A DNA stretch of 64,000 nucleotides. Source: a virus. The notes below the pieces were generated by a model. That model was not told the origin of the DNA. It worked only from the letters and a program-made list of their open reading frames with translations, and ran no database searches. This document shows, piece by piece, positions 1-64,000 of the stretch (the stretch's first letter is position 1; each line of letters begins with the position of its first letter). Made by a program: the position numbers and the translations under genes. The DNA lies in the IMG/VR virus record IMGVR_UViG_3300021960_000059, positions 1-64,000 of that record. The stretch is one strand, 5' to 3'.

Positions 1-117
1 TACCTTCACTTCTGGTTCCGGTTGTGACATCAGACTGCAACCACTCAGGGAGGTTAGGGTCAGGAGTACCACCAGTGTCTGCAACAATTGACCGCCATAG
101 TTTTGCTGTCGCACCAT
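1..117 (-). CDS. o-spanin-like (Rz1-like) lipoprotein nested in the i-spanin gene, partial
   Basis: In the +1 frame relative to the i-spanin, an ATG at 117 opens a frame that stays open to the window edge (39 codons). It encodes a basic N-terminus (MVRQQNYGG), a hydrophobic stretch (LLQTLVVLLTLTSL) and the lipobox L-S-G-C with Cys27. A Pro/Glu stretch (QPEPEV) follows, typical of short outer-membrane spanin lipoproteins. This is the classical embedded Rz/Rz1 arrangement of lambdoid phages, in which the two proteins fuse the inner and outer membranes at the last step of lysis. It implies a Gram-negative host. Its end lies outside the window. Confidence 0.7.
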   Translation of the reverse strand, partial: MVRQQNYGGQLLQTLVVLLTLTSLSGCSLMSQPEPEVKV

Positions 118-442
118 TCATCCTACCTTCTAATTTTGCCGCATCTTTCATTGCGTCTTGCACTAAATCTAATTGTCTTAATTTGTTTCTCAAGTCGTCA
201 CCATACTGTTCTGCCTTTCGCAGTTTTTGCGACAACTCGTTCATCAATTCTTGATTCTTTTCCATCTCATCTTTCATGAGGTCCATACTTTCATTCGCAG
301 TATCGATAGCAACCTCTAACTTCGCATTGTTCTCACGTAGTGTCTCGATACGTGCTTGGGTGTCCTTGTAATACCACATTGCACCGTACCCTACCCCACC
401 AAGGATTCCGAGGATAATGATCAGTGCGTAGAGTTTAATCAT
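1..442 (-). CDS. i-spanin-like (Rz-like) lysis protein, partial at the window edge
   Basis: The frame is open from the ATG at 442 to the window edge, so the C-terminus is missing. Residues about 4-22 form one hydrophobic N-terminal membrane segment (starting MIKLYALIIILGILGG). A long charged, heptad-like region follows (KDTQARIETLRENNAKLE, then MKDEMEKNQELMNELSQKL), as in inner-membrane spanins that bridge the periplasm. The start overlaps the upstream stop in an ATGA, implying translational coupling. The call rests on architecture and on the lipoprotein frame nested inside it; no sequence-level homology to lambda Rz was tested. An alternative is a generic membrane-anchored coiled-coil protein. 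Confidence 0.65.
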   Translation of the reverse strand, partial: MIKLYALIIILGILGGVGYGAMWYYKDTQARIETLRENNAKLEVAIDTANESMDLMKDEMEKNQELMNELSQKLRKAEQYGDDLRNKLRQLDLVQDAMKDAAKLEGRMNGATAKLWRSIVADTGGTPDPNLPEWLQSDVTTGTRSEG

Positions 443-912
443 TTTGTTATATTAAACCTCAAGTTCTCATGGTTCGGATAGTTGACTACTACTGGACCCT
501 CTGGACACATATAATCGATGTGTACTAACAGTGTTGCCTCACCCTCTGGTATCATGTGTTGATGTTCCTCGTCAATCGTAAACGAGTATCCGAACTTGTC
601 GATCTTATCACTCGCAGGTCCAGAAAATTTAGCAATGCTTGGTGTTGCTGTGTGAACCATATACTTGCTGTCTTTGACTTCAAGTTTGAATCCTTCAACC
701 TTACAGTCATCTCTGTGTTTTTCTCTTGCAACAATTACATCAAATGTGCCGTCTCTTGGACCATCTGAAACTTCAAAGTGTTCTGGTGCCCAAGTAAGAA
801 TATCTTTACTCGATAACTTATCCCACATGGTGTATCCACCACCAATCATAGCAAATGATGCTGTCACTACACCAATACCTTTTGTTATATTTTCAACATC
901 AAAACTAATCAT
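439..912 (-). CDS. Conserved-type single-pass membrane protein next to the spanins
   Basis: 157 aa. Residues about 10-30 (ITKGIGVVTASFAMIGGG) form one likely membrane segment near the N-terminus. A soluble, mostly polar domain of about 120 residues with a few Cys (CKVEGF, DYMCPEG) follows, probably on the periplasmic side. It overlaps the spanin start by 4 nt (ATGA) and the upstream gene by 4 nt, so the three genes are translationally coupled. The place next to the spanins suggests a lysis or envelope role, for example a holin regulator, but no diagnostic motif was found. The function is unknown. Confidence 0.55.
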   Translation of the reverse strand: MISFDVENITKGIGVVTASFAMIGGGYTMWDKLSSKDILTWAPEHFEVSDGPRDGTFDVIVAREKHRDDCKVEGFKLEVKDSKYMVHTATPSIAKFSGPASDKIDKFGYSFTIDEEHQHMIPEGEATLLVHIDYMCPEGPVVVNYPNHENLRFNITK

Positions 913-1316
913 CTTTTTTTATTCTTCCAAGCATCCATAAAGGATTCGACTGCCAACTCTGGGTTTGGTGTCTTAAAATTCTTCTTACGCATGATCGTCT
1001 TTGCAACGAGTTCCAACTCACCGTTCTTGTAGTTCAGCACGAACGGCATATTGATGTCCGTCTTCATATCCTTGATGACTGCCTCTGCGTCCGGTCCCAT
1101 CGACGGAATCTTCTTACCGTGTTTTGAGAATGTCTGCTTGAACAACCGTGTCAGTTCTGCAGATGTGATCTGCTTCTTGTTGCGTTCGTCGTTGACACGA
1201 TCTAGAAAGTGTCGTGTGAACTCAACATCAATACCAACCTTTGCAAAAAGTTTATCTGCATACTTCTCGACTTGATCGAGGTCAGACTTAGTGATAAACT
1301 TTTCAGTCAGTATCAT
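909..1316 (-). CDS. Conserved phage protein with an F-T-x-H-F-x-x-R-x-N-x-x-R motif
   Basis: 135 aa, predicted soluble. The striking segment is FTRHFLDRVNDERN (about residues 33-46). This His/Arg-rich pattern recalls small RNase-toxin folds and is common in short cyanophage-type proteins. The rest (QITSAELTRLFKQTF, then a basic C-terminus ending WKNKKR) gives no further clue. It lies in a tightly overlapping run (4 nt with each neighbour) with the membrane protein and the 187-aa protein, so it is probably co-expressed late. The biochemical role is unknown; the RNase-like reading is only a suggestion from the motif. Confidence 0.55.
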   Translation of the reverse strand: MILTEKFITKSDLDQVEKYADKLFAKVGIDVEFTRHFLDRVNDERNKKQITSAELTRLFKQTFSKHGKKIPSMGPDAEAVIKDMKTDINMPFVLNYKNGELELVAKTIMRKKNFKTPNPELAVESFMDAWKNKKR

Positions 1317-1876
1317 TTCAATCCCATCTGCTTCATGAAGTCTTCACGTTTTTTCAACTCTTTTCTTTTTGCTTGTGCCGCAAGATATCGTTTCAAGAAT
1401 GCCTTCATTTCCTTTTTACGACCATCTCCTTTCCAATTTGCTTCATCATCACCAGTACCTGCAACTGACGCACCAGTAGAATTCGCAGGGGCATCCTCTT
1501 CCAACAAATCTTTTAAACTTCTATTAGTAGTGTTTTCTAATTCTTTCATGGTCTCCATCCAACCTTCTACTAGTTCTAATTCTGTGTATTTTTTTTGGGG
1601 ATTAACAGATTCTTTAATTAAAAACAATGCCGCGGCATACGATCCTAGTCGAGATGAACCACCGGGAACCTTTTCAATTAATTTTTTAATATTAAAAACT
1701 AACCGATCAAAGTAACCATATGCTTCCTCTTCTTCTTTGGTCTCAACTTTTTTATCAGTTCTTTTGCCCTTTTCGTCAATCAAACCAAGTTTATATGCAT
1801 CAGTTTTATTGAAGGGAGTTGTCAGTCTTTTGAGAAACTGATAAATGAGAATTAAATCTACTGCCTTAGTTGACAT
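1313..1876 (-). CDS. Conserved T4-like marine phage protein, unknown function
   Basis: 187 aa. The N-terminal half has a conserved-looking block (LILIYQFLKRLTTPFNKTDA, then KLGLIDEKGKR). A helical middle (SSRLGSYAAALFLIKE) follows, then an acidic linker (LLEEDAPANSTGAS) and a Lys/Arg-rich coiled C-terminus (KKEMKAFLKRYLAAQAKRKE). The LLEE-D linker resembles the LxE head-protease motifs of the neighbouring large proteins, so processing is possible but unproven. Position downstream of virion genes and overlap with both neighbours suggest late expression and a possible virion role. I recognise the type from marine T4-like phages but know no assigned function. Confidence 0.55.
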   Translation of the reverse strand: MSTKAVDLILIYQFLKRLTTPFNKTDAYKLGLIDEKGKRTDKKVETKEEEEAYGYFDRLVFNIKKLIEKVPGGSSRLGSYAAALFLIKESVNPQKKYTELELVEGWMETMKELENTTNRSLKDLLEEDAPANSTGASVAGTGDDEANWKGDGRKKEMKAFLKRYLAAQAKRKELKKREDFMKQMGLK

Positions 1877-2264
1877 TTTCTGTCTGCCTTATAATTTTTA
1901 TGATACCTTCATCTAAAGAAACATTTGTATCTTTAATTTGATTTCCATCTATCAAACCAACATCTGTTGTCCAATAATTTAACCACATCAAAAATGGTTT
2001 CAAACAATCTAAATACTCTTTTAATTTTAAAATCAACATACGAGTCATCGCACGAGGTTCAAACATATTATATAAAACGATCAAGTGATTGATGATTAAT
2101 CTATCTTTAAGTTCGCCCGTCTCTTTATATTTACGAAAAAGTCTTTTTATATACCTAATTTTTTTCAAATCATCATGAAATTCTAACACATCCATACAAT
2201 GTGGATTTGTATAATATTTCATAGCAAATAGTTGAAAGTTACTTTCAGTCAAATTTTCAAACAT
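1866..2264 (-). CDS. Conserved T4-like marine phage protein, unknown function
   Basis: 132 aa, basic in the middle and predicted all-alpha. Distinctive segments are NFQLFAMKYYTNPHCMDVLE near the N-terminus, then a basic run (KKIRYIKRLFRKYKETGELK) and IINHLIVLYNMFEPRAM. Such proteins recur next to tail and virion genes in cyanophage-like genomes. The start at 2264 lies directly behind the 366-aa virion protein gene (1 nt apart), and its 3' end overlaps the next gene by 11 nt, so it belongs to the same late transcript. No enzymatic motif or membrane segment is visible; the function is unknown. Confidence 0.55.
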   Translation of the reverse strand: MFENLTESNFQLFAMKYYTNPHCMDVLEFHDDLKKIRYIKRLFRKYKETGELKDRLIINHLIVLYNMFEPRAMTRMLILKLKEYLDCLKPFLMWLNYWTTDVGLIDGNQIKDTNVSLDEGIIKIIRQTENVN

Positions 2265-2265
2265 A

Positions 2266-3366
2266 TTATGATACTATTTTTAATACTCCAGTTATTGTTG
2301 CATCAGATCCTGATTCGTATACCAAATCACTTATCTGTGCATGTGGCACAGTAAACAGTTGAGTACCAGTTGTTGTACCACTAATCCCATTTGCGAACGA
2401 TGTTCCTTCAGATGTGTTTAGTATTTGTAATGGATGTACAGATGTTTGATTGTTTATGAATTCGTAGGTAAATCCTTTATACAAATATAAAGTTTCATTA
2501 TCCGTAGTGCTTTCAGCACCAGAACCCGTAATAGACCATGCGTCACTTGATCCATTCAAATCAAATGTAAACGATGCGTGAATCGAATTTTCTGGTCTAA
2601 ACCGAGGATTGGTATTCGCAACATAAGCATTAAAGTTTGCATTAGAGGCAAAGATATCCGTATTTGCCATTTGCAAATATTGTGCAAGAGTCGAACCCTC
2701 AGTAGTTGCCAATGTAGTTGGAACTGATACTGCGTTCGAACTAAATGCAGTTGCAGACGCAGTGACATCTCCAGTTAATGCGACCGTTGATGTTGCACCT
2801 AAACGAGCGTTCGCAAGTGTTTGAGTATTTGCAACTTGCATACGATCATTAATCAGAGTAGTCAAAGATGAAGTGATCGATGCTGACTCATCCGCAAGAT
2901 CTTGTTCACTTACACCAGAAACAACTGCTGATGCGTTTGCCATTTCAAGATAGTTAGGGAATCTCAAGTTTGTGTTTGCCATATACTGAGCAAGGTTTGA
3001 TGAGATAATTCCAAACAAAGCTATGGTATTTGAAACCTCCATCTTATTGTTAGCAATTGCATAAGCATTCGCAACTTGCATCCGGTCATTAATCAATAAA
3101 TTAGCATTAGCGACTTGATATCTATCTTGTATTTCAGTCAATACATTAAAATTACTAAGAACTAAATTTGCAGAAACAGACATTGTTGTTCCCGTAAACG
3201 TAGTGTTTGCTTTAAAAGCAGTTACTGGAACAACGTTCGCAAATAAGTTGGTCATAGTAATTTTGTTAGAGGTTGCAGTGCCTCCAGAGGTAGTGACTAC
3301 TAAAAAAGTAGCATTACCATTCAAGTCATCGGTTGCAACAAGGTCAGTGACCTTCTTATCTGCCAT
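2266..3366 (-). CDS. Fibre-like virion protein with VANT repeats
   Basis: 366 aa, rich in Ser, Thr, Ala and Asn, as in phage fibres. The first ~260 residues carry a recurring unit ending in VAN/MAN: DRYQVANAN, DRMQVANAY, NKMEVSNTI, NYLEMANAS, DRMQVANTQ, QYLQMANTD. The last ~100 residues form a compact domain (LYLYKGFTYEFIN, then HPLQILN and FTVPHA) resembling the cupredoxin-like modules of cyanophage fibres. It lacks the C-terminal Cys-His-Met cluster seen in the fibre at 61944-64000. That fibre shares the same repeat (YLQVAN). Probably a tail-fibre or head-fibre component; the exact position on the virion is unknown. Confidence 0.65.
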   Translation of the reverse strand: MADKKVTDLVATDDLNGNATFLVVTTSGGTATSNKITMTNLFANVVPVTAFKANTTFTGTTMSVSANLVLSNFNVLTEIQDRYQVANANLLINDRMQVANAYAIANNKMEVSNTIALFGIISSNLAQYMANTNLRFPNYLEMANASAVVSGVSEQDLADESASITSSLTTLINDRMQVANTQTLANARLGATSTVALTGDVTASATAFSSNAVSVPTTLATTEGSTLAQYLQMANTDIFASNANFNAYVANTNPRFRPENSIHASFTFDLNGSSDAWSITGSGAESTTDNETLYLYKGFTYEFINNQTSVHPLQILNTSEGTSFANGISGTTTGTQLFTVPHAQISDLVYESGSDATITGVLKIVS

Positions 3367-3378
3367 CGTTTATTCCTC

Positions 3379-3720
3379 TTAGTTTTCTTCTGGTAATAAT
3401 CCAGTATCATTAGCATCATCATCACCAGTCATAGAACCGGATGCAACTAATACTTCATAATGCACACGACCCGCACGACCACCTGTGCCTTCTTTACGTA
3501 ATACCCATCCTGAATGTGGCACTGCGTCTGCTTCTGTGTCACCAGTGTTTGCATATGCCATTTCAGTTGTATCCACTCCAAACACCCCGACCTTAAGGTC
3601 AGTGATGAATGCATCTTCTGTTGTACTACCATAAATGTGTTCTGAGTTTGAGACCCCTAGTACATTATTTGACCATAATGGGTATCCCGCCTCACTGTCT
3701 GTCATTGTCCATTGTGCCAT
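3379..3720 (-). CDS. Small virion structural protein of cyanophage type
   Basis: 113 aa starting MAQWTMTDSEAGYPLW. The C-terminal half has the block SGWVLRKEGTGGRAGRVHYE followed by VLVASGS, a pattern I associate with small structural proteins in T4-like cyanophage virions. It is preceded by an exact late promoter (TATAAATA at 3754-3747), consistent with late expression, and is followed after 12 nt by the VANT-repeat protein. The surplus of Gly, Thr and Asp and the absence of charged helices suggest a beta-rich fold. The location on the particle is not known. Confidence 0.6.
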   Translation of the reverse strand: MAQWTMTDSEAGYPLWSNNVLGVSNSEHIYGSTTEDAFITDLKVGVFGVDTTEMAYANTGDTEADAVPHSGWVLRKEGTGGRAGRVHYEVLVASGSMTGDDDANDTGLLPEEN

Positions 3721-3745
3721 TGTTATTCTCCTATTGAGTTATCTA

Positions 3746-6004
3746 CTATTTATACTTTTTTTCTGCCATCTTAATTGCAGTCATCTTCATTACTTGCTCT
3801 GCTCGATTACCATATTTTGCAAAACGAGACAAGTCAAACGACTCCATGATACGATTTACTTCCTCATCGAGTTTAGGATCGACTTCTACTTTTGTCTGCT
3901 TTCCTGTTTTCCCGACAACTTTTTTCTTTTCGTCTTCTTTGTCAGAAACTTCTTTTTCTGCATCATCTTCTGCTTCATCAGCATCTTCGTCTTTTATCGC
4001 TTTGGATACTGTTTTGCGTCTATTGTGTAGATATTCATCAGATCCATCTACATCACCATCATTATCGATATCTTTGTCTTTGCGATCTTTAAACTTCTTC
4101 TTCAATGCTTTAGGTTGGACTTTATCTAACCCTTCTCCATCGTCAGACTTATCGTTAGTGTTGTCTTCTTTATTAATCGACTTACCTTCCCAGATTGCTC
4201 TGAGTGTGTCTTCAAGAGACATTGTTTCTTTGACTTCTTCTACCAACTTAACAGTGACATCTGAAGATTTGAAACTGTGAACTTTCATTTTTTTAGATGC
4301 TTTTGCAATTGCATCTTTCTCATTCTTTGCCGTGACGGTTTCGCGTCCTGCACCTTTGATGTCCACTTGATATGTTGCTTCTTCTAATTCTTCAAACACA
4401 GATTCAAAGAGTTCGTTTGTTTGTTCTTCATTCATTTCTACTTCCTCCGCATAGTAGTCTGCAATTTTCTTAGGTGAGTCAAAGAACTTCGATCCTTTCT
4501 CACCTTTCTTAGACATGAACCATCCACCTGCACCGTCATCCAGATCACCAGATGCGACTTCTTTGTTGCCAACCATTACAAGAGCAACACCGTCGCCCTT
4601 AGTGACAACTTTGGTCTTACCCTTGGTTGCGAGGACACGCATTGCTTCGTCCAGTTCCATTTCAACTGACTCTTTCTTTGACTTGATTTGTGAAACCTTT
4701 GCCATTGCTTTCTTGAAAATACTTGGATTATTTGTTTTGATTTCTTTTTCCAACTTGTTGACCGCATTCATTTCTGCACTGGTTGGTTTGTAGTTTTTAT
4801 TCTTCTTGAACTTAGAGGTCACAGCATTGACTGTTTTTTCTAATGCGGCAGATACTTTCCCATCAGTTTGATGGTCTAACATTGCCAGACTCATCGCAAC
4901 CACAGGTAATGACATACCCATACCTAACATTGCACCGAATATTTGGAGTGTTGGATCAATGTTTTCGTCCAGTTCAACAGACTCCTTGTACATGTTCAGT
5001 TCGTACTTCTTGTTGTCAAGATTAGCAACTTGAATCTGTACACCCTTCTTGCCATCCTTGCCCTTCAAACGATAAGAGTTTGTCTTACCTGCAGAAGGTT
5101 TACGAGGACCGGATGCAACCTTGTCGTCAATCTCTTTTGGATCAATCTCAATTCCAAACTTCTTCTTTGCATAGTCATACGCATGCTTCATCGCAGACGA
5201 GAAGTCCTTGTGATATAAGTCGTATCCAGAACCACCGGACTTCGATGGATCACGATTTGCTTCTTCTAGTTCAACCTCTTCCTTGCTAAAACGATTTCCA
5301 ATCATCTTCGCACGTGCGTCGTTGTGTCCCTTAGACCAAGCAGTGTACTCTTTCGTACCTTTCTTGTTAGGGTTGTCGTCGTAACTTACCTTCTTCGCAA
5401 CTGCTTTCTTACCGTCTTCGTATGCTTTTGCTTCAGCAGGAGTCTTGTATGCTTCGTCCAGTTCGACTTCTTCAAAAACAACAGGCATAGATACAGTTGC
5501 TTGTGTCTTTGGATCAAGAACTGTCATACGTTCTTTACCTTTAGTGTCGTTCTTATAATCTTTTGAAACTTTCTTGAAGTTTGCTTGTGAGATATGAACC
5601 TTACCGTCTTTTACTTTGTAGTCTCTACCGGAAAGAACTGCTTCTTCAAGTTCATCAAGTTCTTCCAACTCTTCTAATGTAAAGTCTTCAATCTTAAACC
5701 CACCACCTTGGACTGTTACTTTGATGCCGTTGTTACGCATAACACTAACAATCTTTTCACGAGGTGAAGTGTCTAAGTCCATCAGATCACGCGCAAACTT
5801 TGAAGTGACACGAGGAGACTTCTTACTTGCGATTGCTGACATACGGTTTGCGAATGCTAAGAAATCGTTCTTATCCATGCCACCCTTTGTCTTTGCATAT
5901 TGCGTTAGTTCTTTTGCCGCACCTGCATAGTCTGCCTTAGAGACATCAAATGGAGGGTTATCTTTTTTTTCTGCCATCATTCTGATGGTATTTGCTAAGT
6001 TCAT
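3746..6004 (-). CDS. Modular polyprotein with repeated LxE|A head-protease-like sites (putative capsid cargo)
   Basis: 752 aa. Short domains of about 60-120 residues are separated by acidic linkers that end in an LxE motif, mostly followed by Ala: after residues 121 (LEE|A), 184 (LDE|A), 248 (LEE|A), 347 (LDE|N), 453 (LDE|A) and 542 (LEE|A), with a weaker MNE|E at 526. The typical linker reads EEVELDEA. T4-type prohead protease gp21 cuts after Glu in L/I-x-E sites, and this phage's capsid protein carries LLGE|A at residue 60. Residues about 349-377 are hydrophobic (IFGAMLGMGMSLPVVAM). The C-terminal third is very acidic then basic (DNDGDVDGSDEYLHNRRK, an EF-hand-like loop). I infer a precursor that is packaged and cut into peptides; no module has a known enzyme motif. 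Confidence 0.6.
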   Translation of the reverse strand: MNLANTIRMMAEKKDNPPFDVSKADYAGAAKELTQYAKTKGGMDKNDFLAFANRMSAIASKKSPRVTSKFARDLMDLDTSPREKIVSVMRNNGIKVTVQGGGFKIEDFTLEELEELDELEEAVLSGRDYKVKDGKVHISQANFKKVSKDYKNDTKGKERMTVLDPKTQATVSMPVVFEEVELDEAYKTPAEAKAYEDGKKAVAKKVSYDDNPNKKGTKEYTAWSKGHNDARAKMIGNRFSKEEVELEEANRDPSKSGGSGYDLYHKDFSSAMKHAYDYAKKKFGIEIDPKEIDDKVASGPRKPSAGKTNSYRLKGKDGKKGVQIQVANLDNKKYELNMYKESVELDENIDPTLQIFGAMLGMGMSLPVVAMSLAMLDHQTDGKVSAALEKTVNAVTSKFKKNKNYKPTSAEMNAVNKLEKEIKTNNPSIFKKAMAKVSQIKSKKESVEMELDEAMRVLATKGKTKVVTKGDGVALVMVGNKEVASGDLDDGAGGWFMSKKGEKGSKFFDSPKKIADYYAEEVEMNEEQTNELFESVFEELEEATYQVDIKGAGRETVTAKNEKDAIAKASKKMKVHSFKSSDVTVKLVEEVKETMSLEDTLRAIWEGKSINKEDNTNDKSDDGEGLDKVQPKALKKKFKDRKDKDIDNDGDVDGSDEYLHNRRKTVSKAIKDEDADEAEDDAEKEVSDKEDEKKKVVGKTGKQTKVEVDPKLDEEVNRIMESFDLSRFAKYGNRAEQVMKMTAIKMAEKKYK
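3747..3754 (-). promoter_or_regulatory. T4-type late promoter overlapping the end of the polyprotein gene
   Basis: Exact TATAAATA on the minus strand, 27 nt upstream of the ATG at 3720. It is made from the last codons and stop of the upstream gene (TAT AAA TAG). It should be read by the gp55 sigma factor encoded at 39762-40331. Confidence 0.75.
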
Positions 6005-6017
6005 AGGAATTTACCTT

Positions 6018-8690
6018 TTAGTTGTCTACTTTTGCTGATGCTCTCCACTGGTAACAAGACCAGTAACGTGCTTTCCATTTTGGTCCCGGATCATCACATC
6101 CGTGTCTCGCACGAAAACTTTTTCTACGAGCCGGATCGTCTCGTTTAATTTCCATATTAGGATCACCAAAGTTTACTTTTACAACATTTCCTTTTTCGTT
6201 CTTGACATAGACAGAGAACTTTTTAGGACCATCTGGTGTTCTAAATGGGTTGTTAAGTTTAACATTTTTCTTTTTACCATCTTCTTCTACGATTGTTATT
6301 TCTTCAATAATGTGATCAAAATGAGAATCACAATCGTTACAACACGATTCTTCATTCATCATATCTGCTAAGACTCTTGCATCGACACCATCAAACTGCT
6401 TGGCAATTTGTGCCGCATAGTATTCGATTGAGTGCTGAAGTCCTTTCTTACCGCCTTCTTTTTTCTTGCGATCAAGCACATCTGCCAGAACTTTCTTTGC
6501 CATATCATAACCCTTCTTGTGAGTTATCTTCGACAAAGGTTCAAGCAACCAACGAGGCATTTCTTCCAATGCTTCTTCACCCATCGGCACCACAGGACGA
6601 GCATTAGGAACACCCAACATTGCCTTTAAATTTTTCTTAGGTTTCTCGTGCGTCCAACCTTGCTTTGACAAACGCTCATGATCCGCAGGAACCTTTGCCA
6701 ACTCTGACTCACCAGTTTCTGGATTATACATCATATGAGGTTTAAAGTCGTCTTCGTTCTTAGGTTTTTCACCACGTTCTTTTTTAGAGATTGCGATTGC
6801 CGCTTGTTGAGCAGGAGAGATTGCTTCTGGCACACAATCAGGAACCATCTTGTCCCCTTTCTTCTTCATACCAACTTGCTTGTATCCATCCCAACACTTC
6901 TCGTCGAGTTCGATTTCTTCTCTCAGTCTTGGTTCTCTACGGTTTTTAGACGGGTCTTCCATCCTCAAATTTTTCGGGTCATTGTTTAATGGGTTGTTGT
7001 CTTTATGACCAACGTCTTTGCCTTTAACTGCTTTGTCACCCATAATTCTTCTTGCTTGGTTTCTTGATGACCTTCTTGCAATTTGTTCAGGTTTACCCTG
7101 ATAGTTTTCATATTCTTTTTTATAATCTCTTTCTTCTTTAACACCCTTTGCAAGGTCTTTATCTGCACCACCCCAAGTTCCTTTGCCCTTGGTAATGAAT
7201 GAGTTGACTCGTGCAAATCCCCACTGCTGTTGTGTCGCACCGGGACGGTGACCTGTCTTCCATGCCGCCATACCACGATTATACACCTGACGCAAAACAC
7301 TAACAGGGATGCCTGACTTCTCACTTTTTTTCTTTAATGCGTTAGTCGCATCTTCACTGAGTTCATACTCTTCTGTTTGAGTGTTTGTTGTTTGCGTGTC
7401 TTTTGTCCGAGCACGATCAAGCATTGCATCATGCTTACGTTTGTCTGATTCTTTCTCACGTTTAATTTTATCTTGTGCCGCTTTAACTGCATCTTGCTCA
7501 CCAAACATCTTTTTATACTTGAGTGTATGCTTGCTTGGTTTTGTTTTCGCATCAGCATCACCCGGTGCAGATTTGTATGATGACGGAGACCCATCTGGTT
7601 TATCCGCACCTTTTGCAAATTGTTTTGCTCTGGATTCCTTCTCTTTGTCAGAAAGTCCCTTATAGTACTTCTTCGGTTGAGTACCGGGCAAGTCTTTAAC
7701 ATCAGAATCTTGGTCAGTTTTTTTGGGTGCTTCTTTTTCGTCCTTTTCCATAATTAAAAATAATTCTTCAATCAACGGATCAAACTGTTCTTCTTTGGGA
7801 CCACTGCGTACTTGTGCCAATCTTTCCGCCTCCTGTTTACGAACTTTAGGAATTAACTTTTTAGCAAGTTTTTGGATTATGGCACTTTTCTTTGTAATCA
7901 TTTTATCAACAGAAACTTTTTCTGCCGAACTTAATTCATTATAGGAAGCACCTCGATCTCCTGCCACTTTGGTTCTAATTATATTTCTTGCTTGCTTAAG
8001 TGCTCTTTTTTTAATTGTGTCACCGTCTGCTTTACGTTTTGCTTTTAACTTACGCATTCTAGCAAGTTTTGGTGCAAGTCGTTTCATTCTCCTACCAATC
8101 TCTTTACGTTGTTGAATGGTAAGAGGTTGACGATTTTCTTCTACACTCTCTTTAATAACACTATTGATAATATCATAGATTATTTTTGCATCTGAACCCT
8201 GAAGTTTTTTTGGTAGTCCAGACTTGAATGTATCAAAATCACCGTCTTTTGCAAGTGCTCTTAGTTTGGATGCAGACATTCCTTCAACACCCTGTGCATC
8301 AGGATCTCTTTCACCTGCAGACACAACTTTAACTGAATCGAATGTAAAATCTTTTCCATTATATTTATTGAGGAGGGTTTGAAATTCTTTCACACGATCA
8401 GATCCGACGACCATAATAGCATCAGTGTAACCTGCCTTCTGGAGTTCTTTTGCGACATCGAATACAGTTTTACTTTCGGATTGTATGATAGAATTTCCGA
8501 ATGCTTTTTTCGCAAAACGAATCTTGTCTTTATAACTAAGGGGATCTTTCTTATTATTTTGAGTATGCGACAAGTAAACCCTTGCTTCAGCACTGTTTGT
8601 CTTTGCAACTGTATTTACTTTGTCTACCAGTTTTTGGTGGCCAATAGTCGGAGGGTTCATGCGTCCAAATGTGAACACGATCTTTTTCAT
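6018..8690 (-). CDS. Multidomain polyprotein: nucleotidyltransferase + DUF5824-like + HNH + DUF5872-like modules
   Basis: 890 aa from the ATG at 8690, which has an AAGGA site 7 nt upstream; an upstream TTG at 8720 is less likely. Residues 1-180 are a HIGH-type nucleotidyltransferase (FGRMNPPTIGHQ, later GMSASKLR). Residues 190-300 are very basic. Residues 446-512 look like the phage DUF5824 module (SGIPVSVLRQVYNRGMAAW). Residues 538-590 look like an HNH nuclease (DVGHKDNNPLNN, then NLR and SKNRR). The end (825-881) resembles DUF5872 (VNFGDPNMEIKRD, then SFRARH). LxE-type sites lie at EIELDE|K (597) and ALEE|M (710), with weaker ones at 309, 446 and 796. Probably a late-made precursor cut by gp21 and carried in the head. 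Confidence 0.65.
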   Translation of the reverse strand: MKKIVFTFGRMNPPTIGHQKLVDKVNTVAKTNSAEARVYLSHTQNNKKDPLSYKDKIRFAKKAFGNSIIQSESKTVFDVAKELQKAGYTDAIMVVGSDRVKEFQTLLNKYNGKDFTFDSVKVVSAGERDPDAQGVEGMSASKLRALAKDGDFDTFKSGLPKKLQGSDAKIIYDIINSVIKESVEENRQPLTIQQRKEIGRRMKRLAPKLARMRKLKAKRKADGDTIKKRALKQARNIIRTKVAGDRGASYNELSSAEKVSVDKMITKKSAIIQKLAKKLIPKVRKQEAERLAQVRSGPKEEQFDPLIEELFLIMEKDEKEAPKKTDQDSDVKDLPGTQPKKYYKGLSDKEKESRAKQFAKGADKPDGSPSSYKSAPGDADAKTKPSKHTLKYKKMFGEQDAVKAAQDKIKREKESDKRKHDAMLDRARTKDTQTTNTQTEEYELSEDATNALKKKSEKSGIPVSVLRQVYNRGMAAWKTGHRPGATQQQWGFARVNSFITKGKGTWGGADKDLAKGVKEERDYKKEYENYQGKPEQIARRSSRNQARRIMGDKAVKGKDVGHKDNNPLNNDPKNLRMEDPSKNRREPRLREEIELDEKCWDGYKQVGMKKKGDKMVPDCVPEAISPAQQAAIAISKKERGEKPKNEDDFKPHMMYNPETGESELAKVPADHERLSKQGWTHEKPKKNLKAMLGVPNARPVVPMGEEALEEMPRWLLEPLSKITHKKGYDMAKKVLADVLDRKKKEGGKKGLQHSIEYYAAQIAKQFDGVDARVLADMMNEESCCNDCDSHFDHIIEEITIVEEDGKKKNVKLNNPFRTPDGPKKFSVYVKNEKGNVVKVNFGDPNMEIKRDDPARRKSFRARHGCDDPGPKWKARYWSCYQWRASAKVDN

Positions 8691-8753
8691 AGGGTTTTCC
8701 TTAGACTTACCTATTGACAATACTTTAATTTTTGTGTATAATCAATTTGTAGT

Positions 8754-8773
8754 TATTTATAATAGTATTTATA
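8754..8773 (-). promoter_or_regulatory. Tandem T4-type late promoters
   Basis: Two exact TATAAATA boxes on the minus strand, at 8761-8754 and 8773-8766, lie about 65-80 nt upstream of the polyprotein ATG at 8690. This AT-rich stretch (about 8691-8776) has no gene. It shows that the polyprotein genes are expressed with the virion genes. Confidence 0.75.
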
Positions 8774-8776
8774 AAT

Positions 8777-8803
8777 TTACTTTTGCCATCCTTTGATCAC
8801 ATT
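8777..8803 (-). repeat. Orphan copy of the 3' end of the DUF6267-like gene
   Basis: Read on the minus strand this encodes N-V-I-K-G-W-Q-K-stop, matching D-V-I-K-G-W-Q-K-stop at the true end of the ligase-fold gene (9432-9406), with 22 of 27 nt identical. It has no start of its own and lies directly behind the stop of the methyltransferase gene between the two copies. It looks like the scar of an insertion. Confidence 0.7.
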
Positions 8804-9404
8804 AAGATAATTTGATTTCGCATAGGAAGTGTTTCCTTCCTTCAAATATTTTATTGACAATCTCAATCTTTGTTTCTTTGAGTTTGTTTGGTTTTGTTGC
8901 ATCCTTACGAATATCAAAAATCAGTTTGGTATTTTCATGCGAGTGCTTTCTGATTAGATCGACGTATTCTGAAATGGGATAATGAAATCCACAAGACTTA
9001 AAAGAGCAGATCAGATCAAACATTTGATCGTCAGGAATATCAATATTGTTTGCATCAACAAATCGATAGGTCATATCGCGACACTCATACGATTTTCTCA
9101 GATCATCAATTGGCGAATAGAATGCAAATTTATCAGCAGTCCCCCAATTATAATATCGAGTTTGCTTTCTTGGTTCGTTGATCGATTTGTCACCATCAAG
9201 CAACCACAACTCAGTGCCATAATCTTTCTGAAACCATTCTGCCTCACGAGCAATTCCACATCCAATCTCTAGCATTTTCTTTGGAGGAGTATCCAAATAA
9301 TCTTTTAGAATGTCGTAATTTTCTTTCTTATTGACTACATGATCTTTTTTTTTCTTTGATGCTGGTTTGTTCCACACATCAACCCAATCATAATTTTGAC
9401 CCAT
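8802..9404 (-). CDS. Class I SAM-dependent methyltransferase, probable inserted gene
   Basis: 200 aa. Motif I is LEIGCGIAREAEWF (about residues 45-58), followed by an acidic post-I strand (LWLLDGD) and a motif IV-like FDLICSFKSCGFHYP. No target-recognition domain is visible and there is no DPPY/NPPY, so the substrate is probably a small molecule, protein or glycan rather than DNA. It starts 1 nt after the DUF6267-like gene and is flanked by two copies of that gene's last nine codons, which points to insertion at that gene's 3' end. The methylated target is unknown. Confidence 0.65.
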   Translation of the reverse strand: MGQNYDWVDVWNKPASKKKKDHVVNKKENYDILKDYLDTPPKKMLEIGCGIAREAEWFQKDYGTELWLLDGDKSINEPRKQTRYYNWGTADKFAFYSPIDDLRKSYECRDMTYRFVDANNIDIPDDQMFDLICSFKSCGFHYPISEYVDLIRKHSHENTKLIFDIRKDATKPNKLKETKIEIVNKIFEGRKHFLCEIKLS

Positions 9405-9405
9405 A

Positions 9406-10635
9406 CTATTTTTGCCAACCCTTGATCACATCATCAGAAAAATTAGCACGTGAGAATTCTAATCGATTTACAAGTTTGACTGCTTCTCCATCATTATTAA
9501 TTGCAACATAACCTTCTGGTGCTGTTACTTCAAACCCTTTACTTGTCTTTAGAAATGTTCCGATACTTGATGCTTTGTCCATCTTCTTTATGATCAACTC
9601 CTTCGCATCGATGATCTGATTCATCAGTGTGAAGATCTTCACCAAATCTGCTGAGTTGGAGGAGCCAAAGAATTGCATCATTTCTTTCTTCTTCTGTATC
9701 CAAGGTGCTTTTCCCTTTTCTGTTTTTTTCGATTCAATTTGCTTAGTGTAATATTGAATAACATAGTTCATGAGACCACGCACATGGTTTCTTGGATTTG
9801 CAATCTTCTCACCCGCACGAACTTTCGTGTTGAAGTGAGTCTTAATACGAGTTTTAATTTCATCGCTCTCAGCAATTGCGTTCAGTGTCTTTGCACTGAT
9901 ACCACGAAATGTCTTACCCGCGGATGATAGTATGGATGTGACTGCGGCAGTTTCTTTTGCAGTCATTGATGCAGAACCTGACACATCTTTGTAGGTTGCA
10001 TCAGTGTGCCATACACCTTTTGTTTGGGTCAGTTTAGATGAGATGTCCTGACCGAACTCTGCCTTCATTGATTCAAAACTGTCTCCGACATAACGAGTGT
10101 GCCAGACGATACCAATTTTGGAGGAACGTATTTTCTTTCCAAGTTCACTACTGTAGGGGACGGTGTAGACAATCGTATTGGGGTGAAAGGTGACGAGTTT
10201 TTCACCATCAATGACTTCGGTCCCAAGAGTGTCGTTGGAGTACAGAAAGTCACCTTGTATGACTCCTGTAATTCCCAACTTGGGGAGTTCGGACAGAGCG
10301 AGTTTAAATTTAGTACTAAGATCGTTACTACCAAGATCTCCATCTATCTCTGCCTCTGTCTTGTAAATTTTTGGATCTTTGTTGAAAATTCCTTTCTTTG
10401 CAATGAAAAACTTTCCATCACGTGGATCAGTCCCTGCAAAAATAGCAGGAGCACCATCCCACTTAACAGTGGTATTAACAGGACGAGCAGTACTGCCAGA
10501 TAACATATCCCTGAGACTTTGTAAAAAATTGATTGCATCTCTTGCACCCTTTACACCATTGTTGAGAACCGAATCCTCTAGATGTTCCATGTGAGTGTTC
10601 TTTTGCTCTGTTAGGTAGGAGGTGAATTTTTTCAT
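9406..10635 (-). CDS. Nucleotidyltransferase/ligase-fold protein (DUF6267-like) with a capsid-targeting-like N-terminus
   Basis: 409 aa. KWDGAPAIF (Lys58-x-Asp60-Gly61) matches motif I (KxDG) of covalent DNA/RNA ligases and capping enzymes. GDFLY (128-132) and KIGIVWHTRY fit later ligase motifs. The family resembles DUF6267 of T4-like cyanophages; its activity is not known to me. The N-terminus MKKFTSYLTE|Q resembles the T4 capsid-targeting sequence MKTYQEFIAE that directs internal proteins into the prohead before gp21 cleavage. It starts in a 4-nt overlap with the 511-aa gene. I infer a packaged ligase-like enzyme; that is not demonstrated. Confidence 0.65.
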   Translation of the reverse strand: MKKFTSYLTEQKNTHMEHLEDSVLNNGVKGARDAINFLQSLRDMLSGSTARPVNTTVKWDGAPAIFAGTDPRDGKFFIAKKGIFNKDPKIYKTEAEIDGDLGSNDLSTKFKLALSELPKLGITGVIQGDFLYSNDTLGTEVIDGEKLVTFHPNTIVYTVPYSSELGKKIRSSKIGIVWHTRYVGDSFESMKAEFGQDISSKLTQTKGVWHTDATYKDVSGSASMTAKETAAVTSILSSAGKTFRGISAKTLNAIAESDEIKTRIKTHFNTKVRAGEKIANPRNHVRGLMNYVIQYYTKQIESKKTEKGKAPWIQKKKEMMQFFGSSNSADLVKIFTLMNQIIDAKELIIKKMDKASSIGTFLKTSKGFEVTAPEGYVAINNDGEAVKLVNRLEFSRANFSDDVIKGWQK

Positions 10636-12167
10636 TTAAACATAAAATCCTTTACATCCGATGGTGCTGATACTCTTGCACTTTTTAGTTCAATTCCTAA
10701 AAATGCAAATAGGTTTTTAAATGCATCCTTCCCCATCTTCATAATTTTCTTTACTGCATTTTTTGCACGAGTGAAAATTCGTCCCATCAAATTGGAAACA
10801 AACTTGCCAACTGCACCAACAACATTACGCATGCGACTGATTGCTCTTTTAAATAAAGTCATCTCATCTAGGTTTACTGACTCCGAAAGCAAATCTTTGT
10901 TCATTTCTTGCACCCACGAATCGTTAAGAATTTCCTCACGAATGATCGAGTCTAACGATTCACTAAGTTTTGCTTTTGAGTCCACATTGATTCTGAAAGT
11001 AGAGTAGGGACTTCCACTCGACGATTTCCATGAGGTATAAAATGTGCATTGCTTTGCGATTGACTTAATTTCTGAGGATACTTTAACTGCACCCGAAAGA
11101 CCCTTACTAGACCCATCTGGTGAAATAGGAATAAATTTACTCACTGCTCCTTTGTTTGCATCAAACTCAATGCAACATGATGCAATTGCAAGAGGTGTTT
11201 TGCCCTCAAACTTTTTACGACCAGACATTGCTTCATACACAAAGAATTCTTTGAACTGTTCATTTTCTTCCACTGCGAATGTCTTTTTAATTTCTTCATT
11301 AATTTCTTTGTGGAATGCTTCCACCGAAACATATTTTTCTACTGATTTTTTATCTTCAGGGGACAGTGTTGAGGTGTCTCCTTTTGACAATTTATCCAAT
11401 GCGGTCTTCGTCATTTTAGTTGCGACTTTATCAAACTTCTCATCAATCTGACTTGCGATTTCACGAACACCGATGGGACTGTTTTCTCCCAAGTATTCAA
11501 GAGCCGCGTTAAAGGTTGCAATAGTTTCTTCTTTTGCGGCAGACATTAACTGAGAACCACCTTTTTTCTTCAACGAAATATTGTGAGTCTTAGTATACAT
11601 ATCAGATTTTGGTGTTCCATCTGATGCACCAAATGATGCCCAGAACTTAGATAAATTTGATTTGGATTTGCCTTTACCGAATTGGGTCATCGGTGACTTA
11701 CCAATATACTGCACGAAATCTTTTGCAATATTTTCTGCGTAAGTCTCGTATGTAGGATAGAATCGTTTTGCATTCTCTGATGCGGATGCGTCAGGTGTTA
11801 GTTTATTCTGTAGGTTGTATTTGTCTGTGATTAAATCTTCCCAATCATGACCTTCTGGTGATGATGTTGTCTTATCCGCGGCAACAACTACGACATACTC
11901 CAGTCCATCTTCTGGGTTGACAAATAGTACTGCTTCATACTGACTACTTGGATTGCCACCTGCTTTTGGAGGTGATATCCGAGCAGTTGTATTAAATGTC
12001 TTTTCTATTTGTTTTTGGATCTCATTGACTGTAGATCCCCTGACACGAATGCCACCTTGCTGATTCATTTTTTCAAGATCTGGCATTGCATCGAGCAGTT
12101 TTTTTGCAACTTTAGTATAAGTGCGTTTTGGTTCTGATTGTTCTAAAATAAACTGTGAAAACTTCAT
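10632..12167 (-). CDS. Putative head-packaged protein with a nuclease-like motif
   Basis: 511 aa. The N-terminus MKFSQFILE|Q again resembles the T4 capsid-targeting peptide. Residues about 184-212 (TPKSDMYTKTHNISLKKKGG, then SQLMSA) have a D-x(n)-S-x-K pattern, with Asp189, Ser198 and Lys200, as in some PD-(D/E)xK nucleases. A second LxE site (VNLDE435|M) separates a basic amphipathic C-terminal segment (440-490, RAISRMRNVVGAVGKFVSNL) that could bind DNA or membrane. It is translationally coupled to the ligase-fold gene downstream. Probably a virion-internal protein; the nuclease reading is moderate at best. Confidence 0.5.
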   Translation of the reverse strand: MKFSQFILEQSEPKRTYTKVAKKLLDAMPDLEKMNQQGGIRVRGSTVNEIQKQIEKTFNTTARISPPKAGGNPSSQYEAVLFVNPEDGLEYVVVVAADKTTSSPEGHDWEDLITDKYNLQNKLTPDASASENAKRFYPTYETYAENIAKDFVQYIGKSPMTQFGKGKSKSNLSKFWASFGASDGTPKSDMYTKTHNISLKKKGGSQLMSAAKEETIATFNAALEYLGENSPIGVREIASQIDEKFDKVATKMTKTALDKLSKGDTSTLSPEDKKSVEKYVSVEAFHKEINEEIKKTFAVEENEQFKEFFVYEAMSGRKKFEGKTPLAIASCCIEFDANKGAVSKFIPISPDGSSKGLSGAVKVSSEIKSIAKQCTFYTSWKSSSGSPYSTFRINVDSKAKLSESLDSIIREEILNDSWVQEMNKDLLSESVNLDEMTLFKRAISRMRNVVGAVGKFVSNLMGRIFTRAKNAVKKIMKMGKDAFKNLFAFLGIELKSARVSAPSDVKDFMFK

Positions 12168-12189
12168 AGTGAATCCTTATTTGTATGCA

Positions 12190-12369
12190 CTATTTATCTT
12201 TTCTGAAACCCATAAAGTTATTTGGGTCAACATGTTTTAGTACAGTTTCTTGAACCGCATTGGTGTACGCATCGTACAACATGCTATAGAACTCACCCTG
12301 CTTTTCCGATGGAACGAACAGGTCTTTTGCTTCCTCCGGAGTTAGATCCATTTCTACCTTGATCTTCAT
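12190..12369 (-). CDS. Small protein resembling the N-terminus of DUF6489
   Basis: 59 aa beginning MKIKVEMDLTPEEAKDLF. This opening closely resembles small alphaproteobacterial and phage proteins of the DUF6489 type (M-K-x-x-V-E-x-D-x-T-P-E-E-A). An upstream GAGGTG gives a good ribosome-binding site for the ATG at 12369. It overlaps the 3' part of the 119-aa gene by 77 nt in another frame, so one of the two reading frames may be shorter than annotated. No function is known. It is too short for a catalytic domain and may be a regulator or adaptor. Confidence 0.55.
   Translation of the reverse strand: MKIKVEMDLTPEEAKDLFVPSEKQGEFYSMLYDAYTNAVQETVLKHVDPNNFMGFRKDK
12191..12198 (-). promoter_or_regulatory. 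Probable late promoter (GATAAATA) across the stop of the small upstream gene
   Basis: GATAAATA on the minus strand matches the late box at 7 of 8 positions, 24 nt upstream of the ATG at 12167. It overlaps the last codons (GAT AAA TAG) of the 59-aa gene, the same arrangement as at 3747-3754. Confidence 0.5.
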
Positions 12370-12652
12370 TCATCACCTCATAGTTCATTTCTACTGGAAC
12401 GCTGACGGATTTCCCCCAACGATTCTTTTTTGTTACACATTTAAATCGACCGGGTATCCATCCTTCTGGTGGATCTGGTATATTCTTATCAATTGCTGTG
12501 AGTTCGCGTGTAGTTGTACCAACAAAGATACGAGAGTCTTTCTTTCCTCGCATTGTGGCACGAACGCATGAATGGATTTGTCGATTGACATAACGGTCAA
12601 ACTTGTCTTCACCGTTTTCTCTGTAGAATACTTTAACTTCAAAATCACTCAT
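12293..12652 (-). CDS. Hypothetical protein downstream of the tRNAs
   Basis: 119 aa from the ATG at 12652 (MSDFEVKVFYRENGEDKFDR). The first ~95 residues look like a compact alpha/beta domain (YVNRQIHSCVRATMRGKKDS, then a Pro-rich PDPPEGWIPGRF). The last 25 residues are low-complexity (NGSNSGGSKRP) and are read through the start region of the 59-aa gene. It follows tRNA-Trp by 13 nt and is probably expressed from the tRNA promoter. A TGAGAGA like that of the early leaders precedes it. I do not recognise the family. Confidence 0.5.
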   Translation of the reverse strand: MSDFEVKVFYRENGEDKFDRYVNRQIHSCVRATMRGKKDSRIFVGTTTRELTAIDKNIPDPPEGWIPGRFKCVTKKNRWGKSVSVPVEMNYEVMNEDQGRNGSNSGGSKRPVRSIGKAG

Positions 12653-12665
12653 AATGTCTCTCATG

Positions 12666-12739
12666 TGGCAGAGGCACAGGGATTTGAACCCCGACGAACG
12701 GTTTTGGAGACCGTCATGCTACCATTACACCATGCCTCT
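12666..12739 (-). tRNA. tRNA-Trp (CCA anticodon)
   Basis: The acceptor stem pairs AGAGGCA with TGCCTCT. The anticodon stem ACGGT/ACCGT encloses the loop CTCCAAA, giving anticodon CCA. The T loop is TTCAAAT. A discriminator G and an encoded CCA end the gene. It is the last tRNA of the cluster. Confidence 0.9.
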
Positions 12740-12744
12740 AAAAT

Positions 12745-12929
12745 AAAGTGCGGAACGGGTGGATTAGGGTAACCACCAATGGGGTACGATCTGAAGTACC
12801 TTTCTAAATAGACCCCATACGACCTGCATTCCCGCGAAGGACATGGGCGCTACCCCTTCGGTCTACCTTACCCCCCTTCAGCGAGAGGTATTCGGTCACG
12901 TTCCTATCGGTGTTGCAATCACCGAACTC
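12745..12929 (-). ncRNA. Candidate structured non-coding RNA inside the tRNA cluster
   Basis: About 185 nt without a plausible gene between tRNA-Cys and tRNA-Trp. It is more G/C-rich than its surroundings and has several perfect stems: 12907-12912 with 12920-12925 (TCGGTG/CACCGA, 7-nt loop), 12835-12840 with 12855-12860 (CGAAGG/CCTTCG), and 12779-12784 with 12813-12818 (ATGGGG/CCCCAT). The last competes with an inner hairpin, 12783-12787 with 12796-12800. It lacks a T loop and D arm, so it is not an ordinary tRNA. It should be transcribed with the tRNAs. Confidence 0.45.
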
Positions 12930-13004
12930 TGGAGTGGATGATAGGAATCGAACCTACTTAAAACTGATTTGCAGTCAGTCACCTAACCATTCAGTCACAT
13001 CCAC
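12930..13004 (-). tRNA. tRNA-Cys (GCA anticodon)
   Basis: Acceptor GTGGATG/CATCCAC. Anticodon stem ACTGA/TCAGT around the loop CTGCAAA, giving GCA. T arm GTAGG-TTCGATT-CCTAT. Discriminator T and an encoded CCA. Confidence 0.9.
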
Positions 13005-13010
13005 GAATTC

Positions 13011-13087
13011 TGGTCTCGTCGGCAGGATTCGAACCTGCGACCCTCTGCTTAGAAGGCAGATGTTCTATCCATCTGAACTACGACGAG
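13011..13087 (-). tRNA. tRNA-Arg (TCT anticodon)
   Basis: Acceptor CTCGTCG/CGACGAG. D arm GTTC...GAAC. Anticodon stem TCTGC/GCAGA around the loop CTTCTAA, giving TCT (reads AGA/AGG). T loop TTCGAAT. Discriminator A and an encoded CCA. A tRNA for AGA is a common phage supplement where phage codon use is more AT-rich than the host's. Confidence 0.9.
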
Positions 13088-13099
13088 GAAAACACTTTG

Positions 13100-13172
13100 C
13101 TCGCGAGGTAGGACTTGAACCTACGACAACTTGATTAACAGTCAAGTGTTCTACCAACTGAACTACTCGCGA
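13100..13172 (-). tRNA. tRNA-Asn (GTT anticodon)
   Basis: Acceptor TCGCGAG/CTCGCGA. D arm GTTC-AGTTGGTA-GAAC. Anticodon stem CTTGA/TCAAG around the loop CTGTTAA, giving GTT. T arm GTAGG-TTCAAGT-CCTAC. Unlike the other three tRNAs the CCA tail is not encoded (CAA follows the discriminator G). Confidence 0.9.
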
Positions 13173-13196
13173 GCAAAATGCTCTCTCAAAACCACC

Positions 13197-13240
13197 GAGT
13201 GAGAGGAGGACTTATTTTGTCTGCCTCCTTTCTCTCACTC
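13197..13240 (-). promoter_or_regulatory. Long stem-loop at the 5' end of the tRNA transcript
   Basis: GAGTGAGAG (13240-13232 read on the minus strand) pairs with CTCTCACTC (13205-13197), extended by GGAGG/CCTCC with a short bulge and a 15-nt loop. It begins within about 10 nt of the predicted transcription start, so it is more likely a 5' leader structure (stability or processing) than a terminator. Confidence 0.55.
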
Positions 13241-13249
13241 AGTACAGAC

Positions 13250-13279
13250 ATTATATAACAATATTTCGTCTGCTGTCAA
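13250..13279 (-). promoter_or_regulatory. Consensus sigma70 promoter of the tRNA operon
   Basis: TTGACA (-35, 13279-13274), 18-nt spacer, TATAAT (-10, 13255-13250): both hexamers are perfect. Six nt downstream the transcript would begin with ACTGAGTGAGAGA, close to the leader box found after other early promoters in the window. Confidence 0.8.
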
Positions 13280-13449
13280 TAACTATTTCAAACTTTTTAT
13301 TCTCAATAAAATCAAGCAGTTTTACATCATACTTAGGATATCCTTTAGGACAAGGAGTTAGGGTGGGGTGGGAACTTTGCGTTCCCATCTTGTCGGTGCG
13401 ATAGAGGAGTATCTTGTTGAGAGAGGCATTCGCACCGCCCCGAAACTTC

Positions 13450-13479
13450 ATATTACCACGTTTATAAAAACTTTGTCAA
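13450..13479 (-). promoter_or_regulatory. Possible second sigma70-like promoter upstream of the tRNA operon
   Basis: TTGACA (13479-13474), 18-nt spacer, TAATAT (13455-13450). The -35 lies inside the end of the methyltransferase gene. The region from 13280 to 13450 holds no convincing gene (a 66-codon frame without a good ribosome site was rejected). Confidence 0.35.
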
Positions 13480-13923
13480 CCCCTGATTCATAAAAATATC
13501 TTTTATTTTTTCGTGTTCTTCTCGTGTTTGTGACTCTAATCTTTTTTCTGGATTTAGAGTATCACCAACTAAAATAGTTCCACCACTCAATCTCTTTTTG
13601 CATAGGTCTACATTATCTCTCATAATGTCTACACCGTATATATCTGCCAGTGCTTCCTCTTCTGTCATGTTGTAGAAGTAAACCTTTATCCACTTTACCG
13701 CAACAAGAAATTGACCGTCTCCACAAGCAGGGTCTAGAACTGTTTTTCCTTTGCAAAAAATATCTAGATCAGATTTTTTTAGCATATCTAAGACTAACTC
13801 TGTTGGAGTAAATATTTCTGCTGTTGCCTTCACACGATATTCATCTCTTCCGATTTCTCCCATGTACTCATGGTCATTCATCTTCTGTTCGATTTTATCC
13901 CAAATAACTTTCGACATAATCAA
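13462..13923 (-). CDS. N-terminal half (motifs X-I-II-III) of a split gamma-type DNA methyltransferase
   Basis: 153 aa. EIFTPTELVLDML is a typical motif X. LDPACGDGQFLVA is motif I (SAM binding), YGVDIMRDNVDLCKKRL is motif II and ILVGDTL is motif III. In N6-adenine methyltransferases of the TaqI/Eco57I type the next element is motif IV, NPPF/Y. Here the protein ends soon after motif III (QGLTKFL), and NPPF instead opens the separate gene transcribed just before it (13895-14794). The two genes overlap by 29 nt, or 23 nt from the second ATG. The two proteins presumably assemble into one enzyme. Confidence 0.75.
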   Translation of the reverse strand: MIMSKVIWDKIEQKMNDHEYMGEIGRDEYRVKATAEIFTPTELVLDMLKKSDLDIFCKGKTVLDPACGDGQFLVAVKWIKVYFYNMTEEEALADIYGVDIMRDNVDLCKKRLSGGTILVGDTLNPEKRLESQTREEHEKIKDIFMNQGLTKFL

Positions 13924-14794
13924 TTTCTTTCCGAGTCAATTTAAACATACTAAACAAATCAGAGTCTGTCATTCTACCACAATTTAATATGTTTGGCAAT
14001 GCCTTAAATACCTTTTCGTTGCCAAAACCTGACCATTTGGCAGTCTTGAGAATGTACTTAAACAATTTTAAATTTAAATTGTCGGCAAGGATATTACCAG
14101 AACTCTCGTTTGGGACCACGATATAATATGCCATATCTGTTCCACCATACACACCATCGTCATAGAATGGTTTAGTGTAACCACTGCGAGACCACATTAC
14201 CTTTTTCTCGTCTGCCCAATCTTGTCTGATACTTGAGTACCACACCTGAGAGTTTGTGTGAAAAATAGGGTAGATGTGTTTGTCTGTTTTTTCTTTGCTG
14301 ATAACATCAGTACGATGAATTAAAACATTGTGGCAATTTACATAATCGTATCTTACATCAAGTTTGTCTTTTGTGTCAAATATAACTTTTTGATGTATCG
14401 AATAAGATTCCTCACACATATCATTCGGCAAATAAAACGACGATTGATCTATCAGTTTGTCAAAGGTTCCATTGTCTGTCCCGATCTTAGTTTCGGTAGA
14501 ATCCGACTGAGCATTGACAATCATGTAATCTGCAAAGGTGCTTCCAATATTGGGGAAGTATTTTTTAGTATCCAGATTTAAGAAACTCACCACCTTGTCT
14601 TGGAATATTTTTAATATCTTGTTAGAAGGTGACAGAAAACTACTGGGAGAAACCTGAAGCAAAACACCATTTGGTTTTAACCACTCGTCAAAAGTTTTTT
14701 GTGTGAATGTGATCCACAACTTATGTTGAGTTTTTTTCCTGTTTAAAGAATCCTGAAAGGGGGGATTTGCAACGACAACATCAAATTTTATCAA
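13895..14794 (-). CDS. C-terminal half (motif IV, catalytic, and target recognition) of a split gamma-type DNA methyltransferase
   Basis: 299 aa starting MIKFDVVVANPPFQDS. FDVVVANPPF is the motif IV catalytic loop of adenine methyltransferases, here within the first dozen residues. There is no motif I anywhere in this protein. LLQVSPSSFLSPS fits motifs V-VI. The C-terminal ~150 residues (WSRSGYTKPFYDDG, then KWSGFGNEKVFKALPN) resemble Eco57I-type target-recognition regions. It follows the nuclease-like gene with an ATGA overlap and precedes the motif I half, so the coding order is IV-TRD then X-I-III, a permutation of the usual gamma order. Confidence 0.75.
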   Translation of the reverse strand: MIKFDVVVANPPFQDSLNRKKTQHKLWITFTQKTFDEWLKPNGVLLQVSPSSFLSPSNKILKIFQDKVVSFLNLDTKKYFPNIGSTFADYMIVNAQSDSTETKIGTDNGTFDKLIDQSSFYLPNDMCEESYSIHQKVIFDTKDKLDVRYDYVNCHNVLIHRTDVISKEKTDKHIYPIFHTNSQVWYSSIRQDWADEKKVMWSRSGYTKPFYDDGVYGGTDMAYYIVVPNESSGNILADNLNLKLFKYILKTAKWSGFGNEKVFKALPNILNCGRMTDSDLFSMFKLTRKEIDYVESYLG

Positions 14795-15915
14795 CAGACA
14801 TTTGCTCCCTTGAGGTTAAGGTATGTGTTGATTGACGTAGCAATCTCTTTAGACTTCTTTGGTCTGCGTTCACCATAGTGTAATTCGATACCTTCTTTTT
14901 TGTGGAACATAGTGCCTTCGTACTGACCAGTTTTAGGAAGATGCCATGCTCCATTTTTCTGCAATGTAAACGGAACATCAATGTTAATGATTTGCCCACC
15001 ATCATCAGTAAGACTAAACAATATTGACTTCTTGTTCTTTATATATTCAACCTTGCATTGGTCTGAATTGACACGCTCTAATAGTTTGGCATAGTCCTCA
15101 TCAAACAAAGAACACAAATACCGATCTTTACTAATGAGTAAAAGTTCTTCGTCATAGTTGAGACCTGCCATTTTTAATACTCGCGGTTTGATCAAATCGT
15201 TTGGCAACTTCGATAGTGCTTCTATCGTAACTTCGATTGCCTCTTCACTCAGGTTTTTACAATCGTCTTTCCATTGCGTATCGATGTTAGACCATAATCG
15301 AGCATCTTCACTGTTTACATACCTTTGCTTCAGAATGTTCGACACATTTTCATAAGTGTTGTAAGCATCTTTTAGATAGGAAAGTCCCAACCTATCAAGA
15401 AGTTCATTTCGCTTTTCCTTATCACTTCCTTTAAACACATCGTTTGTGATTGGGTCTTTAAATGTCCCCACTCCAACAGACTGAAAAATAAAGTTGTTTA
15501 AAAATGAGACCCAAGTTCCAGAGCACAATTGAGGACGCTCATAACCGTTTTTGTAATTTTTTAGTGAGACCGAAATAATTCTGTCTTTAAACTTGATAAC
15601 AAAGTCGCCTTTCAGTTTTTGGTTTCTGAATTGCTTTTCTACATTTATGAAGTCAAACTTTTCGTTTGGGTATTTTTTCAGCAAACTACCAAAGAATTCT
15701 TTCACAACACTATCAATGTTCTTCTTATATGATGAGTTTGCAAAATCGTTTTCGATGTTTCTTTCACGACAGTAATCTTGGAAAATATCAAATTTTTCTT
15801 GCACATCATCGGTTAAAGAACAACCACTCTCAACAGCAAGTTTCTGTAAAACATAAACAATATATGCTTCTGCGGCATCCTGAATGTAATGATCTTTTGC
15901 ACAACCCGCACTCAT
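14791..15915 (-). CDS. Putative restriction endonuclease-like partner of the split methyltransferase
   Basis: 374 aa. KLKGDFVIKFKDRIISVSLK (about residues 103-122) gives a G-D-x(12)-S-x-K pattern compatible with a PD-(D/E)xK nuclease core. The nearby QLCSGTW parallels the SLK...QLMS block of the 511-aa cargo protein. No SAM or helicase motif is present. It starts with a strong AAGGAG site and its own early promoter, and overlaps the methyltransferase half by 4 nt. Known type II systems pair such genes. Here the combination suggests a phage-borne restriction-modification unit for excluding competitors, but cleavage is not shown and the fold call is from motifs only. Confidence 0.5.
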   Translation of the reverse strand: MSAGCAKDHYIQDAAEAYIVYVLQKLAVESGCSLTDDVQEKFDIFQDYCRERNIENDFANSSYKKNIDSVVKEFFGSLLKKYPNEKFDFINVEKQFRNQKLKGDFVIKFKDRIISVSLKNYKNGYERPQLCSGTWVSFLNNFIFQSVGVGTFKDPITNDVFKGSDKEKRNELLDRLGLSYLKDAYNTYENVSNILKQRYVNSEDARLWSNIDTQWKDDCKNLSEEAIEVTIEALSKLPNDLIKPRVLKMAGLNYDEELLLISKDRYLCSLFDEDYAKLLERVNSDQCKVEYIKNKKSILFSLTDDGGQIINIDVPFTLQKNGAWHLPKTGQYEGTMFHKKEGIELHYGERRPKKSKEIATSINTYLNLKGANVC

Positions 15916-15958
15916 TTTCTAAAACTCCTTAATACATTCTCTCTCGATCAACTGTATT

Positions 15959-15988
15959 AGTTTAACACTACTCAGTGACTTCTGTCAA
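15959..15988 (-). promoter_or_regulatory. Early sigma70 promoter of the restriction-modification-like cassette
   Basis: TTGACA (15988-15983), 18-nt spacer, TAAACT (15964-15959), then 6 nt and the leader box GTTGATCGAGAGAG. The -35 lies within the end of the SprT-like gene. It drives the 374-aa gene (ATG at 15915). Confidence 0.7.
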
Positions 15989-16402
15989 CCATTTTTTGTA
16001 AAGAGTTTCTTGCATTCTATATCCCTGACGCTCCCAAGGTTGCTTACTGTATGGTGTGTCTGTGTAGTCTTTACCTTTCCACATCCGACGACCATCTGCG
16101 TAATCTTTGCACAATCCTGTTGCCCACTGCCAAACATGAACCATCTCGTGCATGACGGTTTTAATCACATCTTCCAAGTTCTCGTACTCGTCAAACTTCT
16201 TGTGAAGATCAATCTTGAAGTTACGATTGTCGGTACTGTCGCACCAACCATAGACACCTTCACTTCGGAGTGTCTCACGCAACTCAATCTCAATGTCGAG
16301 TGTTCTCATTCTTGGCATCAATTCTTTGATACACCAGTTAGTGATGCCTTCAACGAGTTTACGATTCTTTTTCGTACTGCCTGTCACAAGAACAAAATTC
16401 AT
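15968..16402 (-). CDS. SprT-like zinc metallopeptidase
   Basis: 144 aa. The zinc-binding and catalytic motif is HEMVH (His85, Glu86, His89) followed by VWQ, the HExxHxxQ form of SprT/Spartan-like peptidases. The protein consists of this domain only, with no C-terminal zinc ribbon visible. Spartan-type enzymes remove DNA-crosslinked proteins; small SprT-like proteins occur in many phages without known substrates. The ATG overlaps the stop of the upstream 55-aa gene (TAATG), so the two are coupled. The next promoter overlaps its 3' end. Confidence 0.75.
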   Translation of the reverse strand: MNFVLVTGSTKKNRKLVEGITNWCIKELMPRMRTLDIEIELRETLRSEGVYGWCDSTDNRNFKIDLHKKFDEYENLEDVIKTVMHEMVHVWQWATGLCKDYADGRRMWKGKDYTDTPYSKQPWERQGYRMQETLYKKWLTEVTE

Positions 16403-16569
16403 TAACGAACCACCTTCGCAGTTGCTAAAATTTCACCTTTCACTTCACCTAACTTGCGAACCATTTTGATTGCTTTCATCATTGCTTCACGTTTGCTAGT
16501 GCCGAAAAGTCGAAAGGTTTCTTTGATACCCAAGTCTTTTGCATTTACTGTTACATCAAATAAAGTCAT
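16402..16569 (-). CDS. Small hypothetical protein coupled to the SprT-like gene
   Basis: 55 aa: MTLFDVTVNAKDLGIKETFR opens a beta-rich segment, then a basic helix (TSKREAMMKAIKMVRKL) and a final strand (GEILATAKVV). The beta-alpha-beta layout resembles short ferredoxin-like or RNA-binding domains, but no family is recognised. It ends in TAATG shared with the SprT-like start. Its ATG follows the leader box GTTGATGAGAGAG by 5 nt, so it is the first gene of an early transcript. Confidence 0.55.
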   Translation of the reverse strand: MTLFDVTVNAKDLGIKETFRLFGTSKREAMMKAIKMVRKLGEVKGEILATAKVVR

Positions 16570-16574
16570 AATTT

Positions 16575-16600
16575 CTCTCTCATCAACTTACATATACATA
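16575..16600 (-). promoter_or_regulatory. Early leader box with a weak promoter
   Basis: GTTGATGAGAGAG at 16587-16575 (minus) matches the leader box of other early promoters. The sequence just upstream (TATGTA at 16600-16595) is a plausible -10. No good -35 is seen because that zone holds the terminator hairpin. Confidence 0.4.
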
Positions 16601-16607
16601 ATACCAC

Positions 16608-16629
16608 AAAGGGGTTGCAATGCAACCCC
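16608..16629 (-). terminator. Rho-independent-like terminator
   Basis: GGGGTTGCA/TGCAACCCC inverted repeat (16629-16611) followed by TTTG on the minus strand, directly behind the 34-aa coiled-coil gene. The T run is short. Confidence 0.5.
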
Positions 16630-16657
16630 CTATTCATAATAAAATGCTCCTTTGATA

Positions 16658-16762
16658 TCAAGCAGTTACCGACTTTTCCTCAAGTTGTTTCTCAAGTTCC
16701 GCAACTCTACGTTGCAGTTTGCGAACCATTTCTCGTAATGTATAAAAGTCTCTATCACTCAA
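16658..16762 (-). CDS. Tiny coiled-coil protein (TTG start)
   Basis: 34 aa read from a TTG at 16762 that has an AAAGGAG site 9 nt upstream. The protein is (M)SDRDFYTLREMVRKLQ, then RRVAELEKQLEEKS, a clear leucine-heptad coiled coil. No ATG is available with the same ribosome site; an internal ATG would cut off the start of the helix. It lies between the helicase gene and a terminator, so it is the last gene of that transcript. Probably an oligomerising adaptor; function unknown. Confidence 0.5.
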   Translation of the reverse strand: MSDRDFYTLREMVRKLQRRVAELEKQLEEKSVTA

Positions 16763-16824
16763 TGTTAAGGTCTCCTTTATTGTTTTAAATTATACCATGA
16801 TGAACATCTCACTATCTTAGTAGA

Positions 16825-18243
16825 TTACATTTTGATCCCACTAAAATCCTTTCTCCCTGCTTTGCGTGTAGTCCACTGCATCGCATCGTCTTCGTTTGCT
16901 CGTTTGCCAAAAGTTGATTGATCGAATACAGGACCATTGTCTACAATATCTTCTTGTGCAGTTTGCTCGCAGTCAAATAGTCGCATCTTCGCTCGATCAA
17001 CTCCAACTACGAACCTCTTATAAGTAGATGGATCGCCATAGCGATTTTTCAATTGTTTCACCATGATCTGTCCCAAGTCCTCCAACTCCTCAGACGCAAT
17101 AAGTGCGATAAGGAAGTCGGCAGTGGCAGGGAGACCGAACGACTCACTTGTGTCGGTTAAATCAACATCTGAGTTACTATAACCAGAACGAGTTGTCTGA
17201 GTTGCAGACACCAACGGCACATTGAACTCCACTGCAAGTCCACGCAGTTCTTCTGCGATTGCCTTGACAAGAGTGTAAGAGTTGACTTGTGCACCTGCTT
17301 TGACTCGCGATGAAATACAGATGTTGAGGTAATCGATGTAAATAATGTCTGGAACAAACGACCGCTTCAATCGCAACTCGTTGAGCAGATGTCGAAAGTG
17401 TCCAGAACCTGCACTTGCGGTAGGATACTCTTTGACAATAAGTTTACCACTTGTCTTGCCCCTTACCCTTTCAATCTTCTTGTCGTACATGTCCTTAGAG
17501 AGTGCCTCAAGGTCATCTAAAGTGACATTCAAAAGGTTAGCATCGATTCGTTGTGCTATGCGCTCCTCTGCCATCTCCATAGTAATGTACAAAACATTCT
17601 TACCATTCAATAGGTTAGCAGATGCCATGTGACACATCGCGAGTGATTTGCCGACACCAGTACCTGCGAGGATGATGTTTAGCGACTTCTTAGGCAATCC
17701 ACCCTTTGTAATTTTATTTAGGTATTCAAGGTCAAATGGGACTCGTTCCTCAACACGATGGTAAAAATCATAACGAGTATCTGCATCATCAAGGAAGTCG
17801 TGTCCAATGTTTGGATCAAAGGATACACCCAACGCATCCGACAACAACTCAGGTATCGCACCCTTGTCGTTCTTCTTGTCGTTGCCATCAAGGATTGCAA
17901 TCGAGTTCATGATTGCGTTGTAGATTGCTTTCTCTTGACACCACTTCTCAGTCGTGTCAGTCAACCATTGCTTGTCAACATCCTCACCATCAAGTGATGA
18001 GATAAGAGATGAGGAACTGCTGAACTCTTCATCAGACAGATCATCACGACTGTCCATCTCAAGTGTCAATGCTTCTTTGGTAGGAAGACTGTTATACTTA
18101 TTGATGAACTTATCGATCTCTTGATATACAGTCTTCTCTAAACGATCATGGAAATACTCAGACTTTAGATAAGGAAGTGTGCGTCTCGCAAAGTCCTCAT
18201 CATTCAGCAGATGCCTCAGTATCACCAGTTCCGTCTTCGCCAT
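16825..18243 (-). CDS. 41: Replicative DNA helicase, T4 gp41 (DnaB family)
   Basis: 472 aa, the usual gp41 length. The N-terminal ~150 residues are the primase-interacting helical domain. The RecA-like core has the Walker A GTGVGKS in NIILAGTGVGKSLAM, the Walker B strand DIIYIDYLNI and the motif LVSATQTTRSGY. As in T4, it should form a hexamer moving 5'-3' on the lagging-strand template. The gene overlaps the small upstream gene by 44 nt in another frame and lies behind uvsX, as in other T4-like phages. The primase gp61 is not in this window. Confidence 0.95.
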   Translation of the reverse strand: MAKTELVILRHLLNDEDFARRTLPYLKSEYFHDRLEKTVYQEIDKFINKYNSLPTKEALTLEMDSRDDLSDEEFSSSSSLISSLDGEDVDKQWLTDTTEKWCQEKAIYNAIMNSIAILDGNDKKNDKGAIPELLSDALGVSFDPNIGHDFLDDADTRYDFYHRVEERVPFDLEYLNKITKGGLPKKSLNIILAGTGVGKSLAMCHMASANLLNGKNVLYITMEMAEERIAQRIDANLLNVTLDDLEALSKDMYDKKIERVRGKTSGKLIVKEYPTASAGSGHFRHLLNELRLKRSFVPDIIYIDYLNICISSRVKAGAQVNSYTLVKAIAEELRGLAVEFNVPLVSATQTTRSGYSNSDVDLTDTSESFGLPATADFLIALIASEELEDLGQIMVKQLKNRYGDPSTYKRFVVGVDRAKMRLFDCEQTAQEDIVDNGPVFDQSTFGKRANEDDAMQWTTRKAGRKDFSGIKM

Positions 18244-18517
18244 TTTTTACACTCTCTAGTTGTTCTTCAATGATTTCGGTTAGAATATCACCTATTATAG
18301 TCTTAAACTCTTCTGTTGTCAAGTCAAGATCACTTGGGTTTTCTAGGGTAATTGTGTTAAATGAAAGAATAACATCTTCATTATTTTCACCTCCTTCAAA
18401 AGACACTGTATCATATTGATATATGATGCCTTCGTATGTCCCTTCCTCTAGTTTAACTGCCCAATGGTTATTATGAAAAGAATTATTGTGCTCAATTAGT
18501 TGATATTTCACTTGCAT
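18200..18517 (-). CDS. Conserved small protein between uvsX and gp41
   Basis: 105 aa from the ATG at 18517 (MQVKYQLIEHNNSF); seven earlier codons lack a ribosome site. It overlaps uvsX by 26 nt and gp41 by 44 nt, which is unusually deep. The N-terminus is beta-rich (GTYEGIIYQYDTVSFEG) and the C-terminus acidic and helical (EFKTIIGDILTEIIEEQLES, then a GDTEASAE tail). A gene of this kind at this position is known from T4-like cyanophages. Its place in the replication block suggests an accessory replication role, but nothing specific can be read from it. Confidence 0.6.
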   Translation of the reverse strand: MQVKYQLIEHNNSFHNNHWAVKLEEGTYEGIIYQYDTVSFEGGENNEDVILSFNTITLENPSDLDLTTEEFKTIIGDILTEIIEEQLESVKNGEDGTGDTEASAE

Positions 18518-19547
18518 CTTCTTCTGCCTTATTTTCATCTACACCTATTTTACCATACAAAAACTCTTGTGCCGCGGCAACTTCCAATTGTGCCATAATA
18601 TCGTCTGTGAAATAACTTTGCGGGTTTTCATTAATTGCTTTTGCAAACACCTTACGTCCGTCAGGCAATTCATATCGGGTAGATACTTTCTTTATAATGT
18701 CATATTTCTCAGCAAGATCAAGAAGACCGTAATAACGATCAAGACCGCTATCATAAGATAGTTTGACGAATACGTCTTTGTTTTCTTTTGTGAATCTCGA
18801 TTTGTGCATACGTACTTTAATGAGGTTACCGATGACATCTGTGCCATCCTTGTCCTTCTTTTTTGTAAGCATACAGATAGATGATGCCGCATACTTGAGA
18901 CCTGATCCACCAGAAATTTCTTTAGTTGGTACATACGCCCCCACCACATCGTAAACATGGTTAGTAACAAGCATCGGCACATTTGCCTTTGCCAACTTGA
19001 GAGAAAGAACTCTGAATGTGCCACGCAACAACTGTGCCTTAGTCATATCGCGTTTGTTTTCACCCTTTGCTGTATCTTCCAATTCTTTCTCTGACGAAAG
19101 CATACCCAAAGAGTCAAGTACCATCATCATTGGCGGTTGGTTCTTCTCTTCTAGATAATTATCTAACATACGCACTGCTTGAGTACGAAATTCCTCAATA
19201 GACTGCGGTTCAACAATTGCAACTCGTTTTGCGTCAATGCCTCGATCAGTCATCATCTTTTTTGTGACTGCGGCTTCGGTATCAAAGTAAATAACACCTC
19301 CCTCTGGATGTTGCTCTAAGAATGTCTTGAGCACTCCCAGAACAAAGAAGGTCTTACCTGTTGCAGATTCACCTGCGAATGCGGTGATCTTATTGTTAGG
19401 AACACCACCATACATCGAACCACTTAATACTGCATTCATAATGTATGAACCAGTGTCAATAGAACCAGAATACTCTGAACTATTTCCACCATCTTCAAGG
19501 ATGTTTGCGTTATCAAACCCCTTGACCAAATCATTTAAAAAATTCAC
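18492..19547 (-). CDS. uvsX: UvsX recombinase (RecA family)
   Basis: 351 aa. Walker A is ESATGKTFF in ITAFAGESATGKTFFVLG, followed by VIYFDTEAAV and MMVLDSLGML (Walker B), and an L1/L2-like region (MLVTNHVYDVVG, then SGGSGLKYAASSI). It catalyses strand exchange on single-stranded DNA and loads with UvsY (42154-42585), driving recombination-dependent replication. It overlaps the upstream 87-aa gene by 4 nt (ATGA) and sits next to the DNA polymerase genes, as in T4-like cyanophages. Confidence 0.95.
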   Translation of the reverse strand: MNFLNDLVKGFDNANILEDGGNSSEYSGSIDTGSYIMNAVLSGSMYGGVPNNKITAFAGESATGKTFFVLGVLKTFLEQHPEGGVIYFDTEAAVTKKMMTDRGIDAKRVAIVEPQSIEEFRTQAVRMLDNYLEEKNQPPMMMVLDSLGMLSSEKELEDTAKGENKRDMTKAQLLRGTFRVLSLKLAKANVPMLVTNHVYDVVGAYVPTKEISGGSGLKYAASSICMLTKKKDKDGTDVIGNLIKVRMHKSRFTKENKDVFVKLSYDSGLDRYYGLLDLAEKYDIIKKVSTRYELPDGRKVFAKAINENPQSYFTDDIMAQLEVAAAQEFLYGKIGVDENKAEEDASEISTN

Positions 19548-19807
19548 GATGTATATACTCCATCTAACTTATCACGGAATTGTTCGATTTTTACAAGTCT
19601 ATCTTTGCCGTTCCATTTGATGTAATCTTTTTCTGGATTAGCTGCGAGATTATTCAGTAAAGGTAAAATCATGTTGTATAAAGTATCGCATTTTTCTTTG
19701 TATTTGTCAACCTCAGATGCTGTTGACTGTGCGGTGGACTTGACTTCTTTTACAATGTCAAGTTCGTTTTCATCCACCATAGTGAACCCAAAATCAAAGT
19801 CACTCAT
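19544..19807 (-). CDS. Conserved small protein between gp43 and uvsX
   Basis: 87 aa from the ATG at 19807 (MSDFDFGFTMVDENELDIVK), which overlaps the polymerase stop in ATGA; the longer upstream frame is a shadow of the polymerase. A coiled-coil-like centre (STASEVDKYKEKCDTLYNMI) and a C-terminal block (NPEKDYIKWNGKDRLVKIEQ) are visible. The FDFGFTMVDE opening recurs in small proteins near uvsX in marine T4-like phages. Both ends overlap neighbours by 4 nt, so its dose is tied to polymerase and UvsX. The role is unknown. Confidence 0.65.
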   Translation of the reverse strand: MSDFDFGFTMVDENELDIVKEVKSTAQSTASEVDKYKEKCDTLYNMILPLLNNLAANPEKDYIKWNGKDRLVKIEQFRDKLDGVYTS

Positions 19808-20910
19808 GTGAAAAAATCCTCCAATGTTGCTTTCTTTTCCGAACTCCAACCAATCGCACTGAGAATAGCACTGATGGGTTCAAGGAATGCTTTGTCAAAC
19901 TGTGTGTCGTAGTCTATGTATTGATTCAGCCCGAACTCTTTCGGTAGGGAAGACATAATGCTAAGAACATTTTGCCGAATAGGATTTGGAGTTTTGAGAT
20001 AACAAAACTTGATCTTTTCACCGTCTTTGATTGACTCATAACGTTTCTCCAACTTATGTTGCTTGAGCAAGTGATTGTAGAGTAGACTACCTCTTACATG
20101 AATCGGAGTGCTTTTCATAAACTCCAACTCATCCCCATTGGTTGTATATTTAGTGAGATCAGTCACTCCACGAGGGAATGCAACTTCCTCAAAGGGTAGA
20201 GTGCGAAACTTTTCTTTAAAGTCTGCGATGTATTTTTGTACAGTTGCCTCGTCAGAACTCATAATCAGTTTGACTGCACCCTTCAACGCATCACGACAAG
20301 ACTGTGGTGTTGATGATTTGACAATCTCCAATCCCATGACTTTAAGTTTAGGTTCAGTATATCGTACACCTTCGTTGTCATACACATTGAGTGCATAACG
20401 CTTCTTCGCAGTCCAGATGCCCTTGTCCGCAATTGCCTCACGTTTCATGAACATCTTCTGATCATATACATTCATCAGATCAGCAAGGTTTTGATAACTC
20501 TGATCAATAAACGGTTCAATCTTCTTTTGAGCAACATCGTCCAAGAATTTGACCACCCGGTCAGTATCAAGGTTTTGTACTCCGTCTCCCTTCGTAAACA
20601 CTTGGTTAACCAATCGGTCAAAAGTGATGTATAGCGAATCTGTATCTGAAGCAATGACATAATCTTCACCCTCTGTCTTCAGTAGTTTATTAAGGTATTC
20701 ATTCACTCGTGCTTCGATCCACCGAATGGACAACTGCCCACTCAGCGTAATCGACTCTGCCATTCGCACATCAAAGAAACGAAAGTATTGGTTACCCAAC
20801 GCACCATAGGCAGAGTTCAACTGAACCTTCTTTGCGAGTTGCAGATTCTTGTACTTAGAGATGTCTTTCTCTAACTGCTTCTTGCGAGTAAGAAGTTCTT
20901 GTTTTGTCAA
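19804..20910 (-). CDS. 43B: DNA polymerase gp43, C-terminal part (fingers, palm motif C, thumb)
   Basis: 368 aa. It begins with a helix (MTKQELLTRKKQLEKDISKY) that forms the second half of the fingers. Motif B follows (KKVQLNSAYGALGN), then motif C (ASDTDSLYI) and the KKRY element before the thumb. Motif A and the exonuclease are on a separate gene (21170-22627). With the N-part (485 aa) the total of 853 aa approaches the usual length of T4-type gp43 (898 aa in T4). The start overlaps the stop of the 88-aa gene by 4 nt. The C-terminus should carry the clamp-binding tail (KKATLEDFFT). Confidence 0.9.
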   Translation of the reverse strand: MTKQELLTRKKQLEKDISKYKNLQLAKKVQLNSAYGALGNQYFRFFDVRMAESITLSGQLSIRWIEARVNEYLNKLLKTEGEDYVIASDTDSLYITFDRLVNQVFTKGDGVQNLDTDRVVKFLDDVAQKKIEPFIDQSYQNLADLMNVYDQKMFMKREAIADKGIWTAKKRYALNVYDNEGVRYTEPKLKVMGLEIVKSSTPQSCRDALKGAVKLIMSSDEATVQKYIADFKEKFRTLPFEEVAFPRGVTDLTKYTTNGDELEFMKSTPIHVRGSLLYNHLLKQHKLEKRYESIKDGEKIKFCYLKTPNPIRQNVLSIMSSLPKEFGLNQYIDYDTQFDKAFLEPISAILSAIGWSSEKKATLEDFFT

Positions 20911-21173
20911 AGTACCAATCCACTCACTGCTGAACGGTATGCCTTTTCAATGTCATTGTTTACTGCTGTGACGAACACATACTGCTGAAATGTTACCGCA
21001 TCCGGATTCATTTTCCCTGTTACGCAAATACCTGCCGCAAACCCCATACCTTGTTCATTCTGGATCAGCATCCGAGGATCATCTAAAATAATGTTCCCAT
21101 CTTTCAATGTTCGATACTTACCAACAAACTCGCCTGCAATCGTTACGACTGCTACTACGTCACCTTTTGTCAT
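20907..21173 (-). CDS. Small Sm-like protein wedged in the split polymerase gene
   Basis: 88 aa: GDVVAVVTIAGEFVGKYRTL opens a small beta barrel, followed by NIILDDPRMLI and QYVFVTAVNNDIEKAYRSAV. It overlaps the polymerase N-part by 4 nt upstream and the C-part by 4 nt downstream, so all three proteins are coupled. It shares layout and end motif with the 125-aa protein at 40333-40710 (VNNDIEKAYRS versus VDEDIDAYYIKS; ILDDPRMLI versus SILEPLLLEI), suggesting paralogues with an LSm/Hfq-like fold. It is not a homing endonuclease. It might stabilise the split enzyme or bind RNA; the function is open. Confidence 0.6.
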   Translation of the reverse strand: MTKGDVVAVVTIAGEFVGKYRTLKDGNIILDDPRMLIQNEQGMGFAAGICVTGKMNPDAVTFQQYVFVTAVNNDIEKAYRSAVSGLVL

Positions 21174-22627
21174 GTCAACTCCTTCAGTTGCTTATTTACT
21201 TCTTCAAGTTCTTTCTGTGCTTCAATCATTTTTTGTTTATAAAGTACTCGTTCATTATACATCGTTTCCATCATTTCTGGCAAGAACCCTTGGCAATCTT
21301 TTCGATAGTAGAATCCATTGGCAGTCAAGCATTTGTCTTTGTCTATGGCATCGTCCCATTGATCAATCATTTTCATATCAACGATGTCGTCTACTGTGAT
21401 GTCTTCTTTCATATTGGGTATGAATGTGTCTGGACTGATGTTGTACTGCATGATCAAATGCGGATACAACGAGTTCAAGTCAAACGACATCACCCAATTG
21501 TGCATCCCAACCTGTGGGTCTTTCACATACGCACCCGCATACTTGGAGTCCTTGCCTTGGAAATCCTTTGGCGGAATCACGATCTGTTGCTTGAGCAGGT
21601 AATTATGTATCAACACATCCCACATGCGTACTTGCGTGAAGACATCACCATAGTTTACTTGAGCATCGTAAGCAATCGTCAGTGCCTGTTCGATGAGACG
21701 CATCTTATCCTCCAGTTTGTCAACCAACTCAACATCCTTGATGTTGTAGTCAATGAACTTCTGGTAATCTAACTTATACAGTTGGTGTAGTGTCTCCATC
21801 TCAGAGTAGTCGAGTTTATTCTCACCAAGTTCTACATAACCGATATGATCTAGTCGATACGACTCTTGTTGTGAGTATGTGAACTTTTTATAGAGTTGCA
21901 TATAGTCAAGCACTGCGAGTCCAACTAATGTATACTCTTTTGATTCCTTACCAAAGTTGCCCTTAAAGGTTCGTTCTTGAATCCACTTCGCAGGGGATAG
22001 ACGACGAGCATCTTTCTCACCGATCAGTTTTGTGATACGATTGATTAGATAAGGTATGTCGAATCCATCAACATTCCAACCAGTAACAATGTCAACATCA
22101 ATGCGTTCCCAGAACTCAAGAAATACATCTAGGAGATGTCTTTCTCCACGACAATCCACGTAAGATACAGTATCACGAGTATTGTTATACTCACCGACAC
22201 CAAAAACAAAATATCTGCCATTGACCGAAACCGTAATTGCTGTAACAGGTTGGTTCGCTATCTCTGGATTGGGGAAACCTTCCTCACTACCAACCTCAAT
22301 ATCAATGTTTGCTACTTTCACTACGTCGGGATCAAACTCTTTGCCGTAGTGTTCATTGAGACATGCATATGCCCAATTGGTTGAACCGTAGATCTTAAAG
22401 TTATCTACTTCCTCATATCTAGACACAAAGTCTCGTGCCTCTTTAATTGATCCCAACTCCATCGGTTCGACAGGAGATCCAAGCACTGTCTTCCAAGTCG
22501 TCGGCCGACGAGATGGCACATAGAGGGTAGGTGAATAATCAATACGGTCTACAATGCGACGACCATTGTCGTAACCGCGAATGAAGACCGTATCACCTTT
22601 GCTATAGAAGTTTGTATAAAATCTCAT
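21170..22627 (-). CDS. 43A: DNA polymerase gp43, N-terminal part (N-domain, exonuclease, palm motif A)
   Basis: 485 aa. Family B 3'-5' exonuclease motifs: Exo I VANIDIEVGS, Exo II TGWNVDGFDIPYL, Exo III YNIKDVELVDKL. Palm motif A is MSFDLNSLYPHLIMQYN. The protein ends within the first fingers helix (NERVLYKQKMIEAQKELEEV, then NKQLKELT) before motif B, so it cannot polymerise alone. Split gp43A/gp43B genes are known in some Aeromonas T4-like phages. Here the break falls at the tip of the fingers, where two antiparallel helices could pair across the gap. It overlaps the upstream HAD gene by 4 nt. Confidence 0.9.
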   Translation of the reverse strand: MRFYTNFYSKGDTVFIRGYDNGRRIVDRIDYSPTLYVPSRRPTTWKTVLGSPVEPMELGSIKEARDFVSRYEEVDNFKIYGSTNWAYACLNEHYGKEFDPDVVKVANIDIEVGSEEGFPNPEIANQPVTAITVSVNGRYFVFGVGEYNNTRDTVSYVDCRGERHLLDVFLEFWERIDVDIVTGWNVDGFDIPYLINRITKLIGEKDARRLSPAKWIQERTFKGNFGKESKEYTLVGLAVLDYMQLYKKFTYSQQESYRLDHIGYVELGENKLDYSEMETLHQLYKLDYQKFIDYNIKDVELVDKLEDKMRLIEQALTIAYDAQVNYGDVFTQVRMWDVLIHNYLLKQQIVIPPKDFQGKDSKYAGAYVKDPQVGMHNWVMSFDLNSLYPHLIMQYNISPDTFIPNMKEDITVDDIVDMKMIDQWDDAIDKDKCLTANGFYYRKDCQGFLPEMMETMYNERVLYKQKMIEAQKELEEVNKQLKELT

Positions 22628-23223
22628 GCAGTAATTATATCATAGATCTCTTTCCAGTTCAAGACCCGTGTGACACCCTCACAAGTGATAACATCTGCGT
22701 TGTGTTCGTGGGCAACTAACAGTGCATCTAATCCTAACCGATCGCCAACATCTGCGTTTTCTGGTTTGTCTTCAACCCAGTAGCAATCAGTGCCACGGTA
22801 CTCTTCCAATGCTTCATCTTTGTCAGCACCAGTATCAAGGTAGACATACCGTTCGAACACTGTAGGACCAAACAACTCAATCAAGTTTTTTGTCCGTAGA
22901 TGCTGACTGTAAGGATCATCACTGAGACTTGTAATCGCATGGAATACATACCCATGTTCTTCGTGCAACTTTTTCACATACTTGATTGCGTCACGTAGTG
23001 GAGGCAACTTCCGAATCTGTGCACTCTCGTTAAACATCCGTGTGAGACGTTTTCCTTCAGCACTTTCAATGCCGTAACGTTCGTTGATTTTGTAAACTGT
23101 TTCTTTACCTTCAACGACTGTGTAACCGTGACGAGTCATCCAACCGTGGAATGCATATTCCCAGTCGAGTAGAACCCCGTCGCAGTCGACGAGGATTGTT
23201 TTTTCTTTTGTTGCGTAAGTCAT
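22624..23223 (-). CDS. HAD-superfamily hydrolase, nucleotidase-like
   Basis: 199 aa from the ATG at 23223, preceded by TAGGAGATAT. Motif I is ILVDCDGVLLDWE (DxDG). Motif II is HAITSLSDD. A C-terminal acidic region, CYWVEDKPENADVGD, fits motif IV. A helical cap lies between motifs I and II. The pattern fits 5'(3')-deoxyribonucleotidase-like or polynucleotide-phosphatase-like HAD enzymes. It lies directly upstream of the DNA polymerase with an ATGA overlap, so a role in nucleotide recycling or DNA-end repair is plausible. The substrate cannot be read from the sequence. Confidence 0.7.
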   Translation of the reverse strand: MTYATKEKTILVDCDGVLLDWEYAFHGWMTRHGYTVVEGKETVYKINERYGIESAEGKRLTRMFNESAQIRKLPPLRDAIKYVKKLHEEHGYVFHAITSLSDDPYSQHLRTKNLIELFGPTVFERYVYLDTGADKDEALEEYRGTDCYWVEDKPENADVGDRLGLDALLVAHEHNADVITCEGVTRVLNWKEIYDIITA

Positions 23224-23230
23224 ATATCTC

Positions 23231-23572
23231 CTAAAGGTAGTTGGCACCTGTCCACTGGACACGTGTGTTATCGAGGTCAAAGACGTTGCCTCGTGCTTTG
23301 TTTCGTGCAGGTTTGTTGTAACCCGCTGCCATCAGAATGTCACCTTTCTTGAAGAGTTTGTCATCATCAGTTGCAACGATGAAACCCCAAGCACTGCGGT
23401 TCTGAAGGACTTTGATGTATTTGCGACCTTCGACGAACTCGATTTCTTCTTCATACTGTCGCATCATCTCTAAGTTGTGCTCGCTCAACTCACCGTTGGC
23501 AACACGATTCGTCCAATCGTTGTAGTCAGCGATCATGCGGTCTTTAAGGTTTTGGATTGCTTCGTTCATCAT
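23231..23572 (-). CDS. Hypothetical early protein at the head of the polymerase operon
   Basis: 113 aa from the first of two ATGs at 23572 (MMNEAIQNLKDRMIADYNDW). The N-terminal ~55 residues are helical and charged (NLEMMRQYEEEIEFVEGRKY). The C-terminal half is beta-rich (SAWGFIVATDDDKLFKKGDI, then LMAAGYNKPARNKARG). It is the first gene behind a sigma70-like promoter (23601-23628), its ribosome site being part of the early leader box, and it precedes the HAD and polymerase genes. The family is unknown. Confidence 0.6.
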   Translation of the reverse strand: MMNEAIQNLKDRMIADYNDWTNRVANGELSEHNLEMMRQYEEEIEFVEGRKYIKVLQNRSAWGFIVATDDDKLFKKGDILMAAGYNKPARNKARGNVFDLDNTRVQWTGANYL

Positions 23573-23600
23573 GTTCTCTCTTCTCTCAATCAACATAGGT

Positions 23601-23628
23601 AGTATATCAAATTGAGAGAAGAAGTCAA
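23601..23628 (-). promoter_or_regulatory. Early sigma70 promoter of the polymerase operon
   Basis: TTGACT (23628-23623), 16-nt spacer, TATACT (23606-23601), then ACCTAT and the leader box GTTGATTGAGAGA. The same downstream sequence follows the promoter at 31262. Confidence 0.75.
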
Positions 23629-23792
23629 CACTTTTTTGAATTTATTTTCACGTGAAATAACAAAGGGTTAGGCAACCATTTAAGAAGTTACCTGATAGTT
23701 TCTACCCTGTTCAGCAGTAGGTGCTGTAAAGTTTGAAGTGTACTTTGCAGTACCAGTAATGAATAGAATCCTACAAGATTATTTTGTTTTAC
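23629..23792 (-). other. Intergenic stretch with a possible mini-gene lacking ATG
   Basis: No ATG-started gene is seen. On the minus strand a coding-like frame runs from an ATT at 23760 (ITGTAKYTSNFTAPTAEQG, then RNYQVTS) to a TAA at 23682-23680, behind the late box at 23793-23800. An ATT start would be exceptional, so this is either a decayed late gene or a rare-start mini-gene. Confidence 0.25.
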
Positions 23793-23800
23793 TATTTATA
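23793..23800 (-). promoter_or_regulatory. T4-type late promoter at the end of the peroxiredoxin gene
   Basis: Exact TATAAATA on the minus strand that contains the TAA stop of the peroxiredoxin gene. No clear ATG gene follows for about 200 nt. Confidence 0.5.
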
Positions 23801-24368
23801 ACACGAAACTCTCTGTCAATCCACTGTCACTATCATATTGCATTCTTAAATATTCCATTACACTTTCTGGTGATGATACTCCATATGGATCTGGATTGTC
23901 TTCAGTTGCATCTGGTTCTACAAACATTTTTTCAATCACACCGTTATCTACAACCATTGCGTATCGACGAGATCGTGTTCCAAAACCAACTGCAGACATA
24001 TCAATGTCCATACCCATTCCTTTTGTAAACTCTGCGTTTCCGTCTGGAATAAAATCAATGTTCTTAACATTCTGATCAATCATCCATTTACGCATTACGA
24101 ATGTATCGTTCACCGAGAGCACATAGATCTCATCAATGTTACCTATGTCTTCGCGAATCGTCCAATAGTTATCTTCAAACCCCGGAACTTGATAAGTAGA
24201 GCAAGTGGGTGTAAACGCACCGGGTAGGGAAAATACCACCACTCGCCGATCCGAGAATAATTCCTTTGTCGTTAAATCTTGCCACTTGAATGGATTGTCC
24301 CCTCCGATAGATTCATCACGAACTCTCTTCTTGAAAGTCGTTTCCGGTACGCGCATTCCTTCTTTCAT
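23796..24368 (-). CDS. Peroxiredoxin (Prx5-like, one-Cys type)
   Basis: 190 aa. PGAFTPTCSTYQVPGF (about residues 49-64) is the diagnostic active-site motif, with peroxidatic Cys56 and Thr53. The downstream segments (IYVLSVNDTFVMRKW, then RRYAMVVDNGVIEKMFVEP) match the Prx5/AhpC-TSA fold. No second conserved Cys is seen in a resolving position. Such enzymes reduce hydrogen peroxide and organic peroxides with thiols. In a phage it would act as an auxiliary stress gene during infection. The ATG has a GAGGAATTAA site and overlaps the small basic gene by 53 nt. Confidence 0.85.
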   Translation of the reverse strand: MKEGMRVPETTFKKRVRDESIGGDNPFKWQDLTTKELFSDRRVVVFSLPGAFTPTCSTYQVPGFEDNYWTIREDIGNIDEIYVLSVNDTFVMRKWMIDQNVKNIDFIPDGNAEFTKGMGMDIDMSAVGFGTRSRRYAMVVDNGVIEKMFVEPDATEDNPDPYGVSSPESVMEYLRMQYDSDSGLTESFVL

Positions 24369-24471
24369 TTAATTCCTCTTGTATAATTTTTTGTTCAAGT
24401 TTACCTGCCTTCTTGCTTTTGTGTTTAGATTCTGCTTTAAGCAATTTAAGCCACAACTTCTTTAATGACAT
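24316..24471 (-). CDS. Small basic protein overlapping the peroxiredoxin gene
   Basis: 51 aa: MSLKKLWLKLLKAESKHKSK, then KAGKLEQKIIQEELNERRNA and a short tail. Strongly basic and helical, with an amphipathic N-terminus. Its ATG shares an A with the TAA of the 33-aa membrane gene (TAATG), suggesting coupling, and its last 53 nt overlap the peroxiredoxin start in another frame. No family is recognised. Position after the endolysin and membrane gene suggests, but does not prove, a role in lysis control. Confidence 0.45.
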   Translation of the reverse strand: MSLKKLWLKLLKAESKHKSKKAGKLEQKIIQEELNERRNARTGNDFQEESS

Positions 24472-24572
24472 TATTTCTTCAATTTCTTTGCAAAGTCAAT
24501 GATTCCGTCAAGTTTCCACCTGACAATCCAACCGAGTGCAAACCCTAAAACAAATCCGAGTGTCATAAACAT
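24471..24572 (-). CDS. 33-aa single-pass membrane protein, candidate holin or lysis accessory
   Basis: MFMTLGFVLGFALGWIVRWK is a single hydrophobic helix ending in positive charge, followed by LDGIIDFAKKLKK, a basic cytoplasmic tail. It starts in a TAATG overlap with the M15 endolysin stop and ends in a TAATG overlap with the 51-aa gene. Size, topology and coupling to the endolysin fit pinholin-like or antiholin-like proteins, and small proteins of this kind are frequent in T4-like marine phages. Without a functional test, holin is only a candidate name. Confidence 0.5.
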   Translation of the reverse strand: MFMTLGFVLGFALGWIVRWKLDGIIDFAKKLKK

Positions 24573-25036
24573 TATACGTTAATCCCTTCAGAATAAGTTG
24601 TCTTGCCATCGATACGTGCGGCAGTCAGAACTGACTTACGGTTATCACCATCTGCTTTGTATGATACATGCACCCAACCAGAATCAGGAATGCCCGGTGT
24701 GTAGAACTCAAGAATCAACTGATCGAACTCAAGGTTGTCACGAATCCATTCTGCTAGTTCTCCGTTTGGGACTCCGGGGACTTCGATGTCTGCCGCTTCT
24801 CCTTTGCAATGTTGGGACTTACTGCTTCCACCAACAGCATCATTAAGAGCAGGACTACGATACCCGGAATTAAGAACAGTAGGACCAAAATGGTCACGAA
24901 CTGGTTGAACAACATTTTCAAAAAGTGCCATTGCCGCATCGAGATGATCTCCTTCTGGAGTGTTATCAATTCCCTTGCGTTCTGCAGTTTGGGACTTAGT
25001 AAATTCTGCTAAACTAAAATTTTTGGATAGTTTCAT
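24572..25036 (-). CDS. Peptidase M15-type endolysin (L,D/D,D-peptidase)
   Basis: 154 aa. NSGYRSPALNDAVGG, SQHCKGEAADIEVP (His76, Asp83) and WVHVSY (His123) are the zinc ligands of the M15 family, spaced as in VanY-like and phage peptidases such as the T5 endolysin. It would cleave the peptide cross-links of peptidoglycan at lysis. No signal peptide is present, so it needs a holin; the next gene encodes a 33-aa membrane protein. A terminator-like stem and a possible late box precede it. Confidence 0.85.
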   Translation of the reverse strand: MKLSKNFSLAEFTKSQTAERKGIDNTPEGDHLDAAMALFENVVQPVRDHFGPTVLNSGYRSPALNDAVGGSSKSQHCKGEAADIEVPGVPNGELAEWIRDNLEFDQLILEFYTPGIPDSGWVHVSYKADGDNRKSVLTAARIDGKTTYSEGINV

Positions 25037-25054
25037 ATTATCTCCTACGATTAG

Positions 25055-25073
25055 AAAGGGGACTTTCGTCCCC
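25055..25073 (-). terminator. Stem-loop terminator after hsp20
   Basis: GGGGAC-GAAA-GTCCCC followed by TTTC on the minus strand, directly downstream of the Hsp20 stop. The sequence just before it, GACTAAATAGA, is identical to that in the terminator loop upstream of gp20 and may serve as a weak late promoter for the endolysin. Confidence 0.6.
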
Positions 25074-25078
25074 TCTAT

Positions 25079-25519
25079 TTAGTCTTTGATTTCAATTTGT
25101 TTACATTGAGATTCGGGGATGAGTCGATCTAATGTGATCCTTAACAGACCATTAATCATCTCTGCGTTCTTGACTTCAACCGAGTCGTTAAGTGTAAACA
25201 TACGAGTGAATGGACGTAATGCCAACCCGTGATAAAGAGTGTCGACATCTTTTTCGTCATTCTCAGCATTGCCCTTGACGACCAGTTTATCGCCTTCCGT
25301 TTCGATAGTAAGATCGGACTTACCGAATCCTGCGACTGCCATTTCGATGACATACTGATTCTCCGCAGTTTTCTTAATATTGAATGGAGGATAGTTAGGA
25401 ATGTTTTTTGTTGCTGTGTCGTGAAACTTTTGCATTTCATCGAACATTTTGTCGTAACCGACAAAGAATTGATCAAACCCCTTCGGGAATGTTACACCAA
25501 ATTTTTCAATTGCACCCAT
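25079..25519 (-). CDS. hsp20: Small heat-shock protein Hsp20
   Basis: 146 aa from the ATG at 25519 (MGAIEKFGVTFPKGFDQFFV), preceded by AAAGGAGAAAG; the longer frame lacks such a site. The alpha-crystallin domain spans about residues 45-140: NYPPFNIKKTAENQYVIEMA, SDLTIETEGDKLVVKGNAE, GLALRPFTRMFTL, NGLLRITLDRLIPES. The final IEIKD is the C-terminal extension. Hsp20 is a core-type gene of T4-like cyanophages, where it is thought to assist folding during virion assembly. Neighbours are MazG-like and RegA genes. Confidence 0.9.
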   Translation of the reverse strand: MGAIEKFGVTFPKGFDQFFVGYDKMFDEMQKFHDTATKNIPNYPPFNIKKTAENQYVIEMAVAGFGKSDLTIETEGDKLVVKGNAENDEKDVDTLYHGLALRPFTRMFTLNDSVEVKNAEMINGLLRITLDRLIPESQCKQIEIKD

Positions 25520-25575
25520 AGTGCTTTCTCCTTTATTAAGCAAGTTTAAGTTTTGCATCCTTTCGGCATGCATTA

Positions 25576-25950
25576 TTATCCCTTGACGATACTCGTCAAG
25601 TCTGGTTGAAAATAGTTTGGTCCTTTCATGACCTTACCATCTTCTCTGTAAATTGGATCACCGTTGTGATCTAACTTACTCATATTGGACTCCTGCACCT
25701 CTTGGAAACATTTGTCCAAATCAATACCGAATGCGTGACCTGCACCATATGTGACATACAAAATGTCAGTTAGTGCATCGGCAACCTCTACAATATCAGC
25801 ATTGCCTATTGCTTCACGCAATTCGTTCAATTCTTCTTGAATTAATTCAAGTCGTAATGCTATAGTTTCGTTGTCTGGGAACTCTGCTTCCTTTTTGACC
25901 TCTTGCCCAAAGGTGCTCATAAACAGACCAACGTCTTCAAAATTACTCAT
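25576..25950 (-). CDS. MazG-like/phosphoribosyl-ATP-pyrophosphohydrolase-like NTP pyrophosphohydrolase
   Basis: 124 aa. The all-alpha metal-binding signature is LELIQEELNELREAIGN (E-E-L-x-E) followed by VEVADALTDILYVTYG (E-x-x-D-A-L-x-D). The C-terminal block (SNMSKLDHNGDPIYREDGKV, then KGPNYFQPDL) is typical of phage members of this family. These enzymes hydrolyse (d)NTPs to monophosphates and could rebalance nucleotide pools or lower alarmone levels. It lies 2 nt downstream of regA in the clamp-loader operon. Confidence 0.85.
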   Translation of the reverse strand: MSNFEDVGLFMSTFGQEVKKEAEFPDNETIALRLELIQEELNELREAIGNADIVEVADALTDILYVTYGAGHAFGIDLDKCFQEVQESNMSKLDHNGDPIYREDGKVMKGPNYFQPDLTSIVKG

Positions 25951-25952
25951 AA

Positions 25953-26342
25953 CTATTTTTTCTTTCCTATATTATATTTAGCAACCAAATTCCATTCGTC
26001 TTTCTCGCGGTGCGGTAAAATTTTAATTTGCGATAATGGTGTCACAGGTTCTGCTGATTTATTTTTATCGATCAATTCAACTAACCCCCATTCTGAAATC
26101 AAGTTCGCAATTGTGTTTCTACGACCTCGATCATCTTCTCCAAAGTTGCTTGGTTTTCCATCTAACGCAAATAGTTCTTTAAAATGCACGATGTAGTATC
26201 TTCCTTGTTTATGAAGAATGTGACATGATTGATAAATTGTTTTGTCTTTTCTCGATGCGACACCGATGCGAGTCAAGGTCTCGCGAATCTTGAGGAAGTC
26301 GTCATCATTATTGATCCGAACCTCAATAAGAGTTTCAAGCAT
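25953..26342 (-). CDS. regA: RegA translational repressor
   Basis: 129 aa from the ATG at 26342 (MLETLIEVRINNDDDFLKIR), which has an AGGTGG site; six earlier codons are less likely. ETLTRIGVASRKDKTIYQSC, HILHKQGRYYIVHFKELFAL and the basic C-terminus match RegA, which binds the start regions of early phage mRNAs and blocks their translation. Order gp44-gp62-regA is as in T4. It overlaps gp62 by 8 nt. Confidence 0.9.
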   Translation of the reverse strand: MLETLIEVRINNDDDFLKIRETLTRIGVASRKDKTIYQSCHILHKQGRYYIVHFKELFALDGKPSNFGEDDRGRRNTIANLISEWGLVELIDKNKSAEPVTPLSQIKILPHREKDEWNLVAKYNIGKKK

Positions 26343-26730
26343 TTCTTCCACCTTTTTCAAGTCTTTTTCTTATTAGAAGAATCTGTTCATCAGTTAATGT
26401 GGTGAGTGCTTGCAATGCTTTAGAGTCGCCATAACCAAAGTATTCTTTGATTGCGGCAAGGTCACCGTGATCTTCTTTCTTATCCCACTTCGCATACCGC
26501 TTCTTGGGTCTTACACTATTTAGTAAAAACTCATATTGCAGTGCGTTGTCAAGATTAGACCTTTGGTTCATCTCATTAGCAAGACCAACCGTGTCATGGT
26601 GATATGATAATGCTCGATTGGTGAGGAAAGGATTGTATCCCTTCTCTGCCAATTGATCGTTCTCAGTTCCTCGCATGAGGTTTTTCTTGGTTTGGTTGAT
26701 AGAGTTTACATAGTCAAATGGATTACTCAT
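26335..26730 (-). CDS. 62: Clamp loader small subunit gp62
   Basis: 131 aa, shorter than the T4 protein (187 aa) but usual for T4-like marine phages. It starts MSNPFDYVNSINQTKKNLM and is recognised mainly by this opening, by YEFLLNSVRPKKRYAKW and by its place between gp44 and regA, overlapping both by 8 nt. It assembles with four gp44 subunits to load the gp45 sliding clamp. It has no ATPase motif, as expected. Confidence 0.85.
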   Translation of the reverse strand: MSNPFDYVNSINQTKKNLMRGTENDQLAEKGYNPFLTNRALSYHHDTVGLANEMNQRSNLDNALQYEFLLNSVRPKKRYAKWDKKEDHGDLAAIKEYFGYGDSKALQALTTLTDEQILLIRKRLEKGGRNA

Positions 26731-27667
26731 TCCACTCCACCTCTACCATCAACTCAGTCAGCATTGCCATTAGATTGATCTCTTGATCAACGACAAATGC
26801 AGACTTGTATTGATAGTCCGCAAGTGTGACAACCACTTGAGGAATACTTTGTGGTTGGACATACTCACTCATCGAGTCGTAGAGTTTACGAAAGATTGCT
26901 GAGGTGTCACCATCTACATTCTGTGCGACCCACTTACGAACATTAGTGAACTCTTTGTTGCGGAGTCCATCGATGAGTTGCTTAATGTTGACATCCTCAA
27001 AATTGACGAGGATGCCCGCATCGATCTTGCCAGTCACAGAGTATCGTTGTAATTCGTTGAGCACTCGACGATTGTCGGGAAAGAACTTCTTAACAACTTC
27101 TGCGACTACCTTGTTGTCAAACTCGATGTTCTCTTTCTCAAGAATCTCTTTGGATCGCTTGTACATCTGAGATGCCATTGTGGTTCTCTCTTCTTTAGGA
27201 AGTTTGAACTCAATGACTGAACATCGAGAGTGTAGTGGTGCGATGATCTTATTGACAAAGTTGCAGGTTAGGATGAATCCACAGTTACGAGAATACTCTT
27301 CCATAAAGTTACGCAGTGCAGGTTGCACCGTGTCAGCATTTAGGTAATCTGCCTCATCTAGGATGACATACTTGCGTCCACCACTCAACGACACCGATGA
27401 TGCAAAGTTTTTGATCTTCGTTCTAAGGGTATCGATGAGTCGACCCTCATCAGAACCATTGATGACAATGTAGTCGCAACCCAATTCTTCAAGGATTGCT
27501 TTAGCAACCGTAGTCTTACCAATACCCGCAGAACCCGATAGTAAGAGATTCGGTACATTGCCTTGCTCCACAAAGGTCTGAAATGTTTGCTGTAACTCAG
27601 ACGGTAGGATTGTCGTTGCTACAGTTTTAGGACGATATTTCTCCACCCATAGAAAGTCTTCGCGCAT
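26723..27667 (-). CDS. 44: Clamp loader large subunit gp44 (AAA+ ATPase)
   Basis: 314 aa from the ATG at 27667 (MREDFLWVEKYRPKTVA), preceded by GGAGTGAAC; five earlier codons are less likely. Walker A is GSAGIGKTTVAKA, Walker B is YVILDEADYLN, and sensor 1/arginine-finger motifs follow (ILTCNFVNKIIAPLHSRC, containing SRC). It is the ATPase motor that opens gp45 and loads it at primer ends. It precedes gp62 with an 8-nt overlap and follows the FkbM-like gene. Confidence 0.95.
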   Translation of the reverse strand: MREDFLWVEKYRPKTVATTILPSELQQTFQTFVEQGNVPNLLLSGSAGIGKTTVAKAILEELGCDYIVINGSDEGRLIDTLRTKIKNFASSVSLSGGRKYVILDEADYLNADTVQPALRNFMEEYSRNCGFILTCNFVNKIIAPLHSRCSVIEFKLPKEERTTMASQMYKRSKEILEKENIEFDNKVVAEVVKKFFPDNRRVLNELQRYSVTGKIDAGILVNFEDVNIKQLIDGLRNKEFTNVRKWVAQNVDGDTSAIFRKLYDSMSEYVQPQSIPQVVVTLADYQYKSAFVVDQEINLMAMLTELMVEVEWNE

Positions 27668-27678
27668 GTTCACTCCAA

Positions 27679-28221
27679 TCATAATATAGCATAAATGTCT
27701 CTTGATTCAGTATACACTAAGTATCCTTGTGACTCAAGAATTCTTTTCATGTTCTTGTCATCAATATGCCAGTGTTCAAGTTTGATGAACATGGGTTTAA
27801 TTTTCCAAGAATAGGACTCAATAATATTTGTTTCGTGTCCTTCAACATCAAGTTTCAAAAAGTCTATTTTTTCTATGCCATACTGATCAATTAAAGTATC
27901 GAGAGTCATACAAGGAAATTTATATTTACCTTTTACAAATCCTTGGTTTGCGCGCATCTCAAGGAGTTTAGTCCCTTTATGATTTTTACTTGCGACATGG
28001 GAAATTCCTTTAACCCAATCATCTCCTTCAGAAACATAGAAGTCAATTTCCCCATCATAGTCGGTCACAACAGTATTAATAACTGTGAGATTTTCATGAG
28101 TAGGTAAGGACATAGCAATCTCAGGTACTGCCTCTACCATAATCCCACTCCATCCATTTTTTAACAGGGGGAAGCAAGTATCAAAATCACAAGAACCTAT
28201 CTCTAAAAAAAACTTACTCAA
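27679..28221 (-). CDS. FkbM-family methyltransferase inserted between gp45 and gp44
   Basis: 180 aa if read from the TTG at 28221 (preceded by AGCAGG), giving MSKFFLEIGSCDFDTCFPLL; a longer frame to 28281 only re-reads the clamp gene. FFLEIGSCDFDT is motif I, then GIMVEAVPE (acidic strand), and IDFLKLDVEGHETNII with IKLEHWH are hallmarks of FkbM methyltransferases, which O-methylate sugars or similar acceptors. It sits inside the otherwise conserved clamp/clamp-loader block and probably arrived as an accessory gene. The substrate is unknown; a glycosyltransferase gene is nearby (29157-30017). Confidence 0.75.
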   Translation of the reverse strand: MSKFFLEIGSCDFDTCFPLLKNGWSGIMVEAVPEIAMSLPTHENLTVINTVVTDYDGEIDFYVSEGDDWVKGISHVASKNHKGTKLLEMRANQGFVKGKYKFPCMTLDTLIDQYGIEKIDFLKLDVEGHETNIIESYSWKIKPMFIKLEHWHIDDKNMKRILESQGYLVYTESRDIYAIL

Positions 28222-28876
28222 AAGTTGAACCTGCTTCTGTTGCAACCCAATACTGAACACTATCGCTTTTGAAGTGTGCAATGCCAGACTTAGAGATGCT
28301 CAGTGTGTAGTCGTTTGAAATAAACTTGAGGTTCTCGATCTTAAAGATGAACTTAAACGATGCATCAGTGTCTGTATCGGACGAGATCGCAAACTCATTT
28401 GATGATGGGTTTTTGGTGTCAGTAGCAACCAACGAGACCTTACCATCTCGATTCGTGACAACCACCTCTGGCAGTCCCAACTGGTTTGCACCATTGAGAA
28501 TCTGACGATAGTTTGCCTTGCTCATTTCAAACTGAACTTCCACTGAAGGGAGTTCGATGTTCTTCTCTGGAGGTGTAGTGATCATGCTTGGATCTGCGTA
28601 GGTGTAGTTTGCCTTTGACGATCCTTCCTGAAGTGTCACTTGACGATCACCAAAGTCAAAGTCTGCTTCTTCAAACAGAGAGGATAATCCAAGGAACTGG
28701 TTCAATTCATAGATTGCAAAGTCTACTGGGAATGCCTCTGGCACTGTTGCTTGTGCCAGAATGGTCTTTTGCTCTGAGACTGTACGAATCGTACTGCCTT
28801 TCTTAAATGCCAATGACTGATTGATGGTGCTAAAATTCTTTAACACATCAAATGTCGTATCACTGATCTTCATCAT
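28214..28876 (-). CDS. 45: Sliding clamp gp45
   Basis: 220 aa, close to T4 gp45 (228 aa). It begins MMKISDTTFDVLKNFSTINQ, followed by the two-domain clamp pattern (PVDFAIYELNQFLGLSSLF in the first, VQFEMSKANYRQILNGANQL in the second). It would form a trimeric ring tethering gp43 and, bridged to gp55, activate late transcription. The ATG at 28876 has GGAG 6 nt upstream and overlaps the DUF3310-like gene end. Confidence 0.9.
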   Translation of the reverse strand: MMKISDTTFDVLKNFSTINQSLAFKKGSTIRTVSEQKTILAQATVPEAFPVDFAIYELNQFLGLSSLFEEADFDFGDRQVTLQEGSSKANYTYADPSMITTPPEKNIELPSVEVQFEMSKANYRQILNGANQLGLPEVVVTNRDGKVSLVATDTKNPSSNEFAISSDTDTDASFKFIFKIENLKFISNDYTLSISKSGIAHFKSDSVQYWVATEAGSTFE

Positions 28877-29156
28877 TTACTTCTCCATCACGGTTATTCA
28901 AATCATGTACATGTAGTTGGATTATAGCATAGTGTAACACTTTAAGCAAGTCAGCACGATTGTATCCATTCTTTTTACCGTACCGTTGTGCATACTTGAG
29001 AATGTTTCCAATACAGAATCCATCACCATGACCACTGTCTATAATGAACTCTGTTGCTTGGAACTTGTTCTTGCTGTAATGCTCACCATAAGTACCCTCA
29101 ATATACTTGAACAATTCCTTGAGGTACTTGTCTTCATCATAACGAAATTTATTCAC
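28860..29156 (-). CDS. DUF3310-like small protein
   Basis: 98 aa. FCIGNILKYAQRYGKKNGYN, then RADLLKVLHYAIIQL, matches the DUF3310 signature (GNxxKYxxRxGKK...DLxKAxHY), a small helical family common in phages and sometimes annotated as nucleotide-kinase-like. It lies directly upstream of the clamp gene (17-nt overlap) and 1 nt after the glycosyltransferase gene. The family has no proven activity known to me; proximity to replication genes suggests nucleotide metabolism. Confidence 0.7.
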   Translation of the reverse strand: MNKFRYDEDKYLKELFKYIEGTYGEHYSKNKFQATEFIIDSGHGDGFCIGNILKYAQRYGKKNGYNRADLLKVLHYAIIQLHVHDLNNRDGEVNDEDQ

Positions 29157-30017
29157 TTACTTTTTCATCCTAGAAATTTTATCCGGATCTGCTGTCGCAC
29201 TTGCATTAATCTGTGCTAGATCAGTTAAAGAACCACCAAAGGTATATGAACCAGTGTGTAATAGTTTCATCCAAGGACACATCCAAGTATCAACTCCGAC
29301 TTTCTGCATCCACTGGCAGAACATATAATCTTCTGACAAATACCGTTTTGACTTCTCGTCAATCAATGCTTGGAAGTACATCATGATTTCACGAGTACCA
29401 TCAAAGTGCTTGGTGCGGACATGATCTGGCAGATAAGAATACTCTGGATATGCTTCATCGAATTTCTTGAATGCATATTTGTCAATCATCATAAACCCAG
29501 TTCCACCTTCAAGAACTTTTACTGGTTCATCAAGACGAACTTCTCGTTGACCTTGTGCAGGATTGAATACAAAATCTCCAACATACCTTTCTAAGTTGTT
29601 GGGGTTCTCATCTGCAAATCCCTTCTCCACTGCGTGTTTGATTTTTTCCCACGCGATTGTTTTTTTAGGATAAGGTCCACACATAATGTGCTTATCATTT
29701 TCTGGATCTGTGTGATCCATTAATGCCAACATCGACAATACATCATTTGGATCAAATCCAATATCAGAGTCGATAAACATTAAGTGAGTATAGTCCGATC
29801 GCAGAAATTCATCTACACAGTAATTTCGTGCTCTTGTAATTAAAGACTCGTTAAACAGATAGAAAAACTTCACATCAATTTGATAGTGAGCACACATTTT
29901 TGCAAGATCTGCAGTCGACTTGGTATACATACCGTGACAGTTACCACCGTACATAGGAGTTGCGACAAAAACTTTTCGTTTTCTAAGATCTTCTACTTTA
30001 ACTTCTAGTTCCATCAT
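29157..30017 (-). CDS. Glycosyltransferase-like protein (GT-A fold)
   Basis: 286 aa. KVFVATPMYGGNCHGMY opens the nucleotide-binding fold. RARNYCVDEFLRSDYTHLMF precedes the DxD-type motif IDSDIGFDPNDV. GGTGFMMIDKYAFKKFDEAY fits the acceptor side, and the SEDYMFCQW acidic motif follows. Similar proteins occur in T4-like marine phages. It might modify DNA bases, host surface glycans or virion proteins; the FkbM-like enzyme nearby could act in the same route. The acceptor cannot be deduced. It ends the transcript starting after a terminator at 30055-30077. Confidence 0.7.
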   Translation of the reverse strand: MMELEVKVEDLRKRKVFVATPMYGGNCHGMYTKSTADLAKMCAHYQIDVKFFYLFNESLITRARNYCVDEFLRSDYTHLMFIDSDIGFDPNDVLSMLALMDHTDPENDKHIMCGPYPKKTIAWEKIKHAVEKGFADENPNNLERYVGDFVFNPAQGQREVRLDEPVKVLEGGTGFMMIDKYAFKKFDEAYPEYSYLPDHVRTKHFDGTREIMMYFQALIDEKSKRYLSEDYMFCQWMQKVGVDTWMCPWMKLLHTGSYTFGGSLTDLAQINASATADPDKISRMKK

Positions 30018-30054
30018 TCACCTTATTTTTGAATACTATAATACATTGTAAACG

Positions 30055-30077
30055 AAAAAGGGGTCTGAGTCAACCCC
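30055..30077 (-). terminator. Rho-independent terminator after the CobS-like gene
   Basis: GGGGT-TGACTCAG-ACCCC followed by TTTTT on the minus strand, 22 nt downstream of the CobS-like stop. Confidence 0.8.
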
Positions 30078-30098
30078 TTAGTTATTTATTTAGTCTCC

Positions 30099-31232
30099 TT
30101 AAAAAGGAACATTGGCATCGTCAGGAAACTTTTCATCATCGCTCATTAGGACACCCGCATCGATCTTCGCGTAGAGATCGCGGAACGACTGCTTGGTGTC
30201 GTCGTCGAAACGATTGATACACATATCAATGGCAGTCATACGATCCTCAAAGATCGAGTATGCCTTTGCGATGTGAACCAGACGACGAGTCGAGATCACC
30301 TCGTCAACACCACCATCGTAGAATGTCTTACGAATGATGTCTGCCCAATCGACTAACTTCTCACAGTAGTCACCGTCATCGACACCCAAGTCGGCAAACA
30401 CCTTGCCGAGAATCTTTTTCTCGATTGTTGGTGTTGGGTAGTCCTGCTCACAAGTAATTGGGAAACGTTCCAAGAATGCTTCGTTCATTACGTTAGTACC
30501 GATGAACCGTCCATCCTCTGAACCCTTACCTTTGGTGTTACCAGTTGCGACAACTGTAAAACCATCAGCAGGTGTGATGAACTCACCAGTCTTCTTGATG
30601 AAGTATCCCTTACCTTCAAGGATTGACTGCAGACACATAATCTTTGCAGGGTTTGCAAGATCAATCTCATCGAGGAGTAGGACTGCACCCTTTTCCATTG
30701 CAGCGATCACTGGACCTTTGAAGAACTTGGTCTCACCTGCAACCAGACGGAAACCACCGATCAAGTCATCTTCATCTGTCTCCAGAGTGAAGTTCACACG
30801 GATGACTTCACGACGAGTCTTGGCACATGCTTGCTCAACAGAGAAAGTCTTACCGTTACCAGACAGACCAGTAACATACACTGGATAGAACATGCCAGAC
30901 TTGATGATCTTTTCAACAGTCTTGTAGTTACCGAATGGAACGAACAGGGGATCGACTGAAGGGACTAGGTTCTCTTTGAACCCGTCGAACTCAGCAGTCA
31001 GAGTCGCAGAAGTGTTTGCAACTGGTGCCTCAACCTTTGGTGTAAACTTCAGAAGCATCGGCACTTCATATAGACCACGACCTACTCGCATGTCTGTGTT
31101 ATTGAAAATGAAGGATGGTTTACGGAAACCTTTCTCTTCGCAGAGATCAACGATCTGTGCTTTGGTTGCGGTAGTACCGAACTTCTCATTGATTGCCTCG
31201 ATCAAGGCAGTTTGTGGACGATTCAAATTCAT
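30099..31232 (-). CDS. CobS-like/MoxR-type AAA+ ATPase
   Basis: 377 aa from the ATG at 31232 (MNLNRPQTALIEAINEKFG). A ~100-residue N-terminal domain precedes the AAA+ core: Walker A GLSGNGKTFSVE, Walker B GAVLLLDEIDLANP, sensor 1 TVVATGNTKGKG and EAFLERFP. This is the CbbQ/NorQ/CobS branch. Related genes are called cobS in cyanophages, though a role in cobalamin synthesis is not established. The gene upstream (31306-33489) encodes a vWA protein, the usual partner of MoxR-type ATPases. Its own early promoter and leader box precede it. Confidence 0.8.
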   Translation of the reverse strand: MNLNRPQTALIEAINEKFGTTATKAQIVDLCEEKGFRKPSFIFNNTDMRVGRGLYEVPMLLKFTPKVEAPVANTSATLTAEFDGFKENLVPSVDPLFVPFGNYKTVEKIIKSGMFYPVYVTGLSGNGKTFSVEQACAKTRREVIRVNFTLETDEDDLIGGFRLVAGETKFFKGPVIAAMEKGAVLLLDEIDLANPAKIMCLQSILEGKGYFIKKTGEFITPADGFTVVATGNTKGKGSEDGRFIGTNVMNEAFLERFPITCEQDYPTPTIEKKILGKVFADLGVDDGDYCEKLVDWADIIRKTFYDGGVDEVISTRRLVHIAKAYSIFEDRMTAIDMCINRFDDDTKQSFRDLYAKIDAGVLMSDDEKFPDDANVPF

Positions 31233-31261
31233 AATATATTCCTCTCTCAATCAACATAGGT

Positions 31262-31267
31262 AGTATC
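31262..31267 (-). promoter_or_regulatory. Early promoter (extended -10) of the CobS-like gene
   Basis: TGA-GATACT (extended -10, hexamer 31267-31262) is followed by ACCTAT and the leader box GTTGATTGAGAGAG, identical over 19 nt to the region downstream of the promoter at 23601. No good -35 is visible. Confidence 0.6.
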
Positions 31268-31305
31268 TCATATTCGACACCACCTGTATAATGGTATTTT
31301 TCTAT

Positions 31306-33489
31306 CTAAGCAACCATCTCGATAAACTGTGTCAATAACACTCGTGAAGTCTTGCGGTTGGCATTTGCTTTCTTGAATGCGGTACGGATCTGACCGACCT
31401 TTGCATCATCTGCGACTTCAATTGCACCGTTTGAAGTCTCAAGGTTCTTACCTCCCTGAAGAGCAAAGAATTTGTCATACCCACAGTTTGGAATCGTGGT
31501 GAACTTGTTTTTCTTGAGGTCTTCGTTGAGTTTAGATACTTGCTCATAGGACAATCCTGCACTACGCAGATCAGACATCAACGAACGCTTGTTCTGCGGA
31601 AGGATGCGGTATCCAATAGCGTTTGATCCAGTGTGATCGCGGAACAACTCAAGCAATGACTTGGTGTAACCGTTGCGATCTTGCAGACGGTATTGCTTCT
31701 TAGTCACAGGGTCAATGAACTTGACAATGTTGTACTTAATACCAAGATGCCAGATCGCAACATTAGTGCGAGGGTTCCCATTCATGTTAATGATCTTTGC
31801 TTCAATCGGGTGCGAGTCACCATCTGTTAAGAACACAGTGTTGACGATATCCAAACGGTTCGACTTCTGGAACTCTTTGTGAATCTGGACACCTGCCATG
31901 ATAGCATCATCGAGTGGCGTACCACCTAAGTAGAACTCCCAAGGCAAGTAGTACGACACATCCTTGCTGTAGTTCTGACCGATTGCCAAAAGCATCTGAG
32001 CCATCTTGGTGAACTCAGCACGATTCATCCGATTGTTGAAGAACTCCATCAAACGGAATCCGGTTTTGTACTGGAGTGTGTTCACATCAACATTGTTGAC
32101 TGTATCAATAACACCAGACTCACCACTACGATCAAACCGATCAGAGAACGCATACACACGGTATGGGATGTTGACTTGACGACAGAACATCACGAGGTTC
32201 AGTAACTGATCAATCGTTGGTTTCATGTGCTTATGCATTGAACCAGACCAATCGAGGTAGAGTACCATGCCGTGGTTCTTACCTTCTGGAGTCACAGACA
32301 TCTTGCGGAAGATGTCGTCAGAGAACTTGTAGTTGTTCATCTTGACAGGACAGATCACACCAGTTTTTGCAAGAGTAGTACGGGCATACTCAGATGCCTT
32401 CTTCTTCATCTCAAACTCTTTGACCATGTAGTTCACAGTCTTCTTGTTTTCAGTCTGGAACTTCTTCCACAACTGCTCGCCGTAGTTTGCAAGGTGTGCT
32501 CTTTGCTCACCATATCCACCCGGATTATTACCGAATGCCATTACCTTCTTGTAATCGATGATTAGATTATCAACCTTGTTTGTGTTCAAACGCAGGTTGT
32601 AGACCTTGGTGTCAGAGTTGTTACCGAACTCTTTACGAATGTTAGAGTGGAGTGCTTCTTCAGTTTTAGAGATAGGTTCGTCAGTTAGTTCAGATGATTC
32701 TCCATCATCTTCTTCCTCGCCCTCACCGTCTTCATCAGAAGAATCAGACTCATTCTCTTCTTCATCGGCATCTTCTCCAGTGTCTGTGCCTTGCGACTCG
32801 TTGCCTTCCTGCTCCTCATCGTCATCGTTATCCATCTCCCAATCATCTTGACCGAAACCGTCAGTCTCGACTTCCTCAGTCTGAGTCTGACCCTCGTCTT
32901 GCATTTGCTCTTGTTCTTCTTGTTGCTTCTGCATCTCTTCTTCTTTCTTTGCTTTTTCTTCAGCAAACAAACGATCTGCAATATCAACAACTTGTTCCCA
33001 AGTGACACAATCTTCGATCTCTTTGATCCAATGCATCTCATCTTTTTCGATGCGAACACCAGAGGTCTGACCACACTTGAAGTAAGTATTTATGCGGTCA
33101 ATCAGATCGAATGTGTTGATCTCTGCCATGCTCGCGCCAAAGAAACCATCTGCCATCAACTTCTTGTAAGAGTTGATGAAGTTTCGACGCAGACCGGGGT
33201 ACTTGTTCTGAACGAGACGCTCGATACGGGCATCTTCGATTACATTCAAGAAAGACTTATATGCGCGTCCGCGATCACAGACCGCATCGTGCCAACCGTC
33301 TTCTGGAGTGTAGAGTGCGTGACCGACTTCATGACCGATGAAGTGATCGTAGTTGTCGCCAGTGAGATCATCCCACAATGGCAGAGTCAGCACTCGATCT
33401 TTCACATTGAAAGACGCTGTTGGTGCGTTCTCATGAACCACTGTGATGTTCTCAGCAGCAAGGAGTTTAGCGAGAATGTCTTTTTGCAT
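31306..33489 (-). CDS. vWA-domain protein with N-terminal HExxH protease motif (CobT/MoxR-partner type)
   Basis: 727 aa. An N-terminal metallopeptidase-like motif HEVGH (53-57) followed by ALYTPEDG opens the protein. A very acidic low-complexity linker (roughly residues 195-285, many Glu and Asp) comes next. The C-terminal half is a von Willebrand A domain with MIDAS (LYLDWSGSMHKHM, later NTVFLTDGDS). vWA proteins pair with MoxR/CobS-like ATPases as chelatase-like or remodelling complexes, and the ATPase is the next gene. Architecture resembles CobT plus a peptidase. Substrate and role in infection are unknown. A good early promoter lies directly upstream. Confidence 0.75.
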   Translation of the reverse strand: MQKDILAKLLAAENITVVHENAPTASFNVKDRVLTLPLWDDLTGDNYDHFIGHEVGHALYTPEDGWHDAVCDRGRAYKSFLNVIEDARIERLVQNKYPGLRRNFINSYKKLMADGFFGASMAEINTFDLIDRINTYFKCGQTSGVRIEKDEMHWIKEIEDCVTWEQVVDIADRLFAEEKAKKEEEMQKQQEEQEQMQDEGQTQTEEVETDGFGQDDWEMDNDDDEEQEGNESQGTDTGEDADEEENESDSSDEDGEGEEEDDGESSELTDEPISKTEEALHSNIRKEFGNNSDTKVYNLRLNTNKVDNLIIDYKKVMAFGNNPGGYGEQRAHLANYGEQLWKKFQTENKKTVNYMVKEFEMKKKASEYARTTLAKTGVICPVKMNNYKFSDDIFRKMSVTPEGKNHGMVLYLDWSGSMHKHMKPTIDQLLNLVMFCRQVNIPYRVYAFSDRFDRSGESGVIDTVNNVDVNTLQYKTGFRLMEFFNNRMNRAEFTKMAQMLLAIGQNYSKDVSYYLPWEFYLGGTPLDDAIMAGVQIHKEFQKSNRLDIVNTVFLTDGDSHPIEAKIINMNGNPRTNVAIWHLGIKYNIVKFIDPVTKKQYRLQDRNGYTKSLLELFRDHTGSNAIGYRILPQNKRSLMSDLRSAGLSYEQVSKLNEDLKKNKFTTIPNCGYDKFFALQGGKNLETSNGAIEVADDAKVGQIRTAFKKANANRKTSRVLLTQFIEMVA

Positions 33490-33515
33490 AGGTGTTACCT
33501 CTCATTTACAGAACC

Positions 33516-33544
33516 AGTTTAATCGATTCTTAGAGTAGAGTCAA
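33516..33544 (-). promoter_or_regulatory. Early sigma70 promoter of the vWA-protease gene
   Basis: TTGACT (33544-33539), 17-nt spacer, TAAACT (33521-33516); then GGTTCT and GTAAATGAGAGG, a looser form of the early leader box. The 33490-33597 stretch contains no gene. Confidence 0.7.
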
Positions 33545-33597
33545 CACCTAAATGCAAAAAAGTTGAGATTATTTTGTTATAAGGTTATAACTAAAAG

Positions 33598-34734
33598 TTA
33601 TAAGGGAAGGGTAGCACCAAGTGTTCTTTTGCCTTCAATGATACCCTCAATGCGTCTCTCAACCATCTCAGCATACTCTGGGTTGAGTTCACACAGAATC
33701 GAGTTACGATCATGTAGATACGCAACACCTGCTGTCGTACCCGAACCACCGAATGGATCAAGCACCGTTCCACCCTCTGGACAACCTGCGAGAATACAGG
33801 GTTCGATCAGTTCTGGCGGGAATGTGGCAAAGTGCGCTCCCTTGAATGCCTTTGGCGGAACAGTCCACACACTACGCTTATTAGCAGTCTCATACGACTT
33901 CTCAAGTCCACTGTGCGGTTGTAGTCCTGTACCTGAGTTATGATACTTACCATTCGTTCTATCGCGTGTTCCCCAATCCTGCTTGACAGGTTGCTTGATT
34001 GCCTCGTAGTCGTAGTAGTATTTCTTCGACTTACTCAATAGAAAGATGTACTCGTGTGCTTTCGTACAGCGATCACGAACTGACTCTGGCATCGGATTTG
34101 GTTTGTTCCAGATGATGTCTTGGCGTAGATACCAACCGTCTGCTCGTAGAGCAAATGCTACCATCCAAGGAATGCCGATCAAGTCCTTTGGTTTAAGTCC
34201 AATCTCATGTGCCTTGACAGGTCTCAGATCACCAAGGATAGTTCCTTGTGAAGTTCCTTGCTTGGTTCCTTCGATACCCTTTTCGTTTGATGAACCATCA
34301 GCATTACGATTCTTACCAGAACCCGCATACGAATCGCCAAGGTTCAACCACACTGTGCCATCGTCCTTCAATACACGACGAATCTCGCGGAACAGTTTGA
34401 CTAGATTATCACAGAACTCTTCTGGCGTTTCTTCCAATCCGAACTGTGAGTCCTCACGAACTGCTCCACACTTCTTACACTCGTTCTTGTAGATAGCATC
34501 ACCGACTGCGTGACCCTTGTCATCCATTCCTTTGTGACCTGTTGTCGTTGTATCGCCAACCTTAGAGTCTCGCATGTGATTGCATTCTGGATCACCACCT
34601 ACCCACTTGCCAGTGCCATAGTCTCGTAATCCAAAGTATGGCGGTGATGTCACCACCGTGTTCACACTCTGATCGGGGAGAGACTTGATCGTCTCGCGAT
34701 TGTCCCCAACCAGAACATCATAAGTTACCTTCAC
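33598..34734 (-). CDS. DNA methyltransferase of beta class (N4-cytosine or N6-adenine)
   Basis: 378 aa. Motif IV is TSPPYFGLRDYG near the N-terminus (about 30-41), and motif I, LDPFGGSGTTAGVAYL, is near the C-terminus, the beta-class order. A Cys/His cluster (ECNHMRD, then CKKCGAV) lies between motif IV and the body, perhaps a zinc finger for target recognition. No partner endonuclease is adjacent, so it is probably an orphan enzyme protecting phage DNA. SPPY is more frequent in N4-cytosine enzymes. It overlaps the kinase/nucleotidyltransferase gene by 4 nt. Confidence 0.85.
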   Translation of the reverse strand: MKVTYDVLVGDNRETIKSLPDQSVNTVVTSPPYFGLRDYGTGKWVGGDPECNHMRDSKVGDTTTTGHKGMDDKGHAVGDAIYKNECKKCGAVREDSQFGLEETPEEFCDNLVKLFREIRRVLKDDGTVWLNLGDSYAGSGKNRNADGSSNEKGIEGTKQGTSQGTILGDLRPVKAHEIGLKPKDLIGIPWMVAFALRADGWYLRQDIIWNKPNPMPESVRDRCTKAHEYIFLLSKSKKYYYDYEAIKQPVKQDWGTRDRTNGKYHNSGTGLQPHSGLEKSYETANKRSVWTVPPKAFKGAHFATFPPELIEPCILAGCPEGGTVLDPFGGSGTTAGVAYLHDRNSILCELNPEYAEMVERRIEGIIEGKRTLGATLPL

Positions 34735-35507
34735 TTATCGTATCCCATTTCCTTACGAATCTTTGTGGCAGAGATGTCATGAATCTCATCAGTGAATACT
34801 TCTTGCTCGATCTTGTATCCCACATCGCGTCCATAGGTAATGTTGACGACATTCGGTACGAGCATGATTGTGTACTCATTGTTATAAGTATACCCGTATT
34901 CCGAAAGTTTTTCAATGATTTTTTCTTTCACAAACTCAAAGTCAAATGGGTTAGAGTCGTTCCATCCTTGGCAGTCACGAACTTGAATAGCAACCTGTCC
35001 TGTCTTTGCGAGTGCGCGTTCAAACAGTGCTAAGTGTCCATCGTGGAATGGTTGCCACCGTCCAAGCATCTGAGTCGTTTCTTTACGCCATGAAAAAGGT
35101 TGTAGATGCCCAGAAATCAACTGTGACTGTGCGTCTGATTCCATCTGCTCAAAGCGGAAGTCGATGCCATCCAAATTTGGATACTCAAATGCTTTGTTGG
35201 TATCCTCGTAACGCCCTTCTGTGATTGTATCCATAAACACAACCACATCAGCACTCACGATGTCTCGTAGTGCTTGAGTAGGACATACAAAGTCGAGGAT
35301 TGCCCATTGCTTCTTAGAGTCCTTACCAAGTTGCTTCATGCGTTCTGCTTGGCGACGACGACCCATCTCGGAGAAGTCCCAATCGTTGAACATCTCACGC
35401 ACTTGATCTGCGTTGTAGTGATCTGCGTCTAACTTCTTAGACAGTTTGTTTGCTAAAGTGGACTTGCCACTCCCCGGTAAACCAAAAACAAGAATGGTCT
35501 TTGCCAT
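34731..35507 (-). CDS. Fusion of an APS-kinase-like P-loop kinase and a nucleotidyltransferase
   Basis: 258 aa. Residues 1-130: Walker A FGLPGSGKSTLANKL, then YNADQVREMFNDWDFSEMGR and DFVCPT, the layout of adenylylsulfate kinases (CysC). Residues ~140-258: GRWQPFHDGHLALFERAL (HIGH-type motif) and ISATKIRKEM, as in NMN adenylyltransferases such as NadM. The order kinase then adenylyltransferase is the reverse of NadR. The sugar or nucleotide substrate is uncertain. Possibilities are NAD salvage during infection or synthesis of a modified nucleotide for DNA or tRNA. It is coupled to the DNA methyltransferase gene. Confidence 0.75.
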   Translation of the reverse strand: MAKTILVFGLPGSGKSTLANKLSKKLDADHYNADQVREMFNDWDFSEMGRRRQAERMKQLGKDSKKQWAILDFVCPTQALRDIVSADVVVFMDTITEGRYEDTNKAFEYPNLDGIDFRFEQMESDAQSQLISGHLQPFSWRKETTQMLGRWQPFHDGHLALFERALAKTGQVAIQVRDCQGWNDSNPFDFEFVKEKIIEKLSEYGYTYNNEYTIMLVPNVVNITYGRDVGYKIEQEVFTDEIHDISATKIRKEMGYDK

Positions 35508-36133
35508 TATTCTTCGTCTCCTTCAATTAAAAATGATACTGTGTCATCAACAATTTCATCTTGTCTCTCACAAATCCATTCATAGAGAACCTCACGAAAC
35601 TCCTCTTCCTTTGCCTCACCGACTTCATCATCGCGCCAACACTCATCGTCTTCGTCCCATCCTTCTGCAATCTCTGGATATCGGTGGAAAATCATATTGC
35701 GAATGTCTTCATCATCATCTTCCGCACCGTCCTCAACCTCGTCATTAGTATACACATACGCACCAATGAAATTAGGCATCTCGTCCTCGTAACGCATTGA
35801 CCACACAATCTTGTCGTCTAATTTGTTCAGTTCCTTCACCAACTTTTTTACACCAGACTCAGGAGGTGACCATGCGGATTCTGTGCGGATTGTCATATCG
35901 TCTTGATCAAACTCTTCGATATAACACCACTTTGATCCGATATTTTCTGTCGTCCAAGAATACTGTTTTACATCTTCAGATGTGATATCTCCTGCGACGA
36001 ACATGTCTGCAAACCACCGTCTGCCATAGTCATCAACTTGTTCTTCGCAACGATCATACATCTCGATCAATCTTGCTTTCGCATCATCATTGATCATATG
36101 AAAATTTATTATTGAATATACATGATTTGCCAT
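35507..36133 (-). CDS. Acidic YubB/Api92-like protein
   Basis: 208 aa. MANHVYSIINFHMINDDAKA opens a ferredoxin-like fold, and IRTESAWSPPESGVKKLVKE carries the W-x-P-P segment typical of YubB/api92-like phage and plasmid proteins. The C-terminal third is extremely acidic (EVEDGAEDDDEDIRNMIFHR and more), which could mimic DNA, but the same bias may be structural. It lies between dam and the fusion kinase, with 1-nt spacing to the former and a 1-nt overlap with the latter. The function is unknown. Confidence 0.6.
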   Translation of the reverse strand: MANHVYSIINFHMINDDAKARLIEMYDRCEEQVDDYGRRWFADMFVAGDITSEDVKQYSWTTENIGSKWCYIEEFDQDDMTIRTESAWSPPESGVKKLVKELNKLDDKIVWSMRYEDEMPNFIGAYVYTNDEVEDGAEDDDEDIRNMIFHRYPEIAEGWDEDDECWRDDEVGEAKEEEFREVLYEWICERQDEIVDDTVSFLIEGDEE

Positions 36134-36134
36134 A

Positions 36135-37004
36135 TTAAATTCCTAGTGCTTTTGCTAGTGCGTTAGTTTCTTCATCATAATTCATCAGAAGAAGTTCTTT
36201 GCGTTCCTTCTCCTGCTCAAGATAGTTCTTAGAGTTAGTACACATAGAGTACTTGAGATCCCATACAATCTGTCTCCAGTTAGGAAAACGATCCTGTACC
36301 TTCTGATCTGCATTGTATGTGATCATTTGATCTGACTTACAGTCATTGCATGCTTGTGCGAACTCGTCGTGATTGAAGTGCTTGTGTGTATCTCCATCCT
36401 TGCCGTATAGATTGCTTGATGCGATCTCATATGGAGGATCTAGGAATACGAACGCATTATCATCACTCATCAGTTCTTTGTAGTCAAGATTAGTGATCTT
36501 CCACTTCTGAATGAGGTAAGAGTAAAACCGCATCTTCTCGATACCCAAGTATGAGAAGTTACCTACTTGAGAAGAATGCGAAAACGAACTACGGTTCTCG
36601 GTCAGTCCAGAGAATGACATCTTGTTGAGTGCATAGAAGTAAGCTGCACGACGAACATCACTGCCTTCAGTTCCAATGTCTTCTCTGATCTGATTGAATG
36701 TCTCTTTACCTATCTCTTTCTGATCTGTTACTTTATCTTTAATTGCCTTGACTTCTGACTGCAAGTTTGTGCAGTCGTCTCGTAACTGAACCCAAAAGTT
36801 ATACAAGTTACCATACAGATCATTAATCCAGATATTTGCATTAGGGTTTGCTTGTGCGAACCATACTGCAACAGAACCACCACCAATAAACGGTTCATTG
36901 TATTGCTGAATGTCCTTTGGAAAATGATCACCAAGGAACTTCATTGCTCTGGATTTACCACCCGGATATCGTAGTGGAGTTTTATAGGTAAAGGTCTGTG
37001 CCAT
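36135..37004 (-). CDS. dam: Dam-family DNA adenine methyltransferase
   Basis: 289 aa. Motif I is LRYPGGKSRAMKFL, then EPFIGGGSVAVWF, and the catalytic motif IV DNAFVFLDPPYEIASSN. This alpha-class D12 layout matches T4 Dam and bacterial Dam (GATC targets in known members; not testable here). It overlaps gp46 by 1 nt. Together with the beta-class enzyme it could protect phage DNA from host restriction. Confidence 0.9.
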   Translation of the reverse strand: MAQTFTYKTPLRYPGGKSRAMKFLGDHFPKDIQQYNEPFIGGGSVAVWFAQANPNANIWINDLYGNLYNFWVQLRDDCTNLQSEVKAIKDKVTDQKEIGKETFNQIREDIGTEGSDVRRAAYFYALNKMSFSGLTENRSSFSHSSQVGNFSYLGIEKMRFYSYLIQKWKITNLDYKELMSDDNAFVFLDPPYEIASSNLYGKDGDTHKHFNHDEFAQACNDCKSDQMITYNADQKVQDRFPNWRQIVWDLKYSMCTNSKNYLEQEKERKELLLMNYDEETNALAKALGI

Positions 37005-38719
37005 TAAGATGCTATCCTACTAAAATTTTTCACCTTCTCAAAACGAATTTGAGATCTAAACTTATCTATTAGTATATCACCTTTGTGAGAAATAATAAAG
37101 ACATTTGTGTCTCCTCCAATATCTTGTAAAAGTTTAAGGAATTCATCACATCCTGAAGTGTCCAACGATGCATCAAACACCTCATCTAAAATCAGAAGAT
37201 TGGTGTTGGTGCTGTTCTTGAGTTTCGCAACTGCTCTCCAAGTAAATAGTAATGCGAGGTCAATACGCATTTTTTCTCCCTCGGAGAAAGAAGCATAAGA
37301 AAACTCATCACGATAACGACTCTTAATAACCTCATTGAATTCCTCGTCCAGTTCAAAGTTTACAAAAAAGTCTAGTGCAGACAGATACTTGTTGACTAAC
37401 TTATTGATGATTGGAATGTACTGTCGGATAATCTTCTTCTTAATTCCACCATCTCGTAGCATCTCTGTCGCAATCTTGAGTACCTCAGAGTCCTTAGAGA
37501 GAGACTCGGACTTGGATTCAAATGCTCCAAGTTCTGTTTCCAGTTGCTGTATTTTGGATGACGGACTATCCTCTGTCTCTTCATTCCCCTGTAAACTGGA
37601 TAGTTTATCTTTGACTCGATCCGCATTACTCTGGTAAGTGGATAGTGCCGACTCGCAATCGCGCCAGTGTTGTTGCCAAGTGGTGATCTCTTGTTGTACT
37701 GAGGTAATATACTGTATCTCTTCATTAAGCGATACTTGCTGTTTCTCCAACTCTGAGATTGCGGATTGTGTTTCCTCTGCAATTCGTTGTGTGTTCTCAA
37801 GTTGCTTTGCTTTTGCCGTTGCTTCGATGACTTGCTCGCAAGTCGGGCAATTGTCATGTTTCTCATAGAACCGAATCCTCTTCTCTGCCTTAGCAATCTT
37901 GTCGTGAAGTTTCATCATCAACTCAGACACCTTGGCAGACTTTGTATTCACCTTGTCTGCGTTCGCAATAGATTCAGACAACTCATTGATCTTGTCCATT
38001 GCTTCAGTCTGTTGAGTCTGTGCAGTCAATCCTTGCAATGCCCACTCTTGCAATTCTGCTTGCAACTCTGCCTTCTGCTTCTCTACATCTGCATTGAGTT
38101 TCTCAAGGTAATCTTTCTGTATGCTAATCTTCTCACCAAGCAAGTCAATTTGATACTCGACCTCTTGCTTTTCAGTTTTGTTACGAGCAACACGATCCTT
38201 GAGTAGAGTGTTCATGTAACTAAAAATCTGAATATCTAACAAGTCTTCAATGACATCTCTTCGATCCTTTGTTGTGAGTTGCATGAAGGGAGTGAAGGAT
38301 GCGTTACCTAACACGACGATTTGGGTGAACGATTTATAGTTCAGTTTGAGAATCGTGTCCTCTAACTGAGTCTGGTAATCTCGTGCCGATCCCGGTTGGT
38401 CTATTAGGTTGCCGTTCTTTGTGATTTCAAAGACAGCAGGTTTAATGCCCCTACGCACCACATACTCTACATTACCAATAGTAAACTCGATCTCTGTGAC
38501 AAGACCCTTCTCGTTGATACTGTTCATCAACTGTGGTTTCTTGATGTCACGAAACGGTCTGTTGAACAGAACGAAACAGAGAGCATCAAGGATGGTTGAT
38601 TTACCTGCACCATTCTCACCAGTAATAATTGTACTTGGAGAACGATCCAGTTGGATTTCAGTGAAGACATTTCCCGTACTGAGAAAGTTCTTCCAACGCA
38701 ATTTTTTGAATCGGATCAT
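37004..38719 (-). CDS. 46: Recombination nuclease subunit gp46 (Rad50/SbcC family)
   Basis: 571 aa. Walker A GENGAGKSTILDAL near the N-terminus. Long coiled-coil arms meet at a zinc hook, HDNCPTCEQVI (CPTC). The C-terminal ABC signature is ASFSEGEKMRIDLALLFTWR, with Walker B NLLILDEVFDASLD. It forms the gp46/gp47 complex that resects DNA ends for UvsX-driven recombination and degrades host DNA. It lies 3 nt downstream of gp47, as in T4-like phages. Confidence 0.95.
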   Translation of the reverse strand: MIRFKKLRWKNFLSTGNVFTEIQLDRSPSTIITGENGAGKSTILDALCFVLFNRPFRDIKKPQLMNSINEKGLVTEIEFTIGNVEYVVRRGIKPAVFEITKNGNLIDQPGSARDYQTQLEDTILKLNYKSFTQIVVLGNASFTPFMQLTTKDRRDVIEDLLDIQIFSYMNTLLKDRVARNKTEKQEVEYQIDLLGEKISIQKDYLEKLNADVEKQKAELQAELQEWALQGLTAQTQQTEAMDKINELSESIANADKVNTKSAKVSELMMKLHDKIAKAEKRIRFYEKHDNCPTCEQVIEATAKAKQLENTQRIAEETQSAISELEKQQVSLNEEIQYITSVQQEITTWQQHWRDCESALSTYQSNADRVKDKLSSLQGNEETEDSPSSKIQQLETELGAFESKSESLSKDSEVLKIATEMLRDGGIKKKIIRQYIPIINKLVNKYLSALDFFVNFELDEEFNEVIKSRYRDEFSYASFSEGEKMRIDLALLFTWRAVAKLKNSTNTNLLILDEVFDASLDTSGCDEFLKLLQDIGGDTNVFIISHKGDILIDKFRSQIRFEKVKNFSRIAS

Positions 38720-38722
38720 AGA

Positions 38723-39784
38723 TTAAACTTCAAAGTGTAATGCTTCATTATACAGGGATTTCATGAGAGAGTCAAGTTTCTTCTTGGGCACATTGTCTGG
38801 CATTCCTTCGATGTACTTAGATAGAATCGTCATAGTGTCCTCTGCCTCGTTGACCAAATCCTCGTCGTCATCTAAATCAAGATTAAGATGATCTTCTACA
38901 ACTTGAATGTTGATTGGGTCTGCTTTGATCAGTTTATCCATGAATTTATCGAACCAATATGGATTGCCACTTGAGTGCTTGACTACTTTGACATATGTGC
39001 CCTCATATGTTGCAAAATCTTGAGAAAGCAACTCATCCATTTCTTTTCCTTCATCATTATAGAACACCTTGTTAAACATCGAATACGGATTTCGGATGAA
39101 CTCTAATTCTCTGGTCTCGGTATCATACACATGAAACCCTTTGGGATCTTGGTAGTCGCTCCATGTGAGTTCATAAGGACATCCCAAGTAGTCAATGTTT
39201 CCAGTAGTAGATTTGTGATGAAAGTGTCCAGACATCACGCGGTCAAATCGTTTAAAGTCTGATATTTTCATACCATGCTCGTTCATGTTGCCCCGATCCA
39301 TAAGGCAACCTGCAATCTCAAAGTGACCAAAGACAACTTGTGCTTCGGTGTTCTGCATGAACTCCATCGTGCTTGCGTAGTTGCCATTGTTGATCCAAGG
39401 AATAATTGCGTGTGGTACATCATCAAAGAGCACCTCTGCAACCTCGGAATAATACTTCACATTAGTTGCGTCAAACAACTCTTGCATCGCATTGATCTCG
39501 TTAGTGTTCTTGTATGGCACATCATGGTTACCAACAATTACATGCAGATCAATATTGCGATACAGACAAGGTTCTATAAATCCTTCTTTGAGTCGTCGTA
39601 GGGTAACATAAGAGATATACTTCCTGCGATCCACAATGTCACCAAGATGTAGGACAGTATGGATTCCACGCTTGTCAAGTTCTGGGAAAAATACATTACT
39701 ATAGAAGCGATCAAAATAATCAAGGAAGGAAAGATTGTCATTACGAACTCCCCAATGCGTATCAGTTACTAATGCTATTTTCAT
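38723..39784 (-). CDS. 47: Recombination nuclease subunit gp47 (Mre11/SbcD family)
   Basis: 353 aa. Metallophosphoesterase motifs in order: LVTDTHWGVRND, VLHLGDIVDRRKYI, VIVGNHDVPYKN, VVFGHFEIAG and VMSGHFHHKS. These provide the two-metal site of the Mre11-type nuclease. It pairs with gp46 downstream and overlaps the gp55 gene by 23 nt. Length is close to T4 gp47 (339 aa). Confidence 0.95.
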   Translation of the reverse strand: MKIALVTDTHWGVRNDNLSFLDYFDRFYSNVFFPELDKRGIHTVLHLGDIVDRRKYISYVTLRRLKEGFIEPCLYRNIDLHVIVGNHDVPYKNTNEINAMQELFDATNVKYYSEVAEVLFDDVPHAIIPWINNGNYASTMEFMQNTEAQVVFGHFEIAGCLMDRGNMNEHGMKISDFKRFDRVMSGHFHHKSTTGNIDYLGCPYELTWSDYQDPKGFHVYDTETRELEFIRNPYSMFNKVFYNDEGKEMDELLSQDFATYEGTYVKVVKHSSGNPYWFDKFMDKLIKADPINIQVVEDHLNLDLDDDEDLVNEAEDTMTILSKYIEGMPDNVPKKKLDSLMKSLYNEALHFEV

Positions 39785-40331
39785 CTACTACTCGCTTCTT
39801 CTTTTTGCGTCTCTTGTGATCTTCAAAATTTTGGATAAAGTCTGACATATATTCTTCAGTCCACTCATTATATTTTACACCATCATTGTAGTCATGTCCA
39901 TAGTCGTGTGATTGCCTATCACTAACATCACCAAAGATATTTGCGTCTTCGGTTGCTTTGTACTTAGTATACAGATATTTTTTTTCTTTTTGGATACGTC
40001 TAAGAAAAGCATAATAGATAATCTGCGTAAAGTATGCAAAAGGATTCTGTGATTTTTCTGGATTAAAATTATCAATATACTGCAAACTATTTTCAATACC
40101 ATCCGATATCATCTCCTCTCGAAACGAATAGTTTACAAAGTTTGGTTTGTATGATAGATGTGTTGCAATCTTCATAATACAGTCTGCAACATACATGGGA
40201 ACAATTGGCCTGTCCCTACCCTCTGCTTCTGCCTTCTGTACTGACTCGCGAAACTCTACCATTGCCTCAAGGAACTTTTTGTTGTCCACATAATAGGGTT
40301 TTTTTCTTTTCTCTGCTCTTGTTTCTGCCAT
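39762..40331 (-). CDS. 55: Late-transcription sigma factor gp55
   Basis: 189 aa, near T4 gp55 (185 aa). KKPYYVDNKKFLEAMVEFRE opens the protein, and the sigma region 2-like core is YIDNFNPEKSQNPFAYFTQI, then IYYAFLRRIQKEKKYLY. The tail is basic (HKRRKKKKRV). gp55 directs host RNA polymerase to the TATAAATA boxes listed here, with gp45 as activator. No gp33 co-activator is recognised in this window. Confidence 0.9.
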   Translation of the reverse strand: MAETRAEKRKKPYYVDNKKFLEAMVEFRESVQKAEAEGRDRPIVPMYVADCIMKIATHLSYKPNFVNYSFREEMISDGIENSLQYIDNFNPEKSQNPFAYFTQIIYYAFLRRIQKEKKYLYTKYKATEDANIFGDVSDRQSHDYGHDYNDGVKYNEWTEEYMSDFIQNFEDHKRRKKKKRVVDENSISN

Positions 40332-40332
40332 G

Positions 40333-40710
40333 TTAATGTACCGTGTTTGCTGATAATTCTATTGGTTGCCCAAACTTTTCCATCCAAGGATCATTGACCT
40401 CTTCTTCCGTTTCTTCGTCTTCCTCTGTTTCTTTATCGTTACCCTTAAGTGTAGAAAGCGATTTTATATAGTAGGCATCGATGTCTTCATCTACTGCGGC
40501 AACTGCAACCACATGACTTGTATTCAGATTGACTAAATTAATACTTCTTGTGAGAGGAACCCAAGTCATTGCAATCATCATTGGTCTTCCAGACGGACCT
40601 TCTCCAATTTCAAGTAAAAGAGGTTCAAGAATACTTGTTGTGTTTTCGTCTTGATGCACGATCTCTGCAATGATTGTCTCACCGTTAATTAGTTTTATGA
40701 TTGAGTTCAT
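40333..40710 (-). CDS. Sm-like small protein between UvsW and gp55
   Basis: 125 aa. MNSIIKLINGETIIAEIVHQ fits the first strands of an LSm/Sm-like barrel (x-x-L-x-N-G-E-x-I-x-A). SILEPLLLEI and HVVAVAAVDEDIDAYYIKSL follow, then an acidic linker (ETEEDEETEEEVND) and a short C-terminal peptide (WMEKFGQPIEL). It shares its pattern with the 88-aa protein in the split polymerase (20907-21173). The gene overlaps uvsW by 4 nt and lies 1 nt before gp55. It may bind RNA or a protein partner; not established. Confidence 0.6.
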   Translation of the reverse strand: MNSIIKLINGETIIAEIVHQDENTTSILEPLLLEIGEGPSGRPMMIAMTWVPLTRSINLVNLNTSHVVAVAAVDEDIDAYYIKSLSTLKGNDKETEEDEETEEEVNDPWMEKFGQPIELSANTVH

Positions 40711-42161
40711 TCCCCTACCTTTATGTTGTAGATTTTGTAATCGAATTCTTCTTCGTTGTAAATCTTCACTCGTTCAGCAAAGTGCTTGATCGTGTGGTTA
40801 TTCCATGACTTGTATGATAAATCGTCTGCGATGTCATAGAGAGTAGCAACTTCCTTGTTGTCACCCTTACGCAATGCTCGTCCTATCGACTGAAGATTGC
40901 GAACACGAGACTTAGAGGGGGAAGCAAATATGACATTATGGAGGTTACGAATGTTGATGCCTGTGGAGAAAGTACCGTAACTTGCCACAATAATGGCATT
41001 GTCTGATTGCTCAATTCTATGTCTAATGTCTTCTCTTGTAGTAGCATCGATACCCCCATGTACGAAATAAACTTCTTTGCCCGATTCATTTATATCATTG
41101 TATAATATTTGACCGTGTTTGTCAACCATCTGATACAACACTAAGGTATTGCCCTCACGTGTAATTGTGAGGTTCTTAATGAACTTGTTACGGTAATCGT
41201 TGGCAATGAGAAACTGAATCTCATCCTGATAGTTAGACTGTTTCATCTGCTTACAAGTTCCCTCTGGATACTTGAGCACCAATGCCTTGATACGAAAGTC
41301 CGACAGAGTTCCTTTCTCGATCAACTCCTTTGTCTGTATGACCTTCATCACTGAACCGAACAGACCTTCTAATACCAACTTATTTGTCTGTGTCCCGTCA
41401 AGTGTTCCGGTCAATCCGAATCGCCATTTACACTCATCAAGTTTGGTCATGATCTTAGTGAGAGAGGTTGCCTTAAACTGATGTGCCTCGTCACCGACCA
41501 CTACATCGAACTGGTCAAACCACTTCTTGGGTTGCTTATAGATGGACTGCCATGTGCTGATAAAAATTTGTGCTTCTGGGTTGTTTTTCTCTTGACCTTC
41601 CATGATAAGGTGTGTATAATAAAACTGTTGGTTTTCAGAATACTCTATAAAGTCCGTATTCATTTGATGCACCAAAGAGGTAGTGGGTACGATAAGTAGT
41701 GCCTTCTTCTCACCATGAGAGAGTAAGTATTTAAGGATACAATAAATGATGAATGATTTACCAGACGCAGTAGGTGAAAGGATTAACGCACGATGAACAC
41801 GCAAGGCATGAGCAATTGCTCTGAGTTGGTAATCTCTGGGGATGTACTTACCTTTGAACAGTTCTTCCAACTCATTAAGAGCGATGTCATCAACATGATC
41901 GAGTCCCCCATGTACGACACATTCATAGTCCCTATCTTGGCAAAACTTTTTGACACGAGCAACGAGACCTTTATAGAGTGTATGACTCGCAGTATTGAAC
42001 AGTCGTATTTTACCATCCCACATGCGATTTTTATATGAAGGCATGAACTTAGCACCCGGAACCTCAAAGGTGAAGTAGTCAGAGAGTTCTTGCCCCAACC
42101 CTCTGTCACACTCAATTTTTACATTCACTTCATCTTTTGGAAGGATGTCAATTCTATCCAT
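40707..42161 (-). CDS. uvsW: UvsW DNA/RNA helicase
   Basis: 484 aa, near T4 UvsW (503 aa). Superfamily 2 motifs: SPTASGKSFIIY (I), LLIVPTTSLVHQM (Ia), VVGDEAHQF (II, DEAH), FGLTGTLDGT (III), IVASYGTFSTGINI (V), QSIGRALRKG (VI). The N-terminal ~85 residues are the substrate-binding domain (KIECDRGLGQELSDYFTFEV). UvsW branch-migrates recombination intermediates and removes origin R-loops late in infection. It overlaps uvsY by 8 nt. Confidence 0.95.
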   Translation of the reverse strand: MDRIDILPKDEVNVKIECDRGLGQELSDYFTFEVPGAKFMPSYKNRMWDGKIRLFNTASHTLYKGLVARVKKFCQDRDYECVVHGGLDHVDDIALNELEELFKGKYIPRDYQLRAIAHALRVHRALILSPTASGKSFIIYCILKYLLSHGEKKALLIVPTTSLVHQMNTDFIEYSENQQFYYTHLIMEGQEKNNPEAQIFISTWQSIYKQPKKWFDQFDVVVGDEAHQFKATSLTKIMTKLDECKWRFGLTGTLDGTQTNKLVLEGLFGSVMKVIQTKELIEKGTLSDFRIKALVLKYPEGTCKQMKQSNYQDEIQFLIANDYRNKFIKNLTITREGNTLVLYQMVDKHGQILYNDINESGKEVYFVHGGIDATTREDIRHRIEQSDNAIIVASYGTFSTGINIRNLHNVIFASPSKSRVRNLQSIGRALRKGDNKEVATLYDIADDLSYKSWNNHTIKHFAERVKIYNEEEFDYKIYNIKVGE

Positions 42162-42585
42162 TCGTAAATCTTAACCAATCAATTGCATTTTTAATTTGGA
42201 ATCCACGGTTGTTAATACTCTTGAGAATTGCTTCAAGGTAATTGACCTTTTCTTGTTGGAGTGCTAACTTGAGGTTTAGTTCGATGAAGTCATCATCAGA
42301 CTCAATATATGTATCTACTTCGTTCTTGAGGATTTTCTTGTAGAACTGATCGCGACCCAACTCCTCTAACTCTTCTTGGTCTAACTCACCAAGGTAATAT
42401 TCATTAAGAAGTCTTTTCCGTTTATTGCGTTGTGCGAACATTCTTTTTAACTGCGCGTTTTCTCCCATGTAGATTTTGAGATATTTGTTATGGATGACAG
42501 GAATCTTTGTAGACTCTTCACCTAACTCAGTCTCATCCATACGGCAGTCTTTGTCCCACTCGGACACAATGTCTTCAATTCTCAT
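42154..42585 (-). CDS. uvsY: UvsY recombination mediator
   Basis: 143 aa (T4 UvsY 137 aa). It begins MRIEDIVSEWDKDCRMDETE. The middle is basic and helical (LKRMFAQRNKRKRLLNEYYL), and the end is IKNAIDWLRFTNG. UvsY loads UvsX onto single-stranded DNA covered by gp32. The uvsY-uvsW-gp55-gp47-gp46 order supports the call. Confidence 0.9.
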   Translation of the reverse strand: MRIEDIVSEWDKDCRMDETELGEESTKIPVIHNKYLKIYMGENAQLKRMFAQRNKRKRLLNEYYLGELDQEELEELGRDQFYKKILKNEVDTYIESDDDFIELNLKLALQQEKVNYLEAILKSINNRGFQIKNAIDWLRFTNG

Positions 42586-42623
42586 GATAAATCCACAGGT
42601 AAAATAATATAAAGTATAACAGA

Positions 42624-43148
42624 TTATACGATACTTGTCAATTCATACTTACGATATGCAAAGGATGCTGTACCTTGTAAAAACTCTACATCAGTCCCAG
42701 TAATATCAAAATCTAATTGACCAATAGATACAGGATACATGTCTATAAACTTAACCTCGATATTTGGTTGATAGGATGAAGTTGTTATAATTAATGTCGC
42801 ATCGGAATAAACCTCACCAATAGGTTGAATTCCTCCCTTTTTTATGCCCGCATATTGCTGAAAATTATCTGGATATCCTAGACCAATTATCCAATTATAA
42901 ATTTCTAGAAAATTTTTCATATCCTCATCGACTGTAAAATTAATTGATAAAGGACTAAAGGTAAGTTTGTCACCGGGAACAGGCAATTTAATAAAAGTAT
43001 TTTCCACACTATCTATTTGCCCCATAGTAATATCTGGGATAGAAGCAGAAGTGCAAAAATAATTAACATTAGGCAGTTTCTTTACAGAAAACTTAAATCC
43101 TAAAGGAGATAAAAAACTTTTATTATCAGGAGTGTTTTGTAATGCCAT
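42624..43148 (-). CDS. Tail-tube-fold virion protein (gp19 paralogue; gp3 or baseplate-tube position)
   Basis: 174 aa. NYFCTSASIPDITMGQIDSV, then VPGDKLTFSPLSINFTVDED and NYNWI-type IYNWIIGLGYPDNFQQY match the beta-barrel tube fold of contractile tails, also seen in gp19 at 48938-49489. It lies after gp23 and before uvsY, where T4-like cyanophages have the gp3 tail terminator; the length is near T4 gp3 (176 aa). A gp54-like tube initiator is another possibility. A late promoter precedes it. Confidence 0.65.
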   Translation of the reverse strand: MALQNTPDNKSFLSPLGFKFSVKKLPNVNYFCTSASIPDITMGQIDSVENTFIKLPVPGDKLTFSPLSINFTVDEDMKNFLEIYNWIIGLGYPDNFQQYAGIKKGGIQPIGEVYSDATLIITTSSYQPNIEVKFIDMYPVSIGQLDFDITGTDVEFLQGTASFAYRKYELTSIV

Positions 43149-43172
43149 TTTAATTCCTCACAAAGTTACTAC

Positions 43173-43180
43173 TATTTATA
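43173..43180 (-). promoter_or_regulatory. T4-type late promoter
   Basis: Exact TATAAATA on the minus strand, 25 nt upstream of the ATG at 43148 and directly after the gp23 terminator. Confidence 0.8.
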
Positions 43181-43184
43181 AGGC

Positions 43185-43210
43185 AAAAAAAGGGGGACTT
43201 TCGTCCCCCC
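43185..43210 (-). terminator. Rho-independent terminator after gp23
   Basis: GGGGGGA-CGAAAG-TCCCCC followed by TTTTTTT on the minus strand, 31 nt downstream of the gp23 stop. It isolates the strongly expressed capsid gene. Confidence 0.9.
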
Positions 43211-43240
43211 TAATCCGGTAGTTTAGAACTACTCTTTTTA

Positions 43241-44608
43241 TTACATCAAGTTTGCAACCTTGACCAAACGGTAGTAAAGGTTCTTCTTAGCAAAGGCAAT
43301 TGCACCGTCTGCATTAGAAGTAGCAAATGGGTTTGCAACCATTCCGTAACGAGTCTTGAACCCGATCTTAGGTTGGAATGTATTCTCACCAACCGCACGA
43401 ACCATCTGGAGTGGTACGTATGGGCAGTAGAACAGACCTGCGTCAAACGCATTGCTTCCTTTGTAACCAATTGTGTAGTAGTTATTGGTTGCATCTGAGA
43501 AGTATGGATCAATGTATACACGGATACGACCGTTCAAGACACCTGCGAATGTGTTGCCTGTGTCATCAACTTGCAAGTTGTTAGACAAAGCAGGAGTATA
43601 ATCAAGAACACCTGCCATCTGAAGTGCTGAAGCAACATCAGAAGAAGTGATCATCATATTACCCTTACCACGACGAGTTGCTTTCGCAATTTCGTTCGCA
43701 TCACGTTCGATTTGGAACATCAAACCTTTGAACTTCTCTGCCATCCAACGACCGTTAGAGTCGGTGTCAAGATCGAAAGTACCGGCCGTAGTGACATTGA
43801 TCTGAGCACCTGCAGTTGCTGTATAGTTGATTGTACGAACAACTTCACGGTTGATTTCAGCAAGAATTTCAGCAGACAAGATGTTTGACAACTCTTGCTC
43901 TGCATCCAGACCGTGGATTGCTTTGAGGTCTTGTGCAAGTTCCATTGTGTATTCTGCTTTCAGAGCACGAGTCTTAGCAGTTACTGAAACTTTCTCGATT
44001 GAGAATGCCATCTCTTGGAAAGAGTTCTGAGAGTCGTCTCCCAATGCTTCTCCAGTTGCTGTTGACATACCTGTTGATACAGTATATCCAGAACCTGAAG
44101 CACGATCATTAGGATCAGTACCAGTTGCACTTGTACCTGCAGATCCGTCGATTGCAACTTGTGAATTAGTGTTAGCACCTGCTGATGCAGAGAATGTAGT
44201 ATCTGCTTCGTTGAACAGTGCTTCTGTGCCAGATTGGTTGCTATAACGAGAACGCATTGCAAAGATCAGTCCAGTAGGACCAGTCATTGGTTGAACACCA
44301 CAAATGTCGTATGCAATCAGATTAGGCATAGAACGACGAACCAGTGAAATCAGTACTGGATCGAATGTGTCGATAGAACCATCAGCTGCTACAGAAGATG
44401 AAGCGCCCATTGCGTTAGTTGGTGATGCTTCTCCAAGTAACGTAGTAGTGTGCGATCCGCCTTGATGAATTGCTTGTTCACGAGCAGATTGATATTGGTT
44501 TTCCAGAAGTTGGGCAGTTACTGTACGCTTATGTGCGTCCTTGATTGGTTCAAGGTCAGCATGCTCAAGAACTGGTTGCCACTTTTGAATAAGAGCATCA
44601 GTTGCCAT
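43241..44608 (-). CDS. 23: Major capsid protein gp23 precursor
   Basis: 455 aa, HK97-fold capsid protein of T4-like phages. The N-terminal ~60 residues are the removable delta domain, ending in TTTLLGE60|ASPTNAMG, which fits gp21 cleavage (L-x-E|A) and sets the local cleavage consensus. DPVLISLVRRSMPNLIAYDI, then CGVQPMTGPTGLIFAMRSRY is the signature stretch of T4-type gp23. The late promoter at 44653-44660 and a strong terminator bracket the gene. Confidence 0.95.
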   Translation of the reverse strand: MATDALIQKWQPVLEHADLEPIKDAHKRTVTAQLLENQYQSAREQAIHQGGSHTTTLLGEASPTNAMGASSSVAADGSIDTFDPVLISLVRRSMPNLIAYDICGVQPMTGPTGLIFAMRSRYSNQSGTEALFNEADTTFSASAGANTNSQVAIDGSAGTSATGTDPNDRASGSGYTVSTGMSTATGEALGDDSQNSFQEMAFSIEKVSVTAKTRALKAEYTMELAQDLKAIHGLDAEQELSNILSAEILAEINREVVRTINYTATAGAQINVTTAGTFDLDTDSNGRWMAEKFKGLMFQIERDANEIAKATRRGKGNMMITSSDVASALQMAGVLDYTPALSNNLQVDDTGNTFAGVLNGRIRVYIDPYFSDATNNYYTIGYKGSNAFDAGLFYCPYVPLQMVRAVGENTFQPKIGFKTRYGMVANPFATSNADGAIAFAKKNLYYRLVKVANLM

Positions 44609-44652
44609 TTTTATTCTCCTTTCGGTTTTTACCTAGTAGTTATATTTAGTAT

Positions 44653-44660
44653 TATTTATA
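44653..44660 (-). promoter_or_regulatory. T4-type late promoter of gp23
   Basis: Exact TATAAATA on the minus strand, 45 nt upstream of the gp23 ATG, just after the gp22 stop. Confidence 0.8.
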
Positions 44661-44665
44661 AATTG

Positions 44666-45757
44666 TTACTTTTTAATCGACCGACTAATAGCATCTGTAA
44701 ATGCTTTCATTTGTGGATCAATCTGAACTTCGTTTTCTTCATCCAGTTCAACTGGTTCTGAGTCGAATGAAGTATCTTCAGAAATAACTTCTTCTTGTGG
44801 GAAGTAGTTTTCTTTGATAGTCTCCAACTTCTTCGCATAGTCTTCGGCAGAATCAAACTCAACACCTTCAGCGAGAGATTGCATCTTGACTACTTGAGAT
44901 TCAGTTAGACCTTCAGTTACATCGCGCAGAATTTCTGACTTTTTAGATTCAATGATTTCCTTACGAGATACGATGTTCTTTTCGACTTCTTCACTTAAAG
45001 ATTCTTCCAGCTCAGCAATCTTTGATGCGAGTTCGTCAACAAGGTCAACTTTCTCTTCTGGAATGTCAATATATGATTCAGTAAATAAGTTACGCAGACC
45101 TACCATAAAGTTTTCTGCGATTTCTGAACGAATGCCTTGCTCAACTGCCAGTTCATTTTCTTTCATCCACTGCTCAACTACATATTCCATGTAGTCATCC
45201 AATCGAGATGTCAATGACTCAACGATTTCTTCTTTCTCTGCTTCCATTTCTGCTTCAAGATCAATGGTTACTGTTTCCAGAATTTCGTTGACCTTTGACA
45301 CAACTGCCGCTTCAAAGATAGTAGTTGCTTTAGAAGTGAAGTCTTCTGACAGGTCTTCACCTGCGAACATTGCTTCAACATCTTCTGCGACATTTACATC
45401 TTCAGCAGAGACTTTCTTAATTTCTTTGATAGAAGTTACTGAGGAATTTTCTTCCACAGACTCTGACCTCATTCCACCACACATTGCTTCGTATGCCGCT
45501 TTCAGTTCTTCTTTCCTCAAGTTTTGCATATGCGCCATCGCTGCTTGTAACATAGCAACCTTAGTCTTTGGCACTTCTGATGATGAACGTTTCGGTGCCG
45601 ATTTCTTTTCTTTATCGGCATCTTTTCCTTCAGCACCGGGTGCATCTACCTCTTTTGTTGTTGGATCAGGCACTTCGGATGGATCTCCTAGAGATGCTTT
45701 CACCTCTACGATTTGTCCTTCTTCCTGTTCCAACATTTCCATTTCTTGATCGGACAT
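44666..45757 (-). CDS. 22: Prohead core scaffold gp22
   Basis: 363 aa, highly acidic and predicted almost wholly helical, with long heptad stretches (KVDLVDELASKIAELEESLS, then EEVEKNIVSRKEIIESKK). The end, PQMKAFTDAISRSIKK, is typical of T4-like gp22. It scaffolds the prohead and is destroyed by gp21 before packaging; several L-x-E triplets are present. It lies between gp21 and gp23 as in T4, with its own late promoter. T4 gp22 is shorter (269 aa). Confidence 0.85.
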   Translation of the reverse strand: MSDQEMEMLEQEEGQIVEVKASLGDPSEVPDPTTKEVDAPGAEGKDADKEKKSAPKRSSSEVPKTKVAMLQAAMAHMQNLRKEELKAAYEAMCGGMRSESVEENSSVTSIKEIKKVSAEDVNVAEDVEAMFAGEDLSEDFTSKATTIFEAAVVSKVNEILETVTIDLEAEMEAEKEEIVESLTSRLDDYMEYVVEQWMKENELAVEQGIRSEIAENFMVGLRNLFTESYIDIPEEKVDLVDELASKIAELEESLSEEVEKNIVSRKEIIESKKSEILRDVTEGLTESQVVKMQSLAEGVEFDSAEDYAKKLETIKENYFPQEEVISEDTSFDSEPVELDEENEVQIDPQMKAFTDAISRSIKK

Positions 45758-45793
45758 GTTGTTATCTCCTTTACGGTTTAGTCATTTATAATG

Positions 45794-45801
45794 TATTTAT
45801 A
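45794..45801 (-). promoter_or_regulatory. T4-type late promoter of gp22
   Basis: Exact TATAAATA on the minus strand, 37 nt upstream of the gp22 ATG. Confidence 0.75.
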
Positions 45802-45805
45802 AAAC

Positions 45806-46459
45806 TTAAAGTTTCGATAGAAAATTCTTAAAAATCCGCAACTTCGTTTCTTCTAAATCACGAGAAGATGCCTTAACGACTTCTTCTTTGTAATCTGCGA
45901 TAGATGCTTCTTTGATGAGACCATTGTCCCAAATCCACTCCTTACCTTCCATAATACCATTGACAAATGCATCTGGTGCTGATGGATCAGCAACAATGTC
46001 ACCTGCTGTTGCAAGATAGAAATCCCCTTGAACCTCATTCACACCTTGACGATTTGGTTTCAAAGAACCCATGCCACGAGAAGACACTGCTAACTGTCCC
46101 CCATCGTCCATGATGCCCTTAACAATCGCACCCATTGGTGTTTCTGCTAAAATCTTTGCACGACCTCTGAAGTTTGCTCCGTCACGTTTCAAATCAGTAA
46201 TTAAATGAGATACTCGTTCAAGATTAATAGTCGGTCCACTTGGATGACCTAATTCTCCATATGCACGATTTTTTTCAACATACTCTTTGTTATATCGTTT
46301 TACTTCTTTATCTAGCACTTCGGCAGGATACATACGACCATTACGGTTCTTGATGTCGCCTTGCATGAAGATACCTTCGATAAAGTAGTTCTTTTTACCG
46401 TCTTCTTTTGCCTCAGAGATATACTGAATATCTTCATTGAGTTCTGTGATCAGTTTCAT
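45806..46459 (-). CDS. 21: Prohead core protease gp21
   Basis: 217 aa from the ATG at 46459 (MKLITELNEDIQYISEAKED); the longer frame runs through the upstream gap. IEGIFMQGDIKNRNGRMYP and RAYGELGHPSGPTINLERVS (catalytic His region) followed by QLAVSSRGMGSL (catalytic Ser region) are the S78/T4 protease motifs. It cuts gp22, gp23 and internal proteins after L/I-x-E. Its own N-terminus holds ITELNE, which resembles such a site. This enzyme is the predicted processor of the polyproteins at 3746-8690. Confidence 0.95.
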   Translation of the reverse strand: MKLITELNEDIQYISEAKEDGKKNYFIEGIFMQGDIKNRNGRMYPAEVLDKEVKRYNKEYVEKNRAYGELGHPSGPTINLERVSHLITDLKRDGANFRGRAKILAETPMGAIVKGIMDDGGQLAVSSRGMGSLKPNRQGVNEVQGDFYLATAGDIVADPSAPDAFVNGIMEGKEWIWDNGLIKEASIADYKEEVVKASSRDLEETKLRIFKNFLSKL

Positions 46460-46460
46460 T

Positions 46461-46709
46461 TTAGTATCCCGTAGAAGAAATATGAGTACCGAATAAAGTA
46501 GTTGCTCCACGCAATCCTTGCCCGATTTCTAAATGAATTACTTGTCCACCACCTGCGGGAATATAAACACTTCCTATATCACCATCGTCATCTGCATTTC
46601 GGACAGTAACTAATGATGCTGTTGATGTGTTAAAAACATACACTGATGTGGCATTTTTAAAATTAGTGGTTCCAGTTGCAAGTGCTGTTGCCGTACTTAA
46701 TACTTTCAT
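46461..46709 (-). CDS. Small hypothetical structural-type protein inside the head operon
   Basis: 82 aa, MKVLSTATALATGTTNFKNA, then TSVYVFNTSTASLVTVRNAD; beta-rich with few charges, ending GTHISSTGY. The YIPAGGGQVIHLEIGQGLRG segment and the composition recall small head or tail decoration proteins of marine phages. It starts in TAATG with the gp68-position gene and ends 1 nt before gp21, so it is made with the prohead core. There is no T4 counterpart at this position; whether it is in the virion is untested. Confidence 0.55.
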   Translation of the reverse strand: MKVLSTATALATGTTNFKNATSVYVFNTSTASLVTVRNADDDGDIGSVYIPAGGGQVIHLEIGQGLRGATTLFGTHISSTGY

Positions 46710-47164
46710 TACTTACCTCCGAACGCAACGTCCATTAATTTCATGAACACTTCTGGAGACTTTTCAATCTGGTCTTCCATTTTTTTCTTGTTTTTGTCGT
46801 TGATCTTCTTGTAAAGATTAAGCATTGCGTTGGCAGTTGTCATATCTATCTTTAGTGTCTTACCGTTTTCAAACTTAACTGAACCTGTTGACTTTTTGTC
46901 AACGATATTTTTTAAACCGTCCATGACTTTGCCCTCAGTCAAATCGAGTGACTCCAACTCTTCTTTGATAGTGCCGTTGAATACATGATCTTGTCCGGGG
47001 GCTGCTAGGTAATCAGTCTTTTGCACCATGTGTTGGTTAGCAAAATCTTCTTCACCTTTTGATCTGGGTTTATACCCTTTAACTTCATCATCACCATCTT
47101 TTGGTGCGACAGCATCCGCGGCAGATGCTTCTGTTACGAATTTACTAAACTTCTGAATCGACAT
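46709..47164 (-). CDS. Prohead core protein in the gp68 position with a capsid-targeting-like N-terminus
   Basis: 151 aa. It begins MSIQKFSKFVTEASAADAVA: K-F-x-K-F-V-T-E|A resembles the T4 capsid-targeting peptide (MKTYQEFIAE|A) and the starts of the two cargo proteins near 10-12 kb. The rest is charged and helical, ending FMKLMDVAFGGK. The place between gp67 and gp21 matches T4 gp68, but sequence similarity to gp68 was not tested. It overlaps gp67 by 20 nt. Probably a core or internal head protein. Confidence 0.6.
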   Translation of the reverse strand: MSIQKFSKFVTEASAADAVAPKDGDDEVKGYKPRSKGEEDFANQHMVQKTDYLAAPGQDHVFNGTIKEELESLDLTEGKVMDGLKNIVDKKSTGSVKFENGKTLKIDMTTANAMLNLYKKINDKNKKKMEDQIEKSPEVFMKLMDVAFGGK

Positions 47165-47348
47165 CGGTATCCCCTTGGATTTCTTCTTCTGTATCTGCAG
47201 ACATGAAAGATGATGTTACTTGCATTTTTTTCAAACTAACAGCATCACGAACTTTGTCCATCAAAATATCACCGACCGCATTTTTAAATACTGATGCGTC
47301 TCCATCCATCGCAGCTCTTACTGCATCTTGTGTTGTATAATCACTCAT
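47145..47348 (-). CDS. 67: Prohead core protein gp67
   Basis: 67 aa: YTTQDAVRAAMDGDASVFKN, then AVGDILMDKVRDAVSLKKMQ and an acidic C-terminus (ADTEEEIQGDTDVDSEV). The small size, acidic tail and place between gp20 and gp68/gp21 match gp67 (80 aa in T4), an essential core component cut by gp21. A late promoter lies 20 nt upstream. Confidence 0.75.
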   Translation of the reverse strand: MSDYTTQDAVRAAMDGDASVFKNAVGDILMDKVRDAVSLKKMQVTSSFMSADTEEEIQGDTDVDSEV

Positions 47349-47367
47349 GTCGTAATCTCCTAGTAAC

Positions 47368-47375
47368 TATTTATA
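47368..47375 (-). promoter_or_regulatory. T4-type late promoter of gp67-68-21
   Basis: Exact TATAAATA on the minus strand, 20 nt upstream of the gp67 ATG, in the short gap after gp20. Confidence 0.75.
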
Positions 47376-47382
47376 AAATATT

Positions 47383-48870
47383 TTAACTGAAGTCATCTTC
47401 ACCTTCAGGAGAAGGTTCATTTGCAATTTGTTGATCGATTTCTTCAATTTCTTCTTCGGTTTGCATAAGAATATTTTTACGCACCCACTCTTTAGAATAA
47501 TAGTTTCCGACATATTCATCAAGTTCACGTAATGTGTTTAATCTTTCACGCATAATTTCTGCATTTTTAAGTTCTGTAAAATGGTTATCTTCAATAAAGT
47601 CATAGTAAATCTTACCCTTAATATCACTCCACTCTTGCTTAGTAATAATGCCTTTAAGGAGCAATTGCTTTTCAAGAATAATATGGAACAACTCGGAGAA
47701 ACGATAACGCAAACGAGAAATAAATTTAGAGAATTTTAATTCGTCGCGACTAATTTCTGAAGCACGACCTAAGTTAAATGATGAGTCTGATTCTAATCTA
47801 GAAGTAGGAACATTTAGGGATTGATAAAGCTTCTGTCGGAAATAGACTACATCTTCAATTTCACCAAGATTTTGTCCTCCCGGCAGTGTGCTGATTTCAG
47901 TTGCTTTACCGTCTCCACGACGAGGCAACCAATAGTCTTCAAGCATTGTGAGGAATTTACGGTCATCACGAACTTCACCAGTGTTTGCATCATAGACTAA
48001 CTTGTTTTTATGCTTGACCATCATGTCGCGCAAATACTGTTCTGCCTTTGCTTTCGGCAAGTTACCCACATCGATATAAAAGATTCGACGTTCTGGTGCT
48101 CGTGCTAAACGATAGATGACTGTTGCATCTTCAAGCATTCGTAGTTGGTTAAGGGGTTTGATTGCTTTATGAATGTAAGACAATACCATCTTATTATTCT
48201 GATCCATAATACCAGAATGACAATATGCTATCGAGTCCGGTGCAATTTTTACACCTTGATTCCCCGCAGTAATGCCTTTAGAAGAATAGAGATAATATTC
48301 GTCATACTTTTTATTGAATATTTCTTGACTAACACGATTTTGATTGTCTCTTTTTTCAACACGAACCTTTTTAATTTTTCGTGGATCTATATAACGAATT
48401 TCCTGAATGCCCACACGAGGTCTTTTTGTATCGATCATTAAATGATAATATAGACGACCGTCAATATACCAATTACGAAAAATATCATACGCACGATTAT
48501 GAAAATTGAGCATATTCAAAATTTCATCAAACTCTTTTCGAATCAAATCTTTAATCGTATCATCCATTTCTTCGACATTATCAAGGACAATTGATACTGG
48601 TGAATCTTGCTCAGTACCAACAATAGTTTCATTAATAATATCATCAATTGCTCTTTCGCATTCTGGTTGTTGAGCCATCTCTCGATATCGAGTAATGAGA
48701 TGTGCTTCATTTTTTGCTTGACTATTGACATCTACAGTAGTGCCATAAACTCCACCTTCAGCAACTGCGAGAGTTCCATCGTCATTTGGTGGAGGTGCGA
48801 AAGATATTACATTAGGTTTGGTTTCTTCGTCTTTTTTACCAATTTGAAAACCAAAGAGTTCGATTGCCAT
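47383..48870 (-). CDS. 20: Portal vertex protein gp20
   Basis: 495 aa (T4 gp20 524 aa). AHLITRYREMAQQPECERAI, PVSIVLDNVEEMDDTIKDLI and FYIDVGNLPKAKAEQYLRDM, then LEDYWLPRRGDGKATEISTL are the conserved stretches used to recognise T4-like portals. It forms the dodecameric ring through which gp17 pumps DNA and starts prohead assembly. A terminator whose loop holds a late-promoter-like box lies directly upstream. Confidence 0.95.
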   Translation of the reverse strand: MAIELFGFQIGKKDEETKPNVISFAPPPNDDGTLAVAEGGVYGTTVDVNSQAKNEAHLITRYREMAQQPECERAIDDIINETIVGTEQDSPVSIVLDNVEEMDDTIKDLIRKEFDEILNMLNFHNRAYDIFRNWYIDGRLYYHLMIDTKRPRVGIQEIRYIDPRKIKKVRVEKRDNQNRVSQEIFNKKYDEYYLYSSKGITAGNQGVKIAPDSIAYCHSGIMDQNNKMVLSYIHKAIKPLNQLRMLEDATVIYRLARAPERRIFYIDVGNLPKAKAEQYLRDMMVKHKNKLVYDANTGEVRDDRKFLTMLEDYWLPRRGDGKATEISTLPGGQNLGEIEDVVYFRQKLYQSLNVPTSRLESDSSFNLGRASEISRDELKFSKFISRLRYRFSELFHIILEKQLLLKGIITKQEWSDIKGKIYYDFIEDNHFTELKNAEIMRERLNTLRELDEYVGNYYSKEWVRKNILMQTEEEIEEIDQQIANEPSPEGEDDFS

Positions 48871-48891
48871 GTTTTTTCCTCAATAATAAAC

Positions 48892-48920
48892 AGGGGCGAC
48901 TGTTCTATTTAGTCGCCCCT
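48892..48920 (-). terminator. Terminator after gp19 with a late-promoter-like loop
   Basis: AGGGGCGACT/AGTCGCCCCT, a perfect 10-bp stem, followed by GTTTATT on the minus strand. The arm-loop junction reads GACTAAATAGA, containing TAAATA (6 of 8 of the late box), 35 nt upstream of gp20. Confidence 0.75.
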
Positions 48921-48937
48921 TTAATCACTTTTGTGGG

Positions 48938-49489
48938 TTAGATCCCACCAGCGTTGCCAGTTTGACCACCAGATACCTGCCAGTAGTCATACACAAAGGT
49001 AACACCAAACTCTTCGATATTATCACCTTGATCCCATCCTAAATCAATCGCTGCGACTGCGGTTGGGAAGATACCTATAAAGTCATATACACGCAGAATT
49101 TCACCAGTTTTACCATACTGAGTGACCTGTGCGTTTGCTTTGTAGAGTGAAGGTGCTGAACCACCCGCATTGTTGATGTTGCCTTGGAATGAGTTAATCG
49201 CATTTGACCACTGTTCCATTGCATTACGAATCAAAAAGTCTTCATCGTTGATGATCGTTGGTGACCACTCACCAAAAGTACGAGTACCTGCGACTTTAAT
49301 TATACGACCAAAGTATGGCACATCAATCGCACTCAAAGTTGCTTCCGGGATCTGAGCTGTCTTGCACATGAAAGGTACTTGTGCGTCTGCGACACCGTTG
49401 ATCGGGTTCGTGATCTGCACTTGGAACAGGGAGGGACGAGCCCCTCCTTGTGCTAATGCTCCTGAGAATTCGTTTACATTAAACGCCAT
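48938..49489 (-). CDS. 19: Tail tube protein gp19
   Basis: 183 aa (T4 gp19 163 aa). LFQVQITNPINGVADAQVPF, MCKTAQIPEATLSAIDVPYF, then GRIIKVAGTRTFGEWSPTII and a C-terminal FVYDYWQVSG are typical of the tube barrel. It polymerises on the baseplate inside the gp18 sheath. It follows gp18 and has its own late box (GATAAATA) and terminator. Confidence 0.9.
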   Translation of the reverse strand: MAFNVNEFSGALAQGGARPSLFQVQITNPINGVADAQVPFMCKTAQIPEATLSAIDVPYFGRIIKVAGTRTFGEWSPTIINDEDFLIRNAMEQWSNAINSFQGNINNAGGSAPSLYKANAQVTQYGKTGEILRVYDFIGIFPTAVAAIDLGWDQGDNIEEFGVTFVYDYWQVSGGQTGNAGGI

Positions 49490-49511
49490 TATTGTTCTCC
49501 TGTTTTATCTC

Positions 49512-49519
49512 TATTTATC
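49512..49519 (-). promoter_or_regulatory. Probable late promoter of gp19
   Basis: GATAAATA (7 of 8) on the minus strand, 23 nt upstream of the gp19 ATG, overlapping the gp18 stop region. Confidence 0.6.
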
Positions 49520-51563
49520 CTGCACGACCAACGATTTCTGAGAACTCTACTCCAGTTCTCACCGCTACAAAGTTTAGTTGGATAAAGTTGATAGAACGAG
49601 CAGGTTTAATATAAATATCACCCACGAACTCATTGCGGTCAATAACTTCTCCGGTATTGTTTGTTCCGTCTACTACAACAGTAAAGTCGGTAATACCACG
49701 ACGACCTTGCACATCTCGTAAGAACGGTTCTACTAAGTTCTTAAACTGAGCACGAGTGAATTCATCGTTGAATTCGAACAATGTAAAGTTCGCTGCGGTT
49801 GCGATTGCTTTTTCCAACACAATAAACAGTCGACGCACATTAATTCTATCAAACGCAGAAGGTTGCGCTAATAGTGTTTTATCTCCAAACAATACAGTAC
49901 CTTGACCGGGGAATGTTACAATAGGGTTAATGCCCTTCTTGTAGAGTTGATCACGATCTGCTTTCGATGGGTTGTATGCTAACTTAATCGCATTCTTAAC
50001 ATTACCACGGTTAAATCCTGCAGGAGAGAACCAAGGATCACGAGTCAGATCAGTCTGCACCATGAGACCTGCTGTATCTGCGTTCAGTGGTACATAACGG
50101 TATACATCGTTGTACTTATCGTACTGATACTTCCAACCAGAATCCATCACTGCGTATGAAGATGATGGCAACAAATCACGGAATGCGATAATGTCATCAC
50201 GTTCTTTTCCGTCGTATGCATTGTTATTCACTACATCAGACCTTTCTGGTGAGAGAACCACGACACAATCTTTACGCACTTCTGCAATGTTATTGATTAG
50301 ATGCGTTGCAACAGTTTGATTTGCATCTGAACCTAAGAGGAAAGAAACATCTACATCAGCAGTGTTGTTAAACAGATTATATCCTGTAACTTTTTCGGAA
50401 TCACCTAATGCTGTACCATCTGCACCATTTGTCATTGATACTGTGATTGGTGCATTCCAAGTAGTTTGATCAGCACCAGATCCCCCACCAAAAGTTGTGG
50501 TAACTGCTGTTGAAGTTGCCGCACCAGTAATATTCGGATTCGTAAATCCTGCCCAGATCCATGCAGATTGTTGGTTGATAACTGTCTGATAGTAGTTACT
50601 TGCACCTTGCTCTGTCTTTGCATCAGATGCCAAAGAAACATTTTCATAAGTTTCTAGAATTGACTTACGGGCACCAGTAATAAGACCATCTTCATCCTCT
50701 ACAACAATGTGAACAGCATCACCAGTAGATCCTGCTGTATTTGCATATGATGTTGTGGTTGGAGCTTGATCAAAGTTATTGTAGTATTCCCAACGACGAA
50801 CTAGTGTTGTTTGTGCACTATCAACTGCAGCTTCTGGTGATGCACCCACTTTAAGAGTTGATGTTCCACCGTCAGTAAATGCTTTGTAGGTAGAATCTAA
50901 TGTAATCTGCGTTGCACTATCAATGGAACTAATTTTTCCTAAGAAGACATTGTTACTTGATAATAAATTATCTCCAACAATAAGTTTGCTAGTTGCGTCT
51001 GAATTATCTCCGTCTAAGTTACCAGAGTATCCAATTGTTACAATTTTTGAACCTGCAGTAAAAATAAATTGAACATTTGCAGTTGTTTCGAAAGAGTATG
51101 TGTTATCTGAACACACCCCAATAGTTTGTTGCCATGCGTTAGCAGAAGGACACATTGAAACTTTCAAGGAGTTTCCTAATGCACCCGGATATTTTGCAAC
51201 CCAATCTCCGTCAGTCGAGGCCGCAGTATAATCATTATCATAATCGTCTTGATTTTTAATAACACGATCTGCTTTTGTGCTTGCAGTTGCATTATATGCA
51301 TCTGAAGACACACCACGCACAACATAAAGTTGGTTACCGTATGCAAGGAAATTCGCTGCGGTAAAAAATGATGTTGCACTGGTTGAATCCGGTTTATGGA
51401 AAATGTTTACGAGTCGATCTTCACTATCTACCAATACTCTTTGCAGAGCTGGTCCCCATTTAAACTGTCCTACAATACCGCCCTCTGTGGTACTTACTGC
51501 AGGAACAACGGTAGTGAGATCAATTTCACTTACATTAACGCCCGGTGATACTTGGAAAGGCAT
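49515..51563 (-). CDS. 18: Tail sheath protein gp18
   Basis: 682 aa from the ATG at 51563 (MPFQVSPGVNVSEIDLTTVV); six earlier codons are read through the ribosome-site region. VVPAVSTTEGGIVGQFKWGP is the standard sheath opening. The C-terminal domain (INVRRLFIVLEKAIATAANF, then FNDEFTRAQFKNLVEPFLRD) is the contractile core. The variable middle probably faces outside. T4 gp18 is 659 aa. A late promoter (51610-51617) precedes it. Confidence 0.95.
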   Translation of the reverse strand: MPFQVSPGVNVSEIDLTTVVPAVSTTEGGIVGQFKWGPALQRVLVDSEDRLVNIFHKPDSTSATSFFTAANFLAYGNQLYVVRGVSSDAYNATASTKADRVIKNQDDYDNDYTAASTDGDWVAKYPGALGNSLKVSMCPSANAWQQTIGVCSDNTYSFETTANVQFIFTAGSKIVTIGYSGNLDGDNSDATSKLIVGDNLLSSNNVFLGKISSIDSATQITLDSTYKAFTDGGTSTLKVGASPEAAVDSAQTTLVRRWEYYNNFDQAPTTTSYANTAGSTGDAVHIVVEDEDGLITGARKSILETYENVSLASDAKTEQGASNYYQTVINQQSAWIWAGFTNPNITGAATSTAVTTTFGGGSGADQTTWNAPITVSMTNGADGTALGDSEKVTGYNLFNNTADVDVSFLLGSDANQTVATHLINNIAEVRKDCVVVLSPERSDVVNNNAYDGKERDDIIAFRDLLPSSSYAVMDSGWKYQYDKYNDVYRYVPLNADTAGLMVQTDLTRDPWFSPAGFNRGNVKNAIKLAYNPSKADRDQLYKKGINPIVTFPGQGTVLFGDKTLLAQPSAFDRINVRRLFIVLEKAIATAANFTLFEFNDEFTRAQFKNLVEPFLRDVQGRRGITDFTVVVDGTNNTGEVIDRNEFVGDIYIKPARSINFIQLNFVAVRTGVEFSEIVGRAG

Positions 51564-51609
51564 TTTATTTCTCCTTCTCATTAAAGAGTCATTTTTATAT
51601 TTCTTCCAA

Positions 51610-51617
51610 TATTTATA
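51610..51617 (-). promoter_or_regulatory. T4-type late promoter of gp18
   Basis: Exact TATAAATA on the minus strand, 47 nt upstream of the gp18 ATG, in the gap after gp17. Confidence 0.8.
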
Positions 51618-51629
51618 AAAAACTGTTGT

Positions 51630-53682
<2,053 letters not shown>

Positions 53683-53707
53683 AGTTTATACCTAATTTTA
53701 ACATGCT

Positions 53708-54529
53708 TTACTGACCTGAACTATCAAAAAAGTTTTCTCTTTCAAATGCAAATCCATAATTATCAGAAGCACTAATTAATGATGATGCAACCGATGCGGT
53801 AGCATTTGTTGTTGGAGACCCGTTTGCAAGTAATCCCGGTGTTAATGTGAGTTTACTATTTACTGAGGATGTGGCAGTAGTATTTGCAAACGCATTAATA
53901 ATAGACTTTTTAATAACCGCAGAATTTTTGACAGGACCGAAAATATATCCTTTCACCACAAAATTCATGGTGTATATTAATGCTCGTCTTGTTTGGAAAT
54001 CACCATCATAAGTGTCTTCAATACTCATCCCAGTAAATATTGTTGGAATATCATAGTACTCATTAGTATCTGTCACCAACTTCATCGTATTAACCCATTC
54101 TGGTCTAAAGAACGGCAAGATTTGTTCGATGGTTTGTACCGCATCTTCTTGGTTACCAAACATTCCATATAATGAAAAGTCGATATTGTATGGCACAGGA
54201 ACTTGTTGATTTTTTACTTTATCATTATCCGTCGATGTGTAAATATTTTTTTGAAGTTTGTTTAAATTTCTAGAAGGATCATATGTGTAATTCGTTATTT
54301 CAAAAGACAGTCTAGGCAATTGTAATGCGACTTCACGATCTAAACTTGGATCAGTTCTTAGACGAGAAAGAAATTTTTCTCGTGGTCCATATGCAATTGG
54401 TAATCGAAACTGTTGAGTAGGTTGATTGCTTGCATTATATCTAACAATTTCAATTTCGTTAAACATATTGCCGAACATAATGACATACTTTCGTATGGCA
54501 CCGTGATAGTATTGTGGATTACCAAACAT
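53708..54529 (-). CDS. 15: Tail sheath stabiliser / tail terminator gp15
   Basis: 273 aa from the ATG at 54529 (MFGNPQYYHGAIRKYVIMFG), in TAATG overlap with gp14; T4 gp15 has 272 aa. MFNEIEIVRYNASNQPTQQF and IAYGPREKFLSRLRTDPSLD are signature stretches. It caps the contractile sheath and joins tail to head. The C-terminus is Ser/Ala/Asn-rich. Confidence 0.9.
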   Translation of the reverse strand: MFGNPQYYHGAIRKYVIMFGNMFNEIEIVRYNASNQPTQQFRLPIAYGPREKFLSRLRTDPSLDREVALQLPRLSFEITNYTYDPSRNLNKLQKNIYTSTDNDKVKNQQVPVPYNIDFSLYGMFGNQEDAVQTIEQILPFFRPEWVNTMKLVTDTNEYYDIPTIFTGMSIEDTYDGDFQTRRALIYTMNFVVKGYIFGPVKNSAVIKKSIINAFANTTATSSVNSKLTLTPGLLANGSPTTNATASVASSLISASDNYGFAFERENFFDSSGQ

Positions 54530-55281
54530 TACCAACTACCCTCTTCAGAAAATGGATTGGACTCAGAGAAGTCTAAGAAATCAATACTTGATGTCGTAAA
54601 GTACTCATTGTTTGCCTGAGAATCAATTTGACTAATGTCGTAATCTTCACGAACAATTGACGCACCATCTTCAAAGACAAGAACTTCTCCTGCCTCAGTA
54701 AGCAACTCGTAGATTCCTCGGTCAGTAGAGAACTTCTCTTCGATGTTATCAACAACAGAAAGTCCAGTGTCAAGTATTTCATTATTGTAAGTAAACAATG
54801 ATAGACTCAGATCATAGGTTTGTAATGATCCCATCTGGTAAAAAATAGATTCGTGTTCAACAAACTTGACTTCAAATATTTTGCCATTGAGTGGGAAATA
54901 TATTAAGTCTCCCTCAGATGGACGACCGATACCTTCTAATTCATTTGTAGGAGTCGTATCAAGTTTATTGATTTCTTCACCAAATCGTCTTTGAGAAACT
55001 GTAAGGACAAGTTCATCTTGGATTTCAAGACCAAATTTGGAGAGAAAATCTCCTTCACCTTGAAACCCATCGACAGACTTAATGTACATTTCAATTTGAT
55101 ATGCCGTTTCGAATTTGGAAAGAATATCTTCACCAAACAGAGTGTCTTCCTTCACCATTTTTCTAGGCATATACATCACATCTATACCATAAATTTTGAT
55201 CGATTCAATGATCAAATTTTCGATAAGGTTTTGCTCTTGTGTAAAAGCAAAATTGTTAAAGTATAGATTTGTAGTAGGCAT
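54529..55281 (-). CDS. 14: Neck protein gp14
   Basis: 250 aa (T4 gp14 256 aa). Opening NLYFNNFAFTQEQNLIENLI, then IYGIDVMYMPRKMVKEDTLF and ADEINKL-type segments (RRFGEEINKLDTTPTNELEG) are conserved among T4-like head-closure proteins. The C-terminus ends in an acidic SNPFSEEGSW tail. It joins the head after packaging, together with gp13. Confidence 0.9.
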   Translation of the reverse strand: MPTTNLYFNNFAFTQEQNLIENLIIESIKIYGIDVMYMPRKMVKEDTLFGEDILSKFETAYQIEMYIKSVDGFQGEGDFLSKFGLEIQDELVLTVSQRRFGEEINKLDTTPTNELEGIGRPSEGDLIYFPLNGKIFEVKFVEHESIFYQMGSLQTYDLSLSLFTYNNEILDTGLSVVDNIEEKFSTDRGIYELLTEAGEVLVFEDGASIVREDYDISQIDSQANNEYFTTSSIDFLDFSESNPFSEEGSW

Positions 55282-55285
55282 TTAA

Positions 55286-56029
55286 TTACCCAATCATGTC
55301 CATTGCAGGAAGTGAGTAAGAATTTACTACCTCTTCTTCCAACCGTTTAATTTCTTCATCCGCTTCTGACCAGATTGTTTGACCGTTAAATTGCAGTCCA
55401 CCCGGCAATTGCATTCCTTCAAACTTTTTAAGGTTCTCTCCCCATTGTCGTTTGAACAATTGTGTGCAATATTGACGCAACCAACGATCCCCCCATACAG
55501 AGGTGTAAGTATCTGGATCAAGAATACGATAACATTCTATGATCAAATATTCTCCGACGGTTACTCTCGCAGACCAATCCATATCTAGATACAGTCGATC
55601 AGTGTGCCGACTGAATCTTAGAGGTTGTTTTCCGACAAAAATTTCTTCCATTAATGCGATACGTTCCATAGAACTGACATAGTTCTGAAACTGAGAATGA
55701 GACCAATCATAAATCTCATTCAGTGTTACTTGATACCTGAGATTGAATAGGTTGTTTGCGTTGAGTCCAGTGCCTACTGGGAAGACATTAATAATGCCAT
55801 TGATTGTGCTTGGCACCGTGACATATTCATTGGTAATATCATCAGCAGTAACTTGATGTTTAAGAAAAGTTCTTTCCGAACCATCAAAATGATAATCACG
55901 ATAATACTCTAATGCGTCATCGATTCGATCTTGCATCTGGTCTTCATCGATATTAATTTCGATGACCGGATGACCCAATCTCCTCATGCAGTATTTTTTT
56001 AATTCTTCTCGTGTGGTAGGATTTGCCAT
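55286..56029 (-). CDS. 13: Neck protein gp13
   Basis: 247 aa (T4 gp13 309 aa). NPTTREELKKYCMRRLGHPV, then IEINIDEDQMQDRIDDALEY and YHFDGSERTFLKHQVTADDI form the typical N-terminus. WSARVTVGEYLIIECYRILD and WLRQYCTQLFKRQWGENLKK follow. It forms the head-completion ring on the portal. A late promoter lies at 56061-56068. Confidence 0.9.
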   Translation of the reverse strand: MANPTTREELKKYCMRRLGHPVIEINIDEDQMQDRIDDALEYYRDYHFDGSERTFLKHQVTADDITNEYVTVPSTINGIINVFPVGTGLNANNLFNLRYQVTLNEIYDWSHSQFQNYVSSMERIALMEEIFVGKQPLRFSRHTDRLYLDMDWSARVTVGEYLIIECYRILDPDTYTSVWGDRWLRQYCTQLFKRQWGENLKKFEGMQLPGGLQFNGQTIWSEADEEIKRLEEEVVNSYSLPAMDMIG

Positions 56030-56060
56030 AAAAATAGTCCTAAGAGTTTATCTATAGGAC

Positions 56061-56068
56061 TATTTATA
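56061..56068 (-). promoter_or_regulatory. T4-type late promoter of gp13-14-15
   Basis: Exact TATAAATA on the minus strand, 32 nt upstream of the gp13 ATG. Confidence 0.8.
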
Positions 56069-56072
56069 ATGA

Positions 56073-56564
56073 CTATAGATTGTAGTCTTCTGGGTTAGGA
56101 TAATCATCTTCAGCATAGTATAAAGATTTAAAAGATTCATCATCAGTCACTGCGTCCCAAGATGCCTCTAAACTAATTAGATGATTTCTTACCGCAGTTC
56201 TGTAATTAACCACATTTTCAGGAACATCTTGTCCAGTTTCTATTTTTCTTGTATAGTACCAATCAGTTGGTTTAAGCAAATTACCGACTGTTTCTTTAAG
56301 ACCTTTTACTATAGAATCTCTTATATCTGTCAGTAGATCTTCTCTCACTACAGGATTGTTATCTTCATCATATCCACTATATATGGTTTTATCTAAAGAT
56401 TTTTGTCTAGGTTGTGGTTCCTCAAAAACTAATCCCGCGGCAATTTTTTCTTCATCAGACCAACGATACCAATCACCAGAATGCAATACGACATCATTAT
56501 TCGCACATGTTTGTTCCCAAGACTGATATGGTTTTATTACAGTATTAGCATATTTCCACGGCAT
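56073..56564 (-). CDS. Putative tail-fibre assembly chaperone
   Basis: 163 aa. LLKPTDWYYTRKIETGQDVP, then ENVVNYRTAVRNHLISLEAS matches the L-x-x-T-D-W-Y...P-x-x-V-x-x-Y-R-x-A-x-R pattern at the C-terminus of many tail-fibre assembly proteins. The N-terminal half (WEQTCANNDVVLHSGDWYRW) is short and variable. It follows the large LamG/SPRY fibre gene by 21 nt and precedes the neck operon. I infer that it helps fold or attach the neighbouring fibre. Confidence 0.6.
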   Translation of the reverse strand: MPWKYANTVIKPYQSWEQTCANNDVVLHSGDWYRWSDEEKIAAGLVFEEPQPRQKSLDKTIYSGYDEDNNPVVREDLLTDIRDSIVKGLKETVGNLLKPTDWYYTRKIETGQDVPENVVNYRTAVRNHLISLEASWDAVTDDESFKSLYYAEDDYPNPEDYNL

Positions 56565-56585
56565 TGATTTTTTCTCCTAAAAATT

Positions 56586-59500
56586 CTAGAATGCATTAGC
56601 ATATTTATATGGCTGATCTGCAAAAGCTGCATATGTATGGACATAAGAGTATTTATTTAGTTCGGTAGTCTCATTCATAGAATTTCGCTTATTCATAACC
56701 ATAAACCCATTAGACATAATCAAGACTTGAGCACCTAACACTATAGAGCTATCTTTAAATATTAAATCATCGTGTTCACCAAAGGTACTTGTTGGACTAC
56801 CAACACTAGGCCGCCCAGTTAATGAATTAGTCCAACCAAAAGATGCAGTTGCATAATGATTAAAGTTGTGATCTGGAGAATCTGCGGTCTTTTGGTCAAC
56901 AATATGAAAAAATGTATTGTAACTAGAGTGAGGTGCTTTAATTAGTACCCAAGCAGGTCTAAATCCAGTATAGACAAATACTCCATATTCATTGCCATTT
57001 GCTTCATAATATCCGGCTCTAAAATAACCGTCATAGTTAGCAAACAATTGCACAAAATATTCATGATTGTTTACATTTAAGGATTCGAGAGTACCAGATC
57101 CGAGACGACCTCCTGTACCATTAAATCCATTAACACCACCAGTAGTCGCACCGTGAGAAACTGTAAATCTGTTTTCTGTAATTCCACTTAAAAAATCTGT
57201 GTTTTGATAATCTATAAATCCACCATTATCATACCCACTTTCAGTTCTAAACCCTCTGAGTGATACGAGGTATTCTTCAGAAACATTCAGTGCATCTATT
57301 AAATCATCAGATGTGGTTGGAGTGAAAGAATTATTATACCATACTGCAAATCCAGTATACCTATTGTAAGTTATTGAAGCAGCTCCGTGATCTTTATTAT
57401 GAAATATCATAAAGTCTGGTTCGACACCAAGTCCATGTGTTATAAGTCGCGACCCAGAATCATTTCCTGTATAGGTTAATGCCTTCTGCGGAACTACAGG
57501 ACTAGTTGTCGAGGATAGACTCCATTGATACATTATGCGATTATCAGAACTATTGGACGGATAAACTGGTGATCCAGTTAAATCTCTGAGTTCAACTGCA
57601 TTTTCACTGAAATCTAAAGTCGCAAAGTGTGTGGTGACCCCCGAGACTGTAAATGCAAAATTTTCTCCATCCGGAGTTTCATTGTCTCTTCGGTTTGGAT
57701 GATAATATTGGTTGTAATAAGAATCCGAGGATGGGACTGGAGCCAAACCAATATTAGATCCAAATGCCGCCCAAGGATATGAATATGACAACGATTTAGT
57801 TAAAAAATATTCATATCCACTGGATTTAATTCCCAAAGGAACTGATATTTCATTGAAGTTGCCGCTTACATATTCATTGCTATCATTATAAATTTTTGCA
57901 TCAAAATAATCTATTGGAGAGTTATTTAATGCAATATCAACTCCTTCACCGACCGGAAGATTTTGAGTACACCATGCTTTGAATCCTGTAGGAACTTTAT
58001 AATAAAACTCTCCATAACCATTTTCATCCGCATAAGTTGTTCCGGAAGATTGATTCCCACCGAAAGTAGGATTTTGACCAAAATTAAAGTTAGATTCAGG
58101 ATAAACGCTGTATGCACTATAATGATTTACAAATGGTTGCCAAAGAATTTTTTCGTATCCTTCAGGCAATATAAAAGATGCAGTAAAACTATTAAGTGTG
58201 GGAGTGAAAGCCGAGTATGAATGAATTACCGCTTCCGTAGCAGAACTATTAAAAGTAGGATCAGTATCAATTCTTGCAGGAGTGTACCATGCACCATTTT
58301 TCCCAAAATGAATTAGACCTTCATCTAAATCCAGAGCAATCATAAAAATAGTGCCCTCAACTGATGCTTGACCATTTCCGTTGTATGGCAAAGCTCTATC
58401 TCTGTATCGTCCGTCGTCGTCTCCTTTAGGGTAAGTCATATACCCCCATCCGTCAACCATAAGATATTTTTGTTGCTCCGCTGGCACTTGAGCATAAGTC
58501 GTACCAGACTGCCAAGGTCTTGTAAAATTAACTTGACCACTTGCAGAAATACCATAACTCGCAGATCTACCATCGGACATTGAATAATCTGATGATACTT
58601 CCCAATACCATTTGCCACTTGAGGCACCCATAGTGCCTTTGGCTCCAAATCCAGAAATATTACTACTACGACCAATCTTGGTTCTTAAATATGTATTATC
58701 ATTTCTAAGAAATCTACTACCACCACTGTGTCTGACATCATTTGTATTTAGAGTACAAAAAGTGTTTGTTGGATTAGAAGGACTGAAGTCTCTTTCACGA
58801 ATGTTTCGTGAATTAAAATGATGATCGTTGCCAGAGGTGTCTATTATTCCATTAGACTTATAATAAAGGTAGAACCCAGAATCCGTAAAATCATGATCAA
58901 ATTTTAATTGATACCCAGTATTTCCATAAGTTCCAGTATATTCTATTGGAACCCACACATTTCGTACAAACTTTCCAAAGTCACTTGCATCAAGTGCTTG
59001 TCCATCAATACAGTGAAATTCTGATAAGTTGGCCATTAAAAATGCGGCATTATATGGATCATGAGAACCTTGTGAAGAGTTTTGATTCTCAACAGCACTA
59101 GGAAAAGAATTCATACCAATAATTTCATGAAATCTCCGCGTTGAAGAAGTGCTTGTGCTGAGTACCTTTCGTTGTAATTGACTAGAATCACTTGACTCAC
59201 CAAATCCCTCAAAGACCAAGTTTGAGGAAGAACTTGAGGGAGCCAACTCCATTGAAATTTGGTAACCATTAACATAAACTTTTAATCTATCAGAACTAGA
59301 ACTCGCATCACAATCAATTGCCACTACAATATGATACCATGCAGAATAATCTCTGAATACCATTTCACTTGCATATTTGCTTATAGTTGTCTTTGCACCG
59401 TTAATCTTCGACTGTCGAACTACAAGTCTTTGTTTATCATCAAAAAGAATAGTTAAATAATTATTAGTTATATCATCAGTGTATGTAAAGCTTATATCAC

Positions 59501-59804
59501 TGACAGATGTCACGACACATTGATGACGATTAGTTTCACTTTTGTTAAAGGTATCTTGATTTTTCTTTATCCAAAAACTATAAGTACATGCATCATTAGA
59601 ATTTGATGATGTTGTTTCTGTGAATTGTCTTTCAAAAAAACTACTGTAGTTTACACTACCATAACTATTAGTTGCTCCAGTTCTATTTGTATTAGTATCG
59701 AAAGCATATGAATTTAATACTAGTGATTTTCCTGATACTGCACCAGATGGATAAATGCTCGCATCGCCACTGCTGTATAAGAATTGCGGAGAACCAAATG
59801 CCAT
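56586..59804 (-). CDS. Large tail fibre with LamG-like and SPRY-like domains
   Basis: 1072 aa. Residues ~80-250 form a LamG/concanavalin-like domain (CTYSFWIKKNQDTFNKSE, YSAWYHIVVAIDCDASSSSD, LKVYVNGYQISM). A SPRY-like domain follows at ~390-540 (GASSGKWYWEVSSDYSMSDG, FMIALDLDEGLIHFGKNGAW). The C-terminal third (LITHGLGVEPDFMIFHNKDH, VFVYTGFRPAWVLIKAPHSS) resembles DUF7483-type modules. All are carbohydrate- or protein-binding folds, so it is probably a receptor-binding fibre. Tyr, Ser and Asn are abundant. Related fibres occur in T4-like cyanophages. Confidence 0.75.
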   Translation of the reverse strand: MAFGSPQFLYSSGDASIYPSGAVSGKSLVLNSYAFDTNTNRTGATNSYGSVNYSSFFERQFTETTSSNSNDACTYSFWIKKNQDTFNKSETNRHQCVVTSVSDISFTYTDDITNNYLTILFDDKQRLVVRQSKINGAKTTISKYASEMVFRDYSAWYHIVVAIDCDASSSSDRLKVYVNGYQISMELAPSSSSSNLVFEGFGESSDSSQLQRKVLSTSTSSTRRFHEIIGMNSFPSAVENQNSSQGSHDPYNAAFLMANLSEFHCIDGQALDASDFGKFVRNVWVPIEYTGTYGNTGYQLKFDHDFTDSGFYLYYKSNGIIDTSGNDHHFNSRNIRERDFSPSNPTNTFCTLNTNDVRHSGGSRFLRNDNTYLRTKIGRSSNISGFGAKGTMGASSGKWYWEVSSDYSMSDGRSASYGISASGQVNFTRPWQSGTTYAQVPAEQQKYLMVDGWGYMTYPKGDDDGRYRDRALPYNGNGQASVEGTIFMIALDLDEGLIHFGKNGAWYTPARIDTDPTFNSSATEAVIHSYSAFTPTLNSFTASFILPEGYEKILWQPFVNHYSAYSVYPESNFNFGQNPTFGGNQSSGTTYADENGYGEFYYKVPTGFKAWCTQNLPVGEGVDIALNNSPIDYFDAKIYNDSNEYVSGNFNEISVPLGIKSSGYEYFLTKSLSYSYPWAAFGSNIGLAPVPSSDSYYNQYYHPNRRDNETPDGENFAFTVSGVTTHFATLDFSENAVELRDLTGSPVYPSNSSDNRIMYQWSLSSTTSPVVPQKALTYTGNDSGSRLITHGLGVEPDFMIFHNKDHGAASITYNRYTGFAVWYNNSFTPTTSDDLIDALNVSEEYLVSLRGFRTESGYDNGGFIDYQNTDFLSGITENRFTVSHGATTGGVNGFNGTGGRLGSGTLESLNVNNHEYFVQLFANYDGYFRAGYYEANGNEYGVFVYTGFRPAWVLIKAPHSSYNTFFHIVDQKTADSPDHNFNHYATASFGWTNSLTGRPSVGSPTSTFGEHDDLIFKDSSIVLGAQVLIMSNGFMVMNKRNSMNETTELNKYSYVHTYAAFADQPYKYANAF

Positions 59805-59826
59805 TATAAATGTTTCCTATTGATTA

Positions 59827-60273
59827 TCATGAATAGTTAAGTAAGGGTGTGCCTAACATTATTGCCGTAGTGCCTCTTGCATAATAAGGCACTAAATCCA
59901 CTGTCTGTGTTACTCCACCAGACAATGTAATTCCATTACCACCGGGAGTTTCATAATCAGTTCCTAACGACAATGTTCTTCCAGTGTGTACGAAAACAAA
60001 GATACCACTTTGTCCCGATTGCGGCCGATAACTGGTTTGCGATGGATTGTTTAGTGTTGCGTTGCCATTGAGAGTAATTACAAAATTTTGGTATAGATCA
60101 AATCTAGGAGTATAACTAGAGGAGACACTCGCCCCAATGACCCCACTGAATCCTACTTGTGCATTTAATATTCCGTCCCAAGTTAAATAGTTTCGAGAGT
60201 TGACATCTGACGAGCCAGTAAGAGTCCCTCCATTATTAAAAAGGACACCTGAAGAATTTATAGTTGTTGGCAT
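59827..60273 (-). CDS. Small fibre-associated protein
   Basis: 148 aa. TTINSSGVLFNNGGTLTGSS, then QNFVITLNGNATLNNPSQTS and SGQSGIFVFVHTGRTLSLGT: a beta-rich, low-charge protein with repeated Thr/Gly/Ser, as in fibre tips and small receptor-binding subunits. It lies between the LamG/SPRY fibre and the MAHFAELGLN-type gene. The start (MPTTINSSG) has a clear site (GAGGTAAAAA). No catalytic motif is seen. Role on the virion unknown. Confidence 0.6.
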   Translation of the reverse strand: MPTTINSSGVLFNNGGTLTGSSDVNSRNYLTWDGILNAQVGFSGVIGASVSSSYTPRFDLYQNFVITLNGNATLNNPSQTSYRPQSGQSGIFVFVHTGRTLSLGTDYETPGGNGITLSGGVTQTVDLVPYYARGTTAIMLGTPLLNYS

Positions 60274-60282
60274 TTTTTACCT

Positions 60283-60642
60283 CTATTCTATTAAAGTCCA
60301 TTGAGTATTTTCTTCATCCCATTGGTACAATTGCCCATCATCTGGATATGCAATTGGGGGTTCCCATTGACAAGTTTCCTCATTTAACAACCAAGATGAC
60401 CATGTATGTGGGGGAACAAATGCATCCCTTGTAGAATCATATGTAAACCCTTTTCCCGCAAAATTCTTTCTAAAGGTTTTGTTGTAACTTGTTTGAATCC
60501 AAGTTCCACCAAATAAATCTCTACAGAAGTCAATTCCCAATTGCTCTACTTCATTATTTGATTCGTCTAATAATACATCATTATTTATAACAACTACTCT
60601 AACTACAGTATTATTTAATCCAAGTTCTGCAAAGTGTGCCAT
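60283..60642 (-). CDS. Conserved fibre-cluster protein (MAHFAELGLN type)
   Basis: 119 aa. MAHFAELGLNNTVVRVVVIN opens, then WIQTSYNKTFRKNFAGKGFT, DAFVPPHTWSSWLLNEETCQ and a C-terminal YQWDEENTQWTLIE. This type recurs, often in several copies, in cyanophage tail-fibre regions and in marine siphophages. The conserved aromatic/proline blocks suggest a binding or capping module. It overlaps the glycine-rich gene by 1 nt. Function not known. Confidence 0.7.
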   Translation of the reverse strand: MAHFAELGLNNTVVRVVVINNDVLLDESNNEVEQLGIDFCRDLFGGTWIQTSYNKTFRKNFAGKGFTYDSTRDAFVPPHTWSSWLLNEETCQWEPPIAYPDDGQLYQWDEENTQWTLIE

Positions 60643-61589
60643 TAGAATGTAATGCTCCCTGACCCAGTAAATTTATAAATGTTGTAAGATCCATCAGTGG
60701 TTAATGTTGGAGATCCTGTGGTTGCTGATGCTGTTGCCAATGTTCTAAAAATTACGACACCAGAACCACCAGTTTCCGTTCCGGTTGTTTTGCCTGAACC
60801 TGCTCCACCACCACCTGTGTTGACTGTACCTGCGTTGCCATCATTGTTGTATGTTTGAGCATCTGCGCCACCACCTGCTCCACCACTGCCCGGATTACTA
60901 TTAAATGCGGAACCTCCACCACCACCTGCGTAATAAGTTGCAGTGCCAGTAATACTGTTTTGAGTGCCGTCTCCACCGTTTCCAGATGCAGTAGTAGAAC
61001 CATCACCACCAACGGCACCTGCACCACCACCTCCACCTGCATGGATATATCCAGAAACCGAGTTTCTTAGATAACCGGAACCACCATCATTACCAATAGT
61101 ACCACCTTCTCCGGTACCACCTGCAGAAGTCCCGGACGCATTTTCAGTACCACCACCTCCACCAGATGCTCCGTCAGCACCATCTTTTCCGGTGTTGATA
61201 CTACCTCCACCACCACCGCCATTTACTGATGCACCAGTTACTCCTGATACAGAAGACGCGTCACCATTTCCACCCGGTAAATAGGTGGTTCCTTTTACAC
61301 CACCTGCACCGACAGTTACGGTTAATGCTGACCCGGGCATGACTTGGCTGGTCATGTAGAGATAACCTCCACCACCTCCGCCACCGCCGACGTAACCAGA
61401 CCCACCATTGCCTCCGCAACCACCGCCTCCGATGATTAATATATCAGCAACAGCAGGATTTCCAATAGGAAAAATGCCCTTAGCAACCGCGATCGCGATT
61501 TCTTTTAAAGACCATACTCCACTTGCAACATTAGTTGCGGCACTTGCATCATTCCCCTTGCCTAATACACCACCATTTGGACCTGCCAT
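60642..61589 (-). CDS. Glycine-rich tail-fibre adhesin-like protein
   Basis: 315 aa. A short head (VWSLKEIAIAVAKGIFPIGN) and core strand (ADILIIGGGGCGGNGGSGYV) lead into a long array of glycine runs: GGGGGGGGYLY, NGGGGGGSINTG, SGGGGGTENASG, HAGGGGGAGAVGGDG, YYAGGGGGSAFN, GSGGAGGGADAQ. It ends in a beta segment (SYNIYKFTGSGSITF). Such arrays fold as polyglycine-II bundles in T4-like gp38-type adhesins, with receptor specificity in the loops between glycine runs. Related proteins are known from marine phages. Probably a host-range determinant. Confidence 0.7.
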   Translation of the reverse strand: MAGPNGGVLGKGNDASAATNVASGVWSLKEIAIAVAKGIFPIGNPAVADILIIGGGGCGGNGGSGYVGGGGGGGGYLYMTSQVMPGSALTVTVGAGGVKGTTYLPGGNGDASSVSGVTGASVNGGGGGGSINTGKDGADGASGGGGGTENASGTSAGGTGEGGTIGNDGGSGYLRNSVSGYIHAGGGGGAGAVGGDGSTTASGNGGDGTQNSITGTATYYAGGGGGSAFNSNPGSGGAGGGADAQTYNNDGNAGTVNTGGGGAGSGKTTGTETGGSGVVIFRTLATASATTGSPTLTTDGSYNIYKFTGSGSITF

Positions 61590-61942
61590 TAAGAAATTTC
61601 CTCATAAGAGCAAACTGCCTCTAAATCGGACGCAACACTTGCAGTTAACCTTAAAGAGTCACCTTCTTCAAGGTAAATGGACTTACTGATTATATCTACT
61701 GTCGCATCAGCAGGAACTGATATAGTTTTAGCAATGTGATAAGCAGTGGAAGACCTATAAATGTCGACATTAATATCTGCATTGTTTGTTCCATCCACGT
61801 TTGATATATACAGTGCATTTATTTTCAACACTTGTCCACTTGTGCCACTATTAGAAACTATCGCAGTTGCTGATGTTCCAACTGCTTGGACTGCTGTTTT
61901 GCCGATAATTGATTGCGAATTAATAATATTTGGTGCCGCCAT
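61589..61942 (-). CDS. Small beta-rich virion protein
   Basis: 117 aa. NIINSQSIIGKTAVQAVGTS, then TSGQVLKINALYISNVDGTN and ADINVDIYRSSTAYHIAKTI: an even alternation of hydrophobic and Ser/Thr residues, predicted all-beta. The C-terminus is ISKSIYLEEGDSLRLTASVA and a short acidic end. I recognise the type from structural gene clusters in T4-like cyanophages (fibre-proximal). It overlaps the glycine-rich gene by 1 nt. No enzymatic motif; role unknown. Confidence 0.6.
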   Translation of the reverse strand: MAAPNIINSQSIIGKTAVQAVGTSATAIVSNSGTSGQVLKINALYISNVDGTNNADINVDIYRSSTAYHIAKTISVPADATVDIISKSIYLEEGDSLRLTASVASDLEAVCSYEEIS

Positions 61943-61943
61943 T

Positions 61944-64000
61944 TTAGTCTCCGTAAATTAAGGACAGTCCAAGTGCTTCTGCACTTGACGCACTGCCATT
62001 ATAGAATAGTTTATTACTGCCTGTAATTGCAGAAGCATTTAGTGTAAATGATATGTAGTTATTTTTACTTGGACCCACAGGTTTTTTACCTATAATGTCT
62101 GAACTAAACACTGCATTTGGGTTTGTTGATGTGATAGAGGAATCAGGAATCCACATGAAAAATACAGTGTCATCACCATCAGTTGTGTGAACTGCTAATT
62201 GTCCGTCTAATGCCCACCTTATTGAACTTGGCCAATGGTCACTAACATCGTGAGTTCCACCTGCAGATATTGCATCAAATGATAATGAATTTGTAGTTGT
62301 TGAAGAATGAGATGACAAATCATAAGCAGTACCCAAAAAGTGCGTATCTAAATATTCACTAGACTTAGATTGATACAATGCTGTTCCATCATCGTTAAAC
62401 GAAATTCCATACAAATCACCACTTGTTGGTGTAAATGTATTTGTCGGTGTTGATCCTAACGATGTAATATCATATGCAGTAGATGCCGTGAATTCGTAAA
62501 TATTATTCAAATCGTTATCCGCAAAGAAAAACTTAGTGCCGTCTGGACTAACTTCAAGTCCAAGAATATTTGTAAATGTGACATTTGAATTTGTAGTTAA
62601 ATCATAACTATCAATATCACCAGAGTCATATGTACTTAAATCATAAGCAGTAGAGCATTTAAATCGTTTCAAAATACCGTCTTTGGTTACCAAAATCAAA
62701 CTAGAACCACTGTCTGTCCAACGAATATCTCCTTCATCACCGGGATCACCATATTGCGTATCGGCAACTACTGTTGATCCATTCATACCCCCTTCAAAAT
62801 AATTTCCATAAGTGGGAGAAGAATTCGCAACATATTCAAGAAGTCCAGCACCTCGGTTCATGACGACTATACGAGTCGCAGTTGGATTAATTTCAATACC
62901 ATAAGGTAAAGCCGGTACTGGATCGATTTCATCAGTTCCACCACTGTGTGGTTGCCCAACCATTGTATCAAAATTAGTGACATCATACCCACCTGTTACA
63001 ATAGACTCACCTTTAAAAGTAAAATTAAATGATCCGAAAGCAGGAATATTAGTAAACAGAATATTTGTATTTCCTGCATTAGAATTAGGAGAAATTGTAG
63101 CAGTAAAGTCAGTCCCAGTTGATAGATCAAAAGTCAAACTATTTGGTGAACCACTAGTAGCTGCCGATCCTGCACTAAAACCCGAACCACCACCAGATGC
63201 TGATGATGAAATTGTTAATGTCTTAGTCGCATCGTTGGCATCAATAATCATATTGTTACCTGCGACAATATTTAGTTCAGTCCCAGTAGTCGTTGTTAGA
63301 AGTGTATTGCCGCCACTGACAGTAATCGCAGAGAAACTGTTCGCAGAGTCTAACTTAGTTGCAATGTATGCATTGGTATTTGCAAGTGCCGACTGGAAAG
63401 TTGTATTAGAAATACCTGCTTGAGCACCTGTTGTTACACGAACTGCGACAACACTTGTATTTGCAGGAGGACTTCCAAATGTGACTGTATTTGATGATAC
63501 TGTATAGTCTGTTGTGGGTCTTTGAATGACACCATCAACTGTTACAATCATATCCTTCGCTGCAACTACATCCGCAGTGTGACCAAAACTAGTTGCCGTT
63601 CCGTTCGCAGTAAATGTATCAATGTTTACTTCATAAGGTGATGCAACAGCTGTTGAGAAACTGGAGAGATCTAAAGTAAACGTAGAACTATCAGCACGTG
63701 TGAATGTTGCTGTGTTTCCTGATAATGTTGCAGATGTTGTGCTAGTGTTTGCGGCAGATGATCCGACGTTGTTTGCAACCTCAAGATACTTTGCAGTGTA
63801 TGCAATAATATTTGCAGAAGGCCAGTAGTCTGCAAGTTCGGTTGCAACGTTTGCAACTTGCAAGTATGGTGTCAACGCACTAGATGTAATAAACGATGTC
63901 GAATTTGCGACTTGCAAGTATTTCGGTGATGTGTCAGACAAGATAGACGCAACACTTCCCATGTAAGAATGATTCTGACATTGATAGTACAGAACTTGTG
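61944..64000 (-). CDS. Tail fibre with cupredoxin-like end module, VAN repeats and a propeller-like region (partial)
   Basis: The frame is open to the window edge, so the N-terminus is missing; the ATG at 63962 is internal. The first visible residues, VLYYQCQNHSYMGS, are the end of a cupredoxin-like module with Cys-His-Met spacing. VAN repeats follow (KYLQVANST, PYLQVANVA, KYLEVANNV), shared with the protein at 2266-3366. The C-terminal ~350 residues have repeated ITSLG/YDLS-type units (TAYDLSTYDSGDIDSYDLTT, TAYDITSLGSTPTNTFTPTS, TAYDLSSHSSTTTNSLSFDA) suggesting a beta-propeller. A receptor-binding fibre is likely. Confidence 0.65.
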   Translation of the reverse strand, partial: QVLYYQCQNHSYMGSVASILSDTSPKYLQVANSTSFITSSALTPYLQVANVATELADYWPSANIIAYTAKYLEVANNVGSSAANTSTTSATLSGNTATFTRADSSTFTLDLSSFSTAVASPYEVNIDTFTANGTATSFGHTADVVAAKDMIVTVDGVIQRPTTDYTVSSNTVTFGSPPANTSVVAVRVTTGAQAGISNTTFQSALANTNAYIATKLDSANSFSAITVSGGNTLLTTTTGTELNIVAGNNMIIDANDATKTLTISSSASGGGSGFSAGSAATSGSPNSLTFDLSTGTDFTATISPNSNAGNTNILFTNIPAFGSFNFTFKGESIVTGGYDVTNFDTMVGQPHSGGTDEIDPVPALPYGIEINPTATRIVVMNRGAGLLEYVANSSPTYGNYFEGGMNGSTVVADTQYGDPGDEGDIRWTDSGSSLILVTKDGILKRFKCSTAYDLSTYDSGDIDSYDLTTNSNVTFTNILGLEVSPDGTKFFFADNDLNNIYEFTASTAYDITSLGSTPTNTFTPTSGDLYGISFNDDGTALYQSKSSEYLDTHFLGTAYDLSSHSSTTTNSLSFDAISAGGTHDVSDHWPSSIRWALDGQLAVHTTDGDDTVFFMWIPDSSITSTNPNAVFSSDIIGKKPVGPSKNNYISFTLNASAITGSNKLFYNGSASSAEALGLSLIYGD

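Follow-up and report, generated by a model that had tools for sequence, protein, structure and literature searches.

In bacteriophage T4 the prohead protease gp21 requires the motif L/I-x-E, and its classical substrate is the core protein gp22, which, like gp67, is cut into several fragments. The internal proteins IPI, IPII and IPIII and the Alt protein are late cargo of the head core, processed by gp21 at L/I-x-E behind a short N-terminal peptide ending in xxE; residues 4 and 7 of the internal-protein sequence are aromatic. Targeting and processing signals share the same 10 residues, with residues 4 and 7 serving targeting and residues 8 and 10 serving processing, and an IPIII targeting peptide that ends in Asp still targets but is not processed (PMC9026906). 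The internal proteins accompany the DNA into the cell on ejection (PMC9026906). The two genes presented here resemble these proteins in their predicted late expression, head-core destination and gp21 sites, but each T4 internal protein and Alt undergoes one N-terminal cut and gives one product, whereas here we find 6-8 internal sites per chain and many unrelated, exchanged modules. With gp22 and gp67 the likeness lies in the many LxE sites of one acidic prohead protein, and VELDE also occurs in the gp22 of this phage; however, the fragments of T4 gp22 are mostly expelled scaffold debris, while the sites of the present chains are separated by conserved folded domains.

Polyvalent proteins, including DarA/DdrB of phage P1, combine many unrelated effector-like domains in a late chain, are proposed to be delivered together with the DNA and are in some cases processed (PMC5512222). 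Their release is attributed to embedded peptidase domains (common, not universal), whereas here a separate gp21 would act through short linker motifs. In the giant phages phiKZ and SPN3US, the related prohead proteases gp175/gp245 make several cuts per protein behind short xxE motifs in ejection proteins, a cargo that is ejected into the cell, but the reported cuts take off a single pro-peptide from each protein, and release of multiple domains from one chain is not described there (PMC10052503). Finally, cyanophage virions contain nucleotidyltransferase or NMNAT-like proteins (T4-GC190; S-SM1, S-CREM2, S-SZBM1) that are homologous to residues 1-181 of our 890-aa protein, but shorter than it. 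Internal proteins processed by gp21, core proteins cut many times and polyvalent proteins are each already known; an earlier description of exchangeable cargo polyproteins cut by gp21 was not found in the open literature searched (subscription papers were outside its scope).

Genomic setting and module anatomy

The window, i.e., the whole 64,000-nucleotide stretch analysed, is part of a 68,192-base IMG/VR virus record of a marine T4-like phage that encodes gp23, gp22 and gp21 homologues. Both large proteins of the initial annotation, read there as polyproteins of 752 and 890 aa, are present as minus-strand ORFs (Table 1), and each gene is a string of small domains. The nearest isolate matches of the two are from Pelagibacter phage HTVC008M and the Methylophilales phages Melnitz. 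Upstream of the pair lie the genes of a DUF6267 protein and a 511-aa protein, each of which begins with a targeting peptide like those of T4 internal proteins. Tandem TATAAATA octamers were confirmed on the minus strand at 8754-8773, and it is on them, without transcript data, that the evidence for late expression rests; the window holds 13 late octamers against 2.5 expected, several of them directly upstream of head genes. The gp21 gene, previously placed at 45806-46459, was recovered with that likely start inside a slightly longer ORF.

Table 1. Coordinates of the two modular proteins, their modules and the associated genes (↓, predicted cut; residues are those of the respective protein).
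Feature	Position	Strand	Residues and end	Basis or remark
Putative polyprotein 1, 752-aa modular protein	3746..6004	-		ORF, motif shuffles
Candidate N-terminal capsid-targeting/pro-peptide MNLANTIRMMAE↓	5969..6004	-	1-12	swapped for internal VELDE-type linkers in L049, L050, L053
N module (KKDNPPFD...)	5642..5968	-	13-121, LEELDELEE↓A	
Module M2	5453..5641	-	122-184, EEVELDE↓A	
Module M3 (AYKTPAEA...)	5261..5452	-	185-248, EEVELEE↓A	7 contexts, differing upstream neighbours
Module M4 (GYDLYHKDFSSAMKHAYDY...)	4964..5260	-	249-347, ESVELDE↓N	53 distinct contexts; DNA homology often ends at scissile codon
Module M5	4646..4963	-	348-453, MELDE↓A	
Module M6 (AMRVLATKGKTKVVTKGDGV...)	4379..4645	-	454-542, FEELEE↓A	12 contexts
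C-terminal part with EF-hand-like DKDIDNDGDVDGSDEYLHNRR region (about 3995-4168)	3746..4378	-	543-752	phrog_22379
Putative polyprotein 2, 890-aa modular protein	6018..8690	-		ORF from ATG 8690 to 6018
NMN/NaMN-type nucleotidyltransferase module	8148..8690	-	1-181, VIKE↓S	phrog_3041 E=3.7e-91; Foldseek 8aii NadD E=2.5e-4
Basic helical module	7746..8147	-	182-315, LFLIME↓K	standalone with N-terminal MKKFSELTSELIE↓ in phage Melnitz
Conserved region GTQPKKYYKG / KTKPSKHT and linker	7353..7745	-	316-446, YELSE↓D	
DUF5824 module	7131..7352	-	447-520	PF19141 E=4.3e-20; standalone with N-terminal MITFKKYLEE↓K in phage C48C1
HNH-like module	6900..7130	-	521-597, EIELDE↓K	
CWDGYKQVG small module and following region	6561..6899	-	598-710, EALEE↓M	related CWPGY module in S-CREM2 gp160
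Helical PRWLLEPLSKI module	6351..6560	-	711-780, MMNE↓E	
C-terminal VKLNNPFR...DPNMEIKRDD module	6018..6284	-	803-890	separate gene in HTVC008M
Tandem T4-type late promoter octamers TATAAATA	8754-8761, 8766-8773	-		upstream of 890-aa gene
DUF6267 protein	9406..10635	-	targeting peptide MKKFTSYLTE↓Q (T4-IP-like)	PF19782 E=1.4e-116
511-aa protein	10632..12167	-	targeting peptide MKFSQFILE↓Q (T4-IP-like); SVNLDE↓M	sequence pattern
gp23 major head protein	43241..44608	-	LLGE60↓A	phrog_138 E=9.5e-165
gp22 scaffold homologue	44666..45757	-	linker motif near C-terminus	phrog_237 E=1e-78
gp21 prohead protease homologue	45806..46510, likely start 46459	-		phrog_207 E=1.2e-77

The first domain of the 890-aa protein matches structures of NaMN adenylyltransferase and phosphopantetheine adenylyltransferase. 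Concerning the domain names first proposed, the nucleotidyltransferase (by PHROGs, the Pfam match being below cut-off) and DUF5824 were upheld, the HNH assignment remains weak (Pfam E=9e-4, below cut-off; phrog_7545 E=6e-5) and a DUF5872-like domain was not found in Pfam and PHROGs searches, the nearest being DUF5754 (E=0.03, below cut-off). The HNH-like module is missing in relatives in which DUF5824 joins the next module directly via EEVELDE↓. No peptidase family was matched in either protein in Pfam or PHROGs, and an embedded peptidase domain was rejected on this ground. AlphaFold modelling of the 890-aa protein (18 sequences) gave domains with pLDDT 80-93 (pTM 0.30), and all candidate sites lie in low-confidence interdomain segments with a mean pLDDT of about 32-59. 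The model of the 752-aa protein is poor (mean pLDDT 48, 4 sequences) and does not demonstrate linker disorder; although all six sites lie where confidence is low, 62% of the chain is modelled no better, and the model was therefore not used as evidence. The last ~210 aa of this protein could not be cleanly partitioned into modules, and M5 has no homologue with a matching start among the relatives compared.

Linker motifs and module exchange among relatives

The six sites proposed for the 752-aa protein, after residues 121, 184, 248, 347, 453 and 542, proved exact (LEE↓A, LDE↓A, LEE↓A, LDE↓N, LDE↓A and LEE↓A), as did EIELDE↓K and ALEE↓M after residues 597 and 710 of the 890-aa protein and LLGE60↓A in the gp23 of the same phage. 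Further candidates in the 890-aa protein are IKE↓S, IME↓K, LSE↓D, MNE↓E and IVE↓E, after residues 181, 315, 446, 780 and 802. The linkers of the 752-aa protein end in (E)(E)VEL[DE]E↓A, and in 5,000 composition shuffles E[LI][DE]E was expected 0.12 times (8 observed) and [LI][DE]E[AGSN] 0.31 times (6 observed). Motif density per 1000 aa is 16 in this protein, 2.2 in the 890-aa protein and about 1 in the other proteins of the window. A chance product of acidic composition is ruled out for the 752-aa protein by the shuffles, by the low density in the window and by the acidic control sites described below. For the 890-aa protein it is not rejected on these statistics alone: the excess is weak ([LI]xE 12 vs 6.4, p=0.02; [LI][DE]E 4 vs 0.96, p=0.015), the full linker form is absent (0.24 expected) and the strong-motif count is near chance.

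Statistics from one protein cannot carry the case, and relatives were therefore compared, in a set of about 60 non-redundant multi-site IMG/VR proteins with the linkers masked for the breakpoint test. The same modules are rebuilt there in different orders, and the search for the linker in related genomes, suggested by the initial annotation, recovered the same motif, with module homology stopping at [LIMV][DE]E sites. The 276 sites of the multi-site relatives follow the consensus E-E-V-E-L-[DE]-E↓[AGK] and are spaced at a median of 86 aa. Half of the homology breakpoints (50%) lie no more than 10 aa from a site, compared with 16% for random positions, while acidic control sites without a hydrophobic P3 account for 16% of breakpoints vs 11% at random. 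M4 occurs in 53 non-redundant contexts, and the sequence beyond it differs from contig to contig. In nearly all of these contexts it is flanked upstream by L[DE]E↓[AG]KS or ELDE↓AKY and downstream by [SE]V[ED]L[DE]E↓. One relative carries M4 identical over the 83-residue core searched, with unrelated modules downstream, and another has M3 and M6 in reversed order. Some chains of other phages contain an AAA_33/zeta-toxin-like kinase module. Several unrelated domains per chain and the shuffling of domains between elements are features that these proteins share with polyvalent proteins.

At the DNA level, M4 homology often ends 0-5 bases from the scissile codon. The linker peptide has many synonymous encodings (EVELDEA is written in 9 ways in 12 contexts), which rules out a DNA-level recombination signal in the linkers and places the constraint on the peptide.

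Junctions as candidate gp21 sites

Module shuffling as clear as this would also arise without cleavage. The chains could be uncut polyvalent proteins, persisting intact in the virion or the cell, with the linkers acting as flexible spacers whose repeated sequence offered a ready joint when modules recombined; precedents that combine many unrelated domains exist among the polyvalent proteins of phages and plasmids (PMC5512222), and flexible linkers are predicted between the domains of the 890-aa protein. The junctions, however, behave in a more exacting way than a spacer or joint needs. An LxE stands at a nearly fixed offset before the module in 82/86 contexts of DUF5824, 50/52 of the basic module, 74/75 of the C-terminal module and 52/56 of M4. 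Junctions without a canonical site are found in 4/86 DUF5824, 4/56 M4 and 21/73 nucleotidyltransferase contexts, the last module often being first in its protein. Loss of LxE from homologues that keep their domains, named at the outset as a refutation, is confined to a minority of contexts and is not seen as a pattern. When M4 contexts were read without requiring the motif, P1 was Glu in 68 and Asp in 6, and P2 was Glu in 38 and Asp in 32 (Fisher p=4e-7). A spacer requires neither this preference at P1, with P2 free, nor a hydrophobic P3, without which acidic sites have little breakpoint enrichment, and the synonymous variability of the linker DNA argues against a mere joint as well.

The same boundary is used by sequences resembling N-terminal pro-peptides, which also counts against an uncut chain. 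Here and in close relatives the module start KKDxPPFD is preceded by the N-terminal MNLANTIRMMAE↓, and in others EDVELDE↓ (L050), EEVKLDE↓ (L053) or EDIELDE↓ (L049) precedes the identical module-start residue; judged from these alignments, the putative pro-peptide and the internal linker are interchangeable before the N module. MNLANTIRMMAE↓ is plausible as the targeting peptide of the 752-aa protein, with Met at P3. Elsewhere, several modules are encoded by genes of their own that start with T4-like targeting peptides (MKKFSEIIE↓A, MKKFSELTSELIE↓R and MITFKKYLEE↓K). The gp22 of the same phage has the motif too, near its C-terminus (EEVISE↓DTSFDSEPVELDE↓E, containing SEPVELDE↓E), another point that intact chains leave unexplained. 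Of the contigs with such proteins, all five that reach at least 99 kb encode a gp21; it was not seen in eight shorter fragments, which are uninformative. Overall, L/I-x-E sites occupy positions consistent with maturation strongly in the 752-aa protein, and in the 890-aa protein by the register of homologues only. We consider permanently uncut chains unlikely, and retain cleavage by gp21 as the preferred explanation.

Given that the T4 targeting and processing signals lie within the same 10 residues (PMC9026906), the linkers could instead be motifs for binding the prohead core, repeated for avidity and not primarily cut. No N-terminal targeting peptide is recognisable in the 890-aa protein within this clade, although homologues elsewhere have one, and internal targeting would be needed if the protein is packaged. 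The internal linkers nevertheless keep the processing positions P3 and P1 and mostly carry Glu at the T4 targeting positions, and nothing requires a targeting motif at every module boundary. Lacking the aromatic targeting residues of T4 internal proteins, they account for cutting and not for targeting, and we regard repeated core-binding motifs as very improbable.

Virion homologues and the proposed maturation pathway

Homologues of the nucleotidyltransferase were detected by mass spectrometry in virions of S-SM1 (PMC3037559), S-CREM2 (PMC10665884) and S-SZBM1 (PMC9146016), and an NMNAT was found in S-SCSM1 virions (PMC9602691). The nucleotidyltransferase copies compared have 286-386 aa and N-terminal targeting-like peptides of their own (MKNFSSFLTE, MRFRQFIIE). 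S-CREM2 gp160, also detected in virions (PMC10665884), is a multi-LxE protein and carries a CWPGY module related to that at residues 598-625 of the 890-aa protein. In S-CREM2, FxxF[LM]xE-type N-termini are shared by all four non-structural virion proteins classed as "regulatory" (SAM hydrolase, Cas9-like HNH protein, kinase and nucleotidyltransferase). Across the genome of this phage, a loose targeting-peptide pattern was matched by 5/10 non-structural virion proteins vs 21/182 (p=0.005). The pattern was written after some of the sequences had been seen and is hence supportive, not independent; as it also matches five undetected S-CREM2 proteins, it describes an enrichment and is not a classifier. 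The virion evidence is limited to relatives, with low peptide counts and CsCl preparations, in which the authors of the S-CREM2 and S-SCSM1 studies warn of possible carry-over (PMC10665884, PMC9602691).

These homologues bear on a further possibility, that both proteins are cytoplasmic late products that stay outside the virion and owe their LxE to composition and common descent. In its favour, virion proteomics is lacking for this phage, the LxE motif is short, and strong motifs in the 890-aa protein are about as frequent as expected by chance. Chance is nonetheless rejected by the shuffles for the 752-aa protein, common descent fails to explain motifs kept at boundaries with different neighbours, and homologues do occur in the virions of several cyanophages; we give this possibility very little credence. 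The two proteins are probably present in the phage head, as only their homologues indicate.

The core inference of the initial annotation, late proteins destined for the head and built to be cut by gp21 into modules, is supported by the breakpoints at LxE, the fixed register, the choice of Glu over Asp at P1, the interchange of N-terminal peptide and linker, the gp22 motif and the virion homologues; neither a cleavage product nor injection has been seen. What we observe directly is the division of the chains into modules, the linker motif with its register, the shuffling at the sites and the gp21/gp22 context. Cleavage itself is inferred from sequence, no neo-N-terminus peptide having been reported, and retention and injection of the modules are inferred by analogy with the T4 internal proteins and Alt. 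On this basis we think it likely, with cleavage, retention after cleavage, injection and function all inferred, that both genes specify late polyproteins, in which internal head proteins are joined until gp21 cuts them into modules. The 890-aa protein is the weaker case, having no N-terminal targeting peptide and few strong linkers.

In the proposed pathway, late expression would come first, as the promoter octamers indirectly suggest. The 752-aa chain would then be drawn into the prohead core, probably through its N-terminal targeting peptide as in T4 IPIII; entry has indirect support from the virion homologues, and the targeting route of the 890-aa protein is unknown. The gp21 of the same phage would cut the L/I/M-[DE]-E linkers behind their Glu, giving roughly 60-180-residue proteins (about a dozen from the two chains), among them an NMN-adenylyltransferase-like enzyme, DUF5824, an HNH-like domain and several uncharacterised small ones. 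The freed modules would remain inside the head and probably be delivered to the cell along with the DNA. As each module ends in its own predicted cut site, in-frame exchange between phages is possible, and such exchange is indeed seen among the relatives. With less assurance, we lean towards extending this to combinatorial cargo polyproteins in marine and other T4-like phages, in which recombination at scissile junctions would build in-frame arsenals and the capsid protease would free the modules in the prohead before ejection.

If true, DNA phages would use the viral-polyprotein strategy with a head protease acting in trans, and many unknown genes of the abundant marine T4-like phages would have a common role as head cargo. 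There would also be a sequence rule predicting packaged proteins together with their cut positions. Finally, the "regulatory" virion proteins of cyanophages, such as the nucleotidyltransferase, kinase, SAM hydrolase and Cas9-like HNH protein of S-CREM2, would have a route into the head.

N-terminal peptides of S-CREM2 virion proteins
All four of the 'regulatory' proteins reported from virions of the cyanophage S-CREM2 carry a T4-like capsid-targeting-type N-terminal peptide (MKDFDSFLEE, LRFASFMAE, KRFDAFLTE and MKNFSSFLTE, as listed), which would be the reason for their location in the head.

Coordinates of the proteins and regions considered (L004, L009, L010 and L087, DNA records other than the window)
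Feature	Position	Context
SAM hydrolase, Cas9-like HNH protein, APH-like kinase, nucleotidyltransferase	L010:3837-5081, 7704-10313, 10579-12846; L009:8109-8969	S-CREM2 'regulatory' virion proteins
151-aa protein	window 46709-47164	adjoins head genes
200-aa protein	window 8802-9404	between DUF6267 gene and 890-aa gene promoter
EF-hand-like DKDIDNDGDVDGSDEYLHNRR region	window 3995-4168	close to end of 752-aa protein
Modular protein, 1,527 aa	L087:5561-10141	752-/890-aa type
Nucleotidyltransferase fusion, 722 aa	L004:5815-7983	Stenotrophomonas phage DLP_6 (soil)

Further features of the window
The 151-aa protein, possibly a prohead core protein, bears the targeting-like N-terminus MSIQKFSKFVTE/A (slash, predicted gp21 cut) and an internal SLDLTE/G. 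The 200-aa protein contains an MLEIGCG motif of methyltransferase-like character. The EF-hand-like region is found again in related cyanophage and pelagiphage proteins, where the conserved stretch EDNTNDKSDDGEG often precedes it.

Modular proteins of other phages
The L087 protein harbors an AAA_33/zeta-toxin-like kinase domain at its C-terminal end and likewise HNH and DUF5824 modules. The DLP_6 fusion begins with MKNIKDILE/A and has several LxE sites; as this is a soil phage, the architecture is therefore not limited to the sea.

What the first reader, a model, noticed from the sequence alone, without database searches (positions are those of the whole stretch)
13462..15915. Phage-borne restriction-modification-like cassette with a split and permuted methyltransferase
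Seen: transcribed in order, a 374-aa protein with G-D-x(12)-S-x-K, then a 299-aa protein that begins at motif IV (FDVVVANPPF) and has the target-recognition part, then a 153-aa protein with motifs X, I, II and III that ends just before where motif IV should follow. Known: gamma-class adenine methyltransferases carry X-I-III-IV-TRD on one chain. Here the chain is cut between III and IV and the halves are swapped. A TTGACA/TAAACT promoter gives the cassette its own early transcript. Inference: it could exclude competing phages or cut unmodified host DNA.
Basis: partly seen in the sequence, partly recalled or inferred. Interest (0 to 1): 0.8.

Follow-up and report, generated by a model that had tools for sequence, protein, structure and literature searches.

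The report
Phage restriction system with split methylase
A T4-like marine phage carries what looks like a working DNA-cutting and DNA-protecting gene set whose protecting enzyme is made as two separate, reordered halves; related phages that kept only the cutter have lost every copy of the sequence TTSAA (TTCAA/TTGAA) from their genomes, which points to TTSAA as the cutting site.

Summary
On the minus strand, 15915-13462 encodes a 374-aa nuclease, a 299-aa chain that starts at motif IV (NPPF + target-recognition part), and a 151/153-aa chain with motifs X, I-III. About 40 non-redundant relatives in viral contigs and seven in bacterial genomes share the parts, almost always with the nuclease gene nearby. 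Nine relatives carry the methyltransferase as ONE chain in the order IV-TRD-X-I-III. So the 'swap' is a beta-class-like circular permutation of a gamma-type enzyme, and the split falls between TRD and X. The nuclease models as a PD-(D/E)XK fold, best match R.HinP1I, with an invariant E...KxD...SxK...Q signature. Purifying selection acts on all three genes. Five phage genomes or contigs with the nuclease but no detectable methyltransferase contain zero TTSAA sites (1553 expected). Seven cyanophages without the nuclease are normal (4927/4958), including one on the same host. In four phages whose nuclease is 58-61% identical to this one, and which keep the methyltransferase, TTSAA is the single most depleted 5-mer. 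Best reading: an orthodox Type II restriction-modification system, predicted site TTSAA (that of AgsI), with a two-subunit permuted N6-adenine methyltransferase. No activity has been measured.

The parts
14791..15915 (-). Restriction endonuclease gene (374 aa), predicted PD-(D/E)XK fold, HinP1I/MspI-like
   Evidence: AlphaFold2 pLDDT 92.5; best structural matches HinP1I Z 7.9, MspI Z 5.9; residues E16, K102, D104, K119, Q129, S132-T134 invariant in 59 non-redundant homologues
15559..15606 (-). Putative catalytic stretch D104...S117-x-K119 of the endonuclease
   Evidence: alignment A2
13895..14794 (-). Methyltransferase subunit 1 (299 aa): motif IV (NPPF) plus target-recognition domain; TTG start overlapping the stop of the endonuclease gene
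   Evidence: Pfam Eco57I 4.9e-8; homologues start at the same place with ATG or TTG
14756..14767 (-). Motif IV N-P-P-F
   Evidence: invariant in the alignments
13462..13917 (-). Methyltransferase subunit 2 (151 aa from ATG 13917; ORF opens at TTG 13923): motifs X, I, II, III
   Evidence: Pfam N6_Mtase 6e-6; homologues start with ATG here
13708..13734 (-). Motif I DPACGDGQF (SAM binding)
13804..13812 (-). Motif X F-T-P
15925..15930 (-). Ribosome-binding-like AAGGAG upstream of the endonuclease ATG
   Evidence: read from sequence
15959..15988 (-). Promoter-like TTGACA-18-TAAACT (10 of 12), function unproven
   Evidence: variable among relatives

Best explanation
The cassette is a complete, orthodox Type II restriction-modification system on a lytic T4-like marine phage. 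The 374-aa protein is a PD-(D/E)XK endonuclease that cuts unmethylated TTSAA. The 299-aa and 151-aa chains assemble into one N6-adenine methyltransferase: subunit 2 supplies the SAM site (X, I-III), subunit 1 the catalytic NPPF loop and the DNA-recognition domain. The enzyme is a gamma-type methyltransferase circularly permuted to the beta-like order IV-TRD-X-I-III and encoded in two parts separated between TRD and X. It protects phage DNA at TTSAA while the endonuclease fragments unmodified DNA in the cell (host chromosome and/or co-infecting phages). Shown computationally: conserved halves, permuted order, fused homologues, nuclease-like fold, linkage, purifying selection, TTSAA avoidance. 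Inferred: heterodimer formation, the methylated base, cleavage, biological role.
For: Linkage of endonuclease and both methyltransferase parts in nearly all non-redundant relatives and in bacterial genomes despite different gene orientation. Fused IV-TRD-X-I-III homologues in nine phages. The model of the two window chains joined in gene order (pLDDT 83.8, pTM 0.81) matches beta-class enzymes across both halves (MboIIA Z 11.6, residues 1..404) but gamma enzymes (TaqI, CamA, BseCI) only over subunit 1 (1..273-291). Endonuclease fold and invariant signature. dN/dS medians 0.15, 0.19, 0.19. TTSAA: 0 observed vs 1553 expected in five endonuclease-only phage sequences, 4927/4958 in seven cyanophages without it; the most depleted 5-mer in six of 14 sequences carrying both genes, including all four whose endonuclease is 58-61% identical to this one. 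Within one endonuclease subfamily, relatives WITH methyltransferase keep their sites (204/229, 412/461) while relatives without have none. Site avoidance is reported as specific to orthodox Type II systems (PMC4687349).
Against: No activity measured. The window itself shows only weak TTSAA depletion (254/301, rank 6 of 496), so its own specificity is inferred from relatives. The HinP1I match (Z 7.9, Foldseek E 0.014) is moderate. The joined-chain model uses an artificial fusion (four-letter codon GGAT, 9 residues of the short ORF dropped; the junction region 305-315 has pLDDT below 50) and is not a test of heterodimerisation.
Confidence: 0.86

Rival explanations
1. The methyltransferase is an anti-restriction device only, guarding phage DNA against a host TTSAA enzyme, and the adjacent 374-aa gene is not an active endonuclease.
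For: Many phages carry lone methyltransferases (general knowledge); TTSAA depletion could reflect host enzymes.
Against: The 374-aa gene is under purifying selection, has an invariant nuclease-like signature and travels with the methyltransferase. Absence of TTSAA tracks the presence of this gene without the methyltransferase and not the host: P-RSM3, same recorded host NATL2A and same sea as P-RSM6, has 737 sites.
Confidence: 0.06
2. The two halves are remnants of a decayed methyltransferase (split by mutation, no longer functional).
For: A distant relative in S-CAM7 has a degenerate motif IV (NFPF).
Against: All catalytic motifs intact in window and R-linked relatives; the R-linked split forms are one well-spread clade, support 94/97, in phages and three bacterial phyla; dN/dS 0.15-0.19; phages with the endonuclease and these halves keep TTSAA sites, whereas those without the halves have none.
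Confidence: 0.04
3. Type II restriction-modification is right, but the window's own recognition sequence differs from TTSAA.
For: Window TTSAA depletion is mild (254/301) while CCAGG is absent (0/38.5); the window endonuclease is about 40% identical to those of the endonuclease-only phages.
Against: Endonucleases 58-61% identical to the window's sit in phages where TTSAA is the most depleted 5-mer, and the methyltransferase recognition part is strongly conserved, including in relatives paired with the P-RSM6-type endonuclease.
Confidence: 0.1

Closest known systems
AgsI (Type II endonuclease, recognition TTSAA, PMC5931654; source organism Agreia, Microbacteriaceae, from memory)
   Same: Predicted recognition sequence TTSAA; bacterial homologues of this system found in Actinomycetota, including Curtobacterium (Microbacteriaceae).
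   Different: No AgsI protein or methyltransferase sequence was available here, so homology is untested; this system is on a phage.
R.HinP1I / R.MspI (monomeric PD-(D/E)XK Type II endonucleases)
   Same: Best structural matches over the whole chain (Z 7.9 and 5.9).
   Different: No detectable sequence similarity to solved structures; larger (374 vs about 250 aa); SxK at the catalytic lysine; different predicted site.
Gamma-class N6-adenine methyltransferases (M.TaqI, M.BseCI, CamA, PglX)
   Same: NPPF motif IV, DPACGxG motif I, FTP motif X; subunit 1 superposes on their IV-TRD part.
   Different: Order of halves permuted and the enzyme encoded in two chains.
Beta-class methyltransferases (M.MboIIA, M.RsrI, CcrM)
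   Same: Order IV-TRD-X-I-III; structural match runs through both halves in order.
   Different: Motif signatures and the large recognition domain are gamma-type; the beta-class enzymes matched are single chains.
Chlorovirus restriction-modification systems (PMC7019647)
   Same: Lytic virus encodes its own endonuclease plus methyltransferase side by side; there the endonuclease is thought to degrade host DNA.
   Different: Eukaryotic virus; endonuclease packaged in the virion; exclusion of rival viruses was tested there and not attributed to the endonucleases.

Membership tests
Orthodox Type II restriction-modification system | Separate endonuclease and DNA methyltransferase genes, adjacent | tested here: met
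Orthodox Type II restriction-modification system | Endonuclease and methyltransferase share one recognition sequence | tested here: inconclusive
   Genomic: TTSAA eliminated when endonuclease is present without methyltransferase, kept when both are present; not biochemical
Orthodox Type II restriction-modification system | Cleavage blocked by methylation of the site | not testable with these tools
   needs assay
Gamma-class N6-adenine methyltransferase | Motif signatures NPP(F/Y), motif I, motif X FTP, gamma-type TRD | tested here: met
Gamma-class N6-adenine methyltransferase | Linear order X-I-III-IV-TRD on one chain | tested here: not met
   order IV-TRD then X-I-III on two chains; fused relatives permuted
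Beta-class methyltransferase | Linear order IV-TRD-X-I-III | tested here: met
   gene order in window and chain order in fused relatives; structural alignment in order
Beta-class methyltransferase | Single chain | tested here: not met
   split in window; single chain in nine relatives
PD-(D/E)XK endonuclease of the HinP1I/MspI kind | Shared fold | tested here: inconclusive
   top match HinP1I Z 7.9, rmsd 4.7 over 220 residues; moderate score
PD-(D/E)XK endonuclease of the HinP1I/MspI kind | Acidic residue and lysine of the active site conserved | tested here: met
   D104 and K119 invariant in 59 sequences, with E16 and Q129; S117 replaces the usual acidic residue before x-K
AgsI isoschizomer (TTSAA) | Cuts TTSAA | not testable with these tools
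   predicted from site elimination

The most novel reading that the evidence does not exclude
Cyanophages such as P-RSM6 and S-SZBM1 carry the endonuclease of this system with no detectable methyltransferase of this family and are immune to it because every TTSAA site has been purged from their genomes: a phage-borne restriction enzyme used as a weapon on host or rival DNA, with self-protection by site elimination. The split-methyltransferase form in the window would be the methylation-protected counterpart.
Probability: 0.7. Interest if true: 0.86.

Novelty: new variant of a known kind. Interest (0 to 1): 0.73.

Why it matters
It gives a natural two-subunit, circularly permuted adenine methyltransferase with single-chain relatives for comparison, a predicted recognition sequence for an unannotated endonuclease family on marine phages, and a clean natural contrast (endonuclease with or without methyltransferase) that makes the role of restriction carried by a lytic phage testable: P-RSM3, recorded on the same host as P-RSM6, has 737 predicted targets and P-RSM6 none.

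Tried and rejected
Pfam, NCBIfam, PHROGs and PADLOC give no family for the endonuclease; its profile finds no convincing relative among PDB sequences. Frameshift or sequencing error rejected: same split in dozens of loci. An alternative ATG for subunit 1 (frame MSVDKI*) was considered and dropped because relatives start at the same TTG/ATG. 'Fission versus fusion' cannot be polarised: split forms are one clade (94/97) but the outgroup branch is very long. CCGG is also absent from the endonuclease-only phages but equally from S-RIM8, which lacks the gene, so it is not the site. Host explanation for TTSAA loss rejected by P-RSM3. A survey of 299 Microbacteriaceae genomes found the endonuclease only in the known one. 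The first 55 kb of contig G004, which has normal TTSAA density, was left out of the count after inspection because the boundary is abrupt. The extra ~375-aa gene in some cassettes has no family. The 2002 permutation paper and the HinP1I structure paper were not held.

Full report
The window is part of a 68-kb virus record. It is a T4-like phage: DnaB-type helicase (gp41-like), UvsX and a split DNA polymerase flank the locus, and its portal protein is closest (58%) to cyanophages of the Kyanoviridae such as S-RIM8. The cassette lies between this replication block and a four-tRNA cluster.

Observation. Start sites are refined by homology: subunit 1 begins at a TTG that overlaps the endonuclease stop, and several relatives also use TTG there; subunit 2 most likely begins at ATG 13917. 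In the PADLOC mad2 profile the short chain maps to 268-353 and the long chain to 357-433, so the two chains are complementary neighbours whose canonical order is the opposite of the gene order.

Distribution. Scans of viral contigs with subunit 1, with the fused family and with the endonuclease and of bacterial genomes gave 42 non-redundant phage methyltransferases (33 split, 9 fused) and 7 bacterial ones, all classed as split. The endonuclease homologue is adjacent, or separated by one extra ~375-aa gene, in nearly every case. In bacteria it may be upstream and co-directional or on the opposite strand nearby, so linkage survives rearrangement; no endonuclease homologue was seen beside the methyltransferase of L149. 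Nine phages have one chain of roughly 430-500 aa in the order NPPF-TRD-(Lys-rich linker)-FTP-DPACGNG. The R-linked split forms are one clade (94/97); the direction of change is unresolved because the outgroup is remote. More distant T4-like phages show the same order, split (Klebsiella phage PKO111, Shigella phage PSD9, Aeromonas phage Ah1, Synechococcus phage S-CAM7) or fused (Aeromonas phage ZPAH1). The arrangement is therefore recurrent, not a one-off.

Structure. The window's two chains, read through as one polypeptide in gene order (GGAT read as one residue at the junction) and aligned with 31 relatives, gave a confident methyltransferase model (pLDDT 83.8, pTM 0.81). Against solved structures, beta-class enzymes align along both halves in order (MboIIA Z 11.6, HpyAVI 11.2, RsrI 10.3, CcrM 10.2; model 1..404 or beyond), whereas gamma-class enzymes align only over the first part (TaqI 1..273, CamA 1..286, BseCI 1..291), starting at their motif IV side. 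That is what a gamma-type enzyme permuted into beta order should do. It does not prove that two separate chains associate. The endonuclease model (pLDDT 92.5) has HinP1I, HinP1I and MspI as its three best matches (Z 7.9, 6.6, 5.9), followed by other PD-(D/E)XK nucleases. Scores are moderate, but the signature E16...K102-x-D104...S117-x-K119...Q129..S132-G-T is essentially invariant in 59 non-redundant sequences. All three genes are under purifying selection (median dN/dS 0.15, 0.19, 0.19).

Recognition sequence. Some cyanophages carry the endonuclease alone (P-RSM6, S-SZBM1 and several IMG/VR contigs). No member of the methyltransferase family was found in the two complete genomes or nine contigs, while the same search finds it in all five positive controls, including the distant S-CAM7. 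If the endonuclease is active, such phages must lack its site or be protected in another way. In five such sequences (630 kb) TTSAA occurs 0 times against 1553 expected from a Markov model, and TTCAA/TTGAA is the only 5-mer pair with zero count among words with a pooled expectation of at least 30. All the endonuclease-only loci of that cyanophage group have zero; two short contigs with a truncated or end-lying endonuclease gene (L120, L143) do not, and their methyltransferase status is unknown. Seven cyanophages without the gene have 4927 against 4958, including P-RSM3 (737 vs 721), recorded on the same host and from the same sea as P-RSM6. Phages with both genes keep the sites, but TTSAA is their single most depleted 5-mer in six of 14 sequences, among them all four whose endonuclease is 58-61% identical to the window's. 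In the endonuclease tree the endonuclease-only phages fall in one clade with phages that have the methyltransferase; the latter keep TTSAA (204/229; 412/461). TTSAA is the site of the enzyme AgsI (PMC5931654). Depletion of sites is reported as characteristic of orthodox Type II systems (PMC4687349).

Function. The cassette most likely protects phage DNA at TTSAA and cuts unmodified DNA during infection. Chloroviruses are the closest functional precedent: their endonucleases are believed to degrade host DNA, while an exclusion role was tested and not supported there (PMC7019647). Which target matters here is open.

Limits. No biochemistry; the window's own site is inferred from relatives; heterodimer formation is inferred; the promoter claim is weak; contig G004 looks chimeric and its first 55 kb was excluded after inspection.

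Noticed in passing
window 19804-22627 (-): The family-B DNA polymerase is split into two ORFs (485 and 368 aa) with an 88-aa ORF of unknown family between them, each overlapping the next by 4 bp; PHROGs holds separate families for both halves.
   Followed up: partly
NC_020855.1 (P-RSM6), NC_070839.1 (S-SZBM1), loci L106-L115, L124, L127-L130, L134, L138: Cyanophages with the endonuclease but no detectable methyltransferase of this family contain no TTSAA site at all.
   Followed up: yes
L010 2884-4008, L018 2905-4008, L022 2926-4008, also L011, L016, L028, L029: In some cassettes an extra ~375-aa gene sits between endonuclease and methyltransferase; no Pfam family; by eye a ParB-like stretch. 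Role unknown.
   Followed up: partly
window, whole 64 kb: CCWGG is absent from the window (0 observed, 38 expected), as if its host or a past host had a CCWGG-specific restriction enzyme.
   Followed up: no
IMGVR_UViG_3300006329_000001 (handle G004): TTSAA density is normal up to about 52 kb and zero from 55 kb on, suggesting that the contig joins two different phages.
   Followed up: partly
L003 1524-3459, L154 985-2950: In T-even relatives (PKO111, PSD9) the motif-IV chain appears, by eye, to carry a GIY-YIG-like N-terminal region and is followed by a split X-I half, near the DNA primase gene; no endonuclease of this family is annotated beside it.
   Followed up: partly
L155 3004-5387 (LR756508.1): A 484-kb uncultured phage has a motif-IV chain, then a 256-aa ORF that by eye resembles a different PD-(D/E)XK nuclease, then an X-I half: possibly another restriction system with a split permuted methyltransferase.
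   Followed up: no
L005 and W03:C1:43728-44054 (S-CAM7): S-CAM7 has a degenerate motif IV (NFPF) in its split pair and a second X-I half elsewhere in the genome.
   Followed up: no
L075 1610-2527: A motif-IV chain without any X-I half detected on the contig, lying among what look like packaging genes.
   Followed up: no
window 13250-13279 (-): A perfect TTGACA-18-TATAAT promoter-like site just upstream of the tRNA cluster.
   Followed up: no

Follow-up and report, generated by a model that had tools for sequence, protein, structure and literature searches.

In Aeromonas phage 25, the T4-type replicative polymerase gp43 is made as two chains, broken at the fingers between motifs A and B, and the separate gp43A and gp43B products are reported to co-purify and to be active (Petrov et al., 2010; review, PMC2988022). 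The gap in phage 25 holds a seg-type homing endonuclease and 43B contains a group I intron; in phage 44RR the gap is an untranslated spacer. The review of these two phages leaves open whether an endonuclease came first and other gap contents later (PMC2988022). A cultured example is the marine T4-like Synechococcus phage S-CREM2 (OR473000; locus L376, OR473000.1 21450-27611), in which the 487-aa subunit A, a small ORF that shares 4 nt with it and the 366-aa subunit B follow one another; the paper describing S-CREM2 does not mention the split gp43. The OM43 phages MEP401 and MEP402 likewise have a replicative polymerase in two parts around a small unknown ORF (PMC10580990), but theirs is a family A polymerase, an unrelated enzyme. 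In the open literature we found no description of the gp43 slot of marine phages or of the genes it contains.

The stretch of DNA analyzed here (64,000 nucleotides, hereafter the window) belongs to a T4-like phage with a 68 kb record, and encodes gp43 in two pieces on the minus strand. A sequence-only reading of the window had pointed to split gp43A/B in some Aeromonas T4-like phages. The window gp43 is a genuine Aeromonas-type split polymerase that looks functional, and its probable passenger is not an endonuclease. In place of the seg-type endonuclease of phage 25 or the spacer of 44RR, its gap contains a gene for an 88-aa Sm-like protein, and the intron of phage 25 43B is absent. The break coincides with that of S-CREM2 at the tip of the fingers. 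The S-CREM2 insert differs in encoding a hydrophobic, membrane-like protein of 98 aa that has no sequence relationship to the 88-aa protein, and a possibly structured spacer of ∼86 nt precedes subunit B; the S-CREM2 ORF was thus rejected as an Sm-like homologue.

The two gp43 genes of the window

The upstream gene, gp43A (polA; positions 21170..22627, minus strand), starts with ATG and encodes 485 residues containing the 3'-5' exonuclease, palm motif A and the first fingers helix, as assigned from PHROGs, Pfam (DNA_pol_B_exo1 and DNA_pol_B) and alignment with RB69 gp43. The downstream gene, gp43B (polB; 19804..20910, minus strand), starts with TTG and encodes 368 residues containing the second fingers helix, motifs B and C, the thumb and the C-terminal tail, as assigned from PHROGs and the RB69 alignment. 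The motifs were located where the sequence-only reading had put them: Exo I (ANIDIEVGS), Exo II (TGWNVDGFDIPYL), Exo III (YNIKDVELVDK) and motif A (SFDLNSLYPHL) in the 485-residue part, and motif B (KKVQLNSAYGALGNQYFR) and motif C (SDTDSLY), together with KKRY, in the 368-residue part. Positions 7-496 of the phrog_262 DNA polymerase profile are matched by gp43A (2e-171) and positions 498-851 by gp43B (5e-155), and in the RB69 alignment gp43A reaches residue 501 and gp43B begins at residue 554. By both measures the two ORFs jointly span the full gp43. Each also matches a half-length polymerase family, phrog_2062 for gp43A (E 8e-156) and phrog_1918 for gp43B (E 1e-147), and dN/dS values of 0.06-0.14 indicate purifying selection on both.

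The window enzyme is best read as a two-subunit T4-type family B DNA polymerase whose gp43A and gp43B chains are made separately and, by homology with that of Aeromonas phage 25, would join into one working polymerase. In such an assembly gp43A would supply motif A of the active site, and gp43B motifs B and C.

The Sm-like gene (20907..21173, minus strand, ATG start) overlaps both polymerase genes by four nucleotides. ATGA overlaps had been claimed on both sides; the overlap of the gp43A stop with the Sm-like start (21170..21173, minus strand) is indeed ATGA, but that of the Sm-like stop with the gp43B start (20907..20910, minus strand) is TTGA because gp43B begins with TTG. Four-nucleotide overlaps are also present at the outer ends of gp43A and gp43B with their other neighbors, and an overlap of exactly 4 nt is shared by 11 of the 68 pairs of neighboring ORFs on the minus strand of the window. 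Such overlaps are nothing special in this genome. A group I intron, an intein or another RNA element in the gap was also considered, and no Rfam match was found there at E ≤ 0.5. With no intein or intron signature and the gap wholly taken by the selected Sm-like ORF, an intein or intron was ruled out.

The break point and the extended fingers hairpin

When the window gp43 is aligned with those of T4, Aeromonas phage 25 and intact marine relatives, the break falls at the fingers tip, between motifs A and B, the region in which phage 25 gp43 is broken as well. The intact polymerase of locus L017, modeled with AlphaFold2 (mean pLDDT 79), has its fingers helices at residues 442-470 and 474-501, and the intervening turn (471-473) coincides with the break point. 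The proposal that gp43 was split at a structurally tolerant fingers tip is thus upheld by the RB69 alignments, the alignment of relatives and the L017 model.

The fingers hairpin, counted between two fixed motifs flanking the tip, contains 53-60 residues in total in split gp43 (n = 33) vs 40-47 in intact gp43 (n = 130), two ranges that do not overlap, in a comparison where the loci are not phylogenetically independent and the split-form lengths depend on the gp43B start codon, which was picked by rule. Both fingers helices are lengthened by extra residues, such as EEVNKQLKELT and MTKQELLTRKKQ. In the window, the extra C-terminal extension of the first helix (EEVNKQLKELT) lies at approximately 21173..21205 and the extra N-terminal extension of the second (MTKQELLTRKKQL) at approximately 20872..20910, both on the minus strand and both longer than in all intact relatives measured. 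The extension is seen in separate lineages beside intact sisters that are without it (L023 and L122 vs L015; L031, L193 and L194 vs L196 and L034), and is present regardless of the cargo in the slot. What is new here is this constancy of the hairpin extension in split polymerases, together with the interchangeable cargo.

The longer hairpin suggests a longer antiparallel two-helix clamp that could join the halves; its arms probably pair as an antiparallel coiled coil and would keep the fingers together without the covalent turn. That all measured split forms have the longer hairpin gives an idea, open to test, of how the polymerase copes with a cut through its moving fingers. Recombination may also have spread the split junction, and so be the source of the similar extension sequences in distant lineages.

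Contents and origin of the slot

Viral contigs were scanned with polymerase or small-gene queries, and 35 non-redundant split gp43 loci (window included) were compared with 148 intact ones. The three-gene arrangement of the window was found again in independent contigs from different metagenomes. The commonest slot occupant is the Sm-like gene (24 of the 35 split loci), in counts biased towards this gene because it was among the queries; in 21 loci, the window included, it is alone, and in three it is accompanied by a second gene, for a membrane protein (L014), a homing endonuclease (L273) or an oxygenase-like protein (L341). The slot is empty in four non-redundant loci (L012, L117, L118 and L122); in these and in L123, gp43A and gp43B overlap directly by 8-14 nt. 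The remaining seven loci have other occupants, namely a 2OG-Fe(II) oxygenase (L013, L031, L193 and L194), a phosphomannomutase-like gene (L023), an HNH endonuclease (L186) and, in L263, a short and ambiguous content. Two further observations concern single contigs. L014 has a sub-threshold Rfam match to the ROSE_3 thermoregulator at L014:169-228 (32 bits; gathering score 43). In L314 (IMGVR_UViG_2651870047_000001), gp43A and gp43B both look further broken: the end of gp43A is a short piece of 111 aa, and stops in frame are reported close to gp43B.

On the gp43B tree, the intact or split state requires nine changes, and well-supported branches force at least four. The bare splits L117 and L118 are nested within polymerases that are split and have the Sm-like gene, and the intact L015 is grouped with the split L023 and L122. 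The Sm-like gene may have entered the slot once or several times: bootstrap trees of the 88-aa protein require 6-7 changes, but a single change is all that the well-supported branches demand. In several lineages of marine T4-like phages, an essential replicative polymerase has been opened at one position, which unrelated genes have then reused.

Insertions of homing-endonuclease-like genes, still present in some relatives, probably opened the gap. The slot of L273 contains a homing endonuclease gene (phrog_314, 3e-7; L273:1786-2328) between gp43A and the Sm-like gene, and the endonuclease frame ends in NKQLKELT, identical to the last residues of the window gp43A. This match in sequence suggests that the L273 endonuclease was inserted into the 3' end of gp43A. 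The HNH endonuclease in the L186 slot is assigned to phrog_374 (9e-60). Loss of the endonuclease would then have turned the gap into a landing site for small unrelated genes, with the endonuclease presumably first and the cargo later. Since the window itself retains no homing endonuclease in its gap, the origin of its split is something we infer.

Possible roles of the Sm-like protein: passenger, regulator or subunit

AlphaFold2 predicted the 88-aa protein, as a single chain, with pLDDT 91 and pTM 0.83 from a 50-sequence alignment; the model is a barrel of the Sm-like type that carries a helix at its C-terminus. The best match among solved structures is 3by7, an Sm/LSm-like protein of marine metagenomic origin (VIA Z 10.6, rmsd 1.8 over 77 residues), followed by archaeal and eukaryotic Sm/LSm chains with Z of 7-8; Foldseek E values are 0.005-0.05 and the top rows are all Sm/LSm or LSm-based. 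3by7 shares this fold at 14% sequence identity, and in the records examined it has no link to a polymerase gap. These models bear out the proposal that the insert is a small Sm-like gene, and a homing endonuclease was rejected from the predicted fold and from the lack of any endonuclease family match. No sequence link from the 88-aa protein to a solved structure was found; a match to 1dtw (E 0.007) was discarded as 30 residues of an unrelated enzyme. The phrog_527 profile is matched by the window protein at E 0.014 and, at E ≤ 0.05, by 42 of 50 family members, the strongest at 5.6e-7, and in sequence the protein may be placed loosely with that family. The window encodes a second protein of the phrog_527 family, of 125 aa with an acidic tail, at positions 40333-40710; it is encoded between a gene for a UvsW-like helicase and one for a 189-aa protein resembling the late sigma factor gp55.

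The 88-aa gene is under purifying selection (dN/dS 0.13-0.22), and its homologues have a life outside the slot. Homologues about 49-63% identical are encoded elsewhere in 20 contigs whose polymerase frame, of 776-863 aa, is intact; their neighbors include gp44-like, ThyX-like, NrdB-like and oxygenase-like ORFs (named by eye from sequence). The cultured T4-like marine phage Methylophilales phage Melnitz has a 28%-identical relative in its replication region; its gp43 is intact (851 aa) and its small gene free-standing. Homologues 72-73% identical to the slot gene are also present at L008:5001-5267 and L009:5001-5267, two contigs on which no polymerase match was found, and the L008 copy immediately precedes an ORF that looks like one for a MazG-type pyrophosphatase.

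In relatives the slot gene can be absent, can have given way to another gene or can lie elsewhere in a genome whose polymerase is unsplit, and for this reason the Sm-like gene is probably a passenger and not a part of the polymerase. We consider it likely that the window has an Aeromonas-type two-subunit gp43 whose gap is a landing site for interchangeable genes, with the Sm-like gene as the passenger. The passenger itself would be a real, selected phage gene of early/replication operons; its product most likely acts alone, as an oligomeric protein that binds nucleic acids or has a regulatory role. That it is the commonest occupant could reflect some functional benefit.

One tentative alternative, which we regard as possible without favoring it, is that the Sm-like protein regulates expression of the replication genes, for example by binding their mRNA, and shares their operon for that reason with no binding to the polymerase. 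The Sm fold is consistent with such a role, as are the free-standing copies near replication or nucleotide-metabolism-like ORFs and the position of the ACG-2014g relative between gp44 and gp62. Such genes are, however, abundant in phage early operons anyway.

The sequence-only reading went further and proposed that the insert had been adopted as a polymerase subunit, which would bind at the split fingers tip. The frequency of the Sm-like gene in the slot, its conservation there across diverged split polymerases, its translational coupling and the selection on it all favor adoption. But the split persists with the slot empty or otherwise filled, the gene occurs elsewhere with an intact polymerase, and the hairpin extension is there whatever the cargo. 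Variable inserts in relatives had been named in advance as telling against adoption, and the slot contents are indeed varied. The gene has also been exchanged independently. The window Sm-like gene is 90% identical to that of L005 and 69% to that of L010, whereas its gp43B is 88% identical to that of L010 and 78% to that of L005; informative sites divide 67:9 vs 61:164 between L005 and L010 (Fisher p 2e-21). By these sequence comparisons, the recombination history of the Sm-like gene differs from that of both polymerase halves. Independent exchange weakens the subunit proposal without excluding it, because a subunit could be swapped if its interface were conserved. The four-nucleotide overlaps, common as they are in the window genome, add little; gene order and such overlaps in compact phage genomes are poor evidence of a protein complex. 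Adoption as a subunit is thus possible but now unlikely, and we give a similarly low probability to its structural form, in which the protein, as a ring or dimer, would grip the extended fingers hairpin and make a three-component replicative polymerase in phages with a slot copy.

The passenger reading supposes two separate chains. In T4 gene 60 an inserted segment is bypassed during translation, and the gp43 halves might similarly be united in one chain if the 88-aa gene were crossed by bypass, frameshifting or splicing; the bare splits, which overlap in a different frame, could be taken the same way. We consider this very improbable, as the insert is a selected ORF found elsewhere as a gene of its own, the gp43B start codons are conserved, the inserts range from 88 to 264 aa and are of unrelated kinds, and intron and intein signatures are absent. 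Practically no weight is given to a sequencing or assembly error or a polymerase gene in decay, for which no supporting point was found and against which stand the intact polymerase motifs, the low dN/dS of both halves and the same split in many contigs and one cultured phage. Recurrence in independent contigs and in cultured S-CREM2, with genes under purifying selection, shows that the split is neither chance nor a read error; a frameshift error was rejected on the same recurrence, and the split relatives bear out the claim that the split is fixed in related phages.
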